Assembly (NCBI RefSeq): GCF_001294645.1
Contig: NZ_CP011868.1
Coordinates: 5,456,001 to 5,520,000 of the forward strand
Direction of reading: 5' to 3'
Length of the DNA: 64,000 bases
Origin: Pseudonocardia sp. HH130629-09
Lineage (GTDB): Bacteria; Actinomycetota; Actinomycetes; Mycobacteriales; Pseudonocardiaceae
Shown here: positions 1 to 64,000 of the stretch, piece after piece
Layout of the letters: every line of letters starts with the position of its first letter
How positions within the stretch are numbered: the first letter of the stretch is position 1
Program-made: the position numbers and the translations under genes
Notes under the pieces: generated by a model
What the model was told of the DNA's origin: nothing
The model's database searches: none
What the model saw: the letters and a program-made list of their open reading frames with translations, nothing else

Positions 1-1843
1 CGGAGACGAACCGCTCGGTGTTCTCCGGGTCCAGGTAGCGCAGGTAGTACCAGCACGACCCGGCCCACTGCGGCATCGTGTTCGTCTCGCGGCGGTACTG
101 CTTCGGGCCGTCGCCCAGGTCCAGCTCGACGGCCACCCACTCGTGCGCCCGGGACAGCGGCGGCTCCGGCTCGGAGTTCGCGTCGTCCGGGGCGTAGGTC
201 TTGGGCGAGTAGTCGTCGACGTCGGGCAGGACGACGGGCAGCTGGTCCTCGGGCAGCGCGATCGGACCGTGCTCGTCCCAGACGACCGGGAACGGCTCGC
301 CCCAGTAGCGCTGCCGGGAGAACAGCCAGTCGCGCAGCTTGTACTGCACGACGCCCTCGCCCGCGCCCGTCGCGGCCAGCCAGTCGATGATCGTGCGCTT
401 GGCCTCGTCGACGCCCAGCCCGTTCAGGCTGATCTCGTCGTTCGCGGAGTTGATGGTCGGGCCGTCGCCGGTGTAGGCGCCACCGTCCCAGTCCGACGGC
501 GGCGCCACCGTGCGCACGTGCGGCAGCCCGAACGCGGCGGCGAAGTCCCAGTCGCGGGTGTCCTCGGCGGGCACCGCCATGATCGCGCCGGTGCCGTAGC
601 CCATCAGCACGTAGTCGGCGACGAACACCGGGACGGCCGCGCCGTTCACCGGGTTGGTGGCGTACGCGCCGGTGAACACACCGGTCTTGTCCTTGTTCTC
701 CTGCCGGTCCAGCTCCGACTTGCGCGCGGCCTCGGCGCGGTACGCGGCGACGGCCCCGGCGGGCGTCGCGGCGCCACCGGTCCAGCGGGGATCTGTGCCG
801 TCCGGCCACTGCGCCGGGACCAGCGAGGACACCAGCGGGTGCTCGGGCGCCAGCACCATGTAGGTGGCGCCGAACAGGGTGTCCGGGCGGGTCGTGAAGA
901 CCTCGACGGCGTCGTCGGAACCGACCACGGGGAACCGGACGCGGGCCCCCTCGGAGCGGCCGATCCAGTTGCGCTGCATCGCCTTGACCGACTCCGGCCA
1001 GTCGACCCGGTCCAGGTCGTCGGCCAGCCGGTCGGCGTAGGCGGTGATCCGCATCATCCACTGCTTCAGGTTGCGGCGGAAGACGGGGAAGTTGCCGCGC
1101 TCGGAGCGGCCGTCGGGGGTGACCTCCTCGTTCGCCAGCACGGTGCCCAGGCCGGGGCACCAGTTGACCGGGGCCTCGGAGATGTAGGCCAGCCGGTGGC
1201 CGTCGATCGCCGCGCGCCGCTCGCCCTCGGACAGCTCGGCCCACGGACGGCCGTCCGGGGTCGGGCGGGTGCCGGCCTCGAACTCGGCACGCAGCTCGGA
1301 GATCGGGCGGGCGCGGTCGGCGTCGGTGTCGTACCAGGACTCGAAGATCTCGCGGAAGATCCACTGGGTCCAGCGGTAGAACTCGATGTCGGTGGTGGAC
1401 ACCGAGCGGCGCGGGTCGTGGCCCAGGCCCAGCTGACGCAGCTGCTGCCGGTAGCGGGCGATGTTGGTCTCGGTCGTCGTCCGCGGGTGCGTCCCGGTCT
1501 GCACGGCGTACTGCTCGGCGGGCAGTCCGAAGGCGTCGAAGCCCATCGGGTGCAGCACGTTGTGGCCGTTCATCCGCAGGTAGCGGCCCAGCACGTCGGT
1601 GCCGATGAAGCCCAGCGGGTGCCCGACGTGCAACCCCGCCCCGGAGGGGTAGGGGAACATGTCCATCAGGTAGACCTTCGGCTTCTCCGAGCCGGGCTGC
1701 CCCGGGTCGGGGGCGTGGAAGGTCTGCTCGGTCTCCCAGAAGTCCTGCCACTTCCGCTCGATGCGGGCGGCCATCTCGGCGTCGTAGCGGTACGCCGGGC
1801 GGTCCGCACGCTGCTCGGACGCGGTCGTGGTCTCGGTGCTCAT
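1..1843 (-). CDS. leuS: Leucyl-tRNA synthetase (C-terminal end outside window)
   Basis: Cytosolic enzyme that charges tRNA-Leu with leucine. Reading the minus strand from ATG at 1843 gives a protein beginning [11 protein letters not shown], with the class I HIGH-type motif HVGHPLG near residue 72, the LeuRS segment [20 protein letters not shown] just after it, and the editing-domain stretch [20 protein letters not shown]. The frame stays open to base 1, so the KMSKS loop and anticodon-binding part lie outside the window. A clear Shine-Dalgarno (GAGGTG) sits upstream of the ATG. The gene diverges from the small membrane protein gene at 2051. Identification is secure; only the C-terminus is unseen. 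Confidence 0.97.
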
Positions 1844-2050
1844 GTCCGTCTCACCTCGGGGATGCCTGTCGTGACGGCCCGACTCGGGGCCCGGAACACG
1901 TCGCGGCCGCTCGTGCGCATCACGCAGGAGGGGCCGTCGCGGCGCCGTGTTGTGGCTACGACGCCGCGCCGGGAAGTCGGCGGGCCGTGCACATGTGACC
2001 AGGGTAGCCGGGGCGGGCGCCCCCGTTCCTCCGGGTTCTACCCTGGTCAC

Positions 2051-2536
2051 GTGCCCACGACGCTCCGCCTGCTCCTTGCCGCCCTGCTCCTGCTGGCCGG
2101 GGTGGTCCTCGTCGTCCTCGCCGTGCTGGGGGCGACCGGCCGGCTGCCGCGCAACCGCTTCGTCGGTGTCCGCACCGCCGACAGCCTGCGGACCGCCGAC
2201 GCGTTCGCGATCGCCAACCGGGTGGCCGCGCCGCCGGTCGGGGCCGCCGGGGTGATCGCCCTGGTCGGCGGGACGGTGCTGCTGGCCCTGGACCGCCCCG
2301 GCGCCGCCCCGTGGGTGCTCGGCGCGATCGCGCTGGTCGGGACGGTCGTGCTCGCCGGACTCGGTGGCGCGGTCGGGGCGCGGGCCGCCTGCGCGGCGAT
2401 CGCCGCGCAGGCCGCGGCCCCGAGCTGCGGTGGGGTCTGCGCCGGCTGCGACCTGGTGGCCGGCTGCCGCGACGCGACCGGCACCGAGCCGGGCTCGGAG
2501 CCCGGGGCCCGCACCGGCCTGTCCCACGAGGCCTGA
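2051..2536 (+). CDS. SdpI-family small membrane protein with Cys-rich tail
   Basis: About 161 residues starting at GTG 2051. Three hydrophobic segments are visible (residues about 4-30, 60-80 and 90-112). Between the first two is the SdpI-family signature [16 protein letters not shown] followed by AIANRV. In Bacillus SdpI gives immunity to the SdpC toxin; most actinobacterial homologues have no proven role. After the last membrane segment there is a tail with closely spaced cysteines ([14 protein letters not shown]) and then a polar end. No good ribosome-binding site precedes the GTG, so it may be leaderless or start slightly elsewhere. A much longer reading of this frame to 143 is the antisense shadow of leuS. 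Family call good, function unknown. Confidence 0.75.
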
Positions 2537-2542
2537 CCGGGC

Positions 2543-2701
2543 CCACCAGCCGCGGGAACCCGGCCCGCCGGTGAACGGGCCGATGACCTCGTCGGTGCCC
2601 CGGCCCCCGTAGAACCCGCCGGGCTGCGGGCGGACCGTCTCCCCGTCGAGGGTGATCCGCTCGAACGGCGCCACGTGGACCGCGACGTGGTCGGCCGCGT
2701 C
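2543..2701 (-). pseudogene. C-terminal remnant of a DUF427-like protein
   Basis: Directly after the yqgE stop on the minus strand, one frame reads [20 protein letters not shown], then a [11 protein letters not shown] segment, then [15 protein letters not shown] recognise this as the end of actinobacterial DUF427-type proteins, which typically finish with FYGGWIT...VGPFKG..GT.GW. There is no start codon or N-terminal domain, the conserved Trp after FYGG is missing, and no stop follows the expected C-terminal Trp, so it is best read as a decayed fragment. Identification is from memory of the family and is moderate. Confidence 0.45.
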
Positions 2702-3296
2702 AGTTCCAGGCCGGATCCCGCGGGAACGTGGCGAGCAGCGCCAGCGGGACGCCCTGGCGGCGCAGCACCCGTTCCCACAGCTGGTCGTAGACGGTGGTCA
2801 GCAGGTCGTCGGGCAGGCCGGGGACGACGTACCAGTCACCCCGGGCGATCTCCCCACCCAGCTGACCCGCGTCCCAGCCGGAGTAGCCGGCGAAGATCCG
2901 CAGGCCGCGCAGCCGCCGCGCGAGCGGGGCCGGGTCGGAGTCGAGGTCGACCAGCTGCACCGGCGGCCGGACCGGCATCAGCCCACCGATCTCGCTGCCG
3001 GTCTCCCCGGTCCGCAGGGCGGCCAGGCAGAGCGCGGTGCGGACCTCCACCGGCCCGCCGACGAACATGGTCCCGGGGTCGCTGGTGAGCCCGGCCCAGC
3101 GCGGGAGCACGTCCCGCACGGCGGCCTGGCCCGGCCGGTTGAGCACGACCCCGAGGCTGCCCTGCGGACGGTGCTCGATCATGTAGACGACCGTCCGGGA
3201 GAAGTTCGGGTCGCCCAGACCGGGGGCGGCGACGAGCAGACTCCCCGGCGTGACCGGGGGAAGAGCGGCGCCTCGCGTGGCGCGGTGTTCCCGCAC
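2700..3296 (-). CDS. YqgE/AlgH (UPF0301) family protein
   Basis: About 198 residues from GTG 3296 to TGA at 2700. The family pattern is plain: [20 protein letters not shown] near the start, [14 protein letters not shown], then VGGPVEV and [14 protein letters not shown] in the second half. YqgE/AlgH proteins are widespread and cytosolic; biochemical role is not settled, though AlgH was first linked to alginate regulation in Pseudomonas. The frame continues upstream to 3368, but the GTG at 3296 gives the usual family length of about 190 residues. It follows pcnA on the same strand across a 140-bp gap holding repeats and a hairpin, so it probably has its own promoter. Confidence 0.85.
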
Positions 3297-3377
3297 GGGT
3301 CCATGTTCGCACCTACGACGCGGACGCGGTTCTGCCACCCGTTCGCCGTAGCGTCGTACTCCGGACATGATAGTTCA

Positions 3378-3432
3378 TACGTTCGTGTAGGACGTACGTA
3401 CACCGAAGTGTACGTTCGTACAGGACGTACGT
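3378..3432. repeat. Two 22-bp direct repeats, 33 bp apart
   Basis: TACGTTCGTGTAGGACGTAC.. at 3378-3399 recurs at 3411-3432 with two changed bases (GT to AC). The 33-bp period is close to three helical turns, and each copy contains GACGTACGT, with a perfect palindrome GGACGTACGTCC at 3423-3434. Placement between pcnA and yqgE, on the promoter side of yqgE, suggests a regulator-binding site (inference). Confidence 0.6.
3396..3415 (-). terminator. cUUCGg hairpin behind pcnA
   Basis: On the minus strand ACGTACAC-TTCG-GTGTACGT forms a perfect 8-bp stem capped by the very stable cUUCGg tetraloop, starting 22 bases after the pcnA stop. There is no U tract, as is common in high-GC actinobacteria, so it could terminate pcnA transcripts or act as an mRNA stabilising hairpin. 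Confidence 0.5.
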
Positions 3433-3437
3433 CCTGG

Positions 3438-4949
3438 TCAGAGGTTCTCGGCCGCCCACGCCCGCAGCGCGGCCTCGGCCTGCTCGGCGTCCATCGGCCC
3501 CTGCTCCATCCGCAGCGCCAGCATGTGCCGGTAGGCCTTCCCGACGGCCGGCCCCGGCGGGATGCCCAGCAGCTCCATGATCCGGTTGCCGTCCAGATCG
3601 GGGCGGATCGCGTCGAGCTCCTCCTGCTTGCGCAGCTCGGCGATCCGGTTCTCCAGGCCGTCGTAGTTGCGCTGCAGGGCCGCGGCCCGGCGCCGGTTGC
3701 GCGTGGTGCAGTCCGAGCGGACCAGCTGGTGCAGCCGCCCCAGCAGCGGCCCGGCGTCGGCGACGTAGCGGCGCACGGCCGAGTCGGTCCACTCGCCCTT
3801 GCCGTATCCGTGGAACCGCAGGTGCAGGTAGACGAGCTGGCACACGTCGTCGACCAGGGCCTTCGGGTACTTGAGCGCCCGCAGTCGCTTGCGGGCCATC
3901 TTCGCCCCGACCACCTCGTGGTGGTGGAACGAGACCCGCCCGTCCGGCTCCTTGCGCCGGGTCGCCGGCTTGCCGATGTCGTGCAGCAGCGCGGCCAGGC
4001 GCAGCGTGAGGTCCGGCCCGTCGGTCTCGCGCTCGATCGCCTGCTCCATCACGACGAGCGAGTGGGTGTAGACGTCCTTGTGCTGCATGTGCTCGTCGGT
4101 CTCCAGCTGCATCGCCGGGACCTCGGGGACGACGTGCCGGGCCAGACCGGTGTCGCAGAGCAGCTCCAGACCCCGCCGGGGGTGCTCGCCGAGCATCAGC
4201 TTGGTGAACTCGGCCTGCACCCGCTCGGCGGTGATCCGGGTCAGCTCGTCGGCCATCGCCGTCATCGCGGTGGTGACCCGCGCGGCGGGGGAGAAGCCGA
4301 GCTGGGAGACGAACCGGGCGGCGCGCAGCATCCGCAGCGGGTCGTCGGAGAAGGAGCGCTCCGGGGTGTCCGGGGTGTCCAGGACGCCCTGGGCGAGCGC
4401 GGCGAACCCGCCGTGCGGGTCGACGAAGCGGCGCCGCGGCCCGGTCAGCTCGACCGCCATGGCGTTGACCGTGAAGTCGCGGCGCACGAGGTCGCCCTCG
4501 ACGGTGTCGCCGAAGCGGACCTCGGGGTTGCGGGAGGTGCCGTCGTAGGTGTCGGCGCGGAAGGTCGTCACCTCGAGGGTCTGCCCGTCGCGACGCAGTC
4601 CGACGGTCCCGAACGCGATCCCGGTGTCCCAGACCGCCTCGGCCCAGCCGCGCACGATCGCGAGGATCTGCTCGGGGCGGGCGTCGGTGGTGAAGTCGAG
4701 GTCGCCGGAGTCCCGGGTCGACGCGCCGGTACCGCGCAGCACGGCGTCGCGGACGCTGCCGCCGACGAGGTAGAGCAGGTGCCCACGGGCGGCGAACCGG
4801 GCGGCCAGCTCGTCGGCGACGGCCAGGACGTCGAGCAGTGCGACCACGGCGTTCTCCTGTGCTCGCTGCAACTCGTCCGGGTCCGGGGCGGATCCGGCCG
4901 GGGGCCGGGTCACCTGTCGGGCGGTGGAGGACGGGGACGACGAGGACAC
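3438..4949 (-). CDS. pcnA: CCA-adding tRNA nucleotidyltransferase
   Basis: Adds or repairs the 3'-terminal CCA of tRNAs. The nucleotidyltransferase core shows [15 protein letters not shown] and [12 protein letters not shown] (the metal-binding DxD), followed by [11 protein letters not shown]. The HD phosphohydrolase domain follows with ALLHDIGKP and [11 protein letters not shown] chose GTG 4949 (about 503 residues) because the frame's upstream ATG at 4988 only adds a low-complexity tail; the M. tuberculosis homologue is about 480 residues. It is divergent from the Nudix gene at 5110, the same arrangement as Rv3907c/Rv3908 in M. tuberculosis. Confidence 0.92.
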
Positions 4950-5109
4950 GACGGGCCAGTCTAGGCAACGCGCCCGGCCGCCGGGCACGGGTCCTCCGGT
5001 CGTCCCGCACCGTCCGACCGGTGATCGACGACGGGGCGACCGGGTGACGCCACGGCCGAGGGCGGCTCGTCGACCCCCCTTCGGGCCACCTCCTCGTTAC
5101 CATCGCCAC

Positions 5110-5658
5110 ATGTCCCCCTCCCGCGGCCGCTCCTCGGCAGGGCGCGGCGCGGAACCCGGCCGTGAGAGCCGGGGCGCACGCGCCGGCCGTGCCGGGCGCT
5201 CCGACCGGTCCCCGGACGGTCGTCGCCGGCTGCGCACGGTGGACGAGACGTCCGCCGGTGGGCTCGTCGTGCATCCCGAGACCGGCGCCGCCGCGCTGAT
5301 CGGCCGGCTGGACCGCCGGGGCCGGTTGCTGTGGTCGCTGCCCAAGGGCCACATCGAGGCCGGTGAGACCGCAGAGCAGGCCGCGGTGCGCGAGGTGCAG
5401 GAGGAGACCGGCATCATCGGTGAGGTGCTGGCTCCCCTGGGCACCATCGACTTCTGGTTCGTCGCCGAGGACCGGCGCGTCCACAAGACGGTCCACCACT
5501 ACCTGATGCGCGCCCTCGGCGGCGAGCTCTGCGACGAGGACGTCGAGGTATCCGAGGTGGCCTGGGTTCCGCTCGACGAGCTCGAGGGCCGTCTCGCCTA
5601 CGCCGACGAGCGCCGGCTGATCCGGCATGCGGCCGACCTGCTGGAGGAGACGGCGTGA
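5110..5658 (+). CDS. Nudix hydrolase (MutT4-like)
   Basis: 182 residues from ATG 5110. A basic, disordered first 45 residues precede the Nudix fold; the Nudix box [20 protein letters not shown] continues TGI, matching GX5EX7REUXEEXGU exactly. Nudix enzymes split nucleoside diphosphates linked to another group; the precise substrate cannot be told from sequence. By position it is the counterpart of M. tuberculosis mutT4 (Rv3908), divergent from pcnA and immediately upstream of the large membrane protein gene. Its stop overlaps the next GTG start by 4 bases, so the two are translationally coupled. Confidence 0.88.
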
Positions 5659-7949
5659 GCCGGGTCGCGGCCCTGGTCGCGATCGTGCTCACCGCGGTGG
5701 TGGCGCTGTTCCTCCCCGCGGCGTTCCCGGCGGGCGCCCCGCACGCCGCCGCCCGGGACAGTCCGGTGCAGCAACCGGTGCGGCAACCGGCCCAGCAGGC
5801 CGCCGCCCCGGTCCGGCTCGACGTCGCCACGATGACCCCGCGGGTGGTGACGTCGGCGGGGCCGGGTGAGCTCGTCGTCACCGGCACCGTCACCAACACC
5901 GGCCCAGGGACCGTCGACGACCTGGCCGTCCGGGTGCAGCGCGGGCCGGCGCTCGCCGGTGAGGCGGCGCTGCGGACCGCGCTGGCCGGGGAGGCCGCGG
6001 TCGACGACGCGACGCCGCCGTTCGCCGACCTCGGCCCGCTCCCGTCGGGTGCGTCGGTCCCGTTCCGCTACGCCGTCCCGCTCACCGGGCCCCCGCAGTC
6101 GACGCTGGCGCTGCCCGACCCGGGCACCTACCCGCTGCTGGTCAACCTCAACGGGACGGTCGACGGCGCGCCGTCGCGGCTGGCCGGGGTCCGCACGTTG
6201 CTGCCGGTGTCGTCGCTCCCGGGGGCCGCGTCGCCGCCGGCGCCGGGGGCCACCGCGCCGGTGACGATGCTGTACCCGATCACCGACCCCCCGCGCCGGG
6301 TCCCGCCGCTGCCCGGCGAACCGCCGCTGCTGACCGACGACGACCTCGCGGTCTCCTTCGCCCAGGGCGGGCGGCTGCGCGGGCTGGTCGAGGCGCTGGG
6401 CTCCGCGGCGCCCGCCGGGTCCCCGACCCGGTCCGCGCTCTGCCTGGCGATCGACCCCGAGCTCGTCGCCACCGCGGCCGCCATGCGCGACGGCTACGAC
6501 GTCGTCACCGGCCCCGACGAGTCCGAGCCGGGGCGCGGCGCGGAGGCGGCGGGCCAGTGGCTGGCGGCGCTGACCGCGGCCGCGCGCGGGACCTGCGTGA
6601 TCGCCCTGCCGCCGTCGGACGCCGACCTGGTCGCCCTGGTCCGCGGCGGCCAGGCCGACCTCGTCCGGACCGCGTTGGACAGCGGCCGCCGGACCCTGTC
6701 CGCCGAGCTCGGGACCACCGTCCTCGACGGCGTCGTGTGGCCCGTCGACGGCGTCGTCGACGAGGCAACGCTGGACGCGCTCGGCGGCGGGACCCGGCTG
6801 CTGCTCTCCGCCGACGGGGTGACCGGCGCGACGGCGTCGGGCCGGGTGCGGGTGGGCGGCTCCGACGGCACCGGCCGGGACGGCGACGAGTCCGCGCTGC
6901 TCACCGACCCGCTGCTCACCGAGGCCGCGACCGGACCCGCCGGTATCGAGGTGCAGCAGGGGGCCGCGGGCGGGCTCGCCGGCCAGGACCTCGCCGGGGC
7001 CCTCGCGCTGCGCGCCGGGGAGGCCGACGGGCCGCTGGTCGTCGCGCCGCCGCACCGCTGGGCCGCGGACGGACCGGCTGCTGCCGGGGTGCTGACCGCC
7101 CTGACCTCGCTGATCCAGGACGGCCGGATCGCCCCGACCGGCCTGCCCACCCTCACCGGGGGCGAGATCCGGACCGGCGGGACACAGCTGTTCTACCCAC
7201 CGCAGGCCGGCGGCGCGGAGATCCCGGGGAGCATCGTGTCCGGGGTGGCCGACCAGGTCAGGACGATCGAGGCGCTGCGCGCCGCGGCCGAGGCCCGCAC
7301 CGGGGTCGGGGCGAGCCCCGCCGACGTGTTCGACCCGCTGGTGACCGGCACCCTGCGGACGGTGTCGTCGTGGTGGCGGGGCGACCCGGCGCGCGCCGAG
7401 CAGGAGCAGACCGTCGTCGCCGACCGGGTGGCCCAGATCCGCGCCTCGGTGCGGGTGGTCGAGCCGCCCAGCCCGTACTCGCTCGGGACCAGCGACGCAC
7501 CGCTGCTGATCACCGTAGCCAACGGGCTGCCGGTGACGATGAACGTGCGGGTGGTGCTGTCGAGCACCACCGGTCTGCGGGTCGCCCCGATCGAGGTGCA
7601 GGCGGTACCGCCGCGCGGCCGCGTCCAGGTTCGGGTCAGTGCCCAGGTCACCCGCTCCGGGGTGTTCAGCGTGGACGCCGGCCTGCTCACCCCGGACGGC
7701 GTCGCGCTCGGGCCGGACACCCGGCTGCGGGTCCGGTCGACCGTCTACGGAACGGTCACCGTCTGGCTGACCGCGATCGCGGGCGGCGTCCTCGTGGTCC
7801 TGGTGGTCCGACGGGTGCTGCGCAGGCTGCGTCCGGCCGCCGCACCCGGTCCGTCCGGTGGCCCGGGACCCGGCCCCGGACCGGGCCCGCCCCCCGACGC
7901 CCCCGTGCCACCGGGGCCGGCGCCGTCCGGACACGCCCACCGCTCCTGA
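5655..7949 (+). CDS. Large secreted, membrane-anchored protein (Rv3909-like, DUF6049 type)
   Basis: 764 residues starting with GTG 5655 inside the nudix stop. It begins with a signal peptide ([20 protein letters not shown]) and ends with a hydrophobic helix around residues 695-718 ([17 protein letters not shown]), an Arg-rich cytoplasmic flank and a Pro/Gly-rich tail, so most of the chain should be outside the membrane and anchored at the C-terminus. The extracellular part contains an early beta-rich segment ([19 protein letters not shown]) and a late one ([20 protein letters not shown]). Position equals Rv3909 of M. tuberculosis, next to the MurJ/pseudokinase locus. Biochemical function is unknown; a cell-envelope role is inferred from the context. 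Confidence 0.8.
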
Positions 7950-8215
7950 GCCCGGGAGGGACGTCGGGGAGACACCGGGGAGGGATCGGGGGGAGACAAG
8001 GAACACCGACGTCGTTCGCCGTACGGTATTGACCGCTCGTCGCATCACCGCTGCTTTCGGGCGAATCGCGAGGATGGGTAGGCAAACCGATCGGCGCCCG
8101 TCACCGAAGACAGGGGAGACGGGTCCGGGGGCGTGTTCTCGGCTCGTCCGCATCCGACCGAGTGCCGTAGGCTGACGCCGGACACGACACCGAGCGCCAG
8201 GGGAGGGCGAGGCCG
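7950..8215. other. 266-bp gap where murJ would be expected
   Basis: No gene or gene fragment is visible. In mycobacteria the MurJ (MviN) flippase is the N-terminal half of the protein whose C-terminal half is encoded at 8216, and in related genera murJ lies at this place. Here only short GC-rich spacer with a strong Shine-Dalgarno at its right end is present. Confidence 0.7.
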
Positions 8216-10015
8216 TTGAGCGGGCAGATCGGCGAGCGCACTGCCCGGACCGGCCCCCACCCCGTCGAGGACGACGTGGCACCTCGTCCGCACCCGTCGC
8301 TCGACCCCGTCGACGCCGCGGCGACCGCCGACGCACCCGGGACCGCCGACGCACCCGGGACCGCCGACGCACCCGGGACCGCCGGGGCGCCCGCGGACGA
8401 ACAGCCGACGGCCGCCGTTCCCGCCGTTCCGGCCCAGGCCCGGCCCACCGAGCGCATCCCGGCCGTCCGCGAGACCGCGAGCACGACGGCGGGCTCGCCG
8501 CTCACCGAGCGCTACGTGCTCCGCCAGCGGATCGGGTCCGACCCGGCCGCCGGGGCGGAGTTCTGGCGCGCCGAGGACACCGTGCTGCGCCGTCCCGTCG
8601 GCGTCACGCTGCTGCGCAGGCTGCCCGCCGACGACCGTTCCGACGACCCCGAGGGCACCGCCCGCGCCGGTGAGATGATCGTGCGCGCCCTGCGCTCGGG
8701 CTGCTTCGAGCACTCCGGCAGTGCCCGGCTGCTCGACGTCCTGGCCCCGGGCACGCACGGCCTGCCTGCCGACGTCCTGGGCGCCGCCGTCGCCGAGTGG
8801 GTGCCCGGGCGGTCGTTGGCCGAGACCGTGGCCGAGGGCCCGGTCCGCGCGCAGCGGGCCGCGAAGGCCGTCGAGACCCTGTCGGCCGCCGCCACCGAGG
8901 CCCACCAGCAGGGCCTGGTCCTCGGCTGCGACCACCCGCAGCGGGTCCGGATCACCCCGGACGGTCGCGCCATGCTGGCCTTCCTGCTCCCGCGCCCGTC
9001 GGTGTCCGCCGCGGACGACGTCCGCGGGCTCGGCGGGGTCCTCTACTGCCTGCTCACCCGGCGCTGGCCGCTGTCGGTGTCCGACGCCGCCCGGGCCGGG
9101 CTCGTCGCCGCCGACCGCACGCCCGCGGGCCGGCTGCGCCCGGCGTCGCAGCTGCGCCCCGGGGTGCCGCTGGAGCTGGACACGCTGTGCAGCGGAGCGC
9201 TCGGCCAGGGCGACGGCGTCAGCCGGGTGCACACCGCCGCGGCGATGCACCGGATGCTGGCGGACGTCGTCGCGGAGGACGCCGACCAGGCGTTCTTCCC
9301 ACCGGTGCACGACGGCGCCCCCGCCGAGCCGGACGACGTGTGGCAGGACTCCGACCGGCTGCCCGACACCCGCAACGACCCCCGGCGCCGCCGCAACCTG
9401 CGGATCGGCCTCGGAGTGCTCGCCGTCGGCGTGCTGGCCCTGCTCGGGTGGGTCGCCGTGCAGCTGGGCATGCTGTTCGGTGGCGGTGGCACCCCGCCGG
9501 TCGTGATCCCGCCCGCGGCGAGCGCACCGGTGCAGCAGCAGGTGCCCGCCCCGCAGGACCCGGCCGCACCGTCGGGGACGGGCGTCGCGGTGCAGGGCGT
9601 GTCGGCGACGGTGTTCGACCCGGTCGGCGACGCGGACAACGCCGGCACCGTCGGCAACGTCGTCGACGGCGACCCCTCCACCGTGTGGAGCACGAGCCGC
9701 TACTTCCAGCCCTTCCCGGCGCTCAAGCCCGGGATCGGCGTGCTGGCCTCGTTCGGCGCCGCCGAACCGCTCACCGGGCTCACCATCGACTCGCCGACCG
9801 CGAGTGCGGTCGTGCAGGTCCGCTCGGCCCCGTCCGCCGCGCCGACGCTGGGGGACACGACGCTGCTCGACACCGTCACCCTGTCCGCGGGACGGACGAC
9901 GGTCGGGCTCGACCCGGGCCGCCCCACCCAGCACGTGCTGCTGTGGATCACGAACCTGGGTCCGAACAACCAGACCCAGATCGACGACATCACCTTCCGC
10001 CGCACCGCCCCCTGA
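8216..10015 (+). CDS. Pseudokinase with one membrane helix and extracellular discoidin-like domain
   Basis: 599 residues from TTG 8216, preceded by GGAGGG. Residues about 95-340 have a protein-kinase-like fold (LTERYVLRQRIGSDPAAGAE, EWVPGRSLAETV) but lack recognisable HRD and DFG catalytic motifs: the equivalents read LVLGCDHPQRVRITPDGR. A single helix follows near 398-422 (LRIGLGVLAVGVLALLGWVA), then a Pro-rich linker and a C-terminal beta domain containing VVDGDPSTVWSTSRYFQPFP, like an F5/8 carbohydrate-binding module. This is the domain order of the C-terminal half of M. tuberculosis MviN/Rv3910, where the phosphorylated pseudokinase recruits FhaA to regulate peptidoglycan synthesis. Here it is a free-standing gene without the flippase part. 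Confidence 0.82.
   Translation: MSGQIGERTARTGPHPVEDDVAPRPHPSLDPVDAAATADAPGTADAPGTADAPGTAGAPADEQPTAAVPAVPAQARPTERIPAVRETASTTAGSPLTERYVLRQRIGSDPAAGAEFWRAEDTVLRRPVGVTLLRRLPADDRSDDPEGTARAGEMIVRALRSGCFEHSGSARLLDVLAPGTHGLPADVLGAAVAEWVPGRSLAETVAEGPVRAQRAAKAVETLSAAATEAHQQGLVLGCDHPQRVRITPDGRAMLAFLLPRPSVSAADDVRGLGGVLYCLLTRRWPLSVSDAARAGLVAADRTPAGRLRPASQLRPGVPLELDTLCSGALGQGDGVSRVHTAAAMHRMLADVVAEDADQAFFPPVHDGAPAEPDDVWQDSDRLPDTRNDPRRRRNLRIGLGVLAVGVLALLGWVAVQLGMLFGGGGTPPVVIPPAASAPVQQQVPAPQDPAAPSGTGVAVQGVSATVFDPVGDADNAGTVGNVVDGDPSTVWSTSRYFQPFPALKPGIGVLASFGAAEPLTGLTIDSPTASAVVQVRSAPSAAPTLGDTTLLDTVTLSAGRTTVGLDPGRPTQHVLLWITNLGPNNQTQIDDITFRRTAP
8324..8377 (+). repeat. Three perfect 18-bp tandem repeats in coding sequence
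   Basis: ACCGCCGACGCACCCGGG occurs three times back to back, encoding repeated TADAPG in the disordered N-terminus of the pseudokinase. Such an array is prone to copy-number change without altering the frame. Confidence 0.9.
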
Positions 10016-10092
10016 GCCGACCCGTTCGCGATCGCGACGGACCGGCCCGGCAACGCCCGTGGGCACTCCGTCGCGCTGCCTACCGTGCGCGG

Positions 10093-10605
10093 GTGACGAC
10101 CGTCGACCGGATCCCGGACCGGGCCCAGCCCGACCTGGACGAGATGTTCCGGAGGTACGCCGACCGGCTCTGGTCGGTGGCCCTGCGGATGCTCGGCGAC
10201 CGGGCCGAGGCCGAGGACGCGGTGCAGGAGGCGTTCCTGTCCGCGCTCCGCTCGCCCGGGTTCCGCGGTGATGCGGCGACGGGGACGTGGCTGCACCGGA
10301 TCCTCGTGAACGACTGCGTCGACCGGCTCCGCGCGGCCGGACGGCGGCGGGAGCGGCTGCGGACGCTGGAGGCCGTCGTCGCGGCCCGGGACCACGCGGG
10401 CGGGCTCGTGGTGCGGCTCGCCGTCTCCGACGCGCTGGCCCTGCTGCCGGCGGACCAGCGGGCCGCCCTGGTGCTCGTGGACGGCCTCGGCTACGGCGTC
10501 GCGGAGGCGGCGGAGATGCTGGCCGTGGCGCCCGGGACGGTGAAGAGCCGCCGGGCCCGCGCACGGGCCCGGCTGGCCCCTGTGTTGCGGGAGGACGAGG
10601 GATGA
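10093..10605 (+). CDS. sigM: ECF RNA polymerase sigma factor, SigM type
   Basis: 170 residues from GTG 10093. Region 2 is seen in LDEMFRRYADRLWSVALRML and AEDAVQEAFLSALRS, and region 4 in LLPADQRAALVLVDGLGYGV followed by AEAAEMLAVAPGTVKSRRAR. ECF sigma factors direct polymerase to stress promoters. The position between the pseudokinase and trxB, and the 4-base overlap (ATGA) with a membrane anti-sigma-like gene, match M. tuberculosis sigM (Rv3911). Recognition of its own promoter could not be established from the upstream sequence. Confidence 0.9.
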   Translation: MTTVDRIPDRAQPDLDEMFRRYADRLWSVALRMLGDRAEAEDAVQEAFLSALRSPGFRGDAATGTWLHRILVNDCVDRLRAAGRRRERLRTLEAVVAARDHAGGLVVRLAVSDALALLPADQRAALVLVDGLGYGVAEAAEMLAVAPGTVKSRRARARARLAPVLREDEG

Positions 10606-11249
10606 GTAGTTCTCACCGGTTCGACGACAATGAGAGCCGTACCGATCGTCAGAACGACGACAACCCCGCAGCAGCTGCTTCGTGTCATGTCGACGAGGAG
10701 GATTTCGCCGAGGTCGGAGCCCGGGTGGCCCGGGAGCTCGGCCCGGTGGCGATGCCGGACGACGTGGCGGCGCGGATGCGGGCGCGACTCGTCCTGGAGG
10801 TGTCGCGGGAGGCTCCCGGACCGGCCCGGGTCGAGGCGACGGCGGGCGCCCGCCGCGCCCCGTGGAGCACGCTCGTCCTCGCCGCCGCGGCACTCGTCGT
10901 CGCCGGGGTCGGGCTCGCCGCTCTCCTGCCCACCGCACCGACCGTCGTCCCGGTCGCCGGGACCGCGCCGGAGGAGCTCCGGTCCGCCGCCGCGGGCGCG
11001 GCGGCACCCGTCGGTGCGCTCGACGACCCCGCCCGGGTCCGCGCCTGCCTCACCGCTGCCGGCGCCGCCCGGCCGGACGCGCCGTTCCTGGCGGCCCGCC
11101 CGCACGCCGTGGACGGCCGTCCGGCGGTCCTGCTGGTCCTCGGCGCACCGGAACGGGGCCGCTACCGGCTCGTCGTCGTACCACCGGACTGCGGGTCGGG
11201 CTCCGCACGGGTGCTCGCCGAGACCACCACCGGGACCACCACCGGCTGA
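10602..11249 (+). CDS. Putative membrane anti-sigma factor for SigM
   Basis: 215 residues from ATG 10602, overlapping the sigM stop. The N-terminal third is acidic and cytoplasmic (SCHVDEEDFAEVGARVARE), one membrane helix lies near residues 90-108 (STLVLAAAALVVAGVGLAAL), and the rest would be extracytoplasmic. This topology and tight coupling to the sigma gene are those of anti-sigma factors; the positional counterpart is Rv3912 (RsmA) of M. tuberculosis. No canonical HXXXCXXC zinc motif is apparent, so it is not a zinc anti-sigma of the RsrA kind. Binding to SigM is inferred. Confidence 0.75.
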   Translation: MSSSHRFDDNESRTDRQNDDNPAAAASCHVDEEDFAEVGARVARELGPVAMPDDVAARMRARLVLEVSREAPGPARVEATAGARRAPWSTLVLAAAALVVAGVGLAALLPTAPTVVPVAGTAPEELRSAAAGAAAPVGALDDPARVRACLTAAGAARPDAPFLAARPHAVDGRPAVLLVLGAPERGRYRLVVVPPDCGSGSARVLAETTTGTTTG

Positions 11250-11309
11250 CCCGGCCGGGCACCGGCGACGCCCGCGTCGCCGTGGCCACGTTCGGCGGGA
11301 CCGACGGGC

Positions 11310-11337
11310 GGGAATGCCCCTGTCTAGGATCGCGTTC
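11310..11337 (+). promoter_or_regulatory. SigR/SigH-type promoter of trxB
   Basis: GGGAAT at 11310-11315, an 18-base spacer, then GTTC at 11334-11337. This matches the thiol-oxidative-stress sigma consensus GGGAAT-N18-GTT of Streptomyces SigR and mycobacterial SigH, whose regulons include the thioredoxin system. A housekeeping-like TAGGAT at 11325-11330 overlaps. The transcript would have a leader of about 100 bases. Confidence 0.7.
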
Positions 11338-11441
11338 GAGCCATACGGCAGCCACGACGCAGGAGCCGGCCAGCAGGGCCGGCACCCGCAGGCCCCGTCA
11401 TCGCGCCCGTCTCGCGGGCGTGCCAGGAGGGATCGGTACCG

Positions 11442-12455
11442 GTGACCACCGACGACACGGTGCACAACCTGATCATCATCGGGTCCGGGCCGGCCGGCTA
11501 CACCGCCGCGGTGTACGCCGCGCGGGCCCAGCTCGCCCCGCTCGTGTTCGAGGGCAGCCAGTTCGGCGGCGCCCTGATGACCACGACCGAGGTGGAGAAC
11601 TACCCGGGCTTCACCGAGGGGATCATGGGCCCCGAGCTCATGCAGCAGATGCGCGGCCAGGCGGAGCGCTTCGGTGCCGACCTGCGCCCGCAGGACGTCG
11701 ACGAGGTCCGCCTCGACGGCGACGTCAAGGAGGTGCGGGTCGGGAAGGAGACCTTCCGGCCCCGTGCGGTGATCCTCGCGATGGGTGCCGCCCTCCGCTA
11801 CCTGCACGTCCCCGGCGAGCAGGAGCTCCTCGGCCGCGGTGTCAGCTCGTGCGCCACCTGCGACGGCTTCTTCTTCCGCGACCAGAACATCGCCGTCATC
11901 GGCGGTGGCGACTCGGCGATGGAGGAGGCCACCTTCCTCACCCGCTTCGCCGAGACCGTCACGGTCATCCACCGTCGCGACGAGTTCCGTGCTTCGAAGA
12001 TCATGTACGAGCGCGCGAAGAACGACCCGAAGATGCGCTGGCGCACCAACTCCGAGGTCACCGCGGTGACCGGCGAGGGCTCGGTCAAGCAGCTGCAGCT
12101 GCGCGACACCGTGACCGGTGAGACCAGCACGCTCGACGTCACCGGCATGTTCGTCGCGATCGGCCACGACCCGCGCAGCGCGCTGGTCGCGGGCCAGGTC
12201 GACGTCGACGACGAGGGGTACGTGCAGGTGGACGGACGTACCACTTACACGAACGTCCCGGGCGTCTTCGCCTGTGGCGACCTCGTCGACCACACCTACC
12301 GCCAGGCGATCACCGCCGCCGGCTCCGGCTGCTCGGCCGCGATCGACGCCGAGCGCTGGCTGGCCGGCCACGAGGTCAGCTCCGAGCTGGTCGGTGGCAG
12401 CTACGGCTCGGAGGAGACCGCCCCGGCGGCCGCCGTCGCCGACGCCGCGCACTGA
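11442..12455 (+). CDS. trxB: Thioredoxin-disulfide reductase
   Basis: 337-residue flavoprotein that uses NADPH to reduce thioredoxin. Start is GTG 11442 with AGGAGGG upstream. FAD-binding motif [20 protein letters not shown] is at the N-terminus, the redox-active SCATCDGFF near residue 135, the NADPH-binding [12 protein letters not shown] follows, and the second FAD motif is [11 protein letters not shown] short Ala-rich tail ends the protein. It is followed 50 bp later by trxA, and lies behind a SigR/SigH-type promoter, so both are probably induced by disulfide stress. Confidence 0.97.
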
Positions 12456-12505
12456 CCGCCCACCGGCACCCACCAGACCCGCATCCGCGACCGAAGGAGA
12501 ACCCC

Positions 12506-12832
12506 ATGGGCAACAACACCGTCGACGTCACCAGCAGCTCGTTCGACCAGGACGTCCTGAAGAGCGACAAGCCCGTCCTGGTCGATTTCTGGGCCACCTG
12601 GTGCGGCCCGTGCAAGATGGTCGCCCCGGTGCTGGACGAGATCGCCGGGGAGAACTCCGAGAAGCTGACCGTCGCCAAGCTCGACATCGACGCCAACCCG
12701 GAGGTCGCACGCGACTACCAGGTCATGTCGGTCCCGACGATGATCCTGTTCTCCGGCGGCAAGCCGGTGAAGCAGATCGTGGGCGCAAAGCCGAAGGCGG
12801 CGCTGCTCGCCGATCTCGCCGACCACATCTGA
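12506..12832 (+). CDS. trxA: Thioredoxin
   Basis: 108 residues with the active site FWATWCGPCKM near residue 30 and the cis-proline segment VMSVPTMILF. It receives electrons from the TrxB encoded just upstream and reduces protein disulfides in the cytoplasm. Shine-Dalgarno GGAGAA precedes the ATG. The length is that of a minimal single-domain thioredoxin. A strong hairpin follows and closes the operon. Corresponds to trxC (Rv3914) in the conserved mycobacterial order. Confidence 0.97.
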   Translation: MGNNTVDVTSSSFDQDVLKSDKPVLVDFWATWCGPCKMVAPVLDEIAGENSEKLTVAKLDIDANPEVARDYQVMSVPTMILFSGGKPVKQIVGAKPKAALLADLADHI

Positions 12833-12871
12833 TCACACTCCGTGTGCTGTATAGCGCACAGATATCACGCT

Positions 12872-12903
12872 GCGTGTCCCGGTTGATCACAACCGGGACA
12901 CGC
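12872..12903 (+). terminator. Terminator of trxB-trxA
   Basis: Perfect 14-bp inverted repeat GCGTGTCCCGGTTG / CAACCGGGACACGC around the loop ATCA, 40 bases after the trxA stop. No T run follows, which is usual in high-GC actinobacteria. Confidence 0.8.
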
Positions 12904-13034
12904 GCGTATCCGCCCCGCTGCACTCCTCCGGGGGTCGGGCAGGGCACAATGAGTCCGGCACGCGTCCGGTCACCGGGCGAAACCGACCCATCACGGGCGT
13001 CGTACGGCGCCTCACGACTGCGAGCGAGGGGTGC

Positions 13035-14195
13035 ATGCAGCTGCTCCGGCGCGGGGACTGCGGTCCGGCCGTACGCGAGATCCGGACGACGCTGGGACAG
13101 CTCGGTCTGCTCCCGGCGGTGCCGCCGGGCTCGCGCGCCCAGGACATGTTCGACGACGGCGTGGACCGCGCCGTCCGCATGTTCCAGCAGGGCCGTGGCC
13201 TGATCACCGACGGCATCGTCGGCCCGGACACCGCCCGCGCGCTGCGGGAGGCGGGATGGAGCCTGGGCGACCGGATGCTGTCGTTCACGCTCTCCACTCC
13301 CACCACCGGCGACGACGTCGCCCACCTGCAGGAACGCCTGCTCGAGCTCGGGTACAACCCGGGCCGGCCGAGCGGGCTGTTCGACCAGCAGACCGAGCAG
13401 GCCCTGATCCGCTTCCAGCGGGACTACGGCATGACCCCCGACGGTGTCTGCGGGCCGGAGACGCTGCGCGCACTGCGCCAGCTCGGCCGCAAGGTCACCG
13501 GCGGTCGTCCGCACCTGCTGCGCGAGCAGGAGCTGCTGCGCCGAGCCGGCCCGCGGATGCGTGGCAAGCGGATCGTCATCGACCCGGGCCACGGCGGACA
13601 CGACCGCGGCGTCGACGTCGGCGGGGTCACCGAGGCCGACCTGATGTGGGACCTCGCCCGCCGGGTCGTCGGCCGCATGTCGGCCACCGGGATGGAGGCC
13701 CTGCTCTCCCGCCCGGAGAACGGCAACCCGCCGGACAGCGAGCGCGCGCAGTTCACCAACGACGTCGGCGCGGACCTGGTCGTGTCGCTGCACACCGACG
13801 CGAGCTTCAGCCCGCACGCGCAGGGTCTGGCGACCTACTACTTCGGCAACGGGTCGGGCACCACGTCCAATGTCGGCGAGGCGCTCGCCGGGCTGATCCA
13901 GCGCGAGCTGCTCACCCGGACCTCGATGCTCGACTGCCGTAGCCAGACGTGCACCTGGGAGCTGGTGCGCCGGACCCGGATGCCGGCCGTCCGCGTCGAG
14001 GTCGGGTACCTGACGCATCTCGGGGACCGCCGCAAGCTGCTCGACCCCGGCTTCCGTGACGTCGTCGCCGAGGGCATCCTCGTCGCCGTCAAGCGGCTCT
14101 ACCTGCTCGGGCAGGACGACCAGCCCACCGGCACGTTCACCTTCAACGACGTGCTGGCCCGCGAGTACACCCGGGACGAGATCCGGGCCGTCTGA
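13035..14195 (+). CDS. cwlM: CwlM: peptidoglycan-binding amidase-fold protein
   Basis: 386 residues from ATG 13035. Two PG_binding_1 repeats fill residues 1-150 (each with the pattern DGIVGPDTARALR / DGVCGPETLRALR), followed by an Amidase_3 (N-acetylmuramoyl-L-alanine amidase) domain with VIDPGHGGHDRG, VSLHTDAS and VRVEVGYLTH. No signal peptide is present. In mycobacteria phosphorylated CwlM stays in the cytoplasm and activates MurA, the first enzyme of peptidoglycan synthesis, rather than cleaving wall. Here candidate zinc ligands (His in DPGHGG, a Glu in TEADLMW, His in SLHTD) and the final Glu in VEVG are visible, so loss of catalysis cannot be assumed from sequence. Confidence 0.9.
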   Translation: MQLLRRGDCGPAVREIRTTLGQLGLLPAVPPGSRAQDMFDDGVDRAVRMFQQGRGLITDGIVGPDTARALREAGWSLGDRMLSFTLSTPTTGDDVAHLQERLLELGYNPGRPSGLFDQQTEQALIRFQRDYGMTPDGVCGPETLRALRQLGRKVTGGRPHLLREQELLRRAGPRMRGKRIVIDPGHGGHDRGVDVGGVTEADLMWDLARRVVGRMSATGMEALLSRPENGNPPDSERAQFTNDVGADLVVSLHTDASFSPHAQGLATYYFGNGSGTTSNVGEALAGLIQRELLTRTSMLDCRSQTCTWELVRRTRMPAVRVEVGYLTHLGDRRKLLDPGFRDVVAEGILVAVKRLYLLGQDDQPTGTFTFNDVLAREYTRDEIRAV

Positions 14196-14216
14196 GGCCC
14201 GCCACGACCTGCAGAA

Positions 14217-14251
14217 CCCGGCTCGGCCCCGTCACTCAGGGCCGAGCCCGG
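14217..14251. terminator. Bidirectional terminator between cwlM and GNAT gene
   Basis: CCCGGCTCGGCCC / GGGCCGAGCCCGG pair in a 13-bp stem with one mismatch and a 9-base loop, placed between two convergent genes. Confidence 0.7.
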
Positions 14252-14270
14252 CAGGCCGCTCACGGCCCGC

Positions 14271-14966
14271 TCAGAGCGCCCTCAGATCGTCCCTGTGGGT
14301 GGCGTGAACGACAGTCGACCCCGCACGGGCCGGTGTCGCCGTCGGGCGCGGCGCCGCGCTCTGCATCGGGATGGTCACCGTGTTGAACAGCTGTTCGAGC
14401 GCGGCCTCGACGTCGGACTTCCACTCCAGCCCCGAGCGCAGCTCCATCCGCAGCCGCGGCCAGCGGTGGTGCGGGCGGACGGTCTTGAAACCGACCGAGC
14501 GCAGGAAGTCCGCGGGGACGACGCAGTCGGACTCGGTGCCGGGGCGGGCGTCGCCGAACGCCTCCACGGCCTTCACCCCGCGCCGGGTCAGGTCCTTCAC
14601 GACGGCCTGGGCGAGCGCCCGGCCCAGTCCCTCGCCGGAGAACTCCGGAGCCACCTGCATCGTGGTCAGCAGGACGGCGTCGGCGCTGACCGGGCCGGTC
14701 GGCATCTCGGTGGCGCGGGGGACCGACGCCGGCGGCGCGAACAGCACGTACCCCGCCGGGGCACCGCCGACGTAGACGACCCGGCCGCAGGAACCCCACT
14801 CGAGGAGTACCTCGGACAGCCAGGCCTCCTTCTCCAGGTCGGTCGTGCCGTACCCCTCGGCCTGCTCCGCCAGCTGGGGCGAGAGCTCCCAGTAGACGCA
14901 GTTCCGACACCGCTTCGGCAGATCGCCTAGGTTGTCGAGGTTGAGCGCGGCAACATGCCAGGACAC
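14271..14966 (-). CDS. GNAT-family N-acetyltransferase (Rv3916c-like)
   Basis: 231 residues from GTG 14966. The acetyl-CoA-binding motif A is seen in LLTTMQVAPEFSGEGLGRAL followed by AQAVVKDL; the N-terminus has a conserved Cys pair region CRNCVYWEL. Substrate is not known. It occupies the place of Rv3916c between cwlM and parB and converges on cwlM. The last 35 residues are Pro/Thr/Ala-rich and probably disordered. Annotated family is solid, function open. Confidence 0.82.
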   Translation of the reverse strand: MSWHVAALNLDNLGDLPKRCRNCVYWELSPQLAEQAEGYGTTDLEKEAWLSEVLLEWGSCGRVVYVGGAPAGYVLFAPPASVPRATEMPTGPVSADAVLLTTMQVAPEFSGEGLGRALAQAVVKDLTRRGVKAVEAFGDARPGTESDCVVPADFLRSVGFKTVRPHHRWPRLRMELRSGLEWKSDVEAALEQLFNTVTIPMQSAAPRPTATPARAGSTVVHATHRDDLRAL

Positions 14967-15237
14967 GGAAACCGACCTCCGGATGTCGTCGTCACGCGCT
15001 GCACGCGCTGCTGCGCGGTCCGGCCCGTCCGGGGCGTGGTCCCGACCCCGGCGCCGGAGCGGCCGTCCCCCTGGCCACCCCCCGGGTCCGGTGACCCGCG
15101 CAGCCCGAGACTAGGTGGATTTCCGCGATCCCGTCACCCCGAGAGTGCTCACCGGTACGAACGTCACGACGAAGGGCGGGCCGATCACCCGTCGCGGTTA
15201 CACTCGGCGGGTCCTTCCCTTCGCAGAGGAGCACGCG

Positions 15238-16599
15238 ATGACCCTGCCCGACCGCCCGCAGCAGCCCGACGTCCGCCGTCCCGCGGCCGCGGCAGCAGCG
15301 GCGGCAGGGGAGGGGGCCGTGGTCCCGCTCGCCCCCACCGAGCGTTTCGCGACCCGCACCGCCGGGATGACGGCGTCGGAGATCCGGGCGTTGTTCGCCG
15401 TCGCGAGCCGGCCGGAGGTCGTGTCGCTGGCCGGCGGCATGCCGAACCTGGCGGCGCTGCCCCTGCAGTCCCTCGCCCGTGAGGTGGCCGAGCTGGTCGA
15501 CGTGGACGGCATGTCCGCGCTGCAGTACGGCTCCGCCCAGGGTGTCCCGCAGCTGCGCGAGCAGATCTGCGAGGTCATGCGCGAGGAGGGCATCGAGGCC
15601 GACCCGAACGACGTCGTCGTCACCGTCGGCTCGCAGATGGCCCTCGACCTGCTGACCCGGATCTTCGTCGACCCGGGTGACGTCGTCCTGGCCGAGGGGC
15701 CGTCCTACGTCGGCGCGCTGGGCAGCTTCGCCGCCTACCAGGCGCGGGTCGTGCACGTCGCGATGGACGAGCACGGGCTGGTCCCGGAGCTGCTGCACGA
15801 GGCGCTGGAGTCCCTGACCCGGCAGGGCCTCGTCCCGAAGTTCCTCTACACGATCCCGAACTTCCACAACCCGGCCGGCGTGACGCTCGCGCACGAGCGA
15901 CGGCCGCGGATCCTGGAGCTGTGCCGCCGCTACGGCGTCATGGTCGTCGAGGACAACCCGTACGGGATGCTCGGATTCGACGGTGAGGTGCACCCGGCGC
16001 TGCGTTCCTACGACCCGGACGTGCTGTACCTGGGTTCGTTCTCGAAGACGTTCGCGTCCGGGCTGCGGGTCGGTTGGGCGCTGGTGCCGCCGCTGGTGCG
16101 GGACCGGCTGGTGCTGGCCGCGGAGTCGGCGACGCTGTGCCCGCCGTCGTTCACGCAGATGCTGGTGTCGCGCTACCTGTCGCACCACGACTGGCGCAGC
16201 CAGATCAAGACGTTCAGCGAGAACTACCGCGAGCGCCGCGACGCGATGCTGGCCGCGCTGGAGACGTACCTGCCCGAGGGCTGCACCTGGAACGTCCCCG
16301 ACGGCGGGTTCTTCGTGTGGCTGACCGTGCCGGAGGGCGTCGACACGAAGGCGATGCTGCCCCGCGCGGTGACCGCACGGGTCGCGTATGCATCCGGCAC
16401 CGGCTTCTACGCCGACGGATTCGGCAGCCGGCAGCTGCGGCTGTCGTTCTGCTTCCCGACGCCCGAGCGCATCACCGAGGGCGTGCGGCGACTGGCGGCG
16501 GTCCTGGAGGCCGAGATGGAGGTCGTGCGGACCTTCGGGACGCCGGTCCGCCCCGAGCTGAGCCGGGGCACCCAGAGCCCGTCGCCGGACACCACCTGA
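15238..16599 (+). CDS. PLP-dependent aminotransferase (fold I, 2-aminoadipate-type)
   Basis: 453 residues from ATG 15238 with AGAGGAG upstream; the frame's further 5' extension is not coding-like. Fold-type I signatures: SLAGGMPNLAALPLQSLARE, the substrate/PLP stretch YTIPNFHNPAGVTL, EDNPYGMLGF, and the PLP lysine in YLGSFSKTFASGLRVGW. Closest in pattern to the MocR-type/2-aminoadipate transaminases without an HTH domain. It may act on an amino acid in cell-wall or lysine metabolism, but substrate is not evident. A parS site follows its stop by 19 bases and precedes the ligase gene, so the two may form one transcription unit. Confidence 0.85.
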   Translation: MTLPDRPQQPDVRRPAAAAAAAAGEGAVVPLAPTERFATRTAGMTASEIRALFAVASRPEVVSLAGGMPNLAALPLQSLAREVAELVDVDGMSALQYGSAQGVPQLREQICEVMREEGIEADPNDVVVTVGSQMALDLLTRIFVDPGDVVLAEGPSYVGALGSFAAYQARVVHVAMDEHGLVPELLHEALESLTRQGLVPKFLYTIPNFHNPAGVTLAHERRPRILELCRRYGVMVVEDNPYGMLGFDGEVHPALRSYDPDVLYLGSFSKTFASGLRVGWALVPPLVRDRLVLAAESATLCPPSFTQMLVSRYLSHHDWRSQIKTFSENYRERRDAMLAALETYLPEGCTWNVPDGGFFVWLTVPEGVDTKAMLPRAVTARVAYASGTGFYADGFGSRQLRLSFCFPTPERITEGVRRLAAVLEAEMEVVRTFGTPVRPELSRGTQSPSPDTT

Positions 16600-16618
16600 C
16601 GCCGTCCCACGACGGCGA

Positions 16619-16634
16619 TGTTTCACGTGGAACG
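16619..16634. promoter_or_regulatory. parS site 1
   Basis: TGTTTCACGTGGAACG, 14 of 16 matches to the ParB-binding consensus TGTTTCACGTGAAACA. Lies between the aminotransferase and ligase genes. Confidence 0.8.
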
Positions 16635-16670
16635 CTCCGGACCGGCTCCCGGTCCGGGGCGTTCCCGTTG

Positions 16671-17639
16671 ATGGCGCAGAATGCCCGCGTGAGCGATCGA
16701 ACGGTGGCCGTGCTGGCCGGAGGCCTGTCCCACGAGCGTGAGGTGTCCCTGCGATCCGGTCGTCGACTGGCGGGCGCGCTGCGCGCGAACGGTGTCGACG
16801 TCCGCGAGTGGGACGTCGACGCGCGCCTGCTGGAGCGGTTGTCGACCGACCGGCCGGACGCGGTCTCCGTCGCACTGCACGGGGGCGAGGGGGAGAACGG
16901 CGCCGTGCAGCAGGTGCTGGAGCTGCTGGGCATCCCGTTCGTCGGGACTCCGTCCGGGGCGTGCCGGCGGGCCTGGGACAAGCCGAGCGTGAAGGCCGAG
17001 CTCGTCCGAGCGGGCCTGTCCACGCCGGACTGGGTCGCGCTGCCGCACTCGACCTTCCGCGAGCTGGGCGCCCAGGGTGTGCTCGGCGCGATCGTCGACC
17101 GGCTCAGGCTGCCGCTGGTGCTGAAGCCGGACCAGGGCGGCTCGGCGCTCGGTGTGCAGGTGGTCCGGAACGCGGCGGACCTCCCGGCCGCGATGGTCAG
17201 CTGTTTCGCCTACTCGGAGACGGTGCTCGTCGAGCAGTTCGTCGCCGGGACCGAGGTCGCGGTGTCGGTCGTCCACGACCGCGAGGAACCCCGCGCGCTG
17301 CCCCCGGTGGAGGTGGAGGTGCGGTCCGGGTTCTACGACTACACATCCCGCTACACGCCCGGTGCGGCCACGTTCCACTGCCCGGCACGGCTGCCGTCGG
17401 ACATCCTCGACACGCTGGCCGACACTGCCCTGGCCGCACATCGACTGCTGGGCATGCGCGACGTGTCGCGCACCGATGCGATCGTCGACGCCGACGGTCA
17501 CGTGTACGTCCTGGAGATGAACGTGTCGCCGGGCCTGACCGACACCTCACTGCTCCCGACCGCGGTGGCCGCGGACGGTTCCGATCTCGCGACGGTCTAC
17601 CTGGCGCTCGTCGAGCGGGCGGCGGCGCGACAGGGCTGA
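16671..17639 (+). CDS. D-Ala-D-Ala-ligase-like ATP-grasp protein
   Basis: About 322 residues from ATG 16671; GTG 16689 is an equally plausible start and neither has a strong ribosome-binding site. The N-terminus AVLAGGLSHEREVSLRSGRR, the HGGEGENG loop, the ATP-grasp segment LPLVLKPDQGGSALGVQVVR and the late VLEMNVSPGLTDTSLLP are those of D-alanine-D-alanine ligases. The middle differs enough from cell-wall Ddl that another carboxylate-amine ligation is possible. Not part of the mycobacterial oriC order. It is bracketed by parS sites (16619 and 17644/17670). Confidence 0.8.
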   Translation: MAQNARVSDRTVAVLAGGLSHEREVSLRSGRRLAGALRANGVDVREWDVDARLLERLSTDRPDAVSVALHGGEGENGAVQQVLELLGIPFVGTPSGACRRAWDKPSVKAELVRAGLSTPDWVALPHSTFRELGAQGVLGAIVDRLRLPLVLKPDQGGSALGVQVVRNAADLPAAMVSCFAYSETVLVEQFVAGTEVAVSVVHDREEPRALPPVEVEVRSGFYDYTSRYTPGAATFHCPARLPSDILDTLADTALAAHRLLGMRDVSRTDAIVDADGHVYVLEMNVSPGLTDTSLLPTAVAADGSDLATVYLALVERAAARQG

Positions 17640-17643
17640 GCGA

Positions 17644-17659
17644 TATTCCACGTGGAACC
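17644..17659. promoter_or_regulatory. parS site 2 (degenerate)
   Basis: TATTCCACGTGGAACC, 12 of 16 to consensus; the core TTCCACGTGGAA is a perfect palindrome. Five bases after the ligase stop. Confidence 0.5.
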
Positions 17660-17669
17660 ACAGTCGTGT

Positions 17670-17685
17670 GGTTTCACGTGGAACA
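17670..17685. promoter_or_regulatory. parS site 3
   Basis: GGTTTCACGTGGAACA, 14 of 16 to consensus, 26 bp from site 2 measured start to start. Confidence 0.75.
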
Positions 17686-17733
17686 TCGGCCGAGGACACC
17701 GGCGACGGGACCGTTCACCCGGAGCGGGACCGT

Positions 17734-17928
17734 ATGACGGAGGCGTCGGTCACGGTCGCATCGACGCTCGGGCTCCACCGGCCCGACGCGGACGAGCTCC
17801 GGGTCGCGCACACGGGGAACCGGGCTGCGCGGCTCACCTTCGCGCCGTACCCCGGAGGGATCGTCGTCCACTCGCCGCGGGGCTCGATCGCGGTCACCGG
17901 GGGAGACGTGGGTGGCGTCGAGCTGCCA
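17734..17928 (+). pseudogene. Possible gene start or remnant, unknown
   Basis: From ATG 17734 about 65 codons have strongly GC-rich third positions, as real genes here do (MTEASVTVASTLGLHR ... RLTFAPYPGGIVVHS ... TGGDVGGVELPG). After about 17928 this bias is lost although the frame stays open to 18435, and a different frame becomes slightly more plausible. It may be a short gene or a frameshifted remnant. No family recognised. Confidence 0.3.
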
Positions 17929-18386
17929 GGCACCACGCATCACCGTGACGGAATCGCCCAGCGGGTGCATCCGTCCCGACCACCCGGGCACGGCCGAAGC
18001 CGGTGTGCAGCAGGGGCCGTCGCATCGGTGTCGGGCGGGCATCCCCGGAGGACCGTCGAGCGATCCCGGGGAGGACGGGTCTCGGGCGACGCCGGGACGC
18101 ACGGCGCGCACCACCGAGTGCCGCTGTCCGACGCCCACCGGCAGACCGCGATCTCGCACCGCTGCTGCTCCTTCTGTGCCGGCTCGTCGAGGACCGGGGA
18201 GGACCGGTTCAGATGTGCACCACGACCGATTCCGGTCCAGCAGGACGACGACCGAGAACCGGCCTCGTGGGGCGTGGGCGCGTCCGGGCGGGCGCCGAAC
18301 TCACGCTCAGCCGACACCGCGGGGCGACGGCATGGGCGCCGCGGGCGGGCGGTTCCGCGCCGGTGGGCACCCGACCGTCGGCACGG

Positions 18387-18402
18387 TGTTCCACGTGAAA
18401 CA
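18387..18402. promoter_or_regulatory. parS site 4
   Basis: TGTTCCACGTGAAACA, 15 of 16 to consensus, inside the gene-poor segment. Confidence 0.88.
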
Positions 18403-18653
18403 CGCGCGCACGGAGCCGGGTGCCGGTCGATCTGATCTGCCTCGCTCGGGGCGCGGCTGGGCTTCTGCGGCGGTGCACCGACTCGTTCCCACCGCGCCAC
18501 CCCGTCCCGCCCCGTAGGGCAGGCTGGCCCGGCCTCGCCAGGTTCTACGTGGCCGGGTTCTGTATCGCCGGGGTTCCGCGCTGCCGGGTTCGGTGGCGCC
18601 GGGGTTCGGGCATGGCAGCGCCGCCCGCGCTGTCGCCGCGCACTGTGCCGGTA

Positions 18654-18713
18654 GGTTCGGCGCCCCGAGGTTCGGCACCCTGGGGTTCGACACCCCGGAG
18701 TTCGGCACCGCCA
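18654..18713. repeat. 15-bp tandem repeat, four copies
   Basis: GGTTCGGCGCCCCGA, GGTTCGGCACCCTGG, GGTTCGACACCCCGG and AGTTCGGCACCGCCA follow one another at an exact 15-bp period. Looser copies of CCGGGGTTC extend upstream to about 18540. Non-coding as far as can be judged. Confidence 0.8.
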
Positions 18714-19440
18714 GATCCCGCACTGCCTGGGCCAGCCGGATCCGCTCCCGTAGCCCCACTCGATCCCGCAGCGCCACCCAATCCCTACAGCGCCCAGCCC
18801 CACAGCGCCCACTCCCACATCACCCGGCTCCACACACGTCACCTGCCCCCTGAGCGCCACCCGGTCCAGAAGCAATCGAGACCGCGCCGACCAGTCCCGC
18901 AACTCGCGCCAGGCCGGCGGTCGAGCTGCGCAAGGGCGCAGTGCAGAACCACCCCGGAACACCACGCCCCGGGCCGACGGACACAGAGCGGCCGTGTCCG
19001 ACGCCGCCGGTCATCGGCACGAACCAGGTGCCGCAGCGGTGCCGACGCCCCACCGGAAGCCCGCTCCGAGACACAGCCACACCGGACCGCGGGGCCACGC
19101 ATCGGTACCGTGCCTACCCACCGCACAGCCCGGAGTCGACGACGGACCGCGACGTGAGGCGCCTTCCTGAGCACCGGACCTATGGCGACTCGCACGAGGC
19201 CCAGCCGCAGCACCCGGGCCACGCCTCCCCAGACGGCACGCGAACCGAGGGACCGCAGTCACCCCACGACAGGAGTCGAACGAGAGACCATCCGGACGCC
19301 GAGTACGTACGGCGTATCAGCCCGGCAGCGGCGACGGACTCGCCAGGGGCGACACCAGGCAGGAGCGAGAGTCCGTGCGGCGCCGGGCAGAGCCCGACCG
19401 CTGGCCCGGCGCAGACCGACGCACGGCCCCGCCCGGTCGA

Positions 19441-19456
19441 TGTTCCACGTGAAACA
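19441..19456. promoter_or_regulatory. parS site 5
   Basis: TGTTCCACGTGAAACA, identical to site 4 (15 of 16 to consensus), about 0.5 kb from the parB stop. Confidence 0.88.
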
Positions 19457-19923
19457 ACCGCTCCACGGGAAACTGCCGCATCGCTCCACCCGCGGTCCGA
19501 GTCTCGCCCCGAACCGACGGTCGACGATGCCACCGGGAGCCGCGGCCCCGCTCTACTCCGGCCACGCACGCCCACGGCAGGGGCCGCCCAGACCACCATC
19601 CCGTCCCGGCACCACCCGACCCCGTCACCGCCGCCCCGTGACGCACCGAGCGGGCTCCAGCCACCGTCGACATGACCGGATACGGACGTACGTACGACAG
19701 AGCGGGTAGAACTGCGACCGTTCCGCCCCAGCCGACGGCGAGTTGGCCGGACAGCGGACGAATCGGACATCATCCGTACCTCAGCGGCCCCCTGCACCTC
19801 CTGAAACCTTCCTCGGCCTCCCCACAAGCAGGACGTCCACAGGGCACCCCAGAGACCGTCTCAGGGCGCCCTCAGATCCGCTCCACGGGTCGATACATCG
19901 CATACGACCAGGAACCCGGAACG

Positions 19924-19959
19924 CCGACGGCCGCCGTCCACGGGGACGACGGCCGTCGG
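19924..19959 (-). terminator. Terminator behind parB
   Basis: CCGACGGCCGCCGTCC and GGACGACGGCCGTCGG pair in a 16-bp stem with one mismatch and a 4-base loop, 21 bases beyond the parB stop on its transcript. Confidence 0.75.
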
Positions 19960-19980
19960 GGCAGGGGACAGGTGTGCCGG

Positions 19981-20952
19981 TCAGTCGCGGTCGCTGATGC
20001 CCATCAGCCCGGTGATCCGGTCCAGATCCTCGACCGACCCGAACTCGACGACGATGCGGCCCTTGCGCTGACCCATCTCGACCTTCACCCGGGTGTCGAA
20101 CATGTCGGCCAGCCGGTCGGCACGCTCGACGAACTCCGGACGCTGCTCGCCGCGACGACGGGCCCGGCGTTCCCGCCGGGGCCCCTCCTGCCGCGCGAGC
20201 ACGACGGCCTCCTCGGTCGCGCGGACCGACATGCCCTCGGCGACGATCCGGGTGGCGAGGTCCTCCTGCTGCCCGGCGTCCTCGAGGCCGAGCAGGGCGC
20301 GCGCGTGCCCGGCCGACAGCACCCCGGCGGCGACCCGGCGCTGCACCGCCACCGGCAGCTTCAGCAGCCGGATCATGTTGGTGACGACGGGCCGGCTGCG
20401 GCCGAGCCGGTCGGCGAGCTCGGAGTGCGTCACGCCGAACTCGGCGAGCAGCTGCTCGTAGGCGGCCGCCTCCTCGAGAGGGTTGAGCTGGACGCGGTGG
20501 ATGTTCTCCAGGAGCGCGTCGCGGAGCATCACGTCGTCGGCGGTGTGCCGGACGATCGCGGGCAAGGTCTCCAGCCCGGCACGCTGGGCGGCGCGCCACC
20601 GGCGCTCACCCATGATCAGCTCGTAGTCGACACCGGCCCGCCGGACGACGATCGGCTGCAGCAGCCCGAATTCACGGATCGAGTGCTCCAGCTCGGCGAG
20701 CTGGTCCTCGTCGAACTGGGTCCGCGGCTGCTTGGGGTTGGGGACGATCCGCCGCAGCGCGATCTCGCGGTACTCCGCCCCGCCGTCGACGACCGGGGTC
20801 TCGGGATCGTGGTCGTCGCGTCGCACGGCCGGGCCCGGGCGGTGCAGGGGCGCACCGGGTCCGTTGCCCCCGGGCCGGTCACCGGCCTCCGACGGGCCGG
20901 TGGGAATGAGCGCGGCGAGGCCGCGGCCCAGGCCACCCTTGCGCTCGGCCAT
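19981..20952 (-). CDS. parB: Chromosome-partitioning protein ParB
   Basis: 323 residues from ATG 20952 ([17 protein letters not shown], the typical ParB opening); the frame extends 18 codons further but only into parA. The CTP-binding/ParB box is visible in [20 protein letters not shown] and [19 protein letters not shown], with the arginine patch [14 protein letters not shown]. The HTH follows ([20 protein letters not shown]), and a C-terminal dimerisation part ends the protein. ParB loads on parS, forms the segregation complex and recruits SMC. The start is one base after the parA stop, so parA-parB are coupled. Six parS sites lie within 5 kb. Confidence 0.96.
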
Positions 20953-20953
20953 C

Positions 20954-21847
20954 TCAGCGACCGTCCGGGCGGTAGGCGCCGCTCGCCCCGTGCTCGGCGA
21001 TCTCACGGGCCGCGTCGATGTAGCTCATCGCGCCGCGCGAGCCGGGGTCGTAGGCCAGCACGGTCTGGCTGTAGCCGGGGGCCTCGGAGACCTTCACGCT
21101 GCGCGGGATGACCGTGCGCAGGGCCGTCGGGCCGAAGTGCTGGCGGACCTCGGAGGTCACCTGGTCGGCGAGCTTGGTGCGGCCGTCGTACATGGTCAGA
21201 AGGATGGTCGACACGTGCAGCGAGGTGTTCAGGTGCGAGCGGACGAGGTCGATGTTGGACAGCAACTGCCCGAGCCCCTCCAGCGCGTAGTACTCGCACT
21301 GGATCGGGATGAGCACCTCGGACGCCGCGACCAGCGCGTTGACCGTCAGCAGCCCCAGCGACGGCGGGCAGTCGATGAGCACGTAGTCGACGTCGAGCCG
21401 GGACAGCGTCTCGTCGTTGAGCGCCTGGGCCAGCCGGGACTCCCGGGCGACCATGCTGACGAGTTCGATCTCGGCGCCGGCCAGGTCGATCGTGGCGGGC
21501 AGGCAGAGCAGGTTCGGCGACGCGGTGCTGACCGCGACGGCTTCCTCGAGCGGGATCTCGCCGAGCATCACCTCGTACACCGACGGCGTGCCGGTGCGGT
21601 GCTCGACGCCGAGCGCGGTGGACGCGTTGCCCTGCGGGTCGAGATCGATCACCAGCACCCGGATGCCGTGCAGGGCCAGCCCCGCGGCCAGGTTGACCGT
21701 GCTCGTCGTCTTCCCGACCCCGCCCTTCTGGTTCGCGACGCCCATGATGCGGCGCGCGGCCGGGCGGGGCATGCCGTGCCGGTCGGGGTGCAGGACGCGT
21801 GCGGCCCGCTCGGCCTCGTCCGCGATGGGGGTCCATCCGGCACTCAT
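20954..21847 (-). CDS. parA: Chromosome-partitioning ATPase ParA (Soj)
   Basis: 297 residues from ATG 21847. Deviant Walker A is [20 protein letters not shown], Walker A' [10 protein letters not shown], Walker [17 protein letters not shown]. ParA-ATP binds nucleoid DNA and pulls ParB-parS complexes apart after replication. A 40-residue N-terminal extension precedes the ATPase core, as in other actinobacterial ParA. A parS site (21887) sits between its start and rsmG, probably within its promoter region. Confidence 0.96.
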
Positions 21848-21886
21848 GCGCGACCCTCGCTTCCTGGACGGTTCGTGCCCGGTCGG

Positions 21887-21902
21887 TGTTTCACGTGAAA
21901 CG
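21887..21902. promoter_or_regulatory. parS site 6, between parA and rsmG
   Basis: TGTTTCACGTGAAACG, 15 of 16 to the consensus. Starts 40 bases upstream of the parA start codon, so ParB binding here may also control parAB. Confidence 0.9.
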
Positions 21903-21917
21903 GCGCTACGGCACCCA

Positions 21918-22592
21918 TCATCGCCGTTCCTTCCTCGGGATGCGGCGGGGCGCGCCGGTCCGCGGAATCTCGACCACCGTGGTCAGCGGATCGACCACAC
22001 CGGCTCCGGTCTCGTGGATCCGGGGCTCGCCCCCTCCGAGCGCACGGACCGCCGCGGCGTCGCGGGCGATCTCGTCCGGAGCGGAGGCTCCCTTCAGCAC
22101 CAGCATCGCACCCCCCTGCCGCAGCAGGGGCAGGCAGATGCCCGCGAGCCGGGCCAGCGGTCCGACGGCCCGGGCGGTGACGACGTCGGCCCCCTCCCAT
22201 CGTCGCAGAACGGGCCGCTCCTCGGCACGCCCCCGTTCGACGGCGATGTCCAGGCCGAGATCGGTCAGCACCTCGTCGAGCCACTCCACCCGTCGGGCGA
22301 GCGGCTCGATCAGCACGATCCGCAGGTCCGGGCGGGCCAGAGCGAGTGGGATCCCGGGGAGCCCGGCCCCGGAGCCGACGTCGGCGACCCGGGCGTCGGC
22401 GGGCACGACCTCACCGAGGACCGCGCAATTCAGCACGTGCCGGTCCCACAACCGGTCCCGCTCGCGCGGGCCGATCAGCCCGCGCTCGATCCCGGAGGTC
22501 GCGAGGTGCTCGACGTAGCGGACGGCCAGCCCTGTCCGGTCGCCGAAGACCTTCTCCGCGACCTCCGGGGTCGGGATGGGGGAGGTGGTCAC
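21918..22592 (-). CDS. rsmG: 16S rRNA (guanine-527-N7) methyltransferase
   Basis: 224 residues from GTG 22592, overlapping the jag stop. SAM-binding motif I reads RVADVGSGAGLPGIPLAL, preceded by LWDRHVLNCAVL, the classic GidB segment. RsmG methylates G527 of 16S rRNA; loss gives low-level streptomycin resistance. Member of the jag-rsmG-parA-parB block that follows yidC in most bacteria. Confidence 0.94.
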   Translation of the reverse strand: MTTSPIPTPEVAEKVFGDRTGLAVRYVEHLATSGIERGLIGPRERDRLWDRHVLNCAVLGEVVPADARVADVGSGAGLPGIPLALARPDLRIVLIEPLARRVEWLDEVLTDLGLDIAVERGRAEERPVLRRWEGADVVTARAVGPLARLAGICLPLLRQGGAMLVLKGASAPDEIARDAAAVRALGGGEPRIHETGAGVVDPLTTVVEIPRTGAPRRIPRKERR

Positions 22593-23119
22593 TTCTTGTG
22601 GACCACGACCTGGCGACGCGGCTCCTCGCCCTCGCTCTCGGAGACGACACCCGTCACGGTGGCGACGGCGTCGTGCACGACCTTGCGCTCGAACGGCGTC
22701 ATCGGCCGCAGCCGCGCGGACTCGCCGCTGGCCTTGACCTCCTGGGCGGTCTCCAGACCGAGCGCGGTGAGCTCGTCGCGGCGGTGCCGTCGCCAGCCCG
22801 CGATGTCGAGCATCAGCCGGCTGCGGCTGCCCAGCTGCTGCTGGACGGCGAGGCGGGCCAGCTCCTGCAGGCTCTCCAGCACCGAGCCCTTGTCACCGAC
22901 GAGCTTCTGCAGGTCGGGGTCGTCCTCGGCGCCCTCGATGCTGACGATGGCGCGGCCGCCCTCGACGTCGAGGTCGATGTCGCCGTCGTAGTCCAGGATG
23001 TCCAGCAGGCGCTCCAGGTAGTCACCTGCGACGTCGCCCTCCTGGATCAGCAGGCTCTCGCCGGACGGCTTGTCCTGCACGTCCGGACCCTCGGCGGGCT
23101 CCTTGGCGGTGGTGGGCAC
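22589..23119 (-). CDS. jag: Jag/KhpB-type RNA-binding protein (KH and R3H domains)
   Basis: 176 residues from GTG 23119. An N-terminal linker precedes a KH-like part with LVGDKGSVLESLQELARLAV in place of the GXXG loop, and the R3H domain has RLRPMTPFERKVVHDAVATV. The acidic N-terminus is shorter than in Bacillus SpoIIIJ-associated Jag. KhpB proteins bind small RNAs and mRNAs and influence cell division and elongation in Gram-positives. Lies between yidC and rsmG in the universal order. Confidence 0.9.
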   Translation of the reverse strand: MPTTAKEPAEGPDVQDKPSGESLLIQEGDVAGDYLERLLDILDYDGDIDLDVEGGRAIVSIEGAEDDPDLQKLVGDKGSVLESLQELARLAVQQQLGSRSRLMLDIAGWRRHRRDELTALGLETAQEVKASGESARLRPMTPFERKVVHDAVATVTGVVSESEGEEPRRQVVVHKK

Positions 23120-23248
23120 GCGCTACTCCTCTCGTCAACGGTTCGCGGTCCGTCGCGTCCGGGCCCGCGCGGCGGTGGGGTCCGCCGGGGCCGGCGGGGC
23201 GCGCCGGAGTCTGTGGGGTCGTGCCTGTGGGGTCGTGCGGTGGGGTCG

Positions 23249-24376
23249 TCAGCGACGCTTGCCACGCCGGGCCTTGGCCCCCGGGCGCTTCTGCACCGGC
23301 TTGGCCCCGGGCTTCTTCTGGCCGTTCCCGTTCCCGTTGCGGGCCGCGCCGTTGCGCTGCCCGTCGGAGGTGGTGCCGGTGTCGGCGGAGGCGCCGTCGG
23401 ATCCGGTGGCGCGGGCCTGCGACGCCGCCTCGGCGGCCTTCTCCTCGGCGGGTTCGATCGGCTCGTCGGCGATCTCGCGGACCTCCTCCGCGGTGCCGCG
23501 ACGGGCGTCGCGGATCGGCTTCTGGCCGGGGCGCGGGGCCCGGGCCTTCGCGGACTCGGTGGCCTTCTCGGCCTTGTCCGACTCCTCGGCGTCGATCTTG
23601 CGGTAGACGACGTACTGCTGGCCGAGGGTCCACAGGTTGTTGGCGACCCAGTAGAAGAGGACCGCGAGCGGCAGGAACGGCGCACCGACGACGACACCGA
23701 TCGGGAACACGTAGAGCATCAGCTTCTGCATGATCTCGGCCTGCGGGTTCGCCGCGACGGTGCCGGCGGCGATCTGCGCCTGCTGGCGGGCGACCGAGTG
23801 GCGCGCGGTGATGTGGGTGAAGATGCCGGCCGCGATCATCAGCGGGATCATCACGATCCACTGCGAGACGAGGTTGCCGCCGAGCTCGGCGACCGACGCA
23901 GTGTTCTGCAGCGGCCACACGGCCGAGCCCAGCTTGGCGCCGAACAGGCTGGAGTCGACGAACGAGGCGTTCTCCGCCGCGTTGAAGACGTAGTTCTCGG
24001 TCTTGCCCGGCTTGAACTCGCGGAGTACGTGGAACAGCCCGATGAAGACCGGGATCTGCACCAGGATGGGCAGGCAGCCCATCAGCGGGTTGGCGCCGTT
24101 CTGCTGCTGGAGCTTCTGCATCTCCGTGGCGAGCTTCTGGCGGTCGTTCGCGTACTTCTTCCGGATCTTCTGCATCTCCGGGGCCATCTCCTGCATCTTG
24201 CGCATGGAGCGGACCTGGACCACGAACGGCTTGTAGAGCAGCACGCGCAGCGTGAAGACGAGGAAGACGACCGACAGCGCCCAGGCGAACCCGTTGTCGT
24301 CACCGAGGACGAAGCCGAAGACCTTGTGCCAGACCCACATGATCCAGCTGACGGGGTAGTAGATGAAGTCCAGCAC
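23249..24376 (-). CDS. yidC: Membrane protein insertase YidC
   Basis: 375 residues. I start at GTG 24376 (VLDFIYYPVSWIMWVW), which has GAGGAG upstream; the frame is open 66 codons further but only overlaps yidD. Short Gram-positive-type YidC without the periplasmic domain: hydrophobic segments at about residues 5-22, 30-50, 105-125, 170-195 and 220-250, and the conserved GANPLMGCLPILVQIPVFIG. The C-terminal 120 residues are charged and end in a Lys/Arg-rich tail (KPGAKPVQKRPGAKARRGKRR region) that could contact ribosomes. Inserts membrane proteins with or without SecYEG. Confidence 0.95.
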   Translation of the reverse strand: MLDFIYYPVSWIMWVWHKVFGFVLGDDNGFAWALSVVFLVFTLRVLLYKPFVVQVRSMRKMQEMAPEMQKIRKKYANDRQKLATEMQKLQQQNGANPLMGCLPILVQIPVFIGLFHVLREFKPGKTENYVFNAAENASFVDSSLFGAKLGSAVWPLQNTASVAELGGNLVSQWIVMIPLMIAAGIFTHITARHSVARQQAQIAAGTVAANPQAEIMQKLMLYVFPIGVVVGAPFLPLAVLFYWVANNLWTLGQQYVVYRKIDAEESDKAEKATESAKARAPRPGQKPIRDARRGTAEEVREIADEPIEPAEEKAAEAASQARATGSDGASADTGTTSDGQRNGAARNGNGNGQKKPGAKPVQKRPGAKARRGKRR

Positions 24377-24416
24377 TGCTGCGTTGCTCCTCGTGGTCTC
24401 GGGCGGGGCCCGCGGG

Positions 24417-24827
24417 TCAGCGGTCCGTACCGCGTGAGAGGCCTTCGGTCCGGGGCGGGTCGGTGGACGTCTGCTCCGGCCCTGGATCGGGTTCGGTGCC
24501 GCTGCGCGGGACCCCGTCGCTACGCCGCCGGCGCGGCGGAACCGGGTCCCACCCGCCAGGGTGCCACGGGGCACACCTCAGCAACCGCCACACGGTGAGG
24601 CCGAGACCGCGCACGAAGCCGTGCTCACGGAACGCCTCGACCGAGTAGGCGCTACAGCTCGGGTGGAACCGGCAGCTCGGCATCAGGTTCGGGGAGATCC
24701 ACACCTGGTACCAGCGCACCGCGGCCATCGCGGCCCGCGCGCCGACGCCGGGACGGGCGCCGGGCAGCCCTCCGTCGTCCATCGGAGCCTCCTCACCCGT
24801 CGGAGCCGCGTCGTGTGCCGGACTCAT
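24417..24827 (-). CDS. yidD: Membrane protein insertion efficiency factor YidD
   Basis: 136 residues if started at ATG 24827, which overlaps the rnpA stop; a start 15 codons later (MDDGG) is possible. The YidD core is [20 protein letters not shown] followed by [17 protein letters not shown] and [14 protein letters not shown]. Both N- and C-terminal extensions are longer than in most homologues and Pro/Arg-rich. Small amphipathic protein on the inner face of the membrane, assisting YidC encoded 40 bp downstream. Confidence 0.92.
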
Positions 24828-25210
24828 CGCGCGTCGTCCGTGGCCGGGCGCAGACGGCGCGGTCGCTGCGCCGCCCGCAGTGCGGAGTCGAGGTCAGCCG
24901 CCAGCTCGGCAGACGAGGCGTCACCGGCGGGCGGCAACGCACGGACCACGAGCGCGGCACCTGCGGGCAGCGCCTCCAGCCGGTTCGCGACCAGGTGCCG
25001 CAGGCGCCGGGCGACCCGGTGCCGGACCACTGCGTTGCCGACGGCCTTGCTCACGACGAAACCCGCCCTCGGCGAGGCGTGCTCGGGCACGCCGCCGGGG
25101 CGGGTCAGGTCGAGGTGCACCACCAGCCTCGACCGGCCGGCGCGTCGTCCGCGCCTGATCGTCGAGGCGAACTCGGGCCGGCGGGTGAGCCGGGCGTGTG
25201 CCGGCAGCAC
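24824..25210 (-). CDS. rnpA: Ribonuclease P protein component
   Basis: 128 residues from GTG 25210. Begins [20 protein letters not shown], with the RNP signature region [20 protein letters not shown]. It binds the RNase P RNA to process tRNA 5' ends. Lies 27 bases after rpmH, and its stop overlaps the yidD start, giving the usual rpmH-rnpA-yidD-yidC operon. Confidence 0.95.
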
Positions 25211-25237
25211 GGCGCGGGCCGGTGGGGGCGCCGGCCG

Positions 25238-25375
25238 TCAGGCCGAGAGGTTGCCGCGCCCCTTGCGACGGCGCGCGGCAAGGATCGCGCGGCCGGCGCG
25301 GGTGCGCATGCGCAGCCGGAAACCGTGCGTCTTGGCCCGGCGGCGGTTGTTCGGCTGGAAAGTACGCTTGCTCAC
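25238..25375 (-). CDS. rpmH: 50S ribosomal protein L34
   Basis: 45 residues from GTG 25375: [20 protein letters not shown] and then a basic stretch ending KGRGNLSA. Very small, highly basic, invariant family. The frame is open upstream to 25516 but the L34 N-terminus fixes the start. First gene of the leftward operon, divergent from dnaA. Confidence 0.97.
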
Positions 25376-25855
25376 GGTCGGCTCCTGGTCGGCGGTTCGC
25401 AGGCGTCCTGCGACGCCGAGATGTCTACGGTCACTGGCTCGGGTTCGCGGGCCACCGGCCACACGACACACCGCAGGAATGCGGGACGTCGCGTTCGATG
25501 GGCGCGACACGCCCATCCGACCAGGTGTCCGGTCGTCAAGAGTACGCAGCGCGTTTCGAGGGGGTCAAACCGCCCCCACCGGGCGCCGCGACGGCTGCTG
25601 CTATCGTCGCCGACCCTGCCCGGGACCGGCGCGGGACCAACGACCTCGCGCACCCCGACCGAGACCTCCACGCGGCCGACGACCGACGCCCCGATGCGCG
25701 CCGGCCGAGGCCTGCTGCGTACCTTTACGCACAAGTGTGGACAACTCTGGGGATACATCGCCCCAGAGGTCGAGTCCGCGCGTCCGGACGGCTCACCGCC
25801 GGTGCTCCGGGGGAGCAGACCGCCGACGGCGGTCGATCGGGAGGGGGAAACGCGG
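25376..25855. promoter_or_regulatory. Divergent rpmH/dnaA promoter region
   Basis: 480 bp without genes. It must contain the rpmH promoter (left part) and the dnaA promoter (right part). A perfect DnaA box is at 25736-25744 and a weaker ACTCTGGGGATA follows at once. GGAGGG at the right end is the dnaA ribosome-binding site. Confidence 0.7.
25736..25744 (-). promoter_or_regulatory. Perfect DnaA box in dnaA promoter
   Basis: TGTGGACAA, reverse complement of TTGTCCACA, 112 bases upstream of the dnaA start. Suggests dnaA autoregulation. Confidence 0.8.
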
Positions 25856-27613
25856 ATGACCGACCAGCCGGGCGACCTCGGCGCGGTCTGGAACCGGGTC
25901 ATCGCCGATCTCTCCGGCGCGTCGGCCGAGTCCGGTACGCCCACCCTCTCCCCGCAGCAGCGCGCGTTCCTGCGCCTGACCCGCCCCCTCGGCCTGCTGG
26001 ACGGCACGGCGCTGCTCGCCGCGCCGAGCGAGTTCGCGAAGGACGCCATCGAGCGGATCCTGCGCAGACCGATCAGCGACGCCCTCGGCCGCCACCTCGG
26101 CGTGGCGGTCAACCTCGCGGTCGTCGTCGACGCCTCCGCCGCGTCCGGCGGCACCGAGGTCCCCGACCCGCCCGGGTTCGGCATGCACCGCGGTGTCACC
26201 GCCGGGGACAGCGTCCGTGACACCGGCACCGGCGACCGCGCGGGCGACGCCACGGGCGCGGTGGCCACCGGGGACCACGGCACCGGTGCCGCACCCGAGC
26301 ACGTCGCGCACGAGCACGTCGACGGCGCGGGCCCGGACACCGGGCCGCAGCCCGCCGTCGACAGCGGGCACGGCAACGGCTTCGCCGGCGGGTCCCGCCG
26401 CGACGACGCCGGTCCCTCCGGCACCGACCGCGGCTGGTCGGCCGAGCAGCCGCCGTCGTCGTCCGGGGGCTGGGCGCCGCAGCCCGGCGGTCGCCCCGAG
26501 CCGGGCTCACGCGACGGGCAGACCTCGTGGCCCGCCTACACCGCGCCGCAGGCGGGCGACCCGGTCGCGCCGCGGTCGCAGACCCGGCTCAACGAGCGCT
26601 ACACCTTCGACACCTTCGTCATCGGTGCGTCGAACCGGTTCAGCCACGCCGCCGCGGTCGCAGTGGCCGAGGCACCGGCGCGGGCGTACAACCCGCTGTT
26701 CATCTGGGGCGAGTCCGGACTGGGCAAGACCCACCTGCTGCACGCCGTCGGGCACTACGCCCAGCGGCTGTTCCCCGGGATGCGGGTCCGGTACGTCAGT
26801 ACCGAGGAGTTCACGAACGACTTCATCAACTCCCTGCGCGACGACCGCAAGGTCGCCTTCCAGCGCCGCTACCGCGACGTCGACGTGCTGCTGGTCGACG
26901 ACATCCAGTTCCTGGAGGGCAAGGAGGGGACGCAGGAGGAGTTCTTCCACACCTTCAACACCCTCCACAACGCGAACAAGCAGATCGTCGTCTCCTCCGA
27001 CCGGCCGCCCAAGCGCCTCGAGACCCTCGAGGACCGGATGCGGACCCGGTTCGAGTGGGGACTGATCACCGACATCCAGCCGCCCGAGCTGGAGACGCGG
27101 ATCGCGATCCTGCGGAAGAAGGCCGCCCAGGACCGGCTCGCCGTCCCCGGTGAGGTCCTGGAGTTCATCGCGGAGCGGATCGAGCGCAACATCCGCGAGC
27201 TCGAGGGCGCGCTGATCCGGGTCACGGCGTTCGCGTCGCTGAACCGGCAGGCCGTCGACACCCAGCTCGCCGAGATCGTGCTGCGCGACCTCATCCCGGA
27301 CTCCGCGGCCTCGGAGATCACCGCCCCGACGATCATGGCGGTCACCGCCGAGTTCTTCGGCCTCACGCTGGACGAGCTGTCCGGGCCGGGCAAGACGAAG
27401 GCGCTCGCCCAGGCCCGTCAGATCGCCATGTACCTGTGCCGCGAGCTGACCGACCTGTCGCTGCCGCGCATCGGGCAGACCTTCGGCGGACGGGACCACA
27501 CCACCGTCATGCACGCCGACAAGAAGATCCGCAACGAGATCTCGCTCCGGCGGAAGACCTTCGAGCAGGTGCAGGAGCTGACCGCGCGGATCAAGCTGCG
27601 CGCTCGGCACTGA
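25856..27613 (+). CDS. dnaA: Chromosomal replication initiator DnaA
   Basis: 585 residues from ATG 25856. Domain I spans about 1-95 ([12 protein letters not shown]), followed by an unusually long Gly/Asp/Pro-rich domain II of about 145 residues, as in other actinobacteria. The AAA+ domain begins at [20 protein letters not shown], with Walker [12 protein letters not shown], Walker [12 protein letters not shown] and sensor regions after it; the DNA-binding domain IV contains [15 protein letters not shown]. It opens oriC, which follows directly downstream. The upstream part of its open frame (from 24815) is antisense to rnpA and rpmH and is excluded. Confidence 0.98.
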
Positions 27614-28653
27614 CCTCCGCCGGGGCCCGCCGAGGCGGGTTGTCCACCGGTCGCACCGCTTCTCCACAGCCCGACCGGCTCCGCCGTGACCTGGCAGGAC
27701 GCGTTCGCGGCGGTCACCGCGCGCACCGGGACCGATCCCGTGCAACCCACAGGGGCCACAGCCCCCCAGATCGCCGCTGCGGCGCGTTCGGCGCCCTCCC
27801 GGGGCGATCGGCACCCCCGCCGTCGCGGACGTCCGGGGCACCCGACCCGGTCGACGCGATACCGATCGGGTCCGGCGTGGCGCCAACCGCGTGTCGGTCC
27901 CGCTCCTCCCGTTCGTCGTCCGGTAGAGGGCACTCGGCGCTTCGCCACTCGCCCCGGTGATCGCTTGCGCTCACCCGCCGGTCACGCTGCGTCGACAACC
28001 CTGTGACGGGTGAGACGTCTGTGGGTTCTTCGCGCAACGCGGGAGTGCCGAACTGTCTGTGCCCCCGGTCACCCAGGGTCCACGATCCACCACGTTTTCA
28101 CCCACATCTGGGGACAACTCTGTGGATGGATCGTCTCCGGCCCGTGGACGGATGGCCCGGGATCCGTGGACAACTCTGTGGTGAACCCGGGATGAACCGG
28201 GGACGGATGGGCGTCGACGCGGTCGGTCCACCGCTCCACGGACCTGTCAACGGGTGCCCCCACCCCCGCGTCCCCAGCCGACGCGGCCTGCTGACCAGCA
28301 CGGATGCGCTCCATCCACACTGTGCACAGGACTTAGTACTACTGCGGTTGTTCTCTCTCTATCTCTTCTTCCCAAGAACACCTGTGTGGACCGACCCCCG
28401 GACGGGGGTCACGGACGGGGACACCGACGGGCACCGGGGTGGCGTGGAAACTGTCGGGGCGAGGCTCTACCGTGAGCGTCCCGGCGAACCCCGGCTTCCG
28501 ATCCCGTCCCGGCCACTCCGCTCCGCAGCCCCTCAGGGCCACGGGGCCGGCCGGACCCGGAGGCCGAACCGGTCCGCCGCAGCACCGCCGTCCCGTCGAC
28601 GACCCGGCCCCGCGCCGTGGTCGGAGTCGGGCGCTACCGGGGAAGGTCTCCAG
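27614..28653. other. oriC: Chromosomal replication origin oriC (dnaA-dnaN spacer)
   Basis: 1.04 kb without genes. DnaA-box-like 9-mers with one mismatch to TTGTCCACA: TTGTCCACC 27640-27648, TTCTCCACA 27660-27668, TTGTCCCCA (minus) 28109-28117 and TTGTCCACG (minus) 28165-28173; two-mismatch copies at 28121-28129 and 28311-28319. An AT-rich, pyrimidine-rich stretch at 28328-28380 (TTAGTACTACTG, then TTCTCTCTCTATCTC) is the best candidate unwinding element. An open frame from 27686 has no protein character. Confidence 0.88.
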
Positions 28654-29808
28654 ATGAAGTTCCGGGTCGAACGCGACGTCCTCGCGGATGCGGCTGCCTG
28701 GGTGGCGCGCAGCCTCCCGGCTCGTCCGCCGGTGCCCGTGCTCGGCGGGGTCCTCATCCAGTCCGACGGCGAGTCCGGCGAGAAGCTGACGGTCTCCGGC
28801 TTCGACTACGAGACCTCGGCCCGCGTCGAGCTCGACGCGACGGTCGGGGAGCCGGGCCGCACGCTCGTCTCCGGGCGGCTGCTGGCCGACATCACCCGCG
28901 CGCTGCCGTCCAAGCCGGTCGACCTGACCGTCGATGGCTCCCGCGCCACGATCAACTGCGGCAACTCCCGGTTCAGCCTCCCGACGATGCCGGTCGAGGA
29001 CTACCCGCAGCTGCCCGACATGCCGCAGCGCGCCGGGTCGGTCGCCGCCGACGCGCTGGCCGCCGCCGTCGCCCAGGTCGCCGTCGCATCCGGCCGGGAC
29101 GACACGCTGCCGATGCTGACCGGCATCCGGCTCGAGATCGAGGGCTCGCAGCTGACGCTCGCGGCCACCGACCGGTTCCGGCTCGCCGTCCGCGAGCTCG
29201 AGTGGTCCCCGGCGGACGCCTCGATCTCGACCGCGGTGCTGATCCCGGCCAAGACCCTCGCCGAGGTCGCCAAGACCCTCGCCGGGTCCGGCACAGTGGA
29301 GATCGCGCTGTCGGCCGGGGACGGGATGCTCGGCCTCACCGGTGGCGGCCGTCGCTCCACCAGCCGGCTGCTCGACGCCGAGTTCCCCCGCTTCCGCCAG
29401 CTGATCCCGGCCGAGCACACCACCGCGGTCGAGCTCGACGTCGCGCTGCTGGTCGAGGGGATCAAGCGTGTCTCGCTCGTCGCGGACCGGGTCGCCCAGA
29501 TCCGGATGGAGTTCGGCGAAGACGGCCTGCGGCTGGCCGCCGGCGGCGACGACGTCGGGTCCGCCGAGGAGGAGCTTCCCTGCGCGCTCGACGGCAGCCC
29601 GCTGACGATCGCGTTCAACCCGGGCTACCTGCTCGACGCGCTCGGCGCGCTGCACACCGACCGCGCGCAGCTGACGTTCACCACACCGAACCGGCCCGCA
29701 CTGGTCCGCCCGGTGCCCAAGCCCGCCACCGACGACGCGGGCGAGGCCCCGTCGCCGGAGAAGTCGGGCTACCTGCACCTGCTGATGCCGGTGCGGCTGC
29801 CGGGCTGA
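28654..29808 (+). CDS. dnaN: DNA polymerase III beta sliding clamp
   Basis: 384 residues from ATG 28654 ([20 protein letters not shown]); the frame is open to 28003 through oriC but that part is non-coding. Three repeated clamp domains; typical segments are [32 protein letters not shown] and [14 protein letters not shown]. The dimer encircles DNA and tethers polymerase. A charged insert ([16 protein letters not shown]) precedes the C-terminal [11 protein letters not shown]. First gene downstream of oriC. Confidence 0.97.
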
Positions 29809-29951
29809 CCCCGACCGGTCGGTCCGCCGGGGCCGACCCCCGCCGGGCGGACGTCCCGGCGAGGGGGAAGACTCCTCCCCGGTGTGATCGACGAGGGCCA
29901 CCGGTGCCCTGTGGGCATGCCGGCGGCACGGACGTGAAGGGGGCCTCTGCC

Positions 29952-30896
<945 letters not shown>

Positions 30897-30932
30897 ACCG
30901 GCGCCGAGCCGGACGGGAAGGGTGACCAGGCG

Positions 30933-32120
30933 GTGTACCTCAGGCGGTTCTCGGTCACCGACTTCCGGTCCTGGCCGGAGGCCGAGCTGGAGCTCGACCC
31001 CGGTGTGACCGTGCTGGTCGGGGCCAACGGCGTCGGCAAGACCAACCTGGTCGAGGGGATCGGCTACCTCGCCACCCTCGGCTCGCACCGGGTGTCCTCC
31101 GACGCGCCGCTGATCCGGCGCGGGGCCGAGCAGGCCGTCGTCCGCGGCGAGGTGCACCACCACGGCCGGAAGCTCGGCGTCGAGCTGGAGATCAACAACG
31201 GGAAGCAGAACCGGGCACGGGTCAACCGCTCACCGGTCTCGCGGCCGCGCGAGGTCCTGGGGATCCTGCGCAGCGTGCTGTTCGCGCCGGAGGACCTGGC
31301 GCTCGTGCGGGGCGACCCGTCGGAGCGCAGGCGCTTCCTCGACGAGCTGCTCGTCGCGCGGTTCCCGCGCTACGCCGGCGTCCGCGCCGACTACGACAAG
31401 GTCCTGCGCCAGCGCTCGGCCCTGCTGAAGTCCGCCAAGCCCGCACTGCGCGGGGCCCGCGGCCGGTCCCGGTCGCCGGTCGCCGCGGATCCGGACCTGC
31501 CCGACGACCTGGCGACGCTGGAGGTCTGGGACGGGCACCTCGCCCGCACCGGCGCGGCACTGCTGGCCGGGCGGCGCGAGCTCGTCGTCGCGCTGGCGCC
31601 CTACGCCCGGGAGGCGTTCGCGGCGATCGCGCCGTCGTCGGACCCGATCGGCCTGGACTACCGGTCCAGCCTCGGGACGGCGGGGGTGGCGGAGCTGCCG
31701 TCCTCGACCGGGGAACTGGAGACGCTGCTGCTCGACCGGCTGGCGCAGGTGCGGTCCCAGGAGATCGAACGCGGGGTCTGCCTGGTCGGCCCGCACCGCG
31801 ACGAGCTGGACCTCGCCCTGGGCGAGGGACCGGCGAAGGGTTACGCCAGCCACGGCGAGTCCTGGGCGTTCGCGCTGGCGCTGCGGCTGGCGTCCTACCG
31901 TCTGCTGCACGCCGACGACGTCGAGCCGGTCCTCGTGCTGGACGACGTCTTCGCCGAGCTGGACTCGGCCCGGCGCCGCGCGCTGGCCGATCTCGTGGCC
32001 GACGCGGAGCAGGTACTGGTGACCGCCGCGGTGGCCGAGGACGTGCCCGCGGAGCTCGACGGGGCCCGGTTCGCCGTCGGCGACCGGAGGGTGAGCCGCG
32101 ACGGCGAGGTGCCCGCATGA
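30933..32120 (+). CDS. recF: DNA replication and repair protein RecF
   Basis: 395 residues from GTG 30933. Walker A is [20 protein letters not shown], the ABC-like signature region lies near [17 protein letters not shown], and Walker B is [17 protein letters not shown]. RecF is an SMC-like ATPase that loads RecA at gaps. An insert around residues 165-190 ([18 protein letters not shown]) is hydrophilic and probably a loop. It lies in the dnaN-gnd-recF-dciA-gyrB row. Confidence 0.95.
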
Positions 32121-32167
32121 TCGCCCCGACAGGTCTCGAACGCGTCACGGCATTCTGGGGACAAGGC

Positions 32168-32185
32168 TGTGGATACTGTGGATAA
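32168..32185 (-). promoter_or_regulatory. Two abutting DnaA boxes over the dciA start
   Basis: TGTGGATAC (8 of 9) at 32168-32176 and TGTGGATAA (perfect TTATCCACA on the minus strand) at 32177-32185 are directly adjacent. TTGTCCCC-like sequence lies 10 bases upstream. They cover the GTG start codon of the next gene. Confidence 0.65.
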
Positions 32186-32894
32186 CTCAGGCGAATCGGG
32201 GGACGGACGCCGTTCCGGAACCGGAAACCGGAGGACAGGGCGTCGGGGAACGGGCACCGACGGCACCGCCCCTGGGGACGGACGCGACACCGGACCGGGT
32301 CACGACGCGGTCACGGGCGCGGACGTCCCGGGCGCGGGTGTCCCGGGAGAGCAGGGGGACCTGCTCGCCGGTGACCGCGCGAACCTGCGCGGTGCCGACC
32401 TCGCCCGCGAGGCGTTGCGCGCGGCCCGTGAGGCGTCGGCCCGCAAGGCCGAGGAGCGGGCCCAGGCCGACCGGCCCAAGCTGCGCGTGGTCTCCGGGCG
32501 GGGGCGTCGCCGTCGCTGGTCGGGGGCGGGGCCCGACGACCGGGACCCGCAGCCGTTCGGACGCCTGGTGTCGCGGGTGTCGGTGGACCGCGGCTGGTCG
32601 AACCGGCTGACCGACGCGACCGTGCTCGGCCGGTGGCCGCAGCTGGTCGGACCGGACGTCGCCGACCACTGCACACCGGTCTCGCTGCGCGACGGCGAGC
32701 TGACCCTGCAGGCCGAGTCGACGGCGTGGGCCACCCAGCTGCGGACACTGCAGCGTCAGCTGCTGACCCGGCTCGCGGCCGCGGTCGGGCCGGACGTCGT
32801 GCGACGGATCCGGGTGGTCGGGCCGAGCGGCCCGAGCTGGCGGCACGGTCCGCGGCACGTCCGCGGTCGCGGCCCTCGCGACACCTACGGCTGA
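32169..32894 (+). CDS. DciA-like DUF721 protein
   Basis: 241 residues from GTG 32169 (GTG 32178, three codons on, is an alternative). The first 130 residues are disordered and Gly/Asp/Arg-rich; the DUF721 domain follows with FGRLVSRVSVDRGWSNRLTD, VLGRWPQLVGPDVADHCTPV and TLQAESTAWATQLRTLQRQL. DUF721/DciA proteins are the ancestral loaders of the replicative helicase DnaB, in bacteria lacking DnaC. Positional counterpart of Rv0004 between recF and gyrB. Its start region coincides with DnaA boxes. Confidence 0.85.
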   Translation: MDTVDNSGESGDGRRSGTGNRRTGRRGTGTDGTAPGDGRDTGPGHDAVTGADVPGAGVPGEQGDLLAGDRANLRGADLAREALRAAREASARKAEERAQADRPKLRVVSGRGRRRRWSGAGPDDRDPQPFGRLVSRVSVDRGWSNRLTDATVLGRWPQLVGPDVADHCTPVSLRDGELTLQAESTAWATQLRTLQRQLLTRLAAAVGPDVVRRIRVVGPSGPSWRHGPRHVRGRGPRDTYG

Positions 32895-35380
<2,486 letters not shown>

Positions 35381-35429
35381 TCCACACATCTGATCCAGAC
35401 GAACGTATGAACACGCACGAGGAGACTTC

Positions 35430-37940
<2,511 letters not shown>

Positions 37941-37948
37941 TGCCACGT

Positions 37949-37980
37949 CGGGTGGCCGGCCCGTGAGGGCCGGCCACCCG
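37949..37980 (+). terminator. Terminator of gyrBA
   Basis: Perfect 14-bp stem CGGGTGGCCGGCCC / GGGCCGGCCACCCG around GTGA, 8 bases after the gyrA stop. Confidence 0.85.
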
Positions 37981-38039
37981 GCACACGCCGTGGGGCCGGG
38001 GTAGTACCGAGCGACGACCAGCGAGGAGAGCTCCCACTC

Positions 38040-38753
38040 GTGAGCACCGACGACCGCACCCCGTCGCAGGACGAGGCCCGCACCGTCGCCACCGACGCCG
38101 ACCACGACCCGTCGACGGCGGCGGCCGACCACGTCCCCGGCCCGCGCGACGACGTCGGGGCCGAGCCGGCCGCGGCCTCGCCGCCCCCGTGGCGCCGGGT
38201 ACCCGACACCCATGACGACCGCGACGGCGGCACCGTCGCGGACTCGCTGCTCAGCGAGGCCCCGACCGCCTTCATGACCGCACCCGGACCGAGTGCGGCC
38301 ACCGGCGCGACGACCGCGGTCCGCGATCCGGAGCTGCGCGAGAACGGCACGGGCCCGGCGGACCCGCCGCGGGCGTCGGTCCGCAACCGGCCCCCGCGTC
38401 AGGCGTTGCTGCAGCTCAAGCGGCTCGACCCGTGGTCGGTGCTCAAGATGGCCCTGGCGCTGGCCGTCGTGCTGTGGCTGGTCTGGATGGTCGCCGCGGG
38501 CGTCCTGTACGGCGTGCTCGGCGGGATGGGCGTCTGGGATCGGCTCAACGGCACCTACGCCGACCTCGTCACCTCGCAGCAGGAGACCGGGGGCTCGCTG
38601 ATCAGTGTCGGCCGGGTCTTCGGACTCGCGGCCGTCGTCGGTGCGGTGAACAGCCTGCTGTTCGCGGTGGCCATCACCGTGGTCGCGTTCGTCTACAACG
38701 TGGCCGCCGACCTGGTCGGCGGCATCGAGGTCACGCTCTCCGAACGGGACTGA
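38040..38753 (+). CDS. DUF3566 transmembrane protein (Rv0007-like)
   Basis: 237 residues from GTG 38040. Residues 1-130 are disordered and acidic; the DUF3566 domain follows with LKRLDPWSVLKMALALAVVL as the first membrane helix and VGAVNSLLFAVAITVVAFVY as the second, ending GGIEVTLSERD. Universally placed behind gyrA in actinobacteria; thought to be linked to envelope or division but without a defined activity. Confidence 0.88.
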   Translation: MSTDDRTPSQDEARTVATDADHDPSTAAADHVPGPRDDVGAEPAAASPPPWRRVPDTHDDRDGGTVADSLLSEAPTAFMTAPGPSAATGATTAVRDPELRENGTGPADPPRASVRNRPPRQALLQLKRLDPWSVLKMALALAVVLWLVWMVAAGVLYGVLGGMGVWDRLNGTYADLVTSQQETGGSLISVGRVFGLAAVVGAVNSLLFAVAITVVAFVYNVAADLVGGIEVTLSERD

Positions 38754-38848
38754 CCGGAGCGTCGTCGCGCACTCCGCGCGGGGCCGAGCGGCGGGGGACC
38801 CCCTCGTAACCCGCTCGACCCCGTGCGGTAGTGTTTCTCCTGTTGCAC

Positions 38849-38922
38849 GGGCCTATAGCTCAGTTGGTTAGAGCGCATCGCTGATAACGATGAGGTCGCT
38901 GGTTCAAATCCAGCTAGGCCCA
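38849..38922 (+). tRNA. ileT: tRNA-Ile (GAT)
   Basis: Complete cloverleaf: acceptor GGGCCTA/TAGGCCC, anticodon stem CATCG/CGATG with loop CTGATAA (anticodon GAT at 38883-38885), T arm GCTGGTTCAAATCCAGC. 3' CCA is not fully encoded. Confidence 0.97.
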
Positions 38923-38962
38923 CCCCTTCCCCCTCCGACATTCACTCGCGAGGAGACCTGCG

Positions 38963-39073
38963 ATGAAGAAGCTGTTCGTCCTGGCCGTCGCCGCCGGTGC
39001 CGCGTACTTCGGCTGGTCCCGCCTCCGCGGTGTCGGGTCCGACGACCTGTGGCACGAGGCCACCACCCGCTGA
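38963..39073 (+). CDS. DLW-39 family small protein
   Basis: 36 residues: MKKLFVLAVAAGAAYFGWSR then LRGVGSDDLWHEATTR. One hydrophobic N-terminal segment and the DLW motif that names this actinobacterial family, always encoded between the tRNA-Ile and tRNA-Ala genes behind gyrA. A good Shine-Dalgarno (GAGGAG) precedes ATG 38963. Function unknown; probably membrane-attached. Confidence 0.85.
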   Translation: MKKLFVLAVAAGAAYFGWSRLRGVGSDDLWHEATTR

Positions 39074-39109
39074 CTCCTCCTCCCGAGGTACCGTGGTCGG
39101 GACCCACCA

Positions 39110-39185
39110 GGGGACATAGCTCAATTGGCAGAGCACCGCCTTTGCAAGGCGGGGGTTAGGGGTTCGATTCCCCTTGTCTCCACCA
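39110..39185 (+). tRNA. alaT: tRNA-Ala (TGC), CCA encoded
   Basis: Acceptor GGGGACA/TGTCTCC, anticodon stem CCGCC/GGCGG with loop TTTGCAA (anticodon TGC at 39143-39145), T arm AGGGGTTCGATTCCCCT, discriminator A and encoded CCA to 39185. An integrase remnant begins 17 bases downstream, so its 3' end is a likely attachment site. Confidence 0.97.
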
Positions 39186-39201
39186 TCAGAAACACATCTC
39201 C

Positions 39202-39710
39202 TCAGCTCTTCTCGTTCCCCTCGTGGGGCACATCCGGGGCACATGCCGCCGAGTCCATCCGGTCGGCGAGGTCGTCGAGCCGGTCCGGGAACATGTGCCC
39301 GTAGAGGTCGAGCGTCATCGTCGCCGTCTTGTGCCCCAGCATCATCTGGACGACCTTGCCGTCCGCTCCCGACGTGATCGCCAGCGACGCCGCGGTGTGC
39401 CGCAGCTCGTGTGGGTGGAAGCCGTCCTGCCCGACGCGGTCGACGGCAGGGTCGAAGAAGGCCCGCCTGAAGTTGCGCACTCGCAGGACACTCCCGTGCG
39501 GGGACTCGAACAGCAGCGCATCGGGCGCCCGGTCCTTCACGAGCTGAGCCAGCTCGGCGGCGAGAAAGCGCGGCACCGGAACGGTCCGCCGGGCGTGCGT
39601 CTTCGGAGATCCCCAGACGAGCCGGCCGTTGACCTCGGTCACCGAGGCCACGACGTTGATCCGTCGCCGGATGAGATCGACCTCCCGCACCCGGATCGCC
39701 GCAGCCTGAA
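39202..39710 (-). pseudogene. Truncated tyrosine integrase at tRNA-Ala
   Basis: C-terminal 165 or so residues of a phage/ICE-type tyrosine recombinase. Visible: the beta-hairpin lysine in GSPKTHARRTVPVPRF, HELRHTAASLAITSG (H-x-x-R), LGHKTATMTLDLYGHMF (H and the nucleophile Tyr). Box I with the first catalytic Arg is missing: homology starts at AAIRVREVDL, and what precedes is unrelated sequence next to a transposase remnant. It cannot be active alone. It points toward the tRNA-Ala 3' end, the usual arrangement for an element integrated there. Confidence 0.8.
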
Positions 39711-39763
39711 CCGTCCCGGCTTCTCTGCCGCTCCGTTGTGAGCAGGCTGAGAGGATGGGTGTC

Positions 39764-39800
39764 GTGCCCAAGAAGATCGACCCAGCGGTTCGGAGCCAGG
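39764..39800 (+). pseudogene. First 12 codons of an IS3-type OrfA
   Basis: From GTG 39764 the sequence reads VPKKIDPAVRSQ and is then cut by the left end of the IS21 element. M-P-(K/R)-K-I-D-P is a common opening of actinobacterial IS3-family OrfA proteins. Nothing matching continues on the right side of the IS21. Confidence 0.4.
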
Positions 39801-39871
39801 TGTCAACGGCGGGTTGGGAGTGACCCCGTAGCGACGGATTGGAACTGACCCCCGGCGTGGTGTGGTGATGG

Positions 39872-40723
39872 TCAGTCGTTGCTGGCGCGGTTGTGTTTGG
39901 CCAGGAGCTCGCGTCGGGCGCGGGTGCGGTAGGAGTCCCCGGACAGGGTCAGGACTTCGGCGTGGTGGACGAGGCGGTCGATCATGGCTGCGGCGACGAC
40001 GTCGTCGGAGAAGGTCTCGCCCCAGCGGCCGAAGGGCAGATTGCTGGTGACCATGACGCTGCCTTGTTCATAGCGGGAAGCGATGAGCTGGAAGAACAGG
40101 TTCGCTGCGTCCTGGTCGAACGGGATGTAGCCGACCTCGTCGATGATGATCAGTTTGTAGCGGCGGATCTTCTTCAGCTCGGCCTCGAGCCGGCCGCTCT
40201 GGTGCGCGGCGGCGAGTCTGGTGATCCAGTTGCTGGCGGTGTCGAACAGGACCGAGTAGCCGGCGTGGGCGGCTTTGACGCCGAGCCCGATCGCGAGGTG
40301 GGTCTTCCCGATCCCGGGCGGGCCGAGCAGGATCACGTTCTCGCACTTGGCGACGAACGTGCTCGTGGCCAGGTGGGCCAGGATGTCGCGGCGCAGCGAG
40401 GGCAGATGGTCGAGGTTGAAGTCCTCCAAGGTCTTGACCTGGGGGAAGTGCGCGGTGCGGATCCGCATGACCGTGCCCTTGGACTCGCGGTCGGCGACCT
40501 GGCGCTGCAGCAGCGCGCCCAGATACTCCTCGTGCGACCAGTTCTCCTCACGGGCCTGGGCGGCAAGCTGTTCCCAGCTGGCCGCGATGGTCGGGGTCTT
40601 CAGGACCCGGGTCAGGTAGGCGATCATCGCCGGCAGTCCGTCGGGGACCGCGGCCAGCACCGGACCGGCCGGCCCCGAGCTCCCAGCGGGGTCGGTGGTG
40701 ATCTTCGGTGGTGTGGTTGTCAT
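39872..40723 (-). CDS. istB: IS21 transposition helper ATPase IstB
   Basis: 283 residues from ATG 40723, overlapping the istA stop (ATGA). AAA+ ATPase: Walker A VILLGPPGIGKTHLAIGLGV, Walker B LIIIDEVGYIPFDQDA, then VTSNLPFGRWGETF and the arginine region MIDRLVHHAEV. It forms a clamp on DNA that selects the target and activates IstA. All motifs are intact. Confidence 0.95.
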   Translation of the reverse strand: MTTTPPKITTDPAGSSGPAGPVLAAVPDGLPAMIAYLTRVLKTPTIAASWEQLAAQAREENWSHEEYLGALLQRQVADRESKGTVMRIRTAHFPQVKTLEDFNLDHLPSLRRDILAHLATSTFVAKCENVILLGPPGIGKTHLAIGLGVKAAHAGYSVLFDTASNWITRLAAAHQSGRLEAELKKIRRYKLIIIDEVGYIPFDQDAANLFFQLIASRYEQGSVMVTSNLPFGRWGETFSDDVVAAAMIDRLVHHAEVLTLSGDSYRTRARRELLAKHNRASND

Positions 40724-41979
40724 GAGCTGCTCGCTTCCTCGGCAGTGGAGACGAAGTCGACACCGAACAGGGCGTCGTAGTCGGGCAGTGCGCGCAGGGT
40801 CACCGGGTGGCCGTCGAGGTGACGGCGTGCTGCGGCCTGTCGGGTGTTGCGGTCGTGGGCCAGGGCGCGGCGCATCGCCGCGGCGGTGTGCTGGTGCGCC
40901 GGGTCGGTGATCACCGCGTGGCGGGCCCAGCTGCGGTCGTGACGGGCGACGACCTGGCCGGCGCAGTAGACGACGACCTCGCGCGGTGAGGCGGCGACAT
41001 CGACGAACCGGCCGATCATCTGCGGATCCACGGAGTAGTCGTTGGCATCGACGCGGACGTAGTAGTCCCGTGCCAGCCGGATCCGCTGGGCCAGCCCGAT
41101 CGGCGGGTCCAGCGGCGGCAGCGGAGTCATCGCCGCGTAGTCGTGGGCGAGCACGTCCACCGGGCGGCCGCCGATCGCTCGGACGGTGCGGGTGTTGGCC
41201 CGGGCCAGCCAGTCGTCGATCTGGTGGTTGAAGTCGGCTGGGGAGGCGAAGCGACGTCCGGGCAGGAACGAGGTCTCGAAGTAGCCGTTGTTGCGTTCGA
41301 CCAGCCCCTTGAACTCCGGATCCCGCGGTGGGGCAAGCCGGATCCGGGTGGCCAGAGTGCCGGCGAACGCAGCGGCCGGTGCCGAGACCCGCCCGGTCCC
41401 GCCGATCGCAGACTCCCGGTCCCAGACCAGCGTGCGGGTCACCCGCCCGACGTCGCTGATCAGCTGCCACATCCCGGACAGGATGTCCCCGGCCTGGCGC
41501 GAGGGGATCATCGTCGCGGACAAGAACCGCGAGTAGCCCAGCGTCATCACCAGCACCGGTAGGACCCGTTCCTGGCCTGGGCCGACGGGGATCGTGGTCT
41601 CGGGGAACCACAGGTCGCACTGGGTGATCTCGCCCGGTGCGTAGGCGACCCGGTCGACCGGGTCGATCCCGACATACTCGGGGCGGATCTGGCGGATCCG
41701 GTCCTTGAGCACGGTCAGCGAGTGCTCCCACCCGATCCGCTCTGCGATCACCGTGGCCGGCATGCGTGGGAACTGCGCCAGCAATGCCCGCACCTGCGGC
41801 TCGACCGCATCCGCCAGCGATCCCCGCGGGCCCCGTTCCCGCTTCGGCGGGCCCGGCGCCCGCAACGCGGAGCGCACCGTGTTGCGGGCCACCCCCAGCC
41901 GGCGGGCGATCTCCTTGATCGGGACACCCTCGGCCCGATGCAGACGACGGATCTCGGCCCAGTCCTCCACCGACAACAC
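40720..41979 (-). CDS. istA: IS21 transposase IstA
   Basis: 419 residues from GTG 41979. N-terminal HTH EDWAEIRRLHRAEGVPIKEI, ARRLGVARNTVRSAL; integrase-type DDE core with QCDLWFPETTIPVG (first Asp), LVWDRESAIGG (second Asp) and EFKGLVERNNGYFE (Glu). No frameshift seen, so the element could be active. Confidence 0.95.
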   Translation of the reverse strand: MLSVEDWAEIRRLHRAEGVPIKEIARRLGVARNTVRSALRAPGPPKRERGPRGSLADAVEPQVRALLAQFPRMPATVIAERIGWEHSLTVLKDRIRQIRPEYVGIDPVDRVAYAPGEITQCDLWFPETTIPVGPGQERVLPVLVMTLGYSRFLSATMIPSRQAGDILSGMWQLISDVGRVTRTLVWDRESAIGGTGRVSAPAAAFAGTLATRIRLAPPRDPEFKGLVERNNGYFETSFLPGRRFASPADFNHQIDDWLARANTRTVRAIGGRPVDVLAHDYAAMTPLPPLDPPIGLAQRIRLARDYYVRVDANDYSVDPQMIGRFVDVAASPREVVVYCAGQVVARHDRSWARHAVITDPAHQHTAAAMRRALAHDRNTRQAAARRHLDGHPVTLRALPDYDALFGVDFVSTAEEASSS

Positions 41980-42051
41980 CCCCTCAGCGTCGTGCAGAGG
42001 GGGTCAATCCCAAGCCGACGCTAGGGGGTCAGTCTGAGCCCGTCGTCGACA

Positions 42052-42377
42052 CCCGCGTAGGGCAGACACGCCGACACTTCTCAAACACGCTCTGAGCCCA
42101 GCGGCTCCGACCCCGGGGTGACGGGTTCGGGAGGCGGGTACGCGGAGACCTCCCGCTGAGGCTCCACACGTCGGGGGCCCGGTCCGGCATCTGAATCTTC
42201 TGAACGCGGATTGTGGCCTTCCGGTCGCTCCAGCTTCGGAGCACGGCCTCCTCGAAGCGATCGTGTCCCCGTCGGCGGGGCACTTCGGCGCCCACGGGGT
42301 CGTGGTGACGGTATCCGGGGTGCACCACAGGTAGTGGGTGGCCAGGCCGCGATCGGCCCCGGCGACGAGCATCGTGG
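42052..42377. other. 326-bp spacer behind IS21
   Basis: No recognisable gene. On the minus strand a frame reads MLVAGADRGLATHYLWCTPD from about 42378 leftward and another RFEEAVLRSWSDRKATIRVQ; neither matches a family I know. Near the IS21 end the minus strand carries GAGCGTGTTTGAGAAGTGTC, which resembles the end of some IS5-type elements, possibly a remnant. Confidence 0.35.
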
Positions 42378-42773
42378 TCAGCGCGCGGTGGACACGGCGC
42401 CGAGGTGCTCCCGCCACCCACCGGCCGCGGTGATCTCGACGGCGTCGGTGGCGCCGGGCAGGGTGCGGCAGACCATGCTCAGGGAGCCGGTCCCGTCCTC
42501 CAGCTCGATCACGGACAGCTCCAGCTCGGCCGGTTCGCGGGGTAGCAGGTCTCGGCGGAGCTGGGTGTAGGAGATCTCGTAGACCTCGCCGGGGATCGAC
42601 CAGCCACCGTCGGGGACGGGCGCGATACCGGGGAACACGTCGTCGAAGGAGAAGAAGCGGTAGTCGGGGGCGGTGCGGACGGGGCCCAGGAAGTGGGCGC
42701 CGGCGAGGGCGTCGTGCAGCGGGCCACCACTCATGGCCTGGCCGTTGACGAACATGCGGACGCTGTCGGACAT
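42378..42773 (-). CDS. AtzF C-terminal-like (gamma-glutamylcyclotransferase-fold) protein
   Basis: 131 residues from ATG 42773. Pattern MFVNGQAMSGGPLHDALAGA, HFLGPVRTAPDYRFFSFDDV and GGWSIPGEVYEISYTQLRRD corresponds to the free-standing version of the allophanate hydrolase C-terminal domain, a cyclotransferase-like fold. Such proteins accompany allophanate, hydantoin and pyrimidine catabolic genes. Catalytic role unclear. Last gene of the leftward operon, 29 bases after the GntR gene. Confidence 0.65.
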   Translation of the reverse strand: MSDSVRMFVNGQAMSGGPLHDALAGAHFLGPVRTAPDYRFFSFDDVFPGIAPVPDGGWSIPGEVYEISYTQLRRDLLPREPAELELSVIELEDGTGSLSMVCRTLPGATDAVEITAAGGWREHLGAVSTAR

Positions 42774-42802
42774 GGAGGTGCCTTTCGACGGTGCGGGGGC
42801 GC

Positions 42803-43450
42803 TCAGGAGAGCGTGGTGTTGCCGTGGCCGCGCAGTGCGTGGACGCGCATCGCGGTCTGCGCCCTGTCGAGGTCACCACTGGCGAGGTCGTCGAGCAGGT
42901 CGCGGTGCTGGGCGACCGGTTCGTGGCCGCTCTGCTGCACGTAGTCGTCGGTCGGGTGGAGGAAGGCCTGTCGTTCGAGGAAGGCCGAGGTGACCGGGGA
43001 GAATGCGGCCCGGTTGATCGCGACGTGCAGGTCCAGGTGGGCGATGGCGTACTGCGGGCTGCCGATGCCGTACTCGCGGGCGGCGTGGCCGAGAGGGTCG
43101 AGCAGCGCGTGCAGGCTCTCCCAGTCGACGGTGTCGACCTTCTGCGTGAGCAGGCTCGCAGCGACCTGGTCGAAGGCGATGCGCAGCTCGTGCAGCTCGG
43201 CGCGGGCGGTGTCGTCGATCCGGACGACGACGAGCTGGCCCCGACGGACCCGTTCGACGAGGCCCTCGCTGGTGAGGCGCTGCAGTGCTTCGCGGATGGG
43301 GGTCCGACTCACGCCGAGCTCCTCGGCGATCTGCTCCTCGACGAGGCGGATGCCGGGCCCGTACTCGCCCGTGGTGATCTGCTGGCGCAGGTAGAGGTAC
43401 ACGCGCTCGCGGGCGCTCGGAGCGCTGCTGTTCCGGTGCACGCCGGTCAT
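42803..43450 (-). CDS. GntR-family regulator, FadR/FCD type
   Basis: 215 residues from ATG 43450. Winged HTH at residues 10-75 (SARERVYLYLRQQITTGEYG, IAEELGVSRTPIREALQRL) and an FCD effector domain with metal-ligand His in HLDLHVAINRAAFS and QHRDLLDDLASGD. Start overlaps the stop of the shikimate-dehydrogenase-like gene. Probably controls the catabolic/transport operon in which it lies; a 30-bp palindrome at 49306 upstream of the first gene is the candidate operator. Confidence 0.88.
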   Translation of the reverse strand: MTGVHRNSSAPSARERVYLYLRQQITTGEYGPGIRLVEEQIAEELGVSRTPIREALQRLTSEGLVERVRRGQLVVVRIDDTARAELHELRIAFDQVAASLLTQKVDTVDWESLHALLDPLGHAAREYGIGSPQYAIAHLDLHVAINRAAFSPVTSAFLERQAFLHPTDDYVQQSGHEPVAQHRDLLDDLASGDLDRAQTAMRVHALRGHGNTTLS

Positions 43451-44322
43451 GGTGTGGTCCCGGCGAGGAGTGCGGCCCGGCACGAGTTGGTGGCGCGCTG
43501 CATGAAGGTCCCCGACATCACGCTCATCCCGGCCCGGAGGGCGTCGGTCTGCAGCGTCGAGACCCGGTTGTTGAGGTCGAAGAAGGCGTTGCCGGGGGCG
43601 AGGAGCTCGGCGAACGGGAACGCGAAGGGGTCCTTCTCGGAGGCGTCGGTCTCGCCCCAGGTGGTGGTGTTGACGACCAGGGTCGGCGCGTCGTCCGCGA
43701 ACGCCGTCCGGAGCCGGGCCGGGGCGACGACCTCGGCGTCGAACTGTGTGGCCCACCCGGTGAGGGCCTCGGGGCGGCGGGCGGTGCCGACGAGTCGGGT
43801 CCCGGGCCATGCCCGCCGCACTCCCAGCGCGACCGAGTGCGTGGACCCGCCGGAGCCGAGCACCAGGACCGTCCGGGGGACGGCCCCGCCGGTCACGGTC
43901 TCCATCGCGGCCTGGGCGGCCCAGCTGTTGGTGTTGACCCCCAGTGCCTCGCCCGCGCCGCCGCGTACGACGGTGTCCACGACGCCGGTGGCCTCGGCCG
44001 ACGGGCTCAGTGCAGCTACCGCCGTGGCCACGTCGCGCTTCCACGGGCTGAGTACGAGGGCGAGATCCCAGCCCGGGGCGGCGAGCAGGGACTGTGGGCC
44101 GTCGACGGGGGTGGTGGCGGAGACGACGAGTCCGCGGGCCGCGAGGGCGTCGAGGAGCAGCCTGCCCTGCAGGGCGTGCGGTGCGGTGGTGCCGATACCG
44201 GCGATCGTGACGGGGCCCGGCGGCCGGTGGGGCGTGGGGCTCTCGTCGAGGCAGTGCGCGACGGTGGCCCGCAGGGTCGCGGCACCGTCGTGGCCCAGCA
44301 GCGTGATCGGCGGGGACGTCAC
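43447..44322 (-). CDS. Shikimate dehydrogenase-like protein
   Basis: 291 residues from GTG 44322. It has an N-terminal substrate-type domain with LALVLSPWKRDVATAVAALS and LGVNTNSWAAQ, and a Rossmann domain VLVLGSGGSTHSVALGVRRA with VVNTTTWGETD. General architecture is that of AroE, but the usual NVTxPxK substrate motif is replaced, so true shikimate activity is doubtful. Its location between an amidohydrolase and a GntR regulator suggests a catabolic role. Overlaps both neighbours by 4 bases. Confidence 0.65.
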   Translation of the reverse strand: MTSPPITLLGHDGAATLRATVAHCLDESPTPHRPPGPVTIAGIGTTAPHALQGRLLLDALAARGLVVSATTPVDGPQSLLAAPGWDLALVLSPWKRDVATAVAALSPSAEATGVVDTVVRGGAGEALGVNTNSWAAQAAMETVTGGAVPRTVLVLGSGGSTHSVALGVRRAWPGTRLVGTARRPEALTGWATQFDAEVVAPARLRTAFADDAPTLVVNTTTWGETDASEKDPFAFPFAELLAPGNAFFDLNNRVSTLQTDALRAGMSVMSGTFMQRATNSCRAALLAGTTP

Positions 44323-45740
44323 ACCAGCTCCCGGGTCGGCACGGTGAGCATTGTGCCCAGGGCGGGGACCGGGGCGTCCACCGGCCGCAGGCCGGACCCC
44401 CGGCGGGGCACGACCTGGCGTCCGCTCGGCGGGCCGACGACCTCTCCCCGGTCGTGGACGAGTCCGCCACGCAGGTAGGTGGCGACGACGGAGCCGGTGA
44501 GGACCCACCCGTCGTAGGGGGTCACGGGATGCCGGGAGTGCAGGCTCGCGCTGTCGAGGGGCTTCTCCTCGGTCGGGTCGACGAGGACGAGGTCGGCGTC
44601 GAAGCCGGGGGCGATCTGCCCCTTGTGCGGGATCGACCAGCGCTGGGCCGGAGTGTACGCGCACAGACGCACGATGTCCTCGACGTCGAGAGCTCCCCGC
44701 GTGGTGGCGGTGAGCAGCAGCGGGAGCATCGTCTCGACACCGATGAAGCCCCCGTAGGCCTTCCACACGTCGGTCTCGGCCTGCTCGGCTGCGGTGTGCG
44801 GGGCGTGGTCGGTGGCGATGATGTCGATGTCGCCGCGGGTGATGCCGGCCCAGAGCGCCTCGACGTCGGCGGCGGGCCGGATCGGGGGGTTGAGCTTCAC
44901 CAGGTTGCCGTGGGTGTCGTAGGCGCCGTCGTCGAGTACCAGGTGCGAGACGAGGCTCTCGACGGTGACGCGGTGGCCCTCGGCGCGCAGGTCGACGATC
45001 CGTTGCAGGCCGGCGCGGGTCGAGAGGTGGTGGATGTGCAGCTTGGTGCGGGCCTCGGTGGCCATGGTGACGATGCTGGTGATCGCCTCGACCTCGATGA
45101 ACGCAGGCCGGGACTCCAGGTGGGCGCGGGGGTCGGTGCGGCCGGACTCGCGGAGCCGCTCGCCGAACAGCCGTAGGAGGTGGTCGTTCTCGGCGTGCAC
45201 ACCGACGACCAGGTCGGCGGCGGCGGCCTCGAGCCCGCGGAAGATGGCGGCGTCGTCCGGGCAGCGGTTGTCGCCGGTCGTCTGTCCCATGAACAGCTTG
45301 AGCCCCATGGCGCCGAGCTCGGCCATACCGGCGATCTCACCCGCGTTGTCGTGGTCGATCATGCCGTACAGCCCGAAGTCGACGTAGGCCTTGCCGCGCA
45401 CCAGGTCGAGCTTGTCGCGGTAGCGCTGGGCGGTCGCGACGGGCGGGAAGGTGTTGGGCATGTCGACCACGGTGGTGACGCCCCCGGCGGCGGCGGCACT
45501 GGTGCCGCTGGCGAAGTCCTCCTTCTCCGTCATACCCGGCTCGCGCAGGTGCACGTGCATGTCGATCAGGCCGGGCAGCACGAGCAGGCCGCGGGCATCG
45601 ACGACGGTGGCGCCGGTGGTGTCGAGGTCGGTGCCGACGGCGACGATGCGGCCGTCGCGCACGGCGACGTCGTGGCGGTGGCGGCCGTCGTGGTGGACGA
45701 CGGTCCCACCGGTGACGACCAGGTCGTGGGTCACAGACAT
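44319..45740 (-). CDS. Allantoinase/dihydropyrimidinase-type cyclic amidohydrolase
   Basis: 473 residues from ATG 45740. Metal site motifs are complete: DMHVHLREPGMTEKEDFASG, the carboxylatable Lys in GLKLFMGQTTG, GVHAEND, KLHIHHLST and IIATDHAPHTAAEQ. Sequence pattern is between allantoinase and dihydroorotase, with HVHLREPG favouring that group; hydrolysis of a hydantoin, allantoin or dihydropyrimidine ring is likely. A 50-residue Pro/Arg/Gly tail extends the normal C-terminus. Lies behind an ABC importer gene set, which may supply the substrate. Confidence 0.85.
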   Translation of the reverse strand: MSVTHDLVVTGGTVVHHDGRHRHDVAVRDGRIVAVGTDLDTTGATVVDARGLLVLPGLIDMHVHLREPGMTEKEDFASGTSAAAAGGVTTVVDMPNTFPPVATAQRYRDKLDLVRGKAYVDFGLYGMIDHDNAGEIAGMAELGAMGLKLFMGQTTGDNRCPDDAAIFRGLEAAAADLVVGVHAENDHLLRLFGERLRESGRTDPRAHLESRPAFIEVEAITSIVTMATEARTKLHIHHLSTRAGLQRIVDLRAEGHRVTVESLVSHLVLDDGAYDTHGNLVKLNPPIRPAADVEALWAGITRGDIDIIATDHAPHTAAEQAETDVWKAYGGFIGVETMLPLLLTATTRGALDVEDIVRLCAYTPAQRWSIPHKGQIAPGFDADLVLVDPTEEKPLDSASLHSRHPVTPYDGWVLTGSVVATYLRGGLVHDRGEVVGPPSGRQVVPRRGSGLRPVDAPVPALGTMLTVPTRELV

Positions 45741-45764
45741 GTGCTGATCTCCTTCTCGGGTGGG

Positions 45765-46814
45765 TCAGGCGAGGGCGAGAGCGGGGTCCTCCCGGTGGAC
45801 CTCGCGGATCGGACCGAGGTCGAACAGGGTGTCGGGGCTCAGATCGAGCCCGCCCGCGGCGATGGCCCGCACGTTCGCCTCGACGGTGGCGTCGGAGATG
45901 TCGATGACGCGCTGGCCGGGCTCGCCGGTGCGGATGAGCTCGTTGCCGGCGATGCAGGCCTCGAGGGTGGTCCTCGGGTCCAGGCCGAGGGTCCGGCCGT
46001 AGTCGTTCACGGTCAGGTCGGTGGCGTACTGAGGGTCGGCGAGGACGTCCTTCCAGCCGCGGATCTCGGCGCGCAGGAAGGCCTTGACCTTCTCCCGGTC
46101 GTTGTCGATTACGTCCTGGGTGGTGATGTAGGTCTGGCCGACGAGCGGGAACCCCACGTCGGCGAGCAGCATCGCGTGGATGTCGAAACCCTTGCCCCGC
46201 AGGTCGACGACCTGGTTGTTGACGAACCCGACGTAGCCGTCGATCTCCCCGGTCGTCATCCCGATGGGATCGCCCTGCACGGGGACGGTGGTGATGCGTG
46301 AGGCGTCGAGACCGAGCGCGGCGACGAAGTTGCGCCAGACCGGTTCGCTCGACGAGGAGCAGCCGATGGTCCTTCCGTGGAGGTCCTGCGGGGTCTCGAT
46401 CGGGCTGGCTCCCATCGACATGATGCAGTTCGCGTTCCGGGCGTAGACCGCGCCGATGATCTTCAGCGGGGCACCCTTGGCAACCGCGGACCCGACGATG
46501 GGGACCTGGGACACCCCGGTGAAGGTGCGGCTCAGCACGTCCGACTCGATGGGCGGCGCGGTTGGGCCACCGGACACCAGATCGGCGCCGGAGAAGCCTT
46601 CCTGCACGTAGTAGCCGTTGCGGTCGGCGAGATAGCTGCCGGCGAACTGGGTGTTCTTGACCCAGGCGAGGCGCTGCGAGGCGATTCCGTAGCGGGAGCC
46701 GTCGCCGTCGCCACCGGAGACACAGGCGGTGAGGACGGCGGGAGCGGCGAGGGCCAGTCCTCCGACGGTGAGACCGTGACGGAGGAATGCACGGCGGCCG
46801 AGCTGGGAGGACAT
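45765..46814 (-). CDS. ABC transporter substrate-binding lipoprotein (NMT1/THI5-like)
   Basis: 349 residues from ATG 46814. Twin-arginine signal with lipobox: MSSQLGRRAFLRHGLTVGGL then LTAC, so it is exported by Tat and lipid-anchored. The mature domain resembles NMT1/THI5 proteins that bind pyrimidine precursors, taurine or nitrate-like small molecules (WVKNTQFAGSYLADRNGYYV). Works with the two permeases and ATPase encoded upstream in the same operon. Ligand unknown; the amidohydrolase neighbour suggests a heterocyclic nitrogen compound. Confidence 0.85.
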   Translation of the reverse strand: MSSQLGRRAFLRHGLTVGGLALAAPAVLTACVSGGDGDGSRYGIASQRLAWVKNTQFAGSYLADRNGYYVQEGFSGADLVSGGPTAPPIESDVLSRTFTGVSQVPIVGSAVAKGAPLKIIGAVYARNANCIMSMGASPIETPQDLHGRTIGCSSSSEPVWRNFVAALGLDASRITTVPVQGDPIGMTTGEIDGYVGFVNNQVVDLRGKGFDIHAMLLADVGFPLVGQTYITTQDVIDNDREKVKAFLRAEIRGWKDVLADPQYATDLTVNDYGRTLGLDPRTTLEACIAGNELIRTGEPGQRVIDISDATVEANVRAIAAGGLDLSPDTLFDLGPIREVHREDPALALA

Positions 46815-46846
46815 GAGGGATCCATTCCTGATGGGGTGGGAGGGGC

Positions 46847-47702
46847 TCACCGGGTGACACCCATCTGTGCGGTCACGAACGTCTCGAGCAGACCGACGAG
46901 CTGGTAGATCAGGACGCAGACCACGGTGAGGACGACGACCGATGCCCAGAGCCGGGCGAACTCGAACTCGTTCGCGTCGCGGAGCATCTGCCCGCCGAGG
47001 CCTTCGCCGCTGGCGAGCCACTCGGCCAGGAGCGCACCCACCACTGAGCTGGTCACGGCCACACGGGCGGCGGCGAACCAGGTCGGCACGGCGTGGGGCA
47101 GGGCGACCCGGGCGAACGCGGACCAGCTGGATCCCCCGAAGGCCGCGCACATGTCGAGGTCGGTCCGGGGTGCCGAGCGGATGCCCTGCAGCATCGTGAG
47201 CATCGCCGGCACGAACACGATGGCGGCGCCGATGACCGCGACCCCGATCGGCCCGCGTCCGAAGATCAGGACGAGGATCGGTGCGACGGTGACCATCGGG
47301 ATGGCATGCAGCGCCGAGATCGTGGGCGTGAGCATCTTCTCGGCCGTGCGGAAGAAGTGGAACAGCACGGTCACGGCGGCGCGAGGACCAGACCGAGTCC
47401 GAACCCGAGGGCGGCGTCGCCGAGGGTGACGACGAGTGCTGCGCCGATGCCGGCCCGGCTCGCCGCGGCCGTGGGGTCGGTGAACAGGTAGCGCCAGACG
47501 TCGAGCGGGGTCTTGGCCACGAACGGGCTCACGTCGACGAGGCTGACGAAGGCCGTCCAGACCACCAGGATCGCGACGGTCGCTCCGACCAGCGTCGACG
47601 TCGTCCGGGCGAGACCGGCGACCAGGGCGCGCCGTGTGCGGGTGTCGGGGCGCCGGTGCCGACCCGGGCCCAGGAGCGCGCGGAGGCGCTGGTCGCGGTC
47701 AT
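46847..47702 (-). pseudogene. ABC permease gene broken by two frameshifts
   Basis: A BPD-type permease is readable only by changing frame twice. ATG 47702 (overlapping the previous stop) starts MTATSASAR; near 47672 the sensible frame becomes another one (RRALVAGLARTTSTLVGATV, then VVWTAFVSLVDVSPFVAKTP); near 47378 it stops at LVLAPP while the next frame continues TVLFHFFRTAEKMLTPTISA to 46847. The inner EAA-like loop (AAFGGSSWSAFARVALPHAV) is intact. One missing base at each point restores a normal 285-residue protein. Genuine inactivation or sequencing error cannot be separated here. Confidence 0.75.
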
Positions 47703-48454
47703 GCGGAGGCTCCCGCGGTGCTGGGGGCCCACGGCGTCGTCGCTCGTTCGATCCTGCCGACGACGGCGAAGGCGAGACCGGCGATCACGCCGGTGACGAG
47801 GGTGATGCCGCTGGTGCGAACGACGTCGCTGGACTGCTGCGCCACGACCAGGGCTGCTCCGAGACCGCGTTCCTGTCCCATGAACTCGCCGATGACGGTG
47901 CCGAGGAGCGCGGCCGGGACCGCGATCTTCAGCGCGGTCAGGACGCCGGGCAGCGCGGAGCGGAGCTGGACCTTGCGGAGGACGAGGTACCGGCCCCCGC
48001 CGTAGGCGCGGACCAGGTCGAGAGCAGCCGGATCGGTCCGGCGCAGGCCGTTGATCGTGCCGACCAGCGTCGTGAAGAACACCGACACGGCGGCCATCAC
48101 GGCCGAGGTGACCGGTCCGTTGAAGCACGCGGCGAGGATCGGGGCGATGGCCACGAGGGGGATGCACGCCGACGCGATGCCGATCTGCAGCACGAACCGT
48201 TCGACGGCCGGGACGGTCATCACCACTGCGGCGCAGCCGATCGCTGCCAGGTTGCCCCAGAGGTAGCCGACGACAGCGGAGGCGAGGGTCACCGGGACGT
48301 GCAGGGCGTAGAACGCGACCCCGTCGTCGACGATACCCGCGACGATCTCCAGTGGCGGGGCGATCGCCGGGCCGAGGAGCCCGGTCATGCCGACGAGCTG
48401 CCACACCAGCAACACGGCCATGGTCCCGGCGGTGCCCAGGGCACAGCTTCTCAT
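47699..48454 (-). CDS. ABC transporter permease
   Basis: 251 residues from ATG 48454, overlapping the ATPase stop. About six membrane helices and the EAA-type loop [20 protein letters not shown] followed by [17 protein letters not shown]. SsuC/TauC class, partner of the NMT1-like binding protein. Intact, in contrast to the next permease gene. Confidence 0.88.
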
Positions 48455-49272
48455 CGCTCGGTCTCCCTCGTCGCCGCGCCGATCAGGTCCTGGCCGGGGG
48501 TGTCGAGTCCGAACAGCAGCGACGACAGACGGTCGACGTAGGAGTGGAACTCGGGCGTGCGCAGCAGCTCCGGGGTCCGTGGCCGCGGCAGGTCGATCGG
48601 CACCACCTGCTGGACCCGTCCCGGGCGGGCGCTCATCACCACGACGGTGTCGGACAGGAACACCGCCTCGGAGATGCCGTGCGTGACCATCAGCGTGGTC
48701 GCCGGCCGCTCGGTCCAGATGCGCAGGAGCTCGACGTTGAGGTTCTGCCGCGTCATGTCGTCCAAGGCACCGAAGGGCTCGTCGAGCAACAGCACCCGCG
48801 GCTCGACCACAAGCGCGCGGGCGATCGCGACGCGCTGCCGCATCCCGCCCGACAGCTGCGCGGGCCTGGCGTCCTCGAACCCCGTCAACCCGACGAGCTC
48901 GATCAGGTCGTCGACGAGGGCATCGTCGGTCGGACGCCGCGTCAGCTCGAACGGGAGGCCGATGTTGGTGCGCACCGTCCGCCACGGCAACAGAGCCGGC
49001 TCCTGGAAGGCGATCCCGAGATGGTGGTGGCGGCGCATGTCCGCGGGGGTCTCACCGTGGACGAGGGCGACCCCGGTGGACTGGTGTTCGAGACCCGCGA
49101 GGATTCGGAGGATCGTGCTCTTCCCGCAGCCCGAGGGGCCGAGCAGGGTGACGAACTCGCCCGCACGGGACTGCAGGTCGACGCCGTCGAGGGCGGTCAC
49201 CTCCCCGCGGCCGACGCGGAACGATTTGCCGAGGCCCGCGATGTGGATGCCAGGAGCAGTCGGTTCGACCAT
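48451..49272 (-). CDS. ABC transporter ATP-binding protein (SsuB/TauB class)
   Basis: 273 residues from ATG 49272. Walker [22 protein letters not shown]-loop [12 protein letters not shown], signature [20 protein letters not shown], Walker [15 protein letters not shown]-loop [14 protein letters not shown]. First gene of the importer operon; a large palindrome lies 34 bases upstream of its start. Confidence 0.93.
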
Positions 49273-49305
49273 GTGCGTTCTCCTCCTTCACGCTCTGCGC
49301 TGTTT

Positions 49306-49335
49306 GCATCCGAATTTGGATCCAAGCTCGGATGC
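49306..49335. promoter_or_regulatory. 30-bp near-perfect palindrome upstream of importer operon
   Basis: GCATCCGAATTTGGATCCAA then GCTCGGATGC: 26 of 30 bases are symmetric about GGATCC. Perfect outer arms GCATCCGA/TCGGATGC and perfect core TTGGATCCAA. Positioned in the promoter region of the ABC operon; a likely operator for its GntR regulator (inference). Confidence 0.65.
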
Positions 49336-49469
49336 GAAGATAGGCGGGCGGCGTTGCGGAGGCGTAAATCGATGCGTCTGTCCGGTTACGTCACTCGGGC
49401 CTCGTGCCACGCGGGCCCGATCCGGCTCGCGGAGAGGGTGCGACGAGGAACCGGCCGGCTCACCGGTCG

Positions 49470-49625
49470 TCACGAGGACAAGGAGACGACTCCCGTCGCG
49501 ACCACGGCGCCGATCATCGCCGGCGCCGCCAGAGTGACCTGGAGGAGGGCGAAGCGCTGGAAGTCGCCGAGGTCCTTGCCGAGCAGGCCGAGGAGGACCC
49601 GGAGCGCCGCCGACGCCGGTCCGAC
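49470..49625 (-). pseudogene. C-terminal remnant of a CitMHS-like transporter
   Basis: The minus strand reads SVGPASAALRVLLGLLGKDL then GDFQRFALLQVTLAAPAMIG ending VVSLSS and a stop at 49470. The LLGLLG.DLGD.QRF pattern followed by a last hydrophobic helix is that of the end of CitMHS-type citrate/metal symporters. Everything upstream is absent or replaced by the monooxygenase remnant on the other strand. Confidence 0.45.
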
Positions 49626-49640
49626 GGAGGTTCGGGCGGT

Positions 49641-50541
49641 TGCTACGGGTCGCGGAGGTGCTGGCGGGGAGGCTTGCGCTCGGGATCGAGCTCGTCGGCG
49701 ACTTCGCCCAGGGCCACAACTTCGCCGTGCACTTCCGGCCCCGCGACTGCGGGAGCTGCTGATCGAGCGCACCGGCGGGGCGGCACAGATCCAGACCCTC
49801 GCCTCGCAGAAGCGGCCCTACATCACGGTCGTCGACGGCGTCGACGAGTGGCGGCTGTCGGTCTACCTCGACCACGAGCCGGCCGACGGGGACGTCGTCC
49901 GCTGGGTGCACGAGGCCGTCGGGGAGCCGATCGAGATCGAGATCCTGCGGGCCCAGCCGTGGAGCGGGCACCGGGTCGTGGCCGACCGCTACCGGGACGG
50001 CCGGGTGTTCCTGGCGGGCGACGCCGCGCACCTGCTGTGGCCAAGGGCGGCTTCGGCGCCAACACCGGGATCGGTGACGCCGTGGACCTCGGCTGGAACT
50101 CGCGGCCGTCCTGCACGGCTGGGGCGGCTCCGACCTGCTGGACGGCTACGAGATCGAGCGACGCCCGGTGGCGGTGCGCAACGTCTCCGAGGCGTCGAGC
50201 AACTGGACCTCGGACGCTGGCTCCCCGACGGCAGCTCCATCCTCGATCACTTCGGCTACGGCTTCGTGCTGGTCGCCACGGCTACCGCCGACCCGGCTCC
50301 GATGGTCCGTGCCGCGAGCACCCTCGGGGTGCCGCTGAGGGTGCTGCGCATCGACCGTCCTGCCGTCGTCCGGCTCTATGCGGCGCCGATGGTGCTCGTC
50401 CGACCTCACGGCCACGTGGCGTGGCGCGGAGCGAGTGCGCCCGACGACCCGATCGCGCTGCTGGACCGCGTCCGTGGCGCCGGCCCGCTCGACGACCGAG
50501 GAGTTCGAGGAGTCCGCGCAGCTGCGAAGGGAGAACGCTGA
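49641..50541 (+). pseudogene. Remnant of a FAD-dependent aromatic monooxygenase
   Basis: Fragments in changing frames: LALGIELVGDFAQGHNFAVH, then VVDGVDEWRLSVYLDHEPAD, AGDAAHLLWP (FAD ribityl motif), next frame KGGFGANTGIGDAVDLGW, next frame LAAVLHGWGGSDLLDGYEIE, and finally again the first frame with RIDRPAVVRLYAAPMVLVRP HGHVAWRG. The N-terminal GxGxxG FAD domain is missing and at least three frameshifts are needed. Family: PHBH-type hydroxylases such as TfdB/PheA. Not functional. Confidence 0.8.
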
Positions 50542-50557
50542 GCGGGCACGGATGAGC

Positions 50558-51532
50558 TCATGGACGGAGGAGCTGCTCCGACACCGTCCACAGCCGGTCG
50601 GCGCGGTCGGGGTCGAGCGCCCAGGCCTTGACGCCGTGGGGGTGGTCGGCGAGGTCGGCGTCGTTCGGGACCTCGTAGGCCTCCTGACAGTCGTCGAGGT
50701 AGTGGCCTCCGGACTTCGCGAACTGCGGGTCGACCGCGGCCACCATGCTCGTCGCCGCTCCCTGCTCGACGGTCTTGTAGGTGAACACTCCTGCTGCTTC
50801 CGCGGCGGCCAGGGAGTCCTTCTGACGACGGGTGAAGTTCCGCTGCAACCCGGTGGCGACCCCGCCGGGGTTGACGGTGTTCGCGACGACGCCGTCCCGG
50901 GCCCATCGTCGGGTCGCCCCCACTGCGAAGAGGGAGTTCGCGGTCTTCGACTGTGCGTAGGCGATCTGGGGGTCGTAGGCGCGGCGGTCGAAATGGAGGT
51001 CGTCGAAATCCACGTCCGCTCGCATGTGCGCGGTCGAGCTCACCACGACGATCCGCGCTCCGCCCCGATCCGCGGCACCGGCGACGAGCCCGCGGTGCAG
51101 GCCCGTCGCCAGGGCGACGTGGCCGAGGTGGTTGGTCGCGAACTGCAGCTCCCAGCCCTCGGGGGTGCGCTCGAGACCCCCGGTGACCACCCCGGCGTTG
51201 GCGAGCAGGAGGTGGAGCGGGCCGCGCCACGCCGCGACGAACTCCTCGACCGACGAACGGTCGGCGAGGTCGAGCGGTGCCACCGCGGGCGCCGGCCTGC
51301 CGGTCGACCTGGCGATGTCGGCGGCGACGGCCGCGCCGGCGGCGGTGTTGCGGACGGCCAGGGTCACCTCGGCCCCCGCGGCGGCCAGGGCGCGGGCGGA
51401 CTCGGCCCCGAGCCCGGACGACGCCCCGGTCACGACGGCCCGCACGCCGGTCAGGTCGTGCTCCGAGAGGACGTCCTCGGCGGTGCTGGTGGCAGAGAAG
51501 GGTGTGGAGCGGAGGTCGCGACGCATGCCCAT
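50558..51532 (-). CDS. Short-chain dehydrogenase/reductase
   Basis: 324 residues from ATG 51532. Rossmann motif AVVTGASSGLGAESARALAA, NAG motif LLLANAGVVTGG, catalytic Ser and Tyr-x-x-x-Lys in VVVSSTAHM and IAYAQSKTANSLFA. Longer than a classical SDR, resembling WW-domain oxidoreductase/retinol dehydrogenase-like members. Divergent from a TetR gene 57 bp away, which is the usual sign of regulation by that TetR. Confidence 0.9.
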   Translation of the reverse strand: MGMRRDLRSTPFSATSTAEDVLSEHDLTGVRAVVTGASSGLGAESARALAAAGAEVTLAVRNTAAGAAVAADIARSTGRPAPAVAPLDLADRSSVEEFVAAWRGPLHLLLANAGVVTGGLERTPEGWELQFATNHLGHVALATGLHRGLVAGAADRGGARIVVVSSTAHMRADVDFDDLHFDRRAYDPQIAYAQSKTANSLFAVGATRRWARDGVVANTVNPGGVATGLQRNFTRRQKDSLAAAEAAGVFTYKTVEQGAATSMVAAVDPQFAKSGGHYLDDCQEAYEVPNDADLADHPHGVKAWALDPDRADRLWTVSEQLLRP

Positions 51533-51555
51533 ACTGTACAAGATGAACATTAACT

Positions 51556-51582
51556 GTCTAGTGCGATCAGTGGCCGCTAGAC
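51556..51582. promoter_or_regulatory. Possible TetR operator
   Basis: GTCTAG at 51556-51561 and CTAGAC at 51577-51582 form an inverted repeat in the divergent SDR/TetR spacer. Confidence 0.35.
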
Positions 51583-51589
51583 TCGGGCC

Positions 51590-52144
51590 GTGACAGCGTC
51601 GGAGGCGGTCGGCCGTCGTGAGCGCGTGCTGGAGTCGGCGTTGCTGAGCTTCGCCCGTTTCGGCTATCGGAAGACGTCCATGGACGAGGTCGCGCGCGCG
51701 GCGGAGATCTCCCGGCCCGGTCTCTACTTCCTGTTCTCCTCGAAGCAGGAGCTGTTCCGCGCCGCGGCGACCCACGCTCTGGACCGCGACCTGGCTGCCG
51801 CGGAACGTTCGCTCGCGTCGACCGCCGAGCCGCTGCGCCACCGGATCGTGGACGCGTTCGACCACTGGGCGGGCCGCTACGTCGGCCCCGCGCGCGACGT
51901 CGAGGACGTCGTCGCCGCCAACCCGGACCTGCTCGGTGAGATCGTCGAGACGGCGCCCGCCAGGTTCCGGAAGCTGATCGTCGACGCACTCGCCCGGACG
52001 GTCGACCGCACGACGGCCCTCGACATCGCCGACACCCTGATCAGCACATCGGTGGGCGTGAAGCACGAGGTGGAGACCCGTGAGGCCTATCGCCGACGCA
52101 TCGCCGTCGCGGTCCACCTCCTCCTGCCCGAACAGCCCGACTAG
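51590..52144 (+). CDS. TetR-family regulator
   Basis: 184 residues from GTG 51590. HTH at residues 12-55: ERVLESALLSFARFGYRKTS, MDEVARAAEISRPGLYFLFS. The C-terminal ligand domain is not specific. Divergently transcribed from the SDR gene, which it probably represses. Confidence 0.9.
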   Translation: MTASEAVGRRERVLESALLSFARFGYRKTSMDEVARAAEISRPGLYFLFSSKQELFRAAATHALDRDLAAAERSLASTAEPLRHRIVDAFDHWAGRYVGPARDVEDVVAANPDLLGEIVETAPARFRKLIVDALARTVDRTTALDIADTLISTSVGVKHEVETREAYRRRIAVAVHLLLPEQPD

Positions 52145-52268
52145 CCCGAACAGCGTCCGGTGGCCGAGCGCGACGGGCGTCCGACGGAGAGCGGCCTCGA
52201 CGCCCTCCCCCGGGGCCCGCCGACCGTCCCCGTCCGCCGCGGCACGGGCCGTCGGCGCCGCCGCGTCG

Positions 52269-53070
52269 TCAGAGACCCAGGAGTCGGGCGGCGTTGCCGT
52301 GGGTGATCTGCTCGCGTTCCCCGTGGGAGAGATCGAGTCCGCTCAGGAACTCCTGGGTGCCGTCGAGGTGCAGGAACCGGTAGTCGGTCGACCAGATGAT
52401 GCGGTCGATGCCGACTTCCGGGTCCGTCTGCGTGTAGCGCACCGGTCGGCCGAGGAGGTCGGCGAGTACGTCGGAGAGCACGGCTGCCATGTCGTTGCCG
52501 GAGAGGTCCTCGGGGCCCAGCAGCGGCGTCTCGGCGAACCCGCTCCAGGTGCGGTCGAGCAGGAGGTGGGCGGCGGCGGCGATGTCGCGGGTCGCGACGA
52601 GGGGCAGCCGGTGGTCGGGAGCCGTGGTCGACGTCAGTGTCGCGGTGTCGTGGAGGGCGCCGACTGCACGCAGGATGTTGTCCATGACGGTGGGGTTGGC
52701 CAGCGCGCGGTAGCGGGTGGTGGTGGCGAAGAGGTCGTCCATGGCCAGCGATCCGGTGACGTGGCCGGCCCGGTGGGCGAGCGGGGTGCCACGACCGAGG
52801 GCGGCGGCTCGCGTCGCGGTAGGCGGTGACGGGATCGGGTGCGGTGGGGTCGGGAGGCATGAGCCAGAACAGGGCGTCGACGCCGCGCAGCGCGGGGCCG
52901 ATGACGGCGGGGTCGCGGTGCGATCCGACGACCGTCTCGCAGCGTTCGCGGACGGCGGTGGGCAGCCGGTCCGGGTCCCGGACGACGACGCGCACGGTCT
53001 CCCCGGCGTCGAGCAGTCGCTCGACCACCTGCCGGCCGATCTTGGATGTGGGGGCGGTGACGGCAACCAT
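52269..53070 (-). pseudogene. NmrA-like/amidohydrolase chimera with frameshift
   Basis: From ATG 53070 a NmrA/SDR-like Rossmann domain starts MVAVTAPTSKIGRQVVERLL and runs to VTAYRDASR near 52810, where the frame shifts; the second frame continues ALGRGTPLAHRAGHVTGSLA through VATRDIAAAAHLLLDRTWSG and RPVRYTQTD. At PEVGIDRIIWSTDYRFLHLD the protein changes family: this and LSHGEREQITHGNAARLLGL are the end of an Amidohydrolase_2 enzyme. So a deletion fused two unrelated genes and a further indel broke the first part. Confidence 0.7.
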
Positions 53071-53091
53071 GGGGGTCTTTCATGGAATGGG

Positions 53092-53122
53092 AAGTAAGTG
53101 AACTCGACCGTTCCGTTTACTT
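53092..53122. promoter_or_regulatory. Palindromic operator upstream of TetR gene
   Basis: AAGTAAGTGAAC..GTTC..TTTACTT: arms AAGTAA (53092-53097) and TTACTT (53117-53122) with inner GAAC/GTTC, 18 bases before the TetR start. Likely autoregulatory site shared with the divergent NmrA-like gene. Confidence 0.55.
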
Positions 53123-53139
53123 TGGGGAGCGGCAAGACC

Positions 53140-53895
53140 ATGGCACGTCGAGGCGCGCAGCTGCGGGAGCACATCCTGCGAACCGCCAAGGCCCAGTTCC
53201 TGGAGACGGGCTTCGAGCGGACGTCGATGGATGCGGTCGCCGCACGGGCGGAGACGTCCAAGCGCTCGCTCTACGCGCACTTCCCGAGCAAGGACGCGCT
53301 GTTCGCCGGGATCGTGGAGCTGTCGAGGGAGCTCTACCTGGAACAGATCGGCGTGCCCGACGAGGACGTCGCAGACCCCGTCGACGCCGTGGTGCGCTAC
53401 TGCGGCCGGCTGCTGCAGGTGTTGCTGTGGACGACCTCGGTCCAGAGCCTGCGGATGGGGATCGCCGAGGCCGAGAGGGTGCCCGAGCTGGCGGCCGGCT
53501 ACTACGAGTCCGTCGTCGAGATCCCGACCGTGCGGCTGGCGGCGTACCTCGAACAGCGCACGGGCCTCGCGCCCGAGGCGGCCGGCGCCACGGCCCGGGC
53601 TCTCGTGGCACGGACCGTGTACCCGGAGGTGATGAGCTGTCTGCTCGGGGTCCGCCCGCCCCTCCCCCGTCGACCGGATCCGGTCACGCTCGCGGACGAC
53701 GTCGACCTCGACCGGATCCGCTCCTGTGCGGTGTCCCTGGTCCCGGCGGGTACCAGACGGCGGGCGCCCGTGCTCATCGGCCCGCGCGGGACGCCTCGGT
53801 CCGTGTGCGGTGGTCGTCGATGCGGGCCATGTTCTGCTGCGCCCGCTCGCGCAGCGCGGAGAGCGGGATCTCGAGGGAGGCGCCGAGCTCGGTGA
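53140..53895 (+). CDS. TetR-family regulator with overlapping C-terminal extension
   Basis: 251 residues from ATG 53140. HTH: REHILRTAKAQFLETGFERT, VAARAETSKRSLYAHFPSKD. Ligand domain typical of TetR_C (VQSLRMGIAEAERVPELAAG) up to about residue 205. The last 45 residues (from about 53770) are Arg/Gly/Cys-rich and antisense to the HxlR gene, so the original stop has probably been lost. Divergent from the NmrA-like chimera. Confidence 0.82.
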   Translation: MARRGAQLREHILRTAKAQFLETGFERTSMDAVAARAETSKRSLYAHFPSKDALFAGIVELSRELYLEQIGVPDEDVADPVDAVVRYCGRLLQVLLWTTSVQSLRMGIAEAERVPELAAGYYESVVEIPTVRLAAYLEQRTGLAPEAAGATARALVARTVYPEVMSCLLGVRPPLPRRPDPVTLADDVDLDRIRSCAVSLVPAGTRRRAPVLIGPRGTPRSVCGGRRCGPCSAAPARAARRAGSRGRRRAR

Positions 53896-54199
53896 GCCGG
53901 TAGTGCACGCGTGGCGGGACGGTGTCCTCGACGCGGCGGGCGACCAGGCCATCGAGCACGAGGTTCTGCAGCGTCGTGGACAGCATCTTCTGGGAGATCC
54001 CCGGCGCGCGTCGCCGTAGCTCGGTGAACCGCAGCTCCCCGCCGTCGGCCAGCGATCCGACGACCATCGAGGTCCACTTCGTGCCGAGCCGGTCGAGCAG
54101 GCGACGGGTGGGGCAGTCCGGGGAGAACAGGTCCCCGCGACGGGGGTCGGTCACCCCGGGCTCACCAGGTGCCGTCGACGTGCCGTCTTCCGCCTCCAT
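53774..54199 (-). CDS. HxlR-family winged-helix regulator
   Basis: 141 residues from ATG 54199. HxlR signature DCPTRRLLDRLGTKWTSMVV, LRFTELRRRAPGISQKMLST, VLDGLVARRV. The conserved N-terminal Cys (in SPDCPTR) is present; in HypR-type members this Cys senses disulfide or electrophile stress. The start is 15 bases from the left end of an IS5-type element, so its promoter has been separated from the probable divergent target (alpha/beta hydrolase at 55831). Confidence 0.88.
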   Translation of the reverse strand: MEAEDGTSTAPGEPGVTDPRRGDLFSPDCPTRRLLDRLGTKWTSMVVGSLADGGELRFTELRRRAPGISQKMLSTTLQNLVLDGLVARRVEDTVPPRVHYRLTELGASLEIPLSALRERAQQNMARIDDHRTRTEASRAGR

Positions 54200-54283
54200 G
54201 GTCGGTGAGCTTAGAGGTCGTTGCAGAAGTCGGGGCGTGTTGGTCCTATGTAGATGGACCTGGTCGGGTGATGCTCAGAGTTG

Positions 54284-55111
54284 ATGGCAAGGGCATCGAC
54301 GGTCGAACGACTGGTCACCGACGAGCTGTGGGAGCTGATTGAGCCGCTGCTTCCCCGTCCTCGGCCACGTCGGCGAGGCGCGCGGACCGGCCGGCCACCA
54401 GTACCGGACCGGGCCGCGCTGGCGGGGATCGTGTTCGTGCTGACCACGGGGATCGGCTGGAACGACCTGCCGCCCGAGTTGGGCTGTGGATCAGGGACCA
54501 CCTGCTGGCGACGGCTACGCGACTGGCAGCGGGCGGGGGTCTGGGATGAGCTGCACCGAGTAGTGCTCGATCGGCTCGGCCAGGCCGGGGTTCTGGACTG
54601 GTCGCGAGCTGCGGTGGACTCGGTCAGCGTGCGCGCCAAGCGCCGCGGCGAACAGACGGGGCCCTCGCCGACCGATCGTGGGAAGGCCGGGTCGAAGTAC
54701 CACGTGTTGTGCGACCGCAACGGCCTGCCGCTGCACGCGGTCGTGACCGGCGCGAACACCCACGACAGCCGGATACTGGCCGAGCTGCTCGACACCAACC
54801 CCGGCGTCCGCGAACGGCGCGGCCAGGCCGGACGCCCGCGGCGGCGTCCCGGCAAGCTGCACGCCGACAAGGGCTACGACTATCCACGGTGTCGCCGCTA
54901 CCTGACCGGGCGCGGGATCGGGGTGCGGATCGCTCGCCGCGGAGTCGAAGACTCCTCCCGGCTCGGCCGGGTCCGGTGGGTCGTGGAGCGCACGATGGCC
55001 TGGCTGCTGTCGTTCCGGCGGCTCGGGCTGCGCTACGAACGCTCCCGCACCAGCATCGAGGCCTTGCTGAAACTGGCGTGCGCGTTGATCTGTTTGCGCC
55101 GTCTGCCCTGA
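54284..55111 (+). CDS. IS5-family transposase
   Basis: 275 residues from ATG 54284 (TTG 54281 possible). N-terminal DUF4096-like part LVTDELWELIEPLLPRPRPR, ALAGIVFVLTTGIGWNDLPP. DDE: AAVDSVSVRAKRRGE (Asp), KLHADKGYDYPRC (Asp) and RWVVERTMAWLLSFRRLGLR (Glu). Single uninterrupted frame, unlike IS5 members that need a frameshift. Confidence 0.93.
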   Translation: MARASTVERLVTDELWELIEPLLPRPRPRRRGARTGRPPVPDRAALAGIVFVLTTGIGWNDLPPELGCGSGTTCWRRLRDWQRAGVWDELHRVVLDRLGQAGVLDWSRAAVDSVSVRAKRRGEQTGPSPTDRGKAGSKYHVLCDRNGLPLHAVVTGANTHDSRILAELLDTNPGVRERRGQAGRPRRRPGKLHADKGYDYPRCRRYLTGRGIGVRIARRGVEDSSRLGRVRWVVERTMAWLLSFRRLGLRYERSRTSIEALLKLACALICLRRLP

Positions 55112-55129
55112 ACGACCCCTCGCGGTGGA

Positions 55130-55723
55130 TCAGGACCGCGCCGTCGCGCTCGCCCCGGCCAAACGCTCCAGCGCTCGGTCGGTGGCGACGAGGTCGAAGT
55201 GGTGTGGGTCGAACCGGTCCGAGCCCCACCACTCGACCCGCTCGGCGTGCTCAGCATGATCGGGATCGGCGAGTGCGTCGACGAACTCCGAGTAGCCGAA
55301 CACCCCGCCCACATCCTCGGGCGGACACGCACCCTGACCCTCGACACAGCGTGGGTACCGCACCCCAGGCTCTGGGATGGTGACCGCGTCGACGACCAAA
55401 ACGTGGTGCCAGTTGTCGCCGAAGTCGTAGACGTAGCCGGCGTCATCACCGGCAGCCAGCACCCGGAACAACTTCGTCTTGGCCTCGTCGAGCGTGCCGG
55501 TGTCCCAATCCGGATCAGGCAGCCCGTAGCGGACACCGTCGATCTCGAATTCGTGCAGGTGGGAGTTGGTCCAGCCCATCGCGTCCTGCACGACCTCGTG
55601 CAGGACCGCGAGGCTGGCCTCACCCGGAACCTCGACCACCCGTCGCACGGTCGGCTCGACATCGACCAACACGATCTCGATCCGGAAGATCTTCGTCTTC
55701 GTCGTCACCCGAGGCCTCGCCAT
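55130..55723 (-). CDS. Plasmid pRiA4b ORF-3-like protein, IS passenger
   Basis: 197 residues from ATG 55723; the open frame upstream crosses the IS end and is not used. Begins MARPRVTTKTKIFRIEIVLV and has the family features VLHEVVQDAMGWTNSHLHEF, VYDFGDNWHHVL and the Cys/Pro-rich RCVEGQGACPPEDVGG. The family is common on plasmids and elements but its function is unknown. Sits inside the terminal repeats of the IS5-type element, ending 18 bases from the transposase stop. Confidence 0.85.
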   Translation of the reverse strand: MARPRVTTKTKIFRIEIVLVDVEPTVRRVVEVPGEASLAVLHEVVQDAMGWTNSHLHEFEIDGVRYGLPDPDWDTGTLDEAKTKLFRVLAAGDDAGYVYDFGDNWHHVLVVDAVTIPEPGVRYPRCVEGQGACPPEDVGGVFGYSEFVDALADPDHAEHAERVEWWGSDRFDPHHFDLVATDRALERLAGASATARS

Positions 55724-55790
55724 GCTGCGATGCTCCCACCGCTCCTCGCACCCCCTGCACCCGCTCCCGGACTTCTGCAACGACCTCTTA

Positions 55791-55805
55791 GGTGATCTGG
55801 TCACC
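55791..55805. promoter_or_regulatory. Candidate HxlR operator
   Basis: GGTGA-TCTGG-TCACC, perfect 5-bp arms, immediately right of the IS5-type element and 25 bases before the hydrolase start. Confidence 0.4.
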
Positions 55806-55830
55806 GGAAGTTATCGACTGGGAGGTCGTC

Positions 55831-56640
55831 GTGCGGATGGTCGCCGTCAGCGGGGTCGAGCTGGCCGTCGACGAGGTGGGGCAGGGGCCGCCGATGGTGC
55901 TCGTGCACGGCTTCCCGCACACCGGCCTGGTGTGGTCCGAGGTGCGCGACGCGCTGCGGGTGGACCACCGGGTCGTCGTGCCGGACCTGCGCGGGTTCGG
56001 GGCGAGCACCCGCACGGCCGAGGGGCTCGACGCGGGAACCCTGTCCCGGGACATCGAGGAGCTGGTCGTGGCCCTCGGAGCCGCGCCGGCGGTCGTGGTG
56101 GCGATCGACGCCGGTGTCCCCGCCGCGTTCCTGCTCGCCCTGCGCCGCCCGGACCTCGTCGCGCGGCTCGTCCTGGTCGAGTCGACCCTGGGGACACTCC
56201 CCGGCGCCGAGGAGTTCTTCGAGGGTGGACCCCCGTGGTGGTTCGGATTCCACCAGGTTCCGGGGCTGGCGGAGAGCGTGCTGCGCGGGAACGAGGCCGC
56301 CTACGCCGGGTGGTTCCTCGACCAGGGCACCCGCGGGCGCGGGATCCGTCCGGAGCTGCGGGCCGCGATGGCCGACGCGTTCGCGCGCCCGGACGCCCTC
56401 CGCTGCGCGCTCACCGTCTACCGAGCGCTGCCCGAGACGGGACGGCAGCTCGCCGCGGCGGTGGCCGAGGCCCGGTTGACGGTGCCCACGACCGCGGTCG
56501 GCGCTGCGTCGGTCGGTCGCGCGCTGGAGAACCAGCTGCGCGGGGTCGCCGACGTCCTGGACGGGCACCTGTTCGACGACTGCGGGCACATCGTGCCCCT
56601 CGACCGGCCCGACGCGCTCGTGGCACTTCTGCGCACGTGA
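55831..56640 (+). CDS. Alpha/beta hydrolase, epoxide hydrolase/haloacetate dehalogenase-like
   Basis: 269 residues from GTG 55831, which has GGGAGG upstream; a start at 55792 would lie against the IS. Oxyanion motif MVLVHGFPHTGLVW; the nucleophile elbow reads VVAIDAGVPAAF, i.e. Asp instead of Ser, as in epoxide hydrolases and fluoroacetate dehalogenases; the catalytic His is in DDCGHIVPLDRPDAL. The elbow lacks the usual GHDxG glycine-histidine, so activity is uncertain. Likely once divergent from and controlled by the HxlR gene on the other side of the IS. Confidence 0.82.
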   Translation: MRMVAVSGVELAVDEVGQGPPMVLVHGFPHTGLVWSEVRDALRVDHRVVVPDLRGFGASTRTAEGLDAGTLSRDIEELVVALGAAPAVVVAIDAGVPAAFLLALRRPDLVARLVLVESTLGTLPGAEEFFEGGPPWWFGFHQVPGLAESVLRGNEAAYAGWFLDQGTRGRGIRPELRAAMADAFARPDALRCALTVYRALPETGRQLAAAVAEARLTVPTTAVGAASVGRALENQLRGVADVLDGHLFDDCGHIVPLDRPDALVALLRT

Positions 56641-56782
56641 TGCCGCCGGGGCGTGTCGTCCCGGCCCTGTCGACGAGCCGCGCCGGCGGCCGCACATCGC
56701 CCTGCGTAGCGTCGGATGGCCGTCCTTTCGGCCCGGCGGAGTGCGTCGACTGCGGGGTGCGGCAGGCCCGCGATCGCCGACC

Positions 56783-57091
56783 TCAGTGGGTCAGCGTGAG
56801 CAGCCCCTCCAGTCCGCGCCGGAACGCGACGCCGACGTGGCCCGCCCCGTCGATGTCGGCACAGGCCATGGCCCCGTCGCGCATCATCAGGAAGCGCTGG
56901 GCCGCGTGCTCGGGTCGCCCGCGTCCTGGTGCGGACCCGAAGACCCGGGTGAACAGTTCGGTGAGGCTGGCGACGTACCAGCTGCGGTGCTCGGCGCCGA
57001 CCCGGCGCACGGGGTCCTCCGGGTCGGGGAACTCGGCCGCGGCCTTGGGGAACGCGCACCCCCGGAAGTCCGCACCGGTCAGGTCGTCCAC
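56783..57091 (-). pseudogene. Headless TetR regulator (C-terminal domain only)
   Basis: 102 residues beginning MDDLTGADFRGCAFPKAAAE and continuing DPVRRVGAEHRSWYVASLTE, the typical TetR_C domain of AcrR/QacR-like repressors. The DNA-binding HTH that should precede it is missing: to its right is a fragment of another gene on the opposite strand. Confidence 0.7.
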
Positions 57092-57117
57092 CAGCGCGGT
57101 GCCGACGGCGCGGGTCC

Positions 57118-57261
57118 CTCTCGGTCGTCGCGGGCGCTTCGTTCGTGCTGATGGCCTCGGGCGGCGAGGCGTCCCTGACCGGGGTCGCCGGCCACGCCCT
57201 GCTCGGTGGTGTCTTCTTCCTGGTGTCGGCGCTGAGGCTCGGCCGGGTCGCGTCCGCGTGA
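57118..57261 (+). pseudogene. C-terminal remnant of a membrane protein
   Basis: 47 codons ending in TGA at 57259-57261: LSVVAGASFVLMASGGEASL, TGVAGHALLGGVFFLVSALR, LGRVASA. Two hydrophobic stretches, no start codon in context. It abuts the headless TetR, marking a deletion junction. Family not recognised. Confidence 0.45.
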
Positions 57262-57621
57262 CGGTGACACGGTGACGGTGACACGGTCGACGGGCCGGCC
57301 GTCCGCGTCAGGCTCCAGGACATGTCGTCGGTTCCTGACCCGTCGGTCGGCGTCGGCCGGGAGGTCGGGCCCGCCTTCGCTACTACTCCATCGAGCCCGG
57401 TGGCGCGGCCCGTCGTCGTGCAGAACGGCCGACTCGGCGACGAAACCGTATCGTGTGAATGACTGACCCTCGGTGATTGTTCCCCACGATGGTGTTTCCC
57501 AGGTTGATCCGTGCGCTTTCCGCCCCCTATCGTTCTCCTCAGCCGGTTCGGGCTCCCCCTTTGTCGTCGGACCGGCACGTGCCCGGATCCGCATGGATCC
57601 GTGACTCACCAGGAGAAGACT
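57262..57621. promoter_or_regulatory. Upstream region of first secreted-protein gene
   Basis: 360 bp. Left part has a short repeat (CGGTGACACGGTGACGGTGA). A candidate housekeeping promoter is TTGATC at 57504-57509, 18-base spacer, TATCGT at 57528-57533, giving a leader of about 80 bases. AGGAGAAG precedes the GTG start. Confidence 0.55.
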
Positions 57622-57969
57622 GTGCAGAAGAAGAAGGCCGGTTTCGTCGCCGCCGTGTCCGCCGTCGCCCTGATCGGCCTGTCGCCGCTGGCGTTCGCCG
57701 GCTCGGACAGCGTCATCGACAAGGACGCGAAGGGCCTCGTTGCCGGCCTGAACGGCAACAACGCCCAGGTTCCGGTCCAGGCGTGCAACAACAACGTCCC
57801 GGTCAACGTCCTGGGTGTCCAGGTTCCGGTCGAGGACGCCGCTGCGGCCAACGGCCTCACCGGTGCCGCCGGCATCGCGGGCAAGGGCAAGGCCGTGTCG
57901 GGCGACTCCGCCACCGACCAGTCGGACAACTGCGGCCAGGAGGCCGGCGCGGGCGACTCGGTCAACTGA
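57622..57969 (+). CDS. Small secreted Asn/Val-rich protein, copy 1
   Basis: 115 residues from GTG 57622. Signal peptide QKKKAGFVAAVSAVALIGLS then PLAFA. The mature part of about 90 residues has DKDAKGLVAGLNGNNAQVPV, QACNNNVPVNVLGVQVPVED and a Gly/Ala tail ending DQSDNCGQEAGAGDSVN. Two cysteines. The repeated V-P-V/N-N-N pattern is reminiscent of chaplins (amyloid-forming surface proteins of Streptomyces) but the chaplin GN..PV.VCGN order is not met. Paralogue of the gene at 58299. Probably a cell-surface or released structural protein. Confidence 0.8.
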   Translation: MQKKKAGFVAAVSAVALIGLSPLAFAGSDSVIDKDAKGLVAGLNGNNAQVPVQACNNNVPVNVLGVQVPVEDAAAANGLTGAAGIAGKGKAVSGDSATDQSDNCGQEAGAGDSVN

Positions 57970-58298
57970 CCGGATCCTCGTCGCTGACGTGCCCCGGGGT
58001 CCTCGTGGCTCCGGTGCACGTCCGTGTCCGGGGTGGGGCCCCGTGGGTACCCGCCGTGGTCGTCGTCGCCGGTTCGGGTGGCGTTCCGGGCGATTCGCCC
58101 CGATCACATCCGACCCCACCGTGGGAGTATCCGAACCGAAAGTAATTCGGCCACCCGATGGTGGTAGAAGAATTGTTCGGGCACTCGCGCCCCGCTAGAT
58201 TCGCAGCCAGTCGGCACGGGCTCCCCCCTTTTCTGTCAGCGTGCCGACATGGAACGGGGCCTTCACCGCGGCCCTGACACCTTATCAGGAGAAGAACT
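57970..58298 (+). promoter_or_regulatory. Spacer and promoter of second secreted-protein gene
   Basis: 329 bp. TTGTTC at 58173-58178, exactly 17 bases, then TAGATT at 58196-58201: a good sigma-70 promoter, about 100 bases before the GTG start. AGGAGAAG is the ribosome-binding site. Confidence 0.7.
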
Positions 58299-58685
58299 GT
58301 GCTGAAGAAGGCCGGAATCATCGTCGCGGCGTCCGCCGCGTCCCTGCTCGCCGTCTCCCCGCTGGCCTTCGCCGGCGACTACGCGGGCGACTCCGCCAAG
58401 TACCACGGCAAGCACGAGTCGGGCCACATCGACAAGGACGCCAAGGGCCTGCTCGCGGGTGGCCTGAGCGGCAACAACATCAACGTGCCGATCCAGCTCT
58501 GCAACAACAACATCCCGGTCAACGTCCTGGGCGTGCAGGTCCCGGTCGAGGACGCGAACCTGCTGAGCGGCATCACCGGGGCCCTCGGCCTGGGTGGCAA
58601 GGCCAAGGCCGTCTCCGGCGACTCGGCCACCGACCAGTCCGACAGCTGCGGCCAGACCTCCGGCGCGGGCGACTCGATCGGCTGA
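58299..58685 (+). CDS. Small secreted Asn/Val-rich protein, copy 2
   Basis: 128 residues from GTG 58299. Signal peptide LKKAGIIVAASAASLLAVSP then LAFA. Mature protein shares DKDAKGLLAGGLSGNNINVP, QLCNNNIPVNVLGVQVPVED, GKAKAVSGDSATDQSDSCGQ with copy 1, with an extra N-terminal segment DYAGDSAKYHGKHESGH. Same two Cys positions. It has its own promoter, so the pair is not merely an operon. Function unknown, secretion nearly certain. Confidence 0.8.
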   Translation: MLKKAGIIVAASAASLLAVSPLAFAGDYAGDSAKYHGKHESGHIDKDAKGLLAGGLSGNNINVPIQLCNNNIPVNVLGVQVPVEDANLLSGITGALGLGGKAKAVSGDSATDQSDSCGQTSGAGDSIG

Positions 58686-58702
58686 TCTCTCCGCACCTCG
58701 AC

Positions 58703-58732
58703 GTGCCCCGGGACAACGTGGTCCCGGGACAC
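58703..58732 (+). terminator. Terminator behind secreted-protein gene 2
   Basis: GTGCCCCGGGAC / GTCCCGGGACAC pair (one mismatch) around AACGTG. The T run that follows (CCTTTTTC) belongs to the end of the MITE-like element inserted here. Confidence 0.7.
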
Positions 58733-58804
58733 TGAGCCTTTTTCAACCTGACCAGCGAGCTTCTGCGTCAGGAGATCGCGAAGGTTGCAGCGCAACTGCT
58801 CTGA

Positions 58805-60542
58805 CCCGAATCCGCGAGTAGCGCTGGTGTCCGGACTGGGGAGATGGCGATAGGTGCCCGCTGACCTGCGATGATCGTGTTTGCGACGACACGACATTGC
58901 GGGTTGAGAGGACACCTATCAGGTGCGAACAGTACGCAAGCGACGCCCGCGGTGTGCGCGGGTGCGTCTCGGCGCGCCGGACGCGGCGCTGACCAGGTTC
59001 TCCGGGCTGGCCGCGGTGACCGAACTGATCGACCGGCTCGGGATCATCGACAAGCTCGACGCCGCGGTCGGGCCCATCAAGGACCGCGACCGCGGGTGCA
59101 GCGCCGGGCAGATGCTGGTCGGCATGTCGGCGGCGCAGCTGTGCGGGGAGGACTTCCTGGTCGGGCTGGACCGGCACCGCGCCGACACCGCCGGGCAGGC
59201 ACTCACGCCGGTGCCGGGGTTGGCGTCCACGACCGCCGCCGGGCTCGCGCGCAAGTTCATCGAGGGGCAGTGGGCGGCGGTGGAGACCGGGCTCGGTGAC
59301 GTGCACACCACCGCGCTGGACCTGCTCGCCCAGGTCGACCCGGACCGGGCCGAGCAGCTGACGGCGGACGTGACGATCGATCTGGACACCACCGATGTCG
59401 AGGTTTACGGCCGGCTCAAGCAGGGCGTGGCGTTCAACCACCAAGGCCAGCGGGTCGCCCGCCCGCACGTCGCGACCTGGGCCGACACCGCGGTGGTGCT
59501 GGCCGCTGACCTCGGTTCGGGCCGGGATGACCCCCGCGCCACCAGCGCCGAGCTGTTCTACCGGGCGCTGGCCGCGCTCCCCGCGCAGGCGCGGGCGGGG
59601 CGAGTCCGCGTGCGTGCGGACGCGGGCTACTTCGCCGGGCAGCTCGCCCGCGCAGCCCTGTTCGTCGGCGTGGAGTTCGCCATCGGCGCCCGACGCATCG
59701 CGCCGCTGTGGCGCATCCTCGACGGCGTCGCGGCCGACGGGTGGACCGACGCGATCGACATGACCGGCGCGCAGGTCGCGGTGGCCGACTATTGCCCGAA
59801 CTGGTGGCCCGCAGCGACCCAGCTGCTGATCCGTCGGGTCCGGCTCGACCTGGACCACGGCCAGGTCTCCGGTGACCCGCGAGCGCGGCGCCGACGCACC
59901 CTGCACCCCGCCCAGCGGGCGCTCCCGCTCGACGACCTCGCTACGGTGGCCAAGGTCGACGGGGTGTTCGCCTACTCGTTCATCGTGACCAACCTCGACG
60001 TCTCCACACCTGCCGCAGCCGCGCAGGCCGAGTACTGGTACCGCCACCGCACGAAGGTGGAGAACCTGTTCCGCGACACCAAGCACGGCGCCGCGCTGCG
60101 CCACCTCCCCTCCGGACACCTCGCGGTGAACCGAGCCTGGATGTGGGGCGCACTCCTGGCCGCCACCACCAGCGGGTGGCTGCACCACCTCACCGCCCGC
60201 ACCCGCGACGGGCGCCTGGTCGGGCACGGCGTCCGCGGCGGCCAGGCCATGATCGCCACCCTGCGCCGGCGGCTGATCACCATCCCCGCCCGCCTCGTGC
60301 GCCACGCCCGCGGCCTCACCCTGCGCCTACCACCCGGCGAGCACCTACTCGCCGAGGTCCTCGCCCGCGTCCGCGCCCTGCCCGCTCCGTCCTGACCCGG
60401 CCGCACCGGCCCCGACCAGCACAGGAACCCGCCACCCGAGGCGACACTCGGGCCGCCCGCTTGCCCACCACCCAACTCCCGACCCAAGCAACATCAACTT
60501 TGGCCGACCAAGATCAGCTCATAGCCTACTCGCGGATTCGGG
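58805..60542 (+). mobile_element. IS1380-family insertion sequence
   Basis: 1738 bp with perfect 17-bp inverted repeats CCCGAATCCGCGAGTAG and flanking TCTGA on both sides (58800-58804, 60543-60547). Holds one transposase gene. Inserted in a small MITE-like element. Confidence 0.88.
58923..60395 (+). CDS. IS1380-family transposase
   Basis: 490 residues from GTG 58923. IS4-like DDE core: IDLDTTDVEVYGRLKQGVAF (first Asp), RVRVRADAGYFAGQLARAAL (second Asp) and YWYRHRTKVENLFRDTKHGA (Glu). N-terminal ALTRFSGLAAVTELIDRLGI is typical of the family. Intact. Confidence 0.93.
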   Translation: MRTVRKRRPRCARVRLGAPDAALTRFSGLAAVTELIDRLGIIDKLDAAVGPIKDRDRGCSAGQMLVGMSAAQLCGEDFLVGLDRHRADTAGQALTPVPGLASTTAAGLARKFIEGQWAAVETGLGDVHTTALDLLAQVDPDRAEQLTADVTIDLDTTDVEVYGRLKQGVAFNHQGQRVARPHVATWADTAVVLAADLGSGRDDPRATSAELFYRALAALPAQARAGRVRVRADAGYFAGQLARAALFVGVEFAIGARRIAPLWRILDGVAADGWTDAIDMTGAQVAVADYCPNWWPAATQLLIRRVRLDLDHGQVSGDPRARRRRTLHPAQRALPLDDLATVAKVDGVFAYSFIVTNLDVSTPAAAAQAEYWYRHRTKVENLFRDTKHGAALRHLPSGHLAVNRAWMWGALLAATTSGWLHHLTARTRDGRLVGHGVRGGQAMIATLRRRLITIPARLVRHARGLTLRLPPGEHLLAEVLARVRALPAPS

Positions 60543-60657
60543 TCTGACCACAGCTGCACAGGTCACCGGCTCGCTAGCTCGGCGTCTGCACCCACACAAC
60601 CAGGCCCCTGAGCTGCCGGAACGGCAGGTTGAAAAGGGCTCACTGTCGTGTCCGGGG

Positions 60658-61122
60658 TCAGCCCCCGGCCCGGCGCACCTCGCGCCGCCGGCGCGCGTCG
60701 TCCCGGCGACGGCGCTCGGTGTCGTTCGACGGGACCAGCTCCGGGACCGGGACCGGACGCCGGTGCTCGTCCATCGCGACCATCGTGAAGTAGCAGCTGT
60801 TGGCGTGCCGTTGGGTCCGCTCGGTGATGTTCTCCGTGGTGACCCGGATGCCGACCTCCATCGAGCTGCGCCCGGTGTGGTTCACCGACGCCTGGAACGT
60901 CACGAGCTCGCCGATGTAGATGGGCTCGCGGAAGCGGACCCGGTCCACCGAGAGCGTCACGACGTAGGTCTCGGCCCAGCGGCTCGCACACGAGAACGCG
61001 ACCTGGTCGAGCAGCTTCAGGATCGCGCCGCCGTGGACGTTGCCGGAGAAGTTCGCCATGTCCGGGGTCATCAGCACGGTCATCGTCAGCTGGTGACGGG
61101 GCAGGCCGCCGGGCGCGCTCAC
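60658..61122 (-). CDS. Acyl-CoA thioesterase (hotdog fold)
   Basis: 154 residues from GTG 61122, overlapping the previous stop. Core: QLTMTVLMTPDMANFSGNVH, GGAILKLLDQVAFSCASRWA, VTLSVDRVRFREPIYIGELV; Asn/His and Asp of the acot-type catalytic set are present. Hydrolyses acyl-CoA to free acid and CoA; substrate length unknown. Basic C-terminal tail of Arg residues. Pairs with the alpha/beta hydrolase gene. Confidence 0.88.
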   Translation of the reverse strand: MSAPGGLPRHQLTMTVLMTPDMANFSGNVHGGAILKLLDQVAFSCASRWAETYVVTLSVDRVRFREPIYIGELVTFQASVNHTGRSSMEVGIRVTTENITERTQRHANSCYFTMVAMDEHRRPVPVPELVPSNDTERRRRDDARRRREVRRAGG

Positions 61123-61832
61123 GTCGCCGCCGCCAGGATCTCCCGGGTCACCGTCCGCCAGGCCGCCGACAGCGGGTCGACCACCGCGAAGTGGTCGCAG
61201 CCGGGCAGCTCGACCAGCCGCACCGACGGGTGCCGGCCGGCGTAGGAGCGGGAGACGGCCTGCGGGACGCGCTCGTCGGCGTCGCCGTGCACGATCGTCA
61301 CCGGTCCGGGCGGGGTCGGGCCCACCGCCGGGTCCAGGTCGGTGCGCCCGGCCGCGGGGCCGCCGAGATAGGCGCGGACCGCGCCGTCGCCGAGGTTCTC
61401 CGCGTCGGCCAGCGCCAGGTCCGCGACCGGGGCGAGCGACACCGTCGCGCTGATCAGCGACGGCTCGACGGCCGCGGCGTGCAGCACGAGGTGCCCGCCC
61501 GCGGAGTGCCCCACCGCGACGACCGGTCCGGCGATCGCGTGGGCGGCCCGCAGGCCGGCGAGCACGTCGGCGACGGTCGCGTCCGGGTCGCCGGGCACCC
61601 GGCGGTACTCCAGGGATGCGACGGGCAGCCCCAGCGCGTTCACCGCACCTGCCGTCGACCGCAGGTGCACCCGGTCGAACCGGGGCCGCCAGAACCCGCC
61701 GTGCACCAGCACGACCAGCGGGCAGCCGGGCCCGCCGTCCGGCCACAGGTCCATGACCTGGTCGGGGTCGTCGCCGACGGCGACGACACGGGGCGGCTCG
61801 GGGGCCGGGTGGGAGAGGACCGATCCGTTCAC
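61119..61832 (-). CDS. Alpha/beta hydrolase (arylformamidase/esterase-like)
   Basis: 237 residues from GTG 61832. HGGFWRPRFDRVHL oxyanion loop, Ser nucleophile in VVAVGHSAGGHLVLHAAAVE, acid in VHGDADERVPQAVSRSYA and His in PGCDHFAVVDPLS. HGGFW plus small size resembles kynurenine-formamidase-like esterases. Stop overlaps the thioesterase start. Confidence 0.85.
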   Translation of the reverse strand: MNGSVLSHPAPEPPRVVAVGDDPDQVMDLWPDGGPGCPLVVLVHGGFWRPRFDRVHLRSTAGAVNALGLPVASLEYRRVPGDPDATVADVLAGLRAAHAIAGPVVAVGHSAGGHLVLHAAAVEPSLISATVSLAPVADLALADAENLGDGAVRAYLGGPAAGRTDLDPAVGPTPPGPVTIVHGDADERVPQAVSRSYAGRHPSVRLVELPGCDHFAVVDPLSAAWRTVTREILAAAT

Positions 61833-61852
61833 GACCGGTGGTCTAGCACGGA

Positions 61853-62569
61853 TCACCCCGCCGGGCGTGCCGTGGTGGCCCGCCGCCGGCCGGCCTTGCG
61901 CAGCTCCAGCACCGCGACCGCGGCCACCGACACGAGCACCGCCGCGATCCACCGCGGACCGGTCAGCGGGGTCAGTCGCAGCGTCTCCCGCAGCGCCGGC
62001 ACCGTCGTGGCCACCCACACGGCCGCGGCGGTCACCACCGTCCACCAGGGCAGGAACCGGTTCGCGAACAGACCCGACCGCAGCACCGGTGTCCGCTCGG
62101 TCCGCATCACCCAGGCCAGCACGAGGTGCCCGGACAGCCACGCCACGAACGCCACCGTCTGCGAGGCGGTCACCAGGTACAGCCCGCCGACGGCGACGAA
62201 CAGCGCCACGGCCCCCGCGGCGAGGTCGCCGAGCAGGGCCCGGTCCAGGAAGCGTGCGCCCGGGTCGCGTGGCGGGCGGTTCATGGCGTCGCGCTCGGCG
62301 GGTTCCGCGGCGAAGGTCGGGCTGCCCGCGATGTCCATGAACATCTCCAGCACCACGATCTGGATCGGGGTGAACGGCACGGACATCCCGGTGAGCACCC
62401 CGGCGGCGACGGTCGCGACCAGCCCGGCCTTGCAGGCCAGGTAGTAGGCGACGCCCTTGCGCAGGTTCCCGTGCAGCGTGCGGCCCTCGTGCAGGGCACG
62501 GGTGAGGGTGGAGACGTCGTCGTCGGCCAGCACGAGCCCGGCCGCCTCGCGGGCCACGTCGGTGCCCGA
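61853..62569 (-). pseudogene. Cation-transporting P-type ATPase, C-terminal part only
   Basis: About 238 residues starting at SGTDVAREAAGLVLADDDVS (normally preceded by AMG.r) and running through the C-terminal six helices (LTGMSVPFTPIQIVVLEMFM, FVAVGGLYLVTASQTVAFVA) to LRKAGRRRATTARPAG. The rest of the enzyme, including the DKTGT phosphorylation site, is absent: an IS481 element begins 6 bases away. The missing part may lie beyond the window's right end. An in-frame TAG sits at the junction. Confidence 0.82.
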
Positions 62570-62626
62570 CTAGCTGTGATGTCCAGGGAGGTTGTACCGC
62601 CCGGGATCGGTGAGTCTGTCTGACAG

Positions 62627-62689
62627 ACGAAGGCCTCCGGTTGTGAAGTGGAGCTGTCTAGGAACCGCTTCACTGACCGGAGGCCTCCG
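62627..62689 (+). terminator. Hairpin at IS481 transposase start
   Basis: AAGGCCTCCGGTTGTGAAGTGG and CCGCTTCACTGACCGGAGGCC can pair over about 18 bases just before the transposase GTG. Such structures often block translation from outside transcripts. Confidence 0.5.
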
Positions 62690-62810
62690 TGTCCCACGCT
62701 AACGCCGCCCTGACCCCGCGCGCCCGGCTGCGGCTCGCTCAACTCGTCGTCGAGCACGGCTGGACCCACACCGCAGCGGCGAAGATGTTCATGGTCTCGC
62801 CACGGACAGT

Positions 62811-63752
62811 GAGCCTTTGCCAACCTGGTGTTTGAGCTGGTCAGAGCCGGTACGGCGTGGCGTGACCTCGAACGAGTGAAGCTCCTGGTAGACGGGCGAT
62901 TGCTGAGATCGAAACCGTCCAACCAGGAGCTTCAAGGTGCTGTCTTACCCGTCCGGGATGACCGTGTCCAGCCGTGCCCTGCATGTGCTCTCCGACGCGC
63001 TGCGCGCGCACCGCAACCAGCGTCGGAGCCGGTGGCGGAAGCTGACGTGTGGCCGCCAGGCCCTGCTCGTGGTCGCCCACCTGCGTAAGGGCGAGACCTA
63101 CGCCGATCTGGCCTGCGGTTTCCGGGTCGGCACCTCGACGGTGTACCGCTACCTGCGCGAGGCGATCGACCTGCTCGCCGCGATGGCCCCCACCCTCGAG
63201 CAGGCGATCGAGGTCGCCGTCGGCAAGGCGTTCGTGATCCTCGACGGCACCCTGCTGCGCATCGACCGCGTCGGCATGGCCTCGGGCTATGACCGCGGGT
63301 TCTACTCCGGCAAGCACAAGTGTCACGGGCTGAACGTGCAGGTCATCGCCGACCCGGCCGGCCGGCTGGTGTGGATCTCTCCGCCGCTGCCCGGAGCACG
63401 CCACGACATGGGCGCCGCCCGCGAGCACGGCATCGTCGACGCCCTGACCGAGCACCGGATCCCGGCAGCGGCAGACACCGCCTACCAGGGCGCCGGGCCC
63501 ACGGTGGCGGTCCCGCAACGGCGGCGGCGCCTCGATCCCGACACCGGGCGGATGCGCCCGCTGTCGCAGGCGCAGAAAGAGGTCAACATCGCTCATGCCC
63601 GGCGTCGCGGACCGGGTGAGCGGGTCAACGCCGAGCTGAAGAACTGGAAGATCCTGCGCAAGATCCGCTCCAGCCCGAACCAGGCAGGACAGCTCATCGC
63701 CGCAGTTCAGACCCTCATGATCGCCAACACCTGACCAGGTTGGCAAAGGCTC
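62811..63752 (+). mobile_element. IS5-like (DDE_Tnp_4) insertion sequence
   Basis: 942 bp with inverted repeats GAGCCTTTGCCAACCTGGT at both ends and AGT duplicated on either side (62808-62810, 63753-63755). Contains a single transposase gene. Confidence 0.9.
62937..63734 (+). CDS. IS5-like transposase (DDE_Tnp_4/HARBI1 type)
   Basis: 265 residues from GTG 62937. N-terminal HTH LLVVAHLRKGETYADLACGF, RVGTSTVYRYLREAIDLL. DDE core: AFVILDGTLLRIDRV (Asp), IPAAADTAYQGAGPTVAVPQ (Asp) and PGERVNAELKNWKILRKIRS (Glu). Intact. Its terminal repeats match those of the MITE-like element at 58734. Confidence 0.92.
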   Translation: MLSYPSGMTVSSRALHVLSDALRAHRNQRRSRWRKLTCGRQALLVVAHLRKGETYADLACGFRVGTSTVYRYLREAIDLLAAMAPTLEQAIEVAVGKAFVILDGTLLRIDRVGMASGYDRGFYSGKHKCHGLNVQVIADPAGRLVWISPPLPGARHDMGAAREHGIVDALTEHRIPAAADTAYQGAGPTVAVPQRRRRLDPDTGRMRPLSQAQKEVNIAHARRRGPGERVNAELKNWKILRKIRSSPNQAGQLIAAVQTLMIANT

Positions 63753-64000
63753 AGTGTCGAAATGGTCCGACCGCTACCGGACCGAGGGGCCGGCCGGGAT
63801 GGTCGACCGCAGCTCACGGCCGCAGCTCTCACCGAGCAGGACCAGTGCTCGTGCGGTCCGGCGGATCGTGCGTCTGCGCTGGCGGCACCGGCTGGGCCCG
63901 ATCCAGATCGCCGGGCGCCTGGGCATGGCCGCCTCGACCGTGCACGCAGTCCTGGTGCGCTGCCGGATCAACCGGCTCTCCCGCATCGACCGGGTCACCG

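Follow-up and report, generated by a model that had tools for sequence, protein, structure and literature searches.

A tandem pair of predicted exported proteins with a covarying leader hairpin, candidate chaplin-like coat proteins of the Pseudonocardiaceae

A tandem gene pair and its upstream regions

The analyzed stretch of 64,000 nucleotides from contig NZ_CP011868.1 of Pseudonocardia sp. HH130629-09 (hereafter the window) carries two small genes, A and B, arranged head to tail with a gap of 329 bp (Table 1). Their products are paralogues with 72% identity (E 2.4e-37), and elsewhere in the same genome (C1:4493844) there is a third copy that shares 79% identity with A. By inspection, both N-termini present a Lys-rich segment followed by a hydrophobic stretch and an AFA cleavage motif, the layout expected of a predicted signal peptide. 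The two proteins share the pattern GNN..VP[VI]Q.CNNN[VI]PVNVLGVQVPVED and a second Cys near the C-terminus (CGQ...GAGDS), such that each mature protein has exactly two cysteines, 49 residues apart in A. The sequence-only reading of this DNA, which had posited tandem secreted paralogues united by an Asn-triplet motif and two cysteines, is thus borne out by the open reading frames and their identity, and the pattern goes beyond chance in that it recurs in the third copy, in other Pseudonocardia and in a family-wide profile. Its description of the proteins as Val-repeat proteins holds for a single V/P/N-rich segment, there being no array of repeats.

Both mature proteins are acidic and hydrophilic overall (GRAVY -0.15 for A and -0.24 for B), with a value of +0.33 reached by one core segment of A only. 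Neither protein matches any Pfam or NCBIfam family, even at E 10. An AlphaFold2 model of the mature protein, built with 28 sequences, was uninformative (pLDDT 46, no secondary structure), and a weak match to PrrA in a search of PDB sequences with the first profile (E 0.033) was taken as chance.

Table 1. Coordinates of the gene pair, its upstream elements and a neighboring gene, counted from the first letter of the window
Feature	Positions	Strand	Remarks and basis
Conserved upstream box CGATGGTG, gene A	57487-57494	+	Candidate activator site; motif count
Candidate -35 of gene A, TTGATC	57504-57509	+	18-nt spacer; sequence, conserved block
Candidate -10 of gene A, TATCGT	57528-57533	+	Ends 7 nt before hairpin
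Leader hairpin of gene A (AGCCGGTTCGGGCTCCCCC...GGACCGGC)	57541-57576	+	At predicted transcript start; model R1 47.1 bits, E 4e-10 in the window; covarying stem
Shine-Dalgarno AGGAG, gene A	57611-57615	+	Sequence
Gene A	57622-57969	+	GTG start, 115 aa; predicted signal peptide ~57622-57699, mature 57700-57966; ORF, translation, homologues
Core motif of A, CNNNVPVNVLGVQVPVED	57784-57837	+	Begins at first Cys; alignment A1
Conserved upstream box CGATGGTG, gene B	58156-58163	+	Motif count
Candidate -35 of gene B, TTGTTC	58173-58178	+	17-nt spacer; sequence, conserved block
Candidate -10 of gene B, TAGATT	58196-58201	+	Ends 7 nt before hairpin
Leader hairpin of gene B (AGTCGGCACGGGCTCCCCCC...GTGCCGAC)	58209-58248	+	Perfect 8-bp stem; model R1 51.7 bits, E 2.4e-11 in the window; best match genome-wide
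Shine-Dalgarno AGGAG, gene B	58287-58291	+	Sequence
Gene B	58299-58685	+	GTG start, 128 aa; predicted signal peptide ~58299-58373, mature 58374-58682; ORF, translation
Core motif of B, CNNNIPVNVLGVQVPVED	58500-58553	+	Alignment A1
Cation-transporting ATPase	61853-62557	-	C-terminal piece only in the stretch read; relatives have a much longer gene

The sequence-only reading had further assigned each gene its own promoter. A scan with the sigma-70 consensus found nothing; the support comes instead from conservation, 44 of the 45 leaders having TAnnnT just upstream of the leader hairpin (see below), where shuffled sequences gave a mean of 7.5. In the alignment of the 45 upstream regions, a TTTGt-like block is also conserved at the -35 region. 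Further upstream, a CGATNGTG box occurs in 29 of 46 Pseudonocardia upstream regions (shuffled mean 1.1) and in 12 of 31 from other genera (1.2), and it is, by this distribution, a candidate activator site that predates the hairpin.

The surroundings of the pair are rich in insertion sequences, with transposase genes flanking it at 54281-55111 and 58923-60395. Past the downstream transposase lie genes for a thioesterase, an alpha/beta hydrolase and the truncated cation ATPase, in an order kept in the close relative Pseudonocardia sp. ICBG1293 (L026) and partly in P. parietis (L033). A further transposase gene (62937-63734) adjoins the ATPase piece. In ICBG1293, an insertion sequence with a DDE_3 transposase sits between the A and B genes (L026:5630-6700), just upstream of the hairpin and -10 of B.

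The protein family and its relation to chaplins and rodlins

A scan with a single sequence recovered 17 loci, distributed over Pseudonocardia, Actinomycetospora, Umezawaea and Actinokineospora. A profile built from 36 members and including the signal peptide (A1) matched about 220 of 297 Pseudonocardiaceae genomes, in 35 of 46 genera; this tally is an upper bound, since the weakest matches may be driven by the signal peptide, and the matches in other genera whose E-values reach ~1e-31 are safe. Hence, the restriction to Pseudonocardia suggested by the sequence-only reading was too narrow. The loci often comprise two or three adjacent genes, and the 36 members inspected by eye present the Lys-rich N-terminus, hydrophobic stretch and AxA motif. 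When mature-only profiles were compared, the long Pseudonocardia type matched the Actinokineospora, Actinomycetospora and short types with Prob 98, 99 and 96%, respectively; the latter two comparisons exceed every column shuffle, while in the first one of 30 shuffles scored higher, making its null unreliable. In a sample of the class, a mature-only profile (A3) matched the own genome and two genomes of another actinobacterial family. At two loci of that other family (L200, L201), we observed a protein of ~300 aa with three tandem copies of the domain (GLINVTDNNxHVPxQxCNNYVPVNVLGGQ), recalling the multi-domain long chaplins.

Members are also carried by large plasmids of ant-associated Pseudonocardia (NZ_CP012185.1:614752-615111 (L237), NZ_CP012182.1 and NZ_CP013855.1), where they are annotated only as hypothetical proteins. 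The own genome also encodes L007 (C1:182276) and L006 (C1:5802581), two additional small secreted proteins that are divergent and share this type of signal peptide; L007 is preceded by a degenerate version of the leader, GGGGCTCCCG. In the literature searched, we found no paper describing the A/B family or its leader. By its sequences, this is an unnamed, multi-copy, chaplin-like family.

The sequence-only reading had likened the pair to chaplins or rodlins while holding that it matched neither pattern. HMM searches against both families, which it had proposed, gave membership in neither: in the own genome, the chaplin model PF03777 found nothing over its cut-off (10.4 bits at B against 21), and in 150 family genomes nothing rose over the cut-off of NF041022, which we take to be the rodlin model from the 179 bits it gave a rodlin sequence. 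The two halves of the comparison part ways in profile-profile searches. For these, genomes detected with PF03777 supplied the chaplin domains, and genomes detected with NF041022 supplied the rodlins, both sets being presumably Streptomyces, judging from their content. Kinship to rodlins (RdlA/RdlB) was rejected, with profile Prob of 0.15-0.9% and scores inside the shuffle null, despite similar length, acidity, GRAVY (rodlin mean -0.15) and two cysteines, and a comparable occurrence as neighboring paralogue pairs. One Pseudonocardiaceae genome (L208, G518) does encode, behind a longer N-terminus, a segment similar to the central and C-terminal portions of rodlins, scoring 62.8 bits, under the cut-off.

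The likeness to chaplins (ChpA-H of Streptomyces), on the other hand, is weak but stands above shuffled controls. PF03777 was matched by three of the 36 members (best E 0.023), every other Pfam family by at most one. With hhalign, the mature family profile reached chaplins at Prob 52-88% depending on the subset, in short alignments of 17-35 columns whose register varied between runs. A second comparison gave 79, 37, 15 and 81% for four groups, the 79% being that of the Pseudonocardia group, and the short relatives were the strongest of the subsets (81-88%). None of 30 and none of 100 column-shuffled controls scored as high. In the best alignment, VPxQLCxNxxAVLGxxxPxxxP....C of the short relatives falls on VPVNVCGNTVxVIGxLNPAF..C of chaplins, both cysteines included; for the Pseudonocardia type, the alignment register differs between runs.

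Beyond this, both groups are small proteins with a Sec-type signal peptide (in the A/B family, by inspection of the 36 members), two cysteines and several copies per genome, and they share a GN..VPV / C-x-N-x-V pattern and multi-domain long forms. However, A and B are not chaplins proper, judging from the model cut-off, hydrophobicity and Cys spacing. Where chaplins have a hydrophobic domain of ~40 residues (mean GRAVY +0.42 over 25 domains), the mature chains of A and B are hydrophilic with acidic flanks, as is the Pseudonocardia group as a whole (mean -0.36). The chaplin spacing of ~15-20 residues between cysteines is seen only in the short relatives and not in A. Further, no sortase signal was seen in the A/B family, the taxon differs, and the Pseudonocardia leader hairpin was not found at chaplin loci (best E 0.13). 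Apart from the A/B family, PF03777 matches in Pseudonocardiaceae (L133-L159) are located for the most part in open frames of ~1000-1300 residues, frequently several to a frame; these frames possibly constitute a separate set of large chaplin-repeat proteins.

Given the short alignments and shifting register, the V/P/N-rich segments could have converged, with the family being an unrelated group of secreted low-complexity proteins. This is a considerable possibility, and the low overall hydrophobicity and the unreached PF03777 cut-off are consistent with it. However, it sits poorly with an order-dependent score above that of every column shuffle and with the short relatives, in which both cysteines and a VPxxxCxNxxxVxG pattern align with the chaplin domain. 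It is plausible that the A/B family works like chaplins, whose S. coelicolor representatives form amyloid fibrils, with the two cysteines mattering in vivo yet being dispensable for fibrils in vitro (PMC3079736).

Two further roles were weighed. Small, secreted, diverging, multi-copy proteins with two cysteines, some of them on plasmids of ant-associated Pseudonocardia, could be signals or antimicrobial peptides acting on other bacteria or hosts rather than a structural coat. We consider this unlikely, as no immunity, export or modification genes were recognized beside the pair, several similar copies occur per genome, the family is conserved in most genera of Pseudonocardiaceae, and three domain copies in one ~300-aa protein of another actinobacterial family fit a structural role better. 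Distinctly unlikely, too, are exported metal-binding or stress proteins, buffering Zn, Cu or Ni outside the cell through the His-rich N-termini of many Pseudonocardia members (including the third copy, GDKDGDHDHKGGHHHG; compare YHGKHESGH in B), with the CGATNGTG box as a metal-regulator site: the His-rich part is missing from A and many members, the conserved V/P/N-rich core is devoid of His, and there is no constant metal-gene neighbor, the cation ATPase following the genes at this tandem locus alone (as seen in the window, L026 and L033).

A covarying hairpin in the leader

Alignments of upstream regions revealed an element of 36-40 nt, ~70-85 nt before the start codon of nearly every Pseudonocardia member, which folds as a hairpin with a covarying stem and a near-invariant loop, CGGGCTCCC. 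Its consensus is AG[TC]C[AG][GA][CT][AG]C, a loop of GGGCTCCC and 5-15 further bases, and the complementary arm. Among 32 distinct sequences, standard pairs make up 97.3% of stem cells, as against 21-48% with slid partners, and five of the eight stem pairs have changed on both sides. The 3' arms of this training set had been picked as the most complementary; hence, we ran an arm control, in which a leader's own arm paired at 7.7 of 8 positions, foreign arms with at least two differences at 6.6 and shuffled tails at 5.9. A second set of 21 further sequences, outside the training of the model yet found with the model itself, was 98.6% paired against 15-56% with slid partners, again with five pairs changed on both sides. 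A second hairpin in the leader has modest support (mean z -1.4).

The co-changing arms, the frequent G-U pairs (12 of 32 at one stem position and 8 of 32 at another) and an arm spacing that varies by ~9-11 bases suit an RNA stem, as opposed to a fixed dyad, making it quite improbable that the inverted repeat acts purely as DNA, as a two-armed transcription-factor operator, even if a repressor could bind at its position immediately past the -10 and its loop and arm ends are conserved. The TAnnnT element ends 6-7 nt before the hairpin in 43 of 45 leaders, and the transcript is accordingly predicted to begin at the hairpin. Downstream, GGAG is present in all 47 hairpin leaders; the loop CUCC is complementary to this Shine-Dalgarno sequence, both sides being nearly invariant, with one leader having CUCG instead.

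The element keeps almost entirely to genes of this family. When a covariance model of it (R1) was run over the 6.3-Mb own genome, its top three matches stood in front of B, the third copy and A, with E-values from 2.4e-9 to 3.9e-8. It matched at E <= 0.01 in 31 of 40 Pseudonocardia genomes, and 47 of the 48 Pseudonocardia hairpin loci inspected, mostly best R1 matches, have a gene for a family-type secreted protein ~50-80 nt further on. In other genera, matches are marginal (E 1e-4 to 1e-2), the three inspected not being ahead of family genes, and R1 found nothing convincing at family members of other genera, chaplins or rodlins. Therefore, the hairpin, not being seen at the relatives' genes outside Pseudonocardia, is not essential to the role of the protein.

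The fourth R1 match in the own genome (L163, C1:4696171-4696206, E 1.1e-6) is an orphan hairpin directly before a frame of Rieske-dioxygenase-like type that seemingly lacks its N-terminus; perhaps it is the relic of a deleted family gene. At three other loci (L236, L229, L230), this leader and signal peptide stand ahead of small proteins with a strongly diverged mature part, that of L236 being without any NNN/VPVNV core; thus, conservation is higher in the leader and signal peptide than in the mature protein.

No Rfam 15 family matches the hairpin at the loci tested, the sub-threshold matches all lying off it. Known 5'-leader elements in that collection resemble it in placing a structured element between the promoter and the Shine-Dalgarno site, but none matches a hairpin of the A/B type. 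The leader hairpin is a well-supported and apparently undescribed RNA feature, and it looks like a cis-acting mRNA leader dedicated to a regulon of secreted proteins.

A possible coat-protein regulon in Pseudonocardiaceae

Taking these observations together, the explanation we somewhat favor overall is that of an exported Pseudonocardiaceae family working like chaplins, with its own promoters, control through a 5'-terminal hairpin and assembly at the surface. Each gene would be driven by its own promoter, consisting of the CGATNGTG box and the -35-like and -10-like elements, and the predicted transcription start would be the first base of the hairpin, in which compensatory changes maintain the stem and the loop, CGGGCUCCC, is nearly invariant. 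The hairpin at the 5' terminus probably controls mRNA stability or translation, whether by shielding the transcript from decay or by serving as a site for a loop-binding protein or small RNA. The near-invariance of the loop suggests such a reader, which may be a protein, a small RNA or, given the complementarity of CUCC, the Shine-Dalgarno GGAG itself. The protein would be exported and cut after AFA, releasing a short acidic chain that has a single hydrophobic, V/P/N-rich core plus two cysteines and may self-assemble or become disulphide-linked on the surface of hyphae or spores. A chaplin-like role in the hyphal or spore coat is our best guess from the sequences.

A 5'-terminal stem protects bacterial mRNAs from decay starting at a free 5' end. 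Influence on coat genes at the RNA level has a precedent, though not one through a hairpin of the A/B type, in that S. venezuelae mutants in RNase III and RNase J show strongly raised levels of chaplin and rodlin transcripts (PMC12096830). We advance tentatively the bolder, joint proposal that the undescribed hairpin with its CGGGCUCCC loop constitutes a shared post-transcriptional control of a coat-protein regulon in Pseudonocardia and that the proteins are a functional replacement for chaplins.

Many Pseudonocardiaceae, like the streptomycetes, also raise aerial hyphae. A survey of about 100 actinobacterial genomes reported that obvious rodlins were confined to streptomycetes and that chaplin-like proteins occurred in this group and a few further genera, and the parts of it consulted here name no coat proteins for Pseudonocardiaceae (PMC4255298). 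The A/B family would thus provide a concrete coat-protein candidate for this family of bacteria. The hairpin, in turn, offers a means of recognition that does not depend on the fast-changing mature sequence, marking members of the regulon whose mature part has diverged, as at L236 and L229, and it suggests that the synthesis of coat proteins may be controlled at the level of the mRNA.
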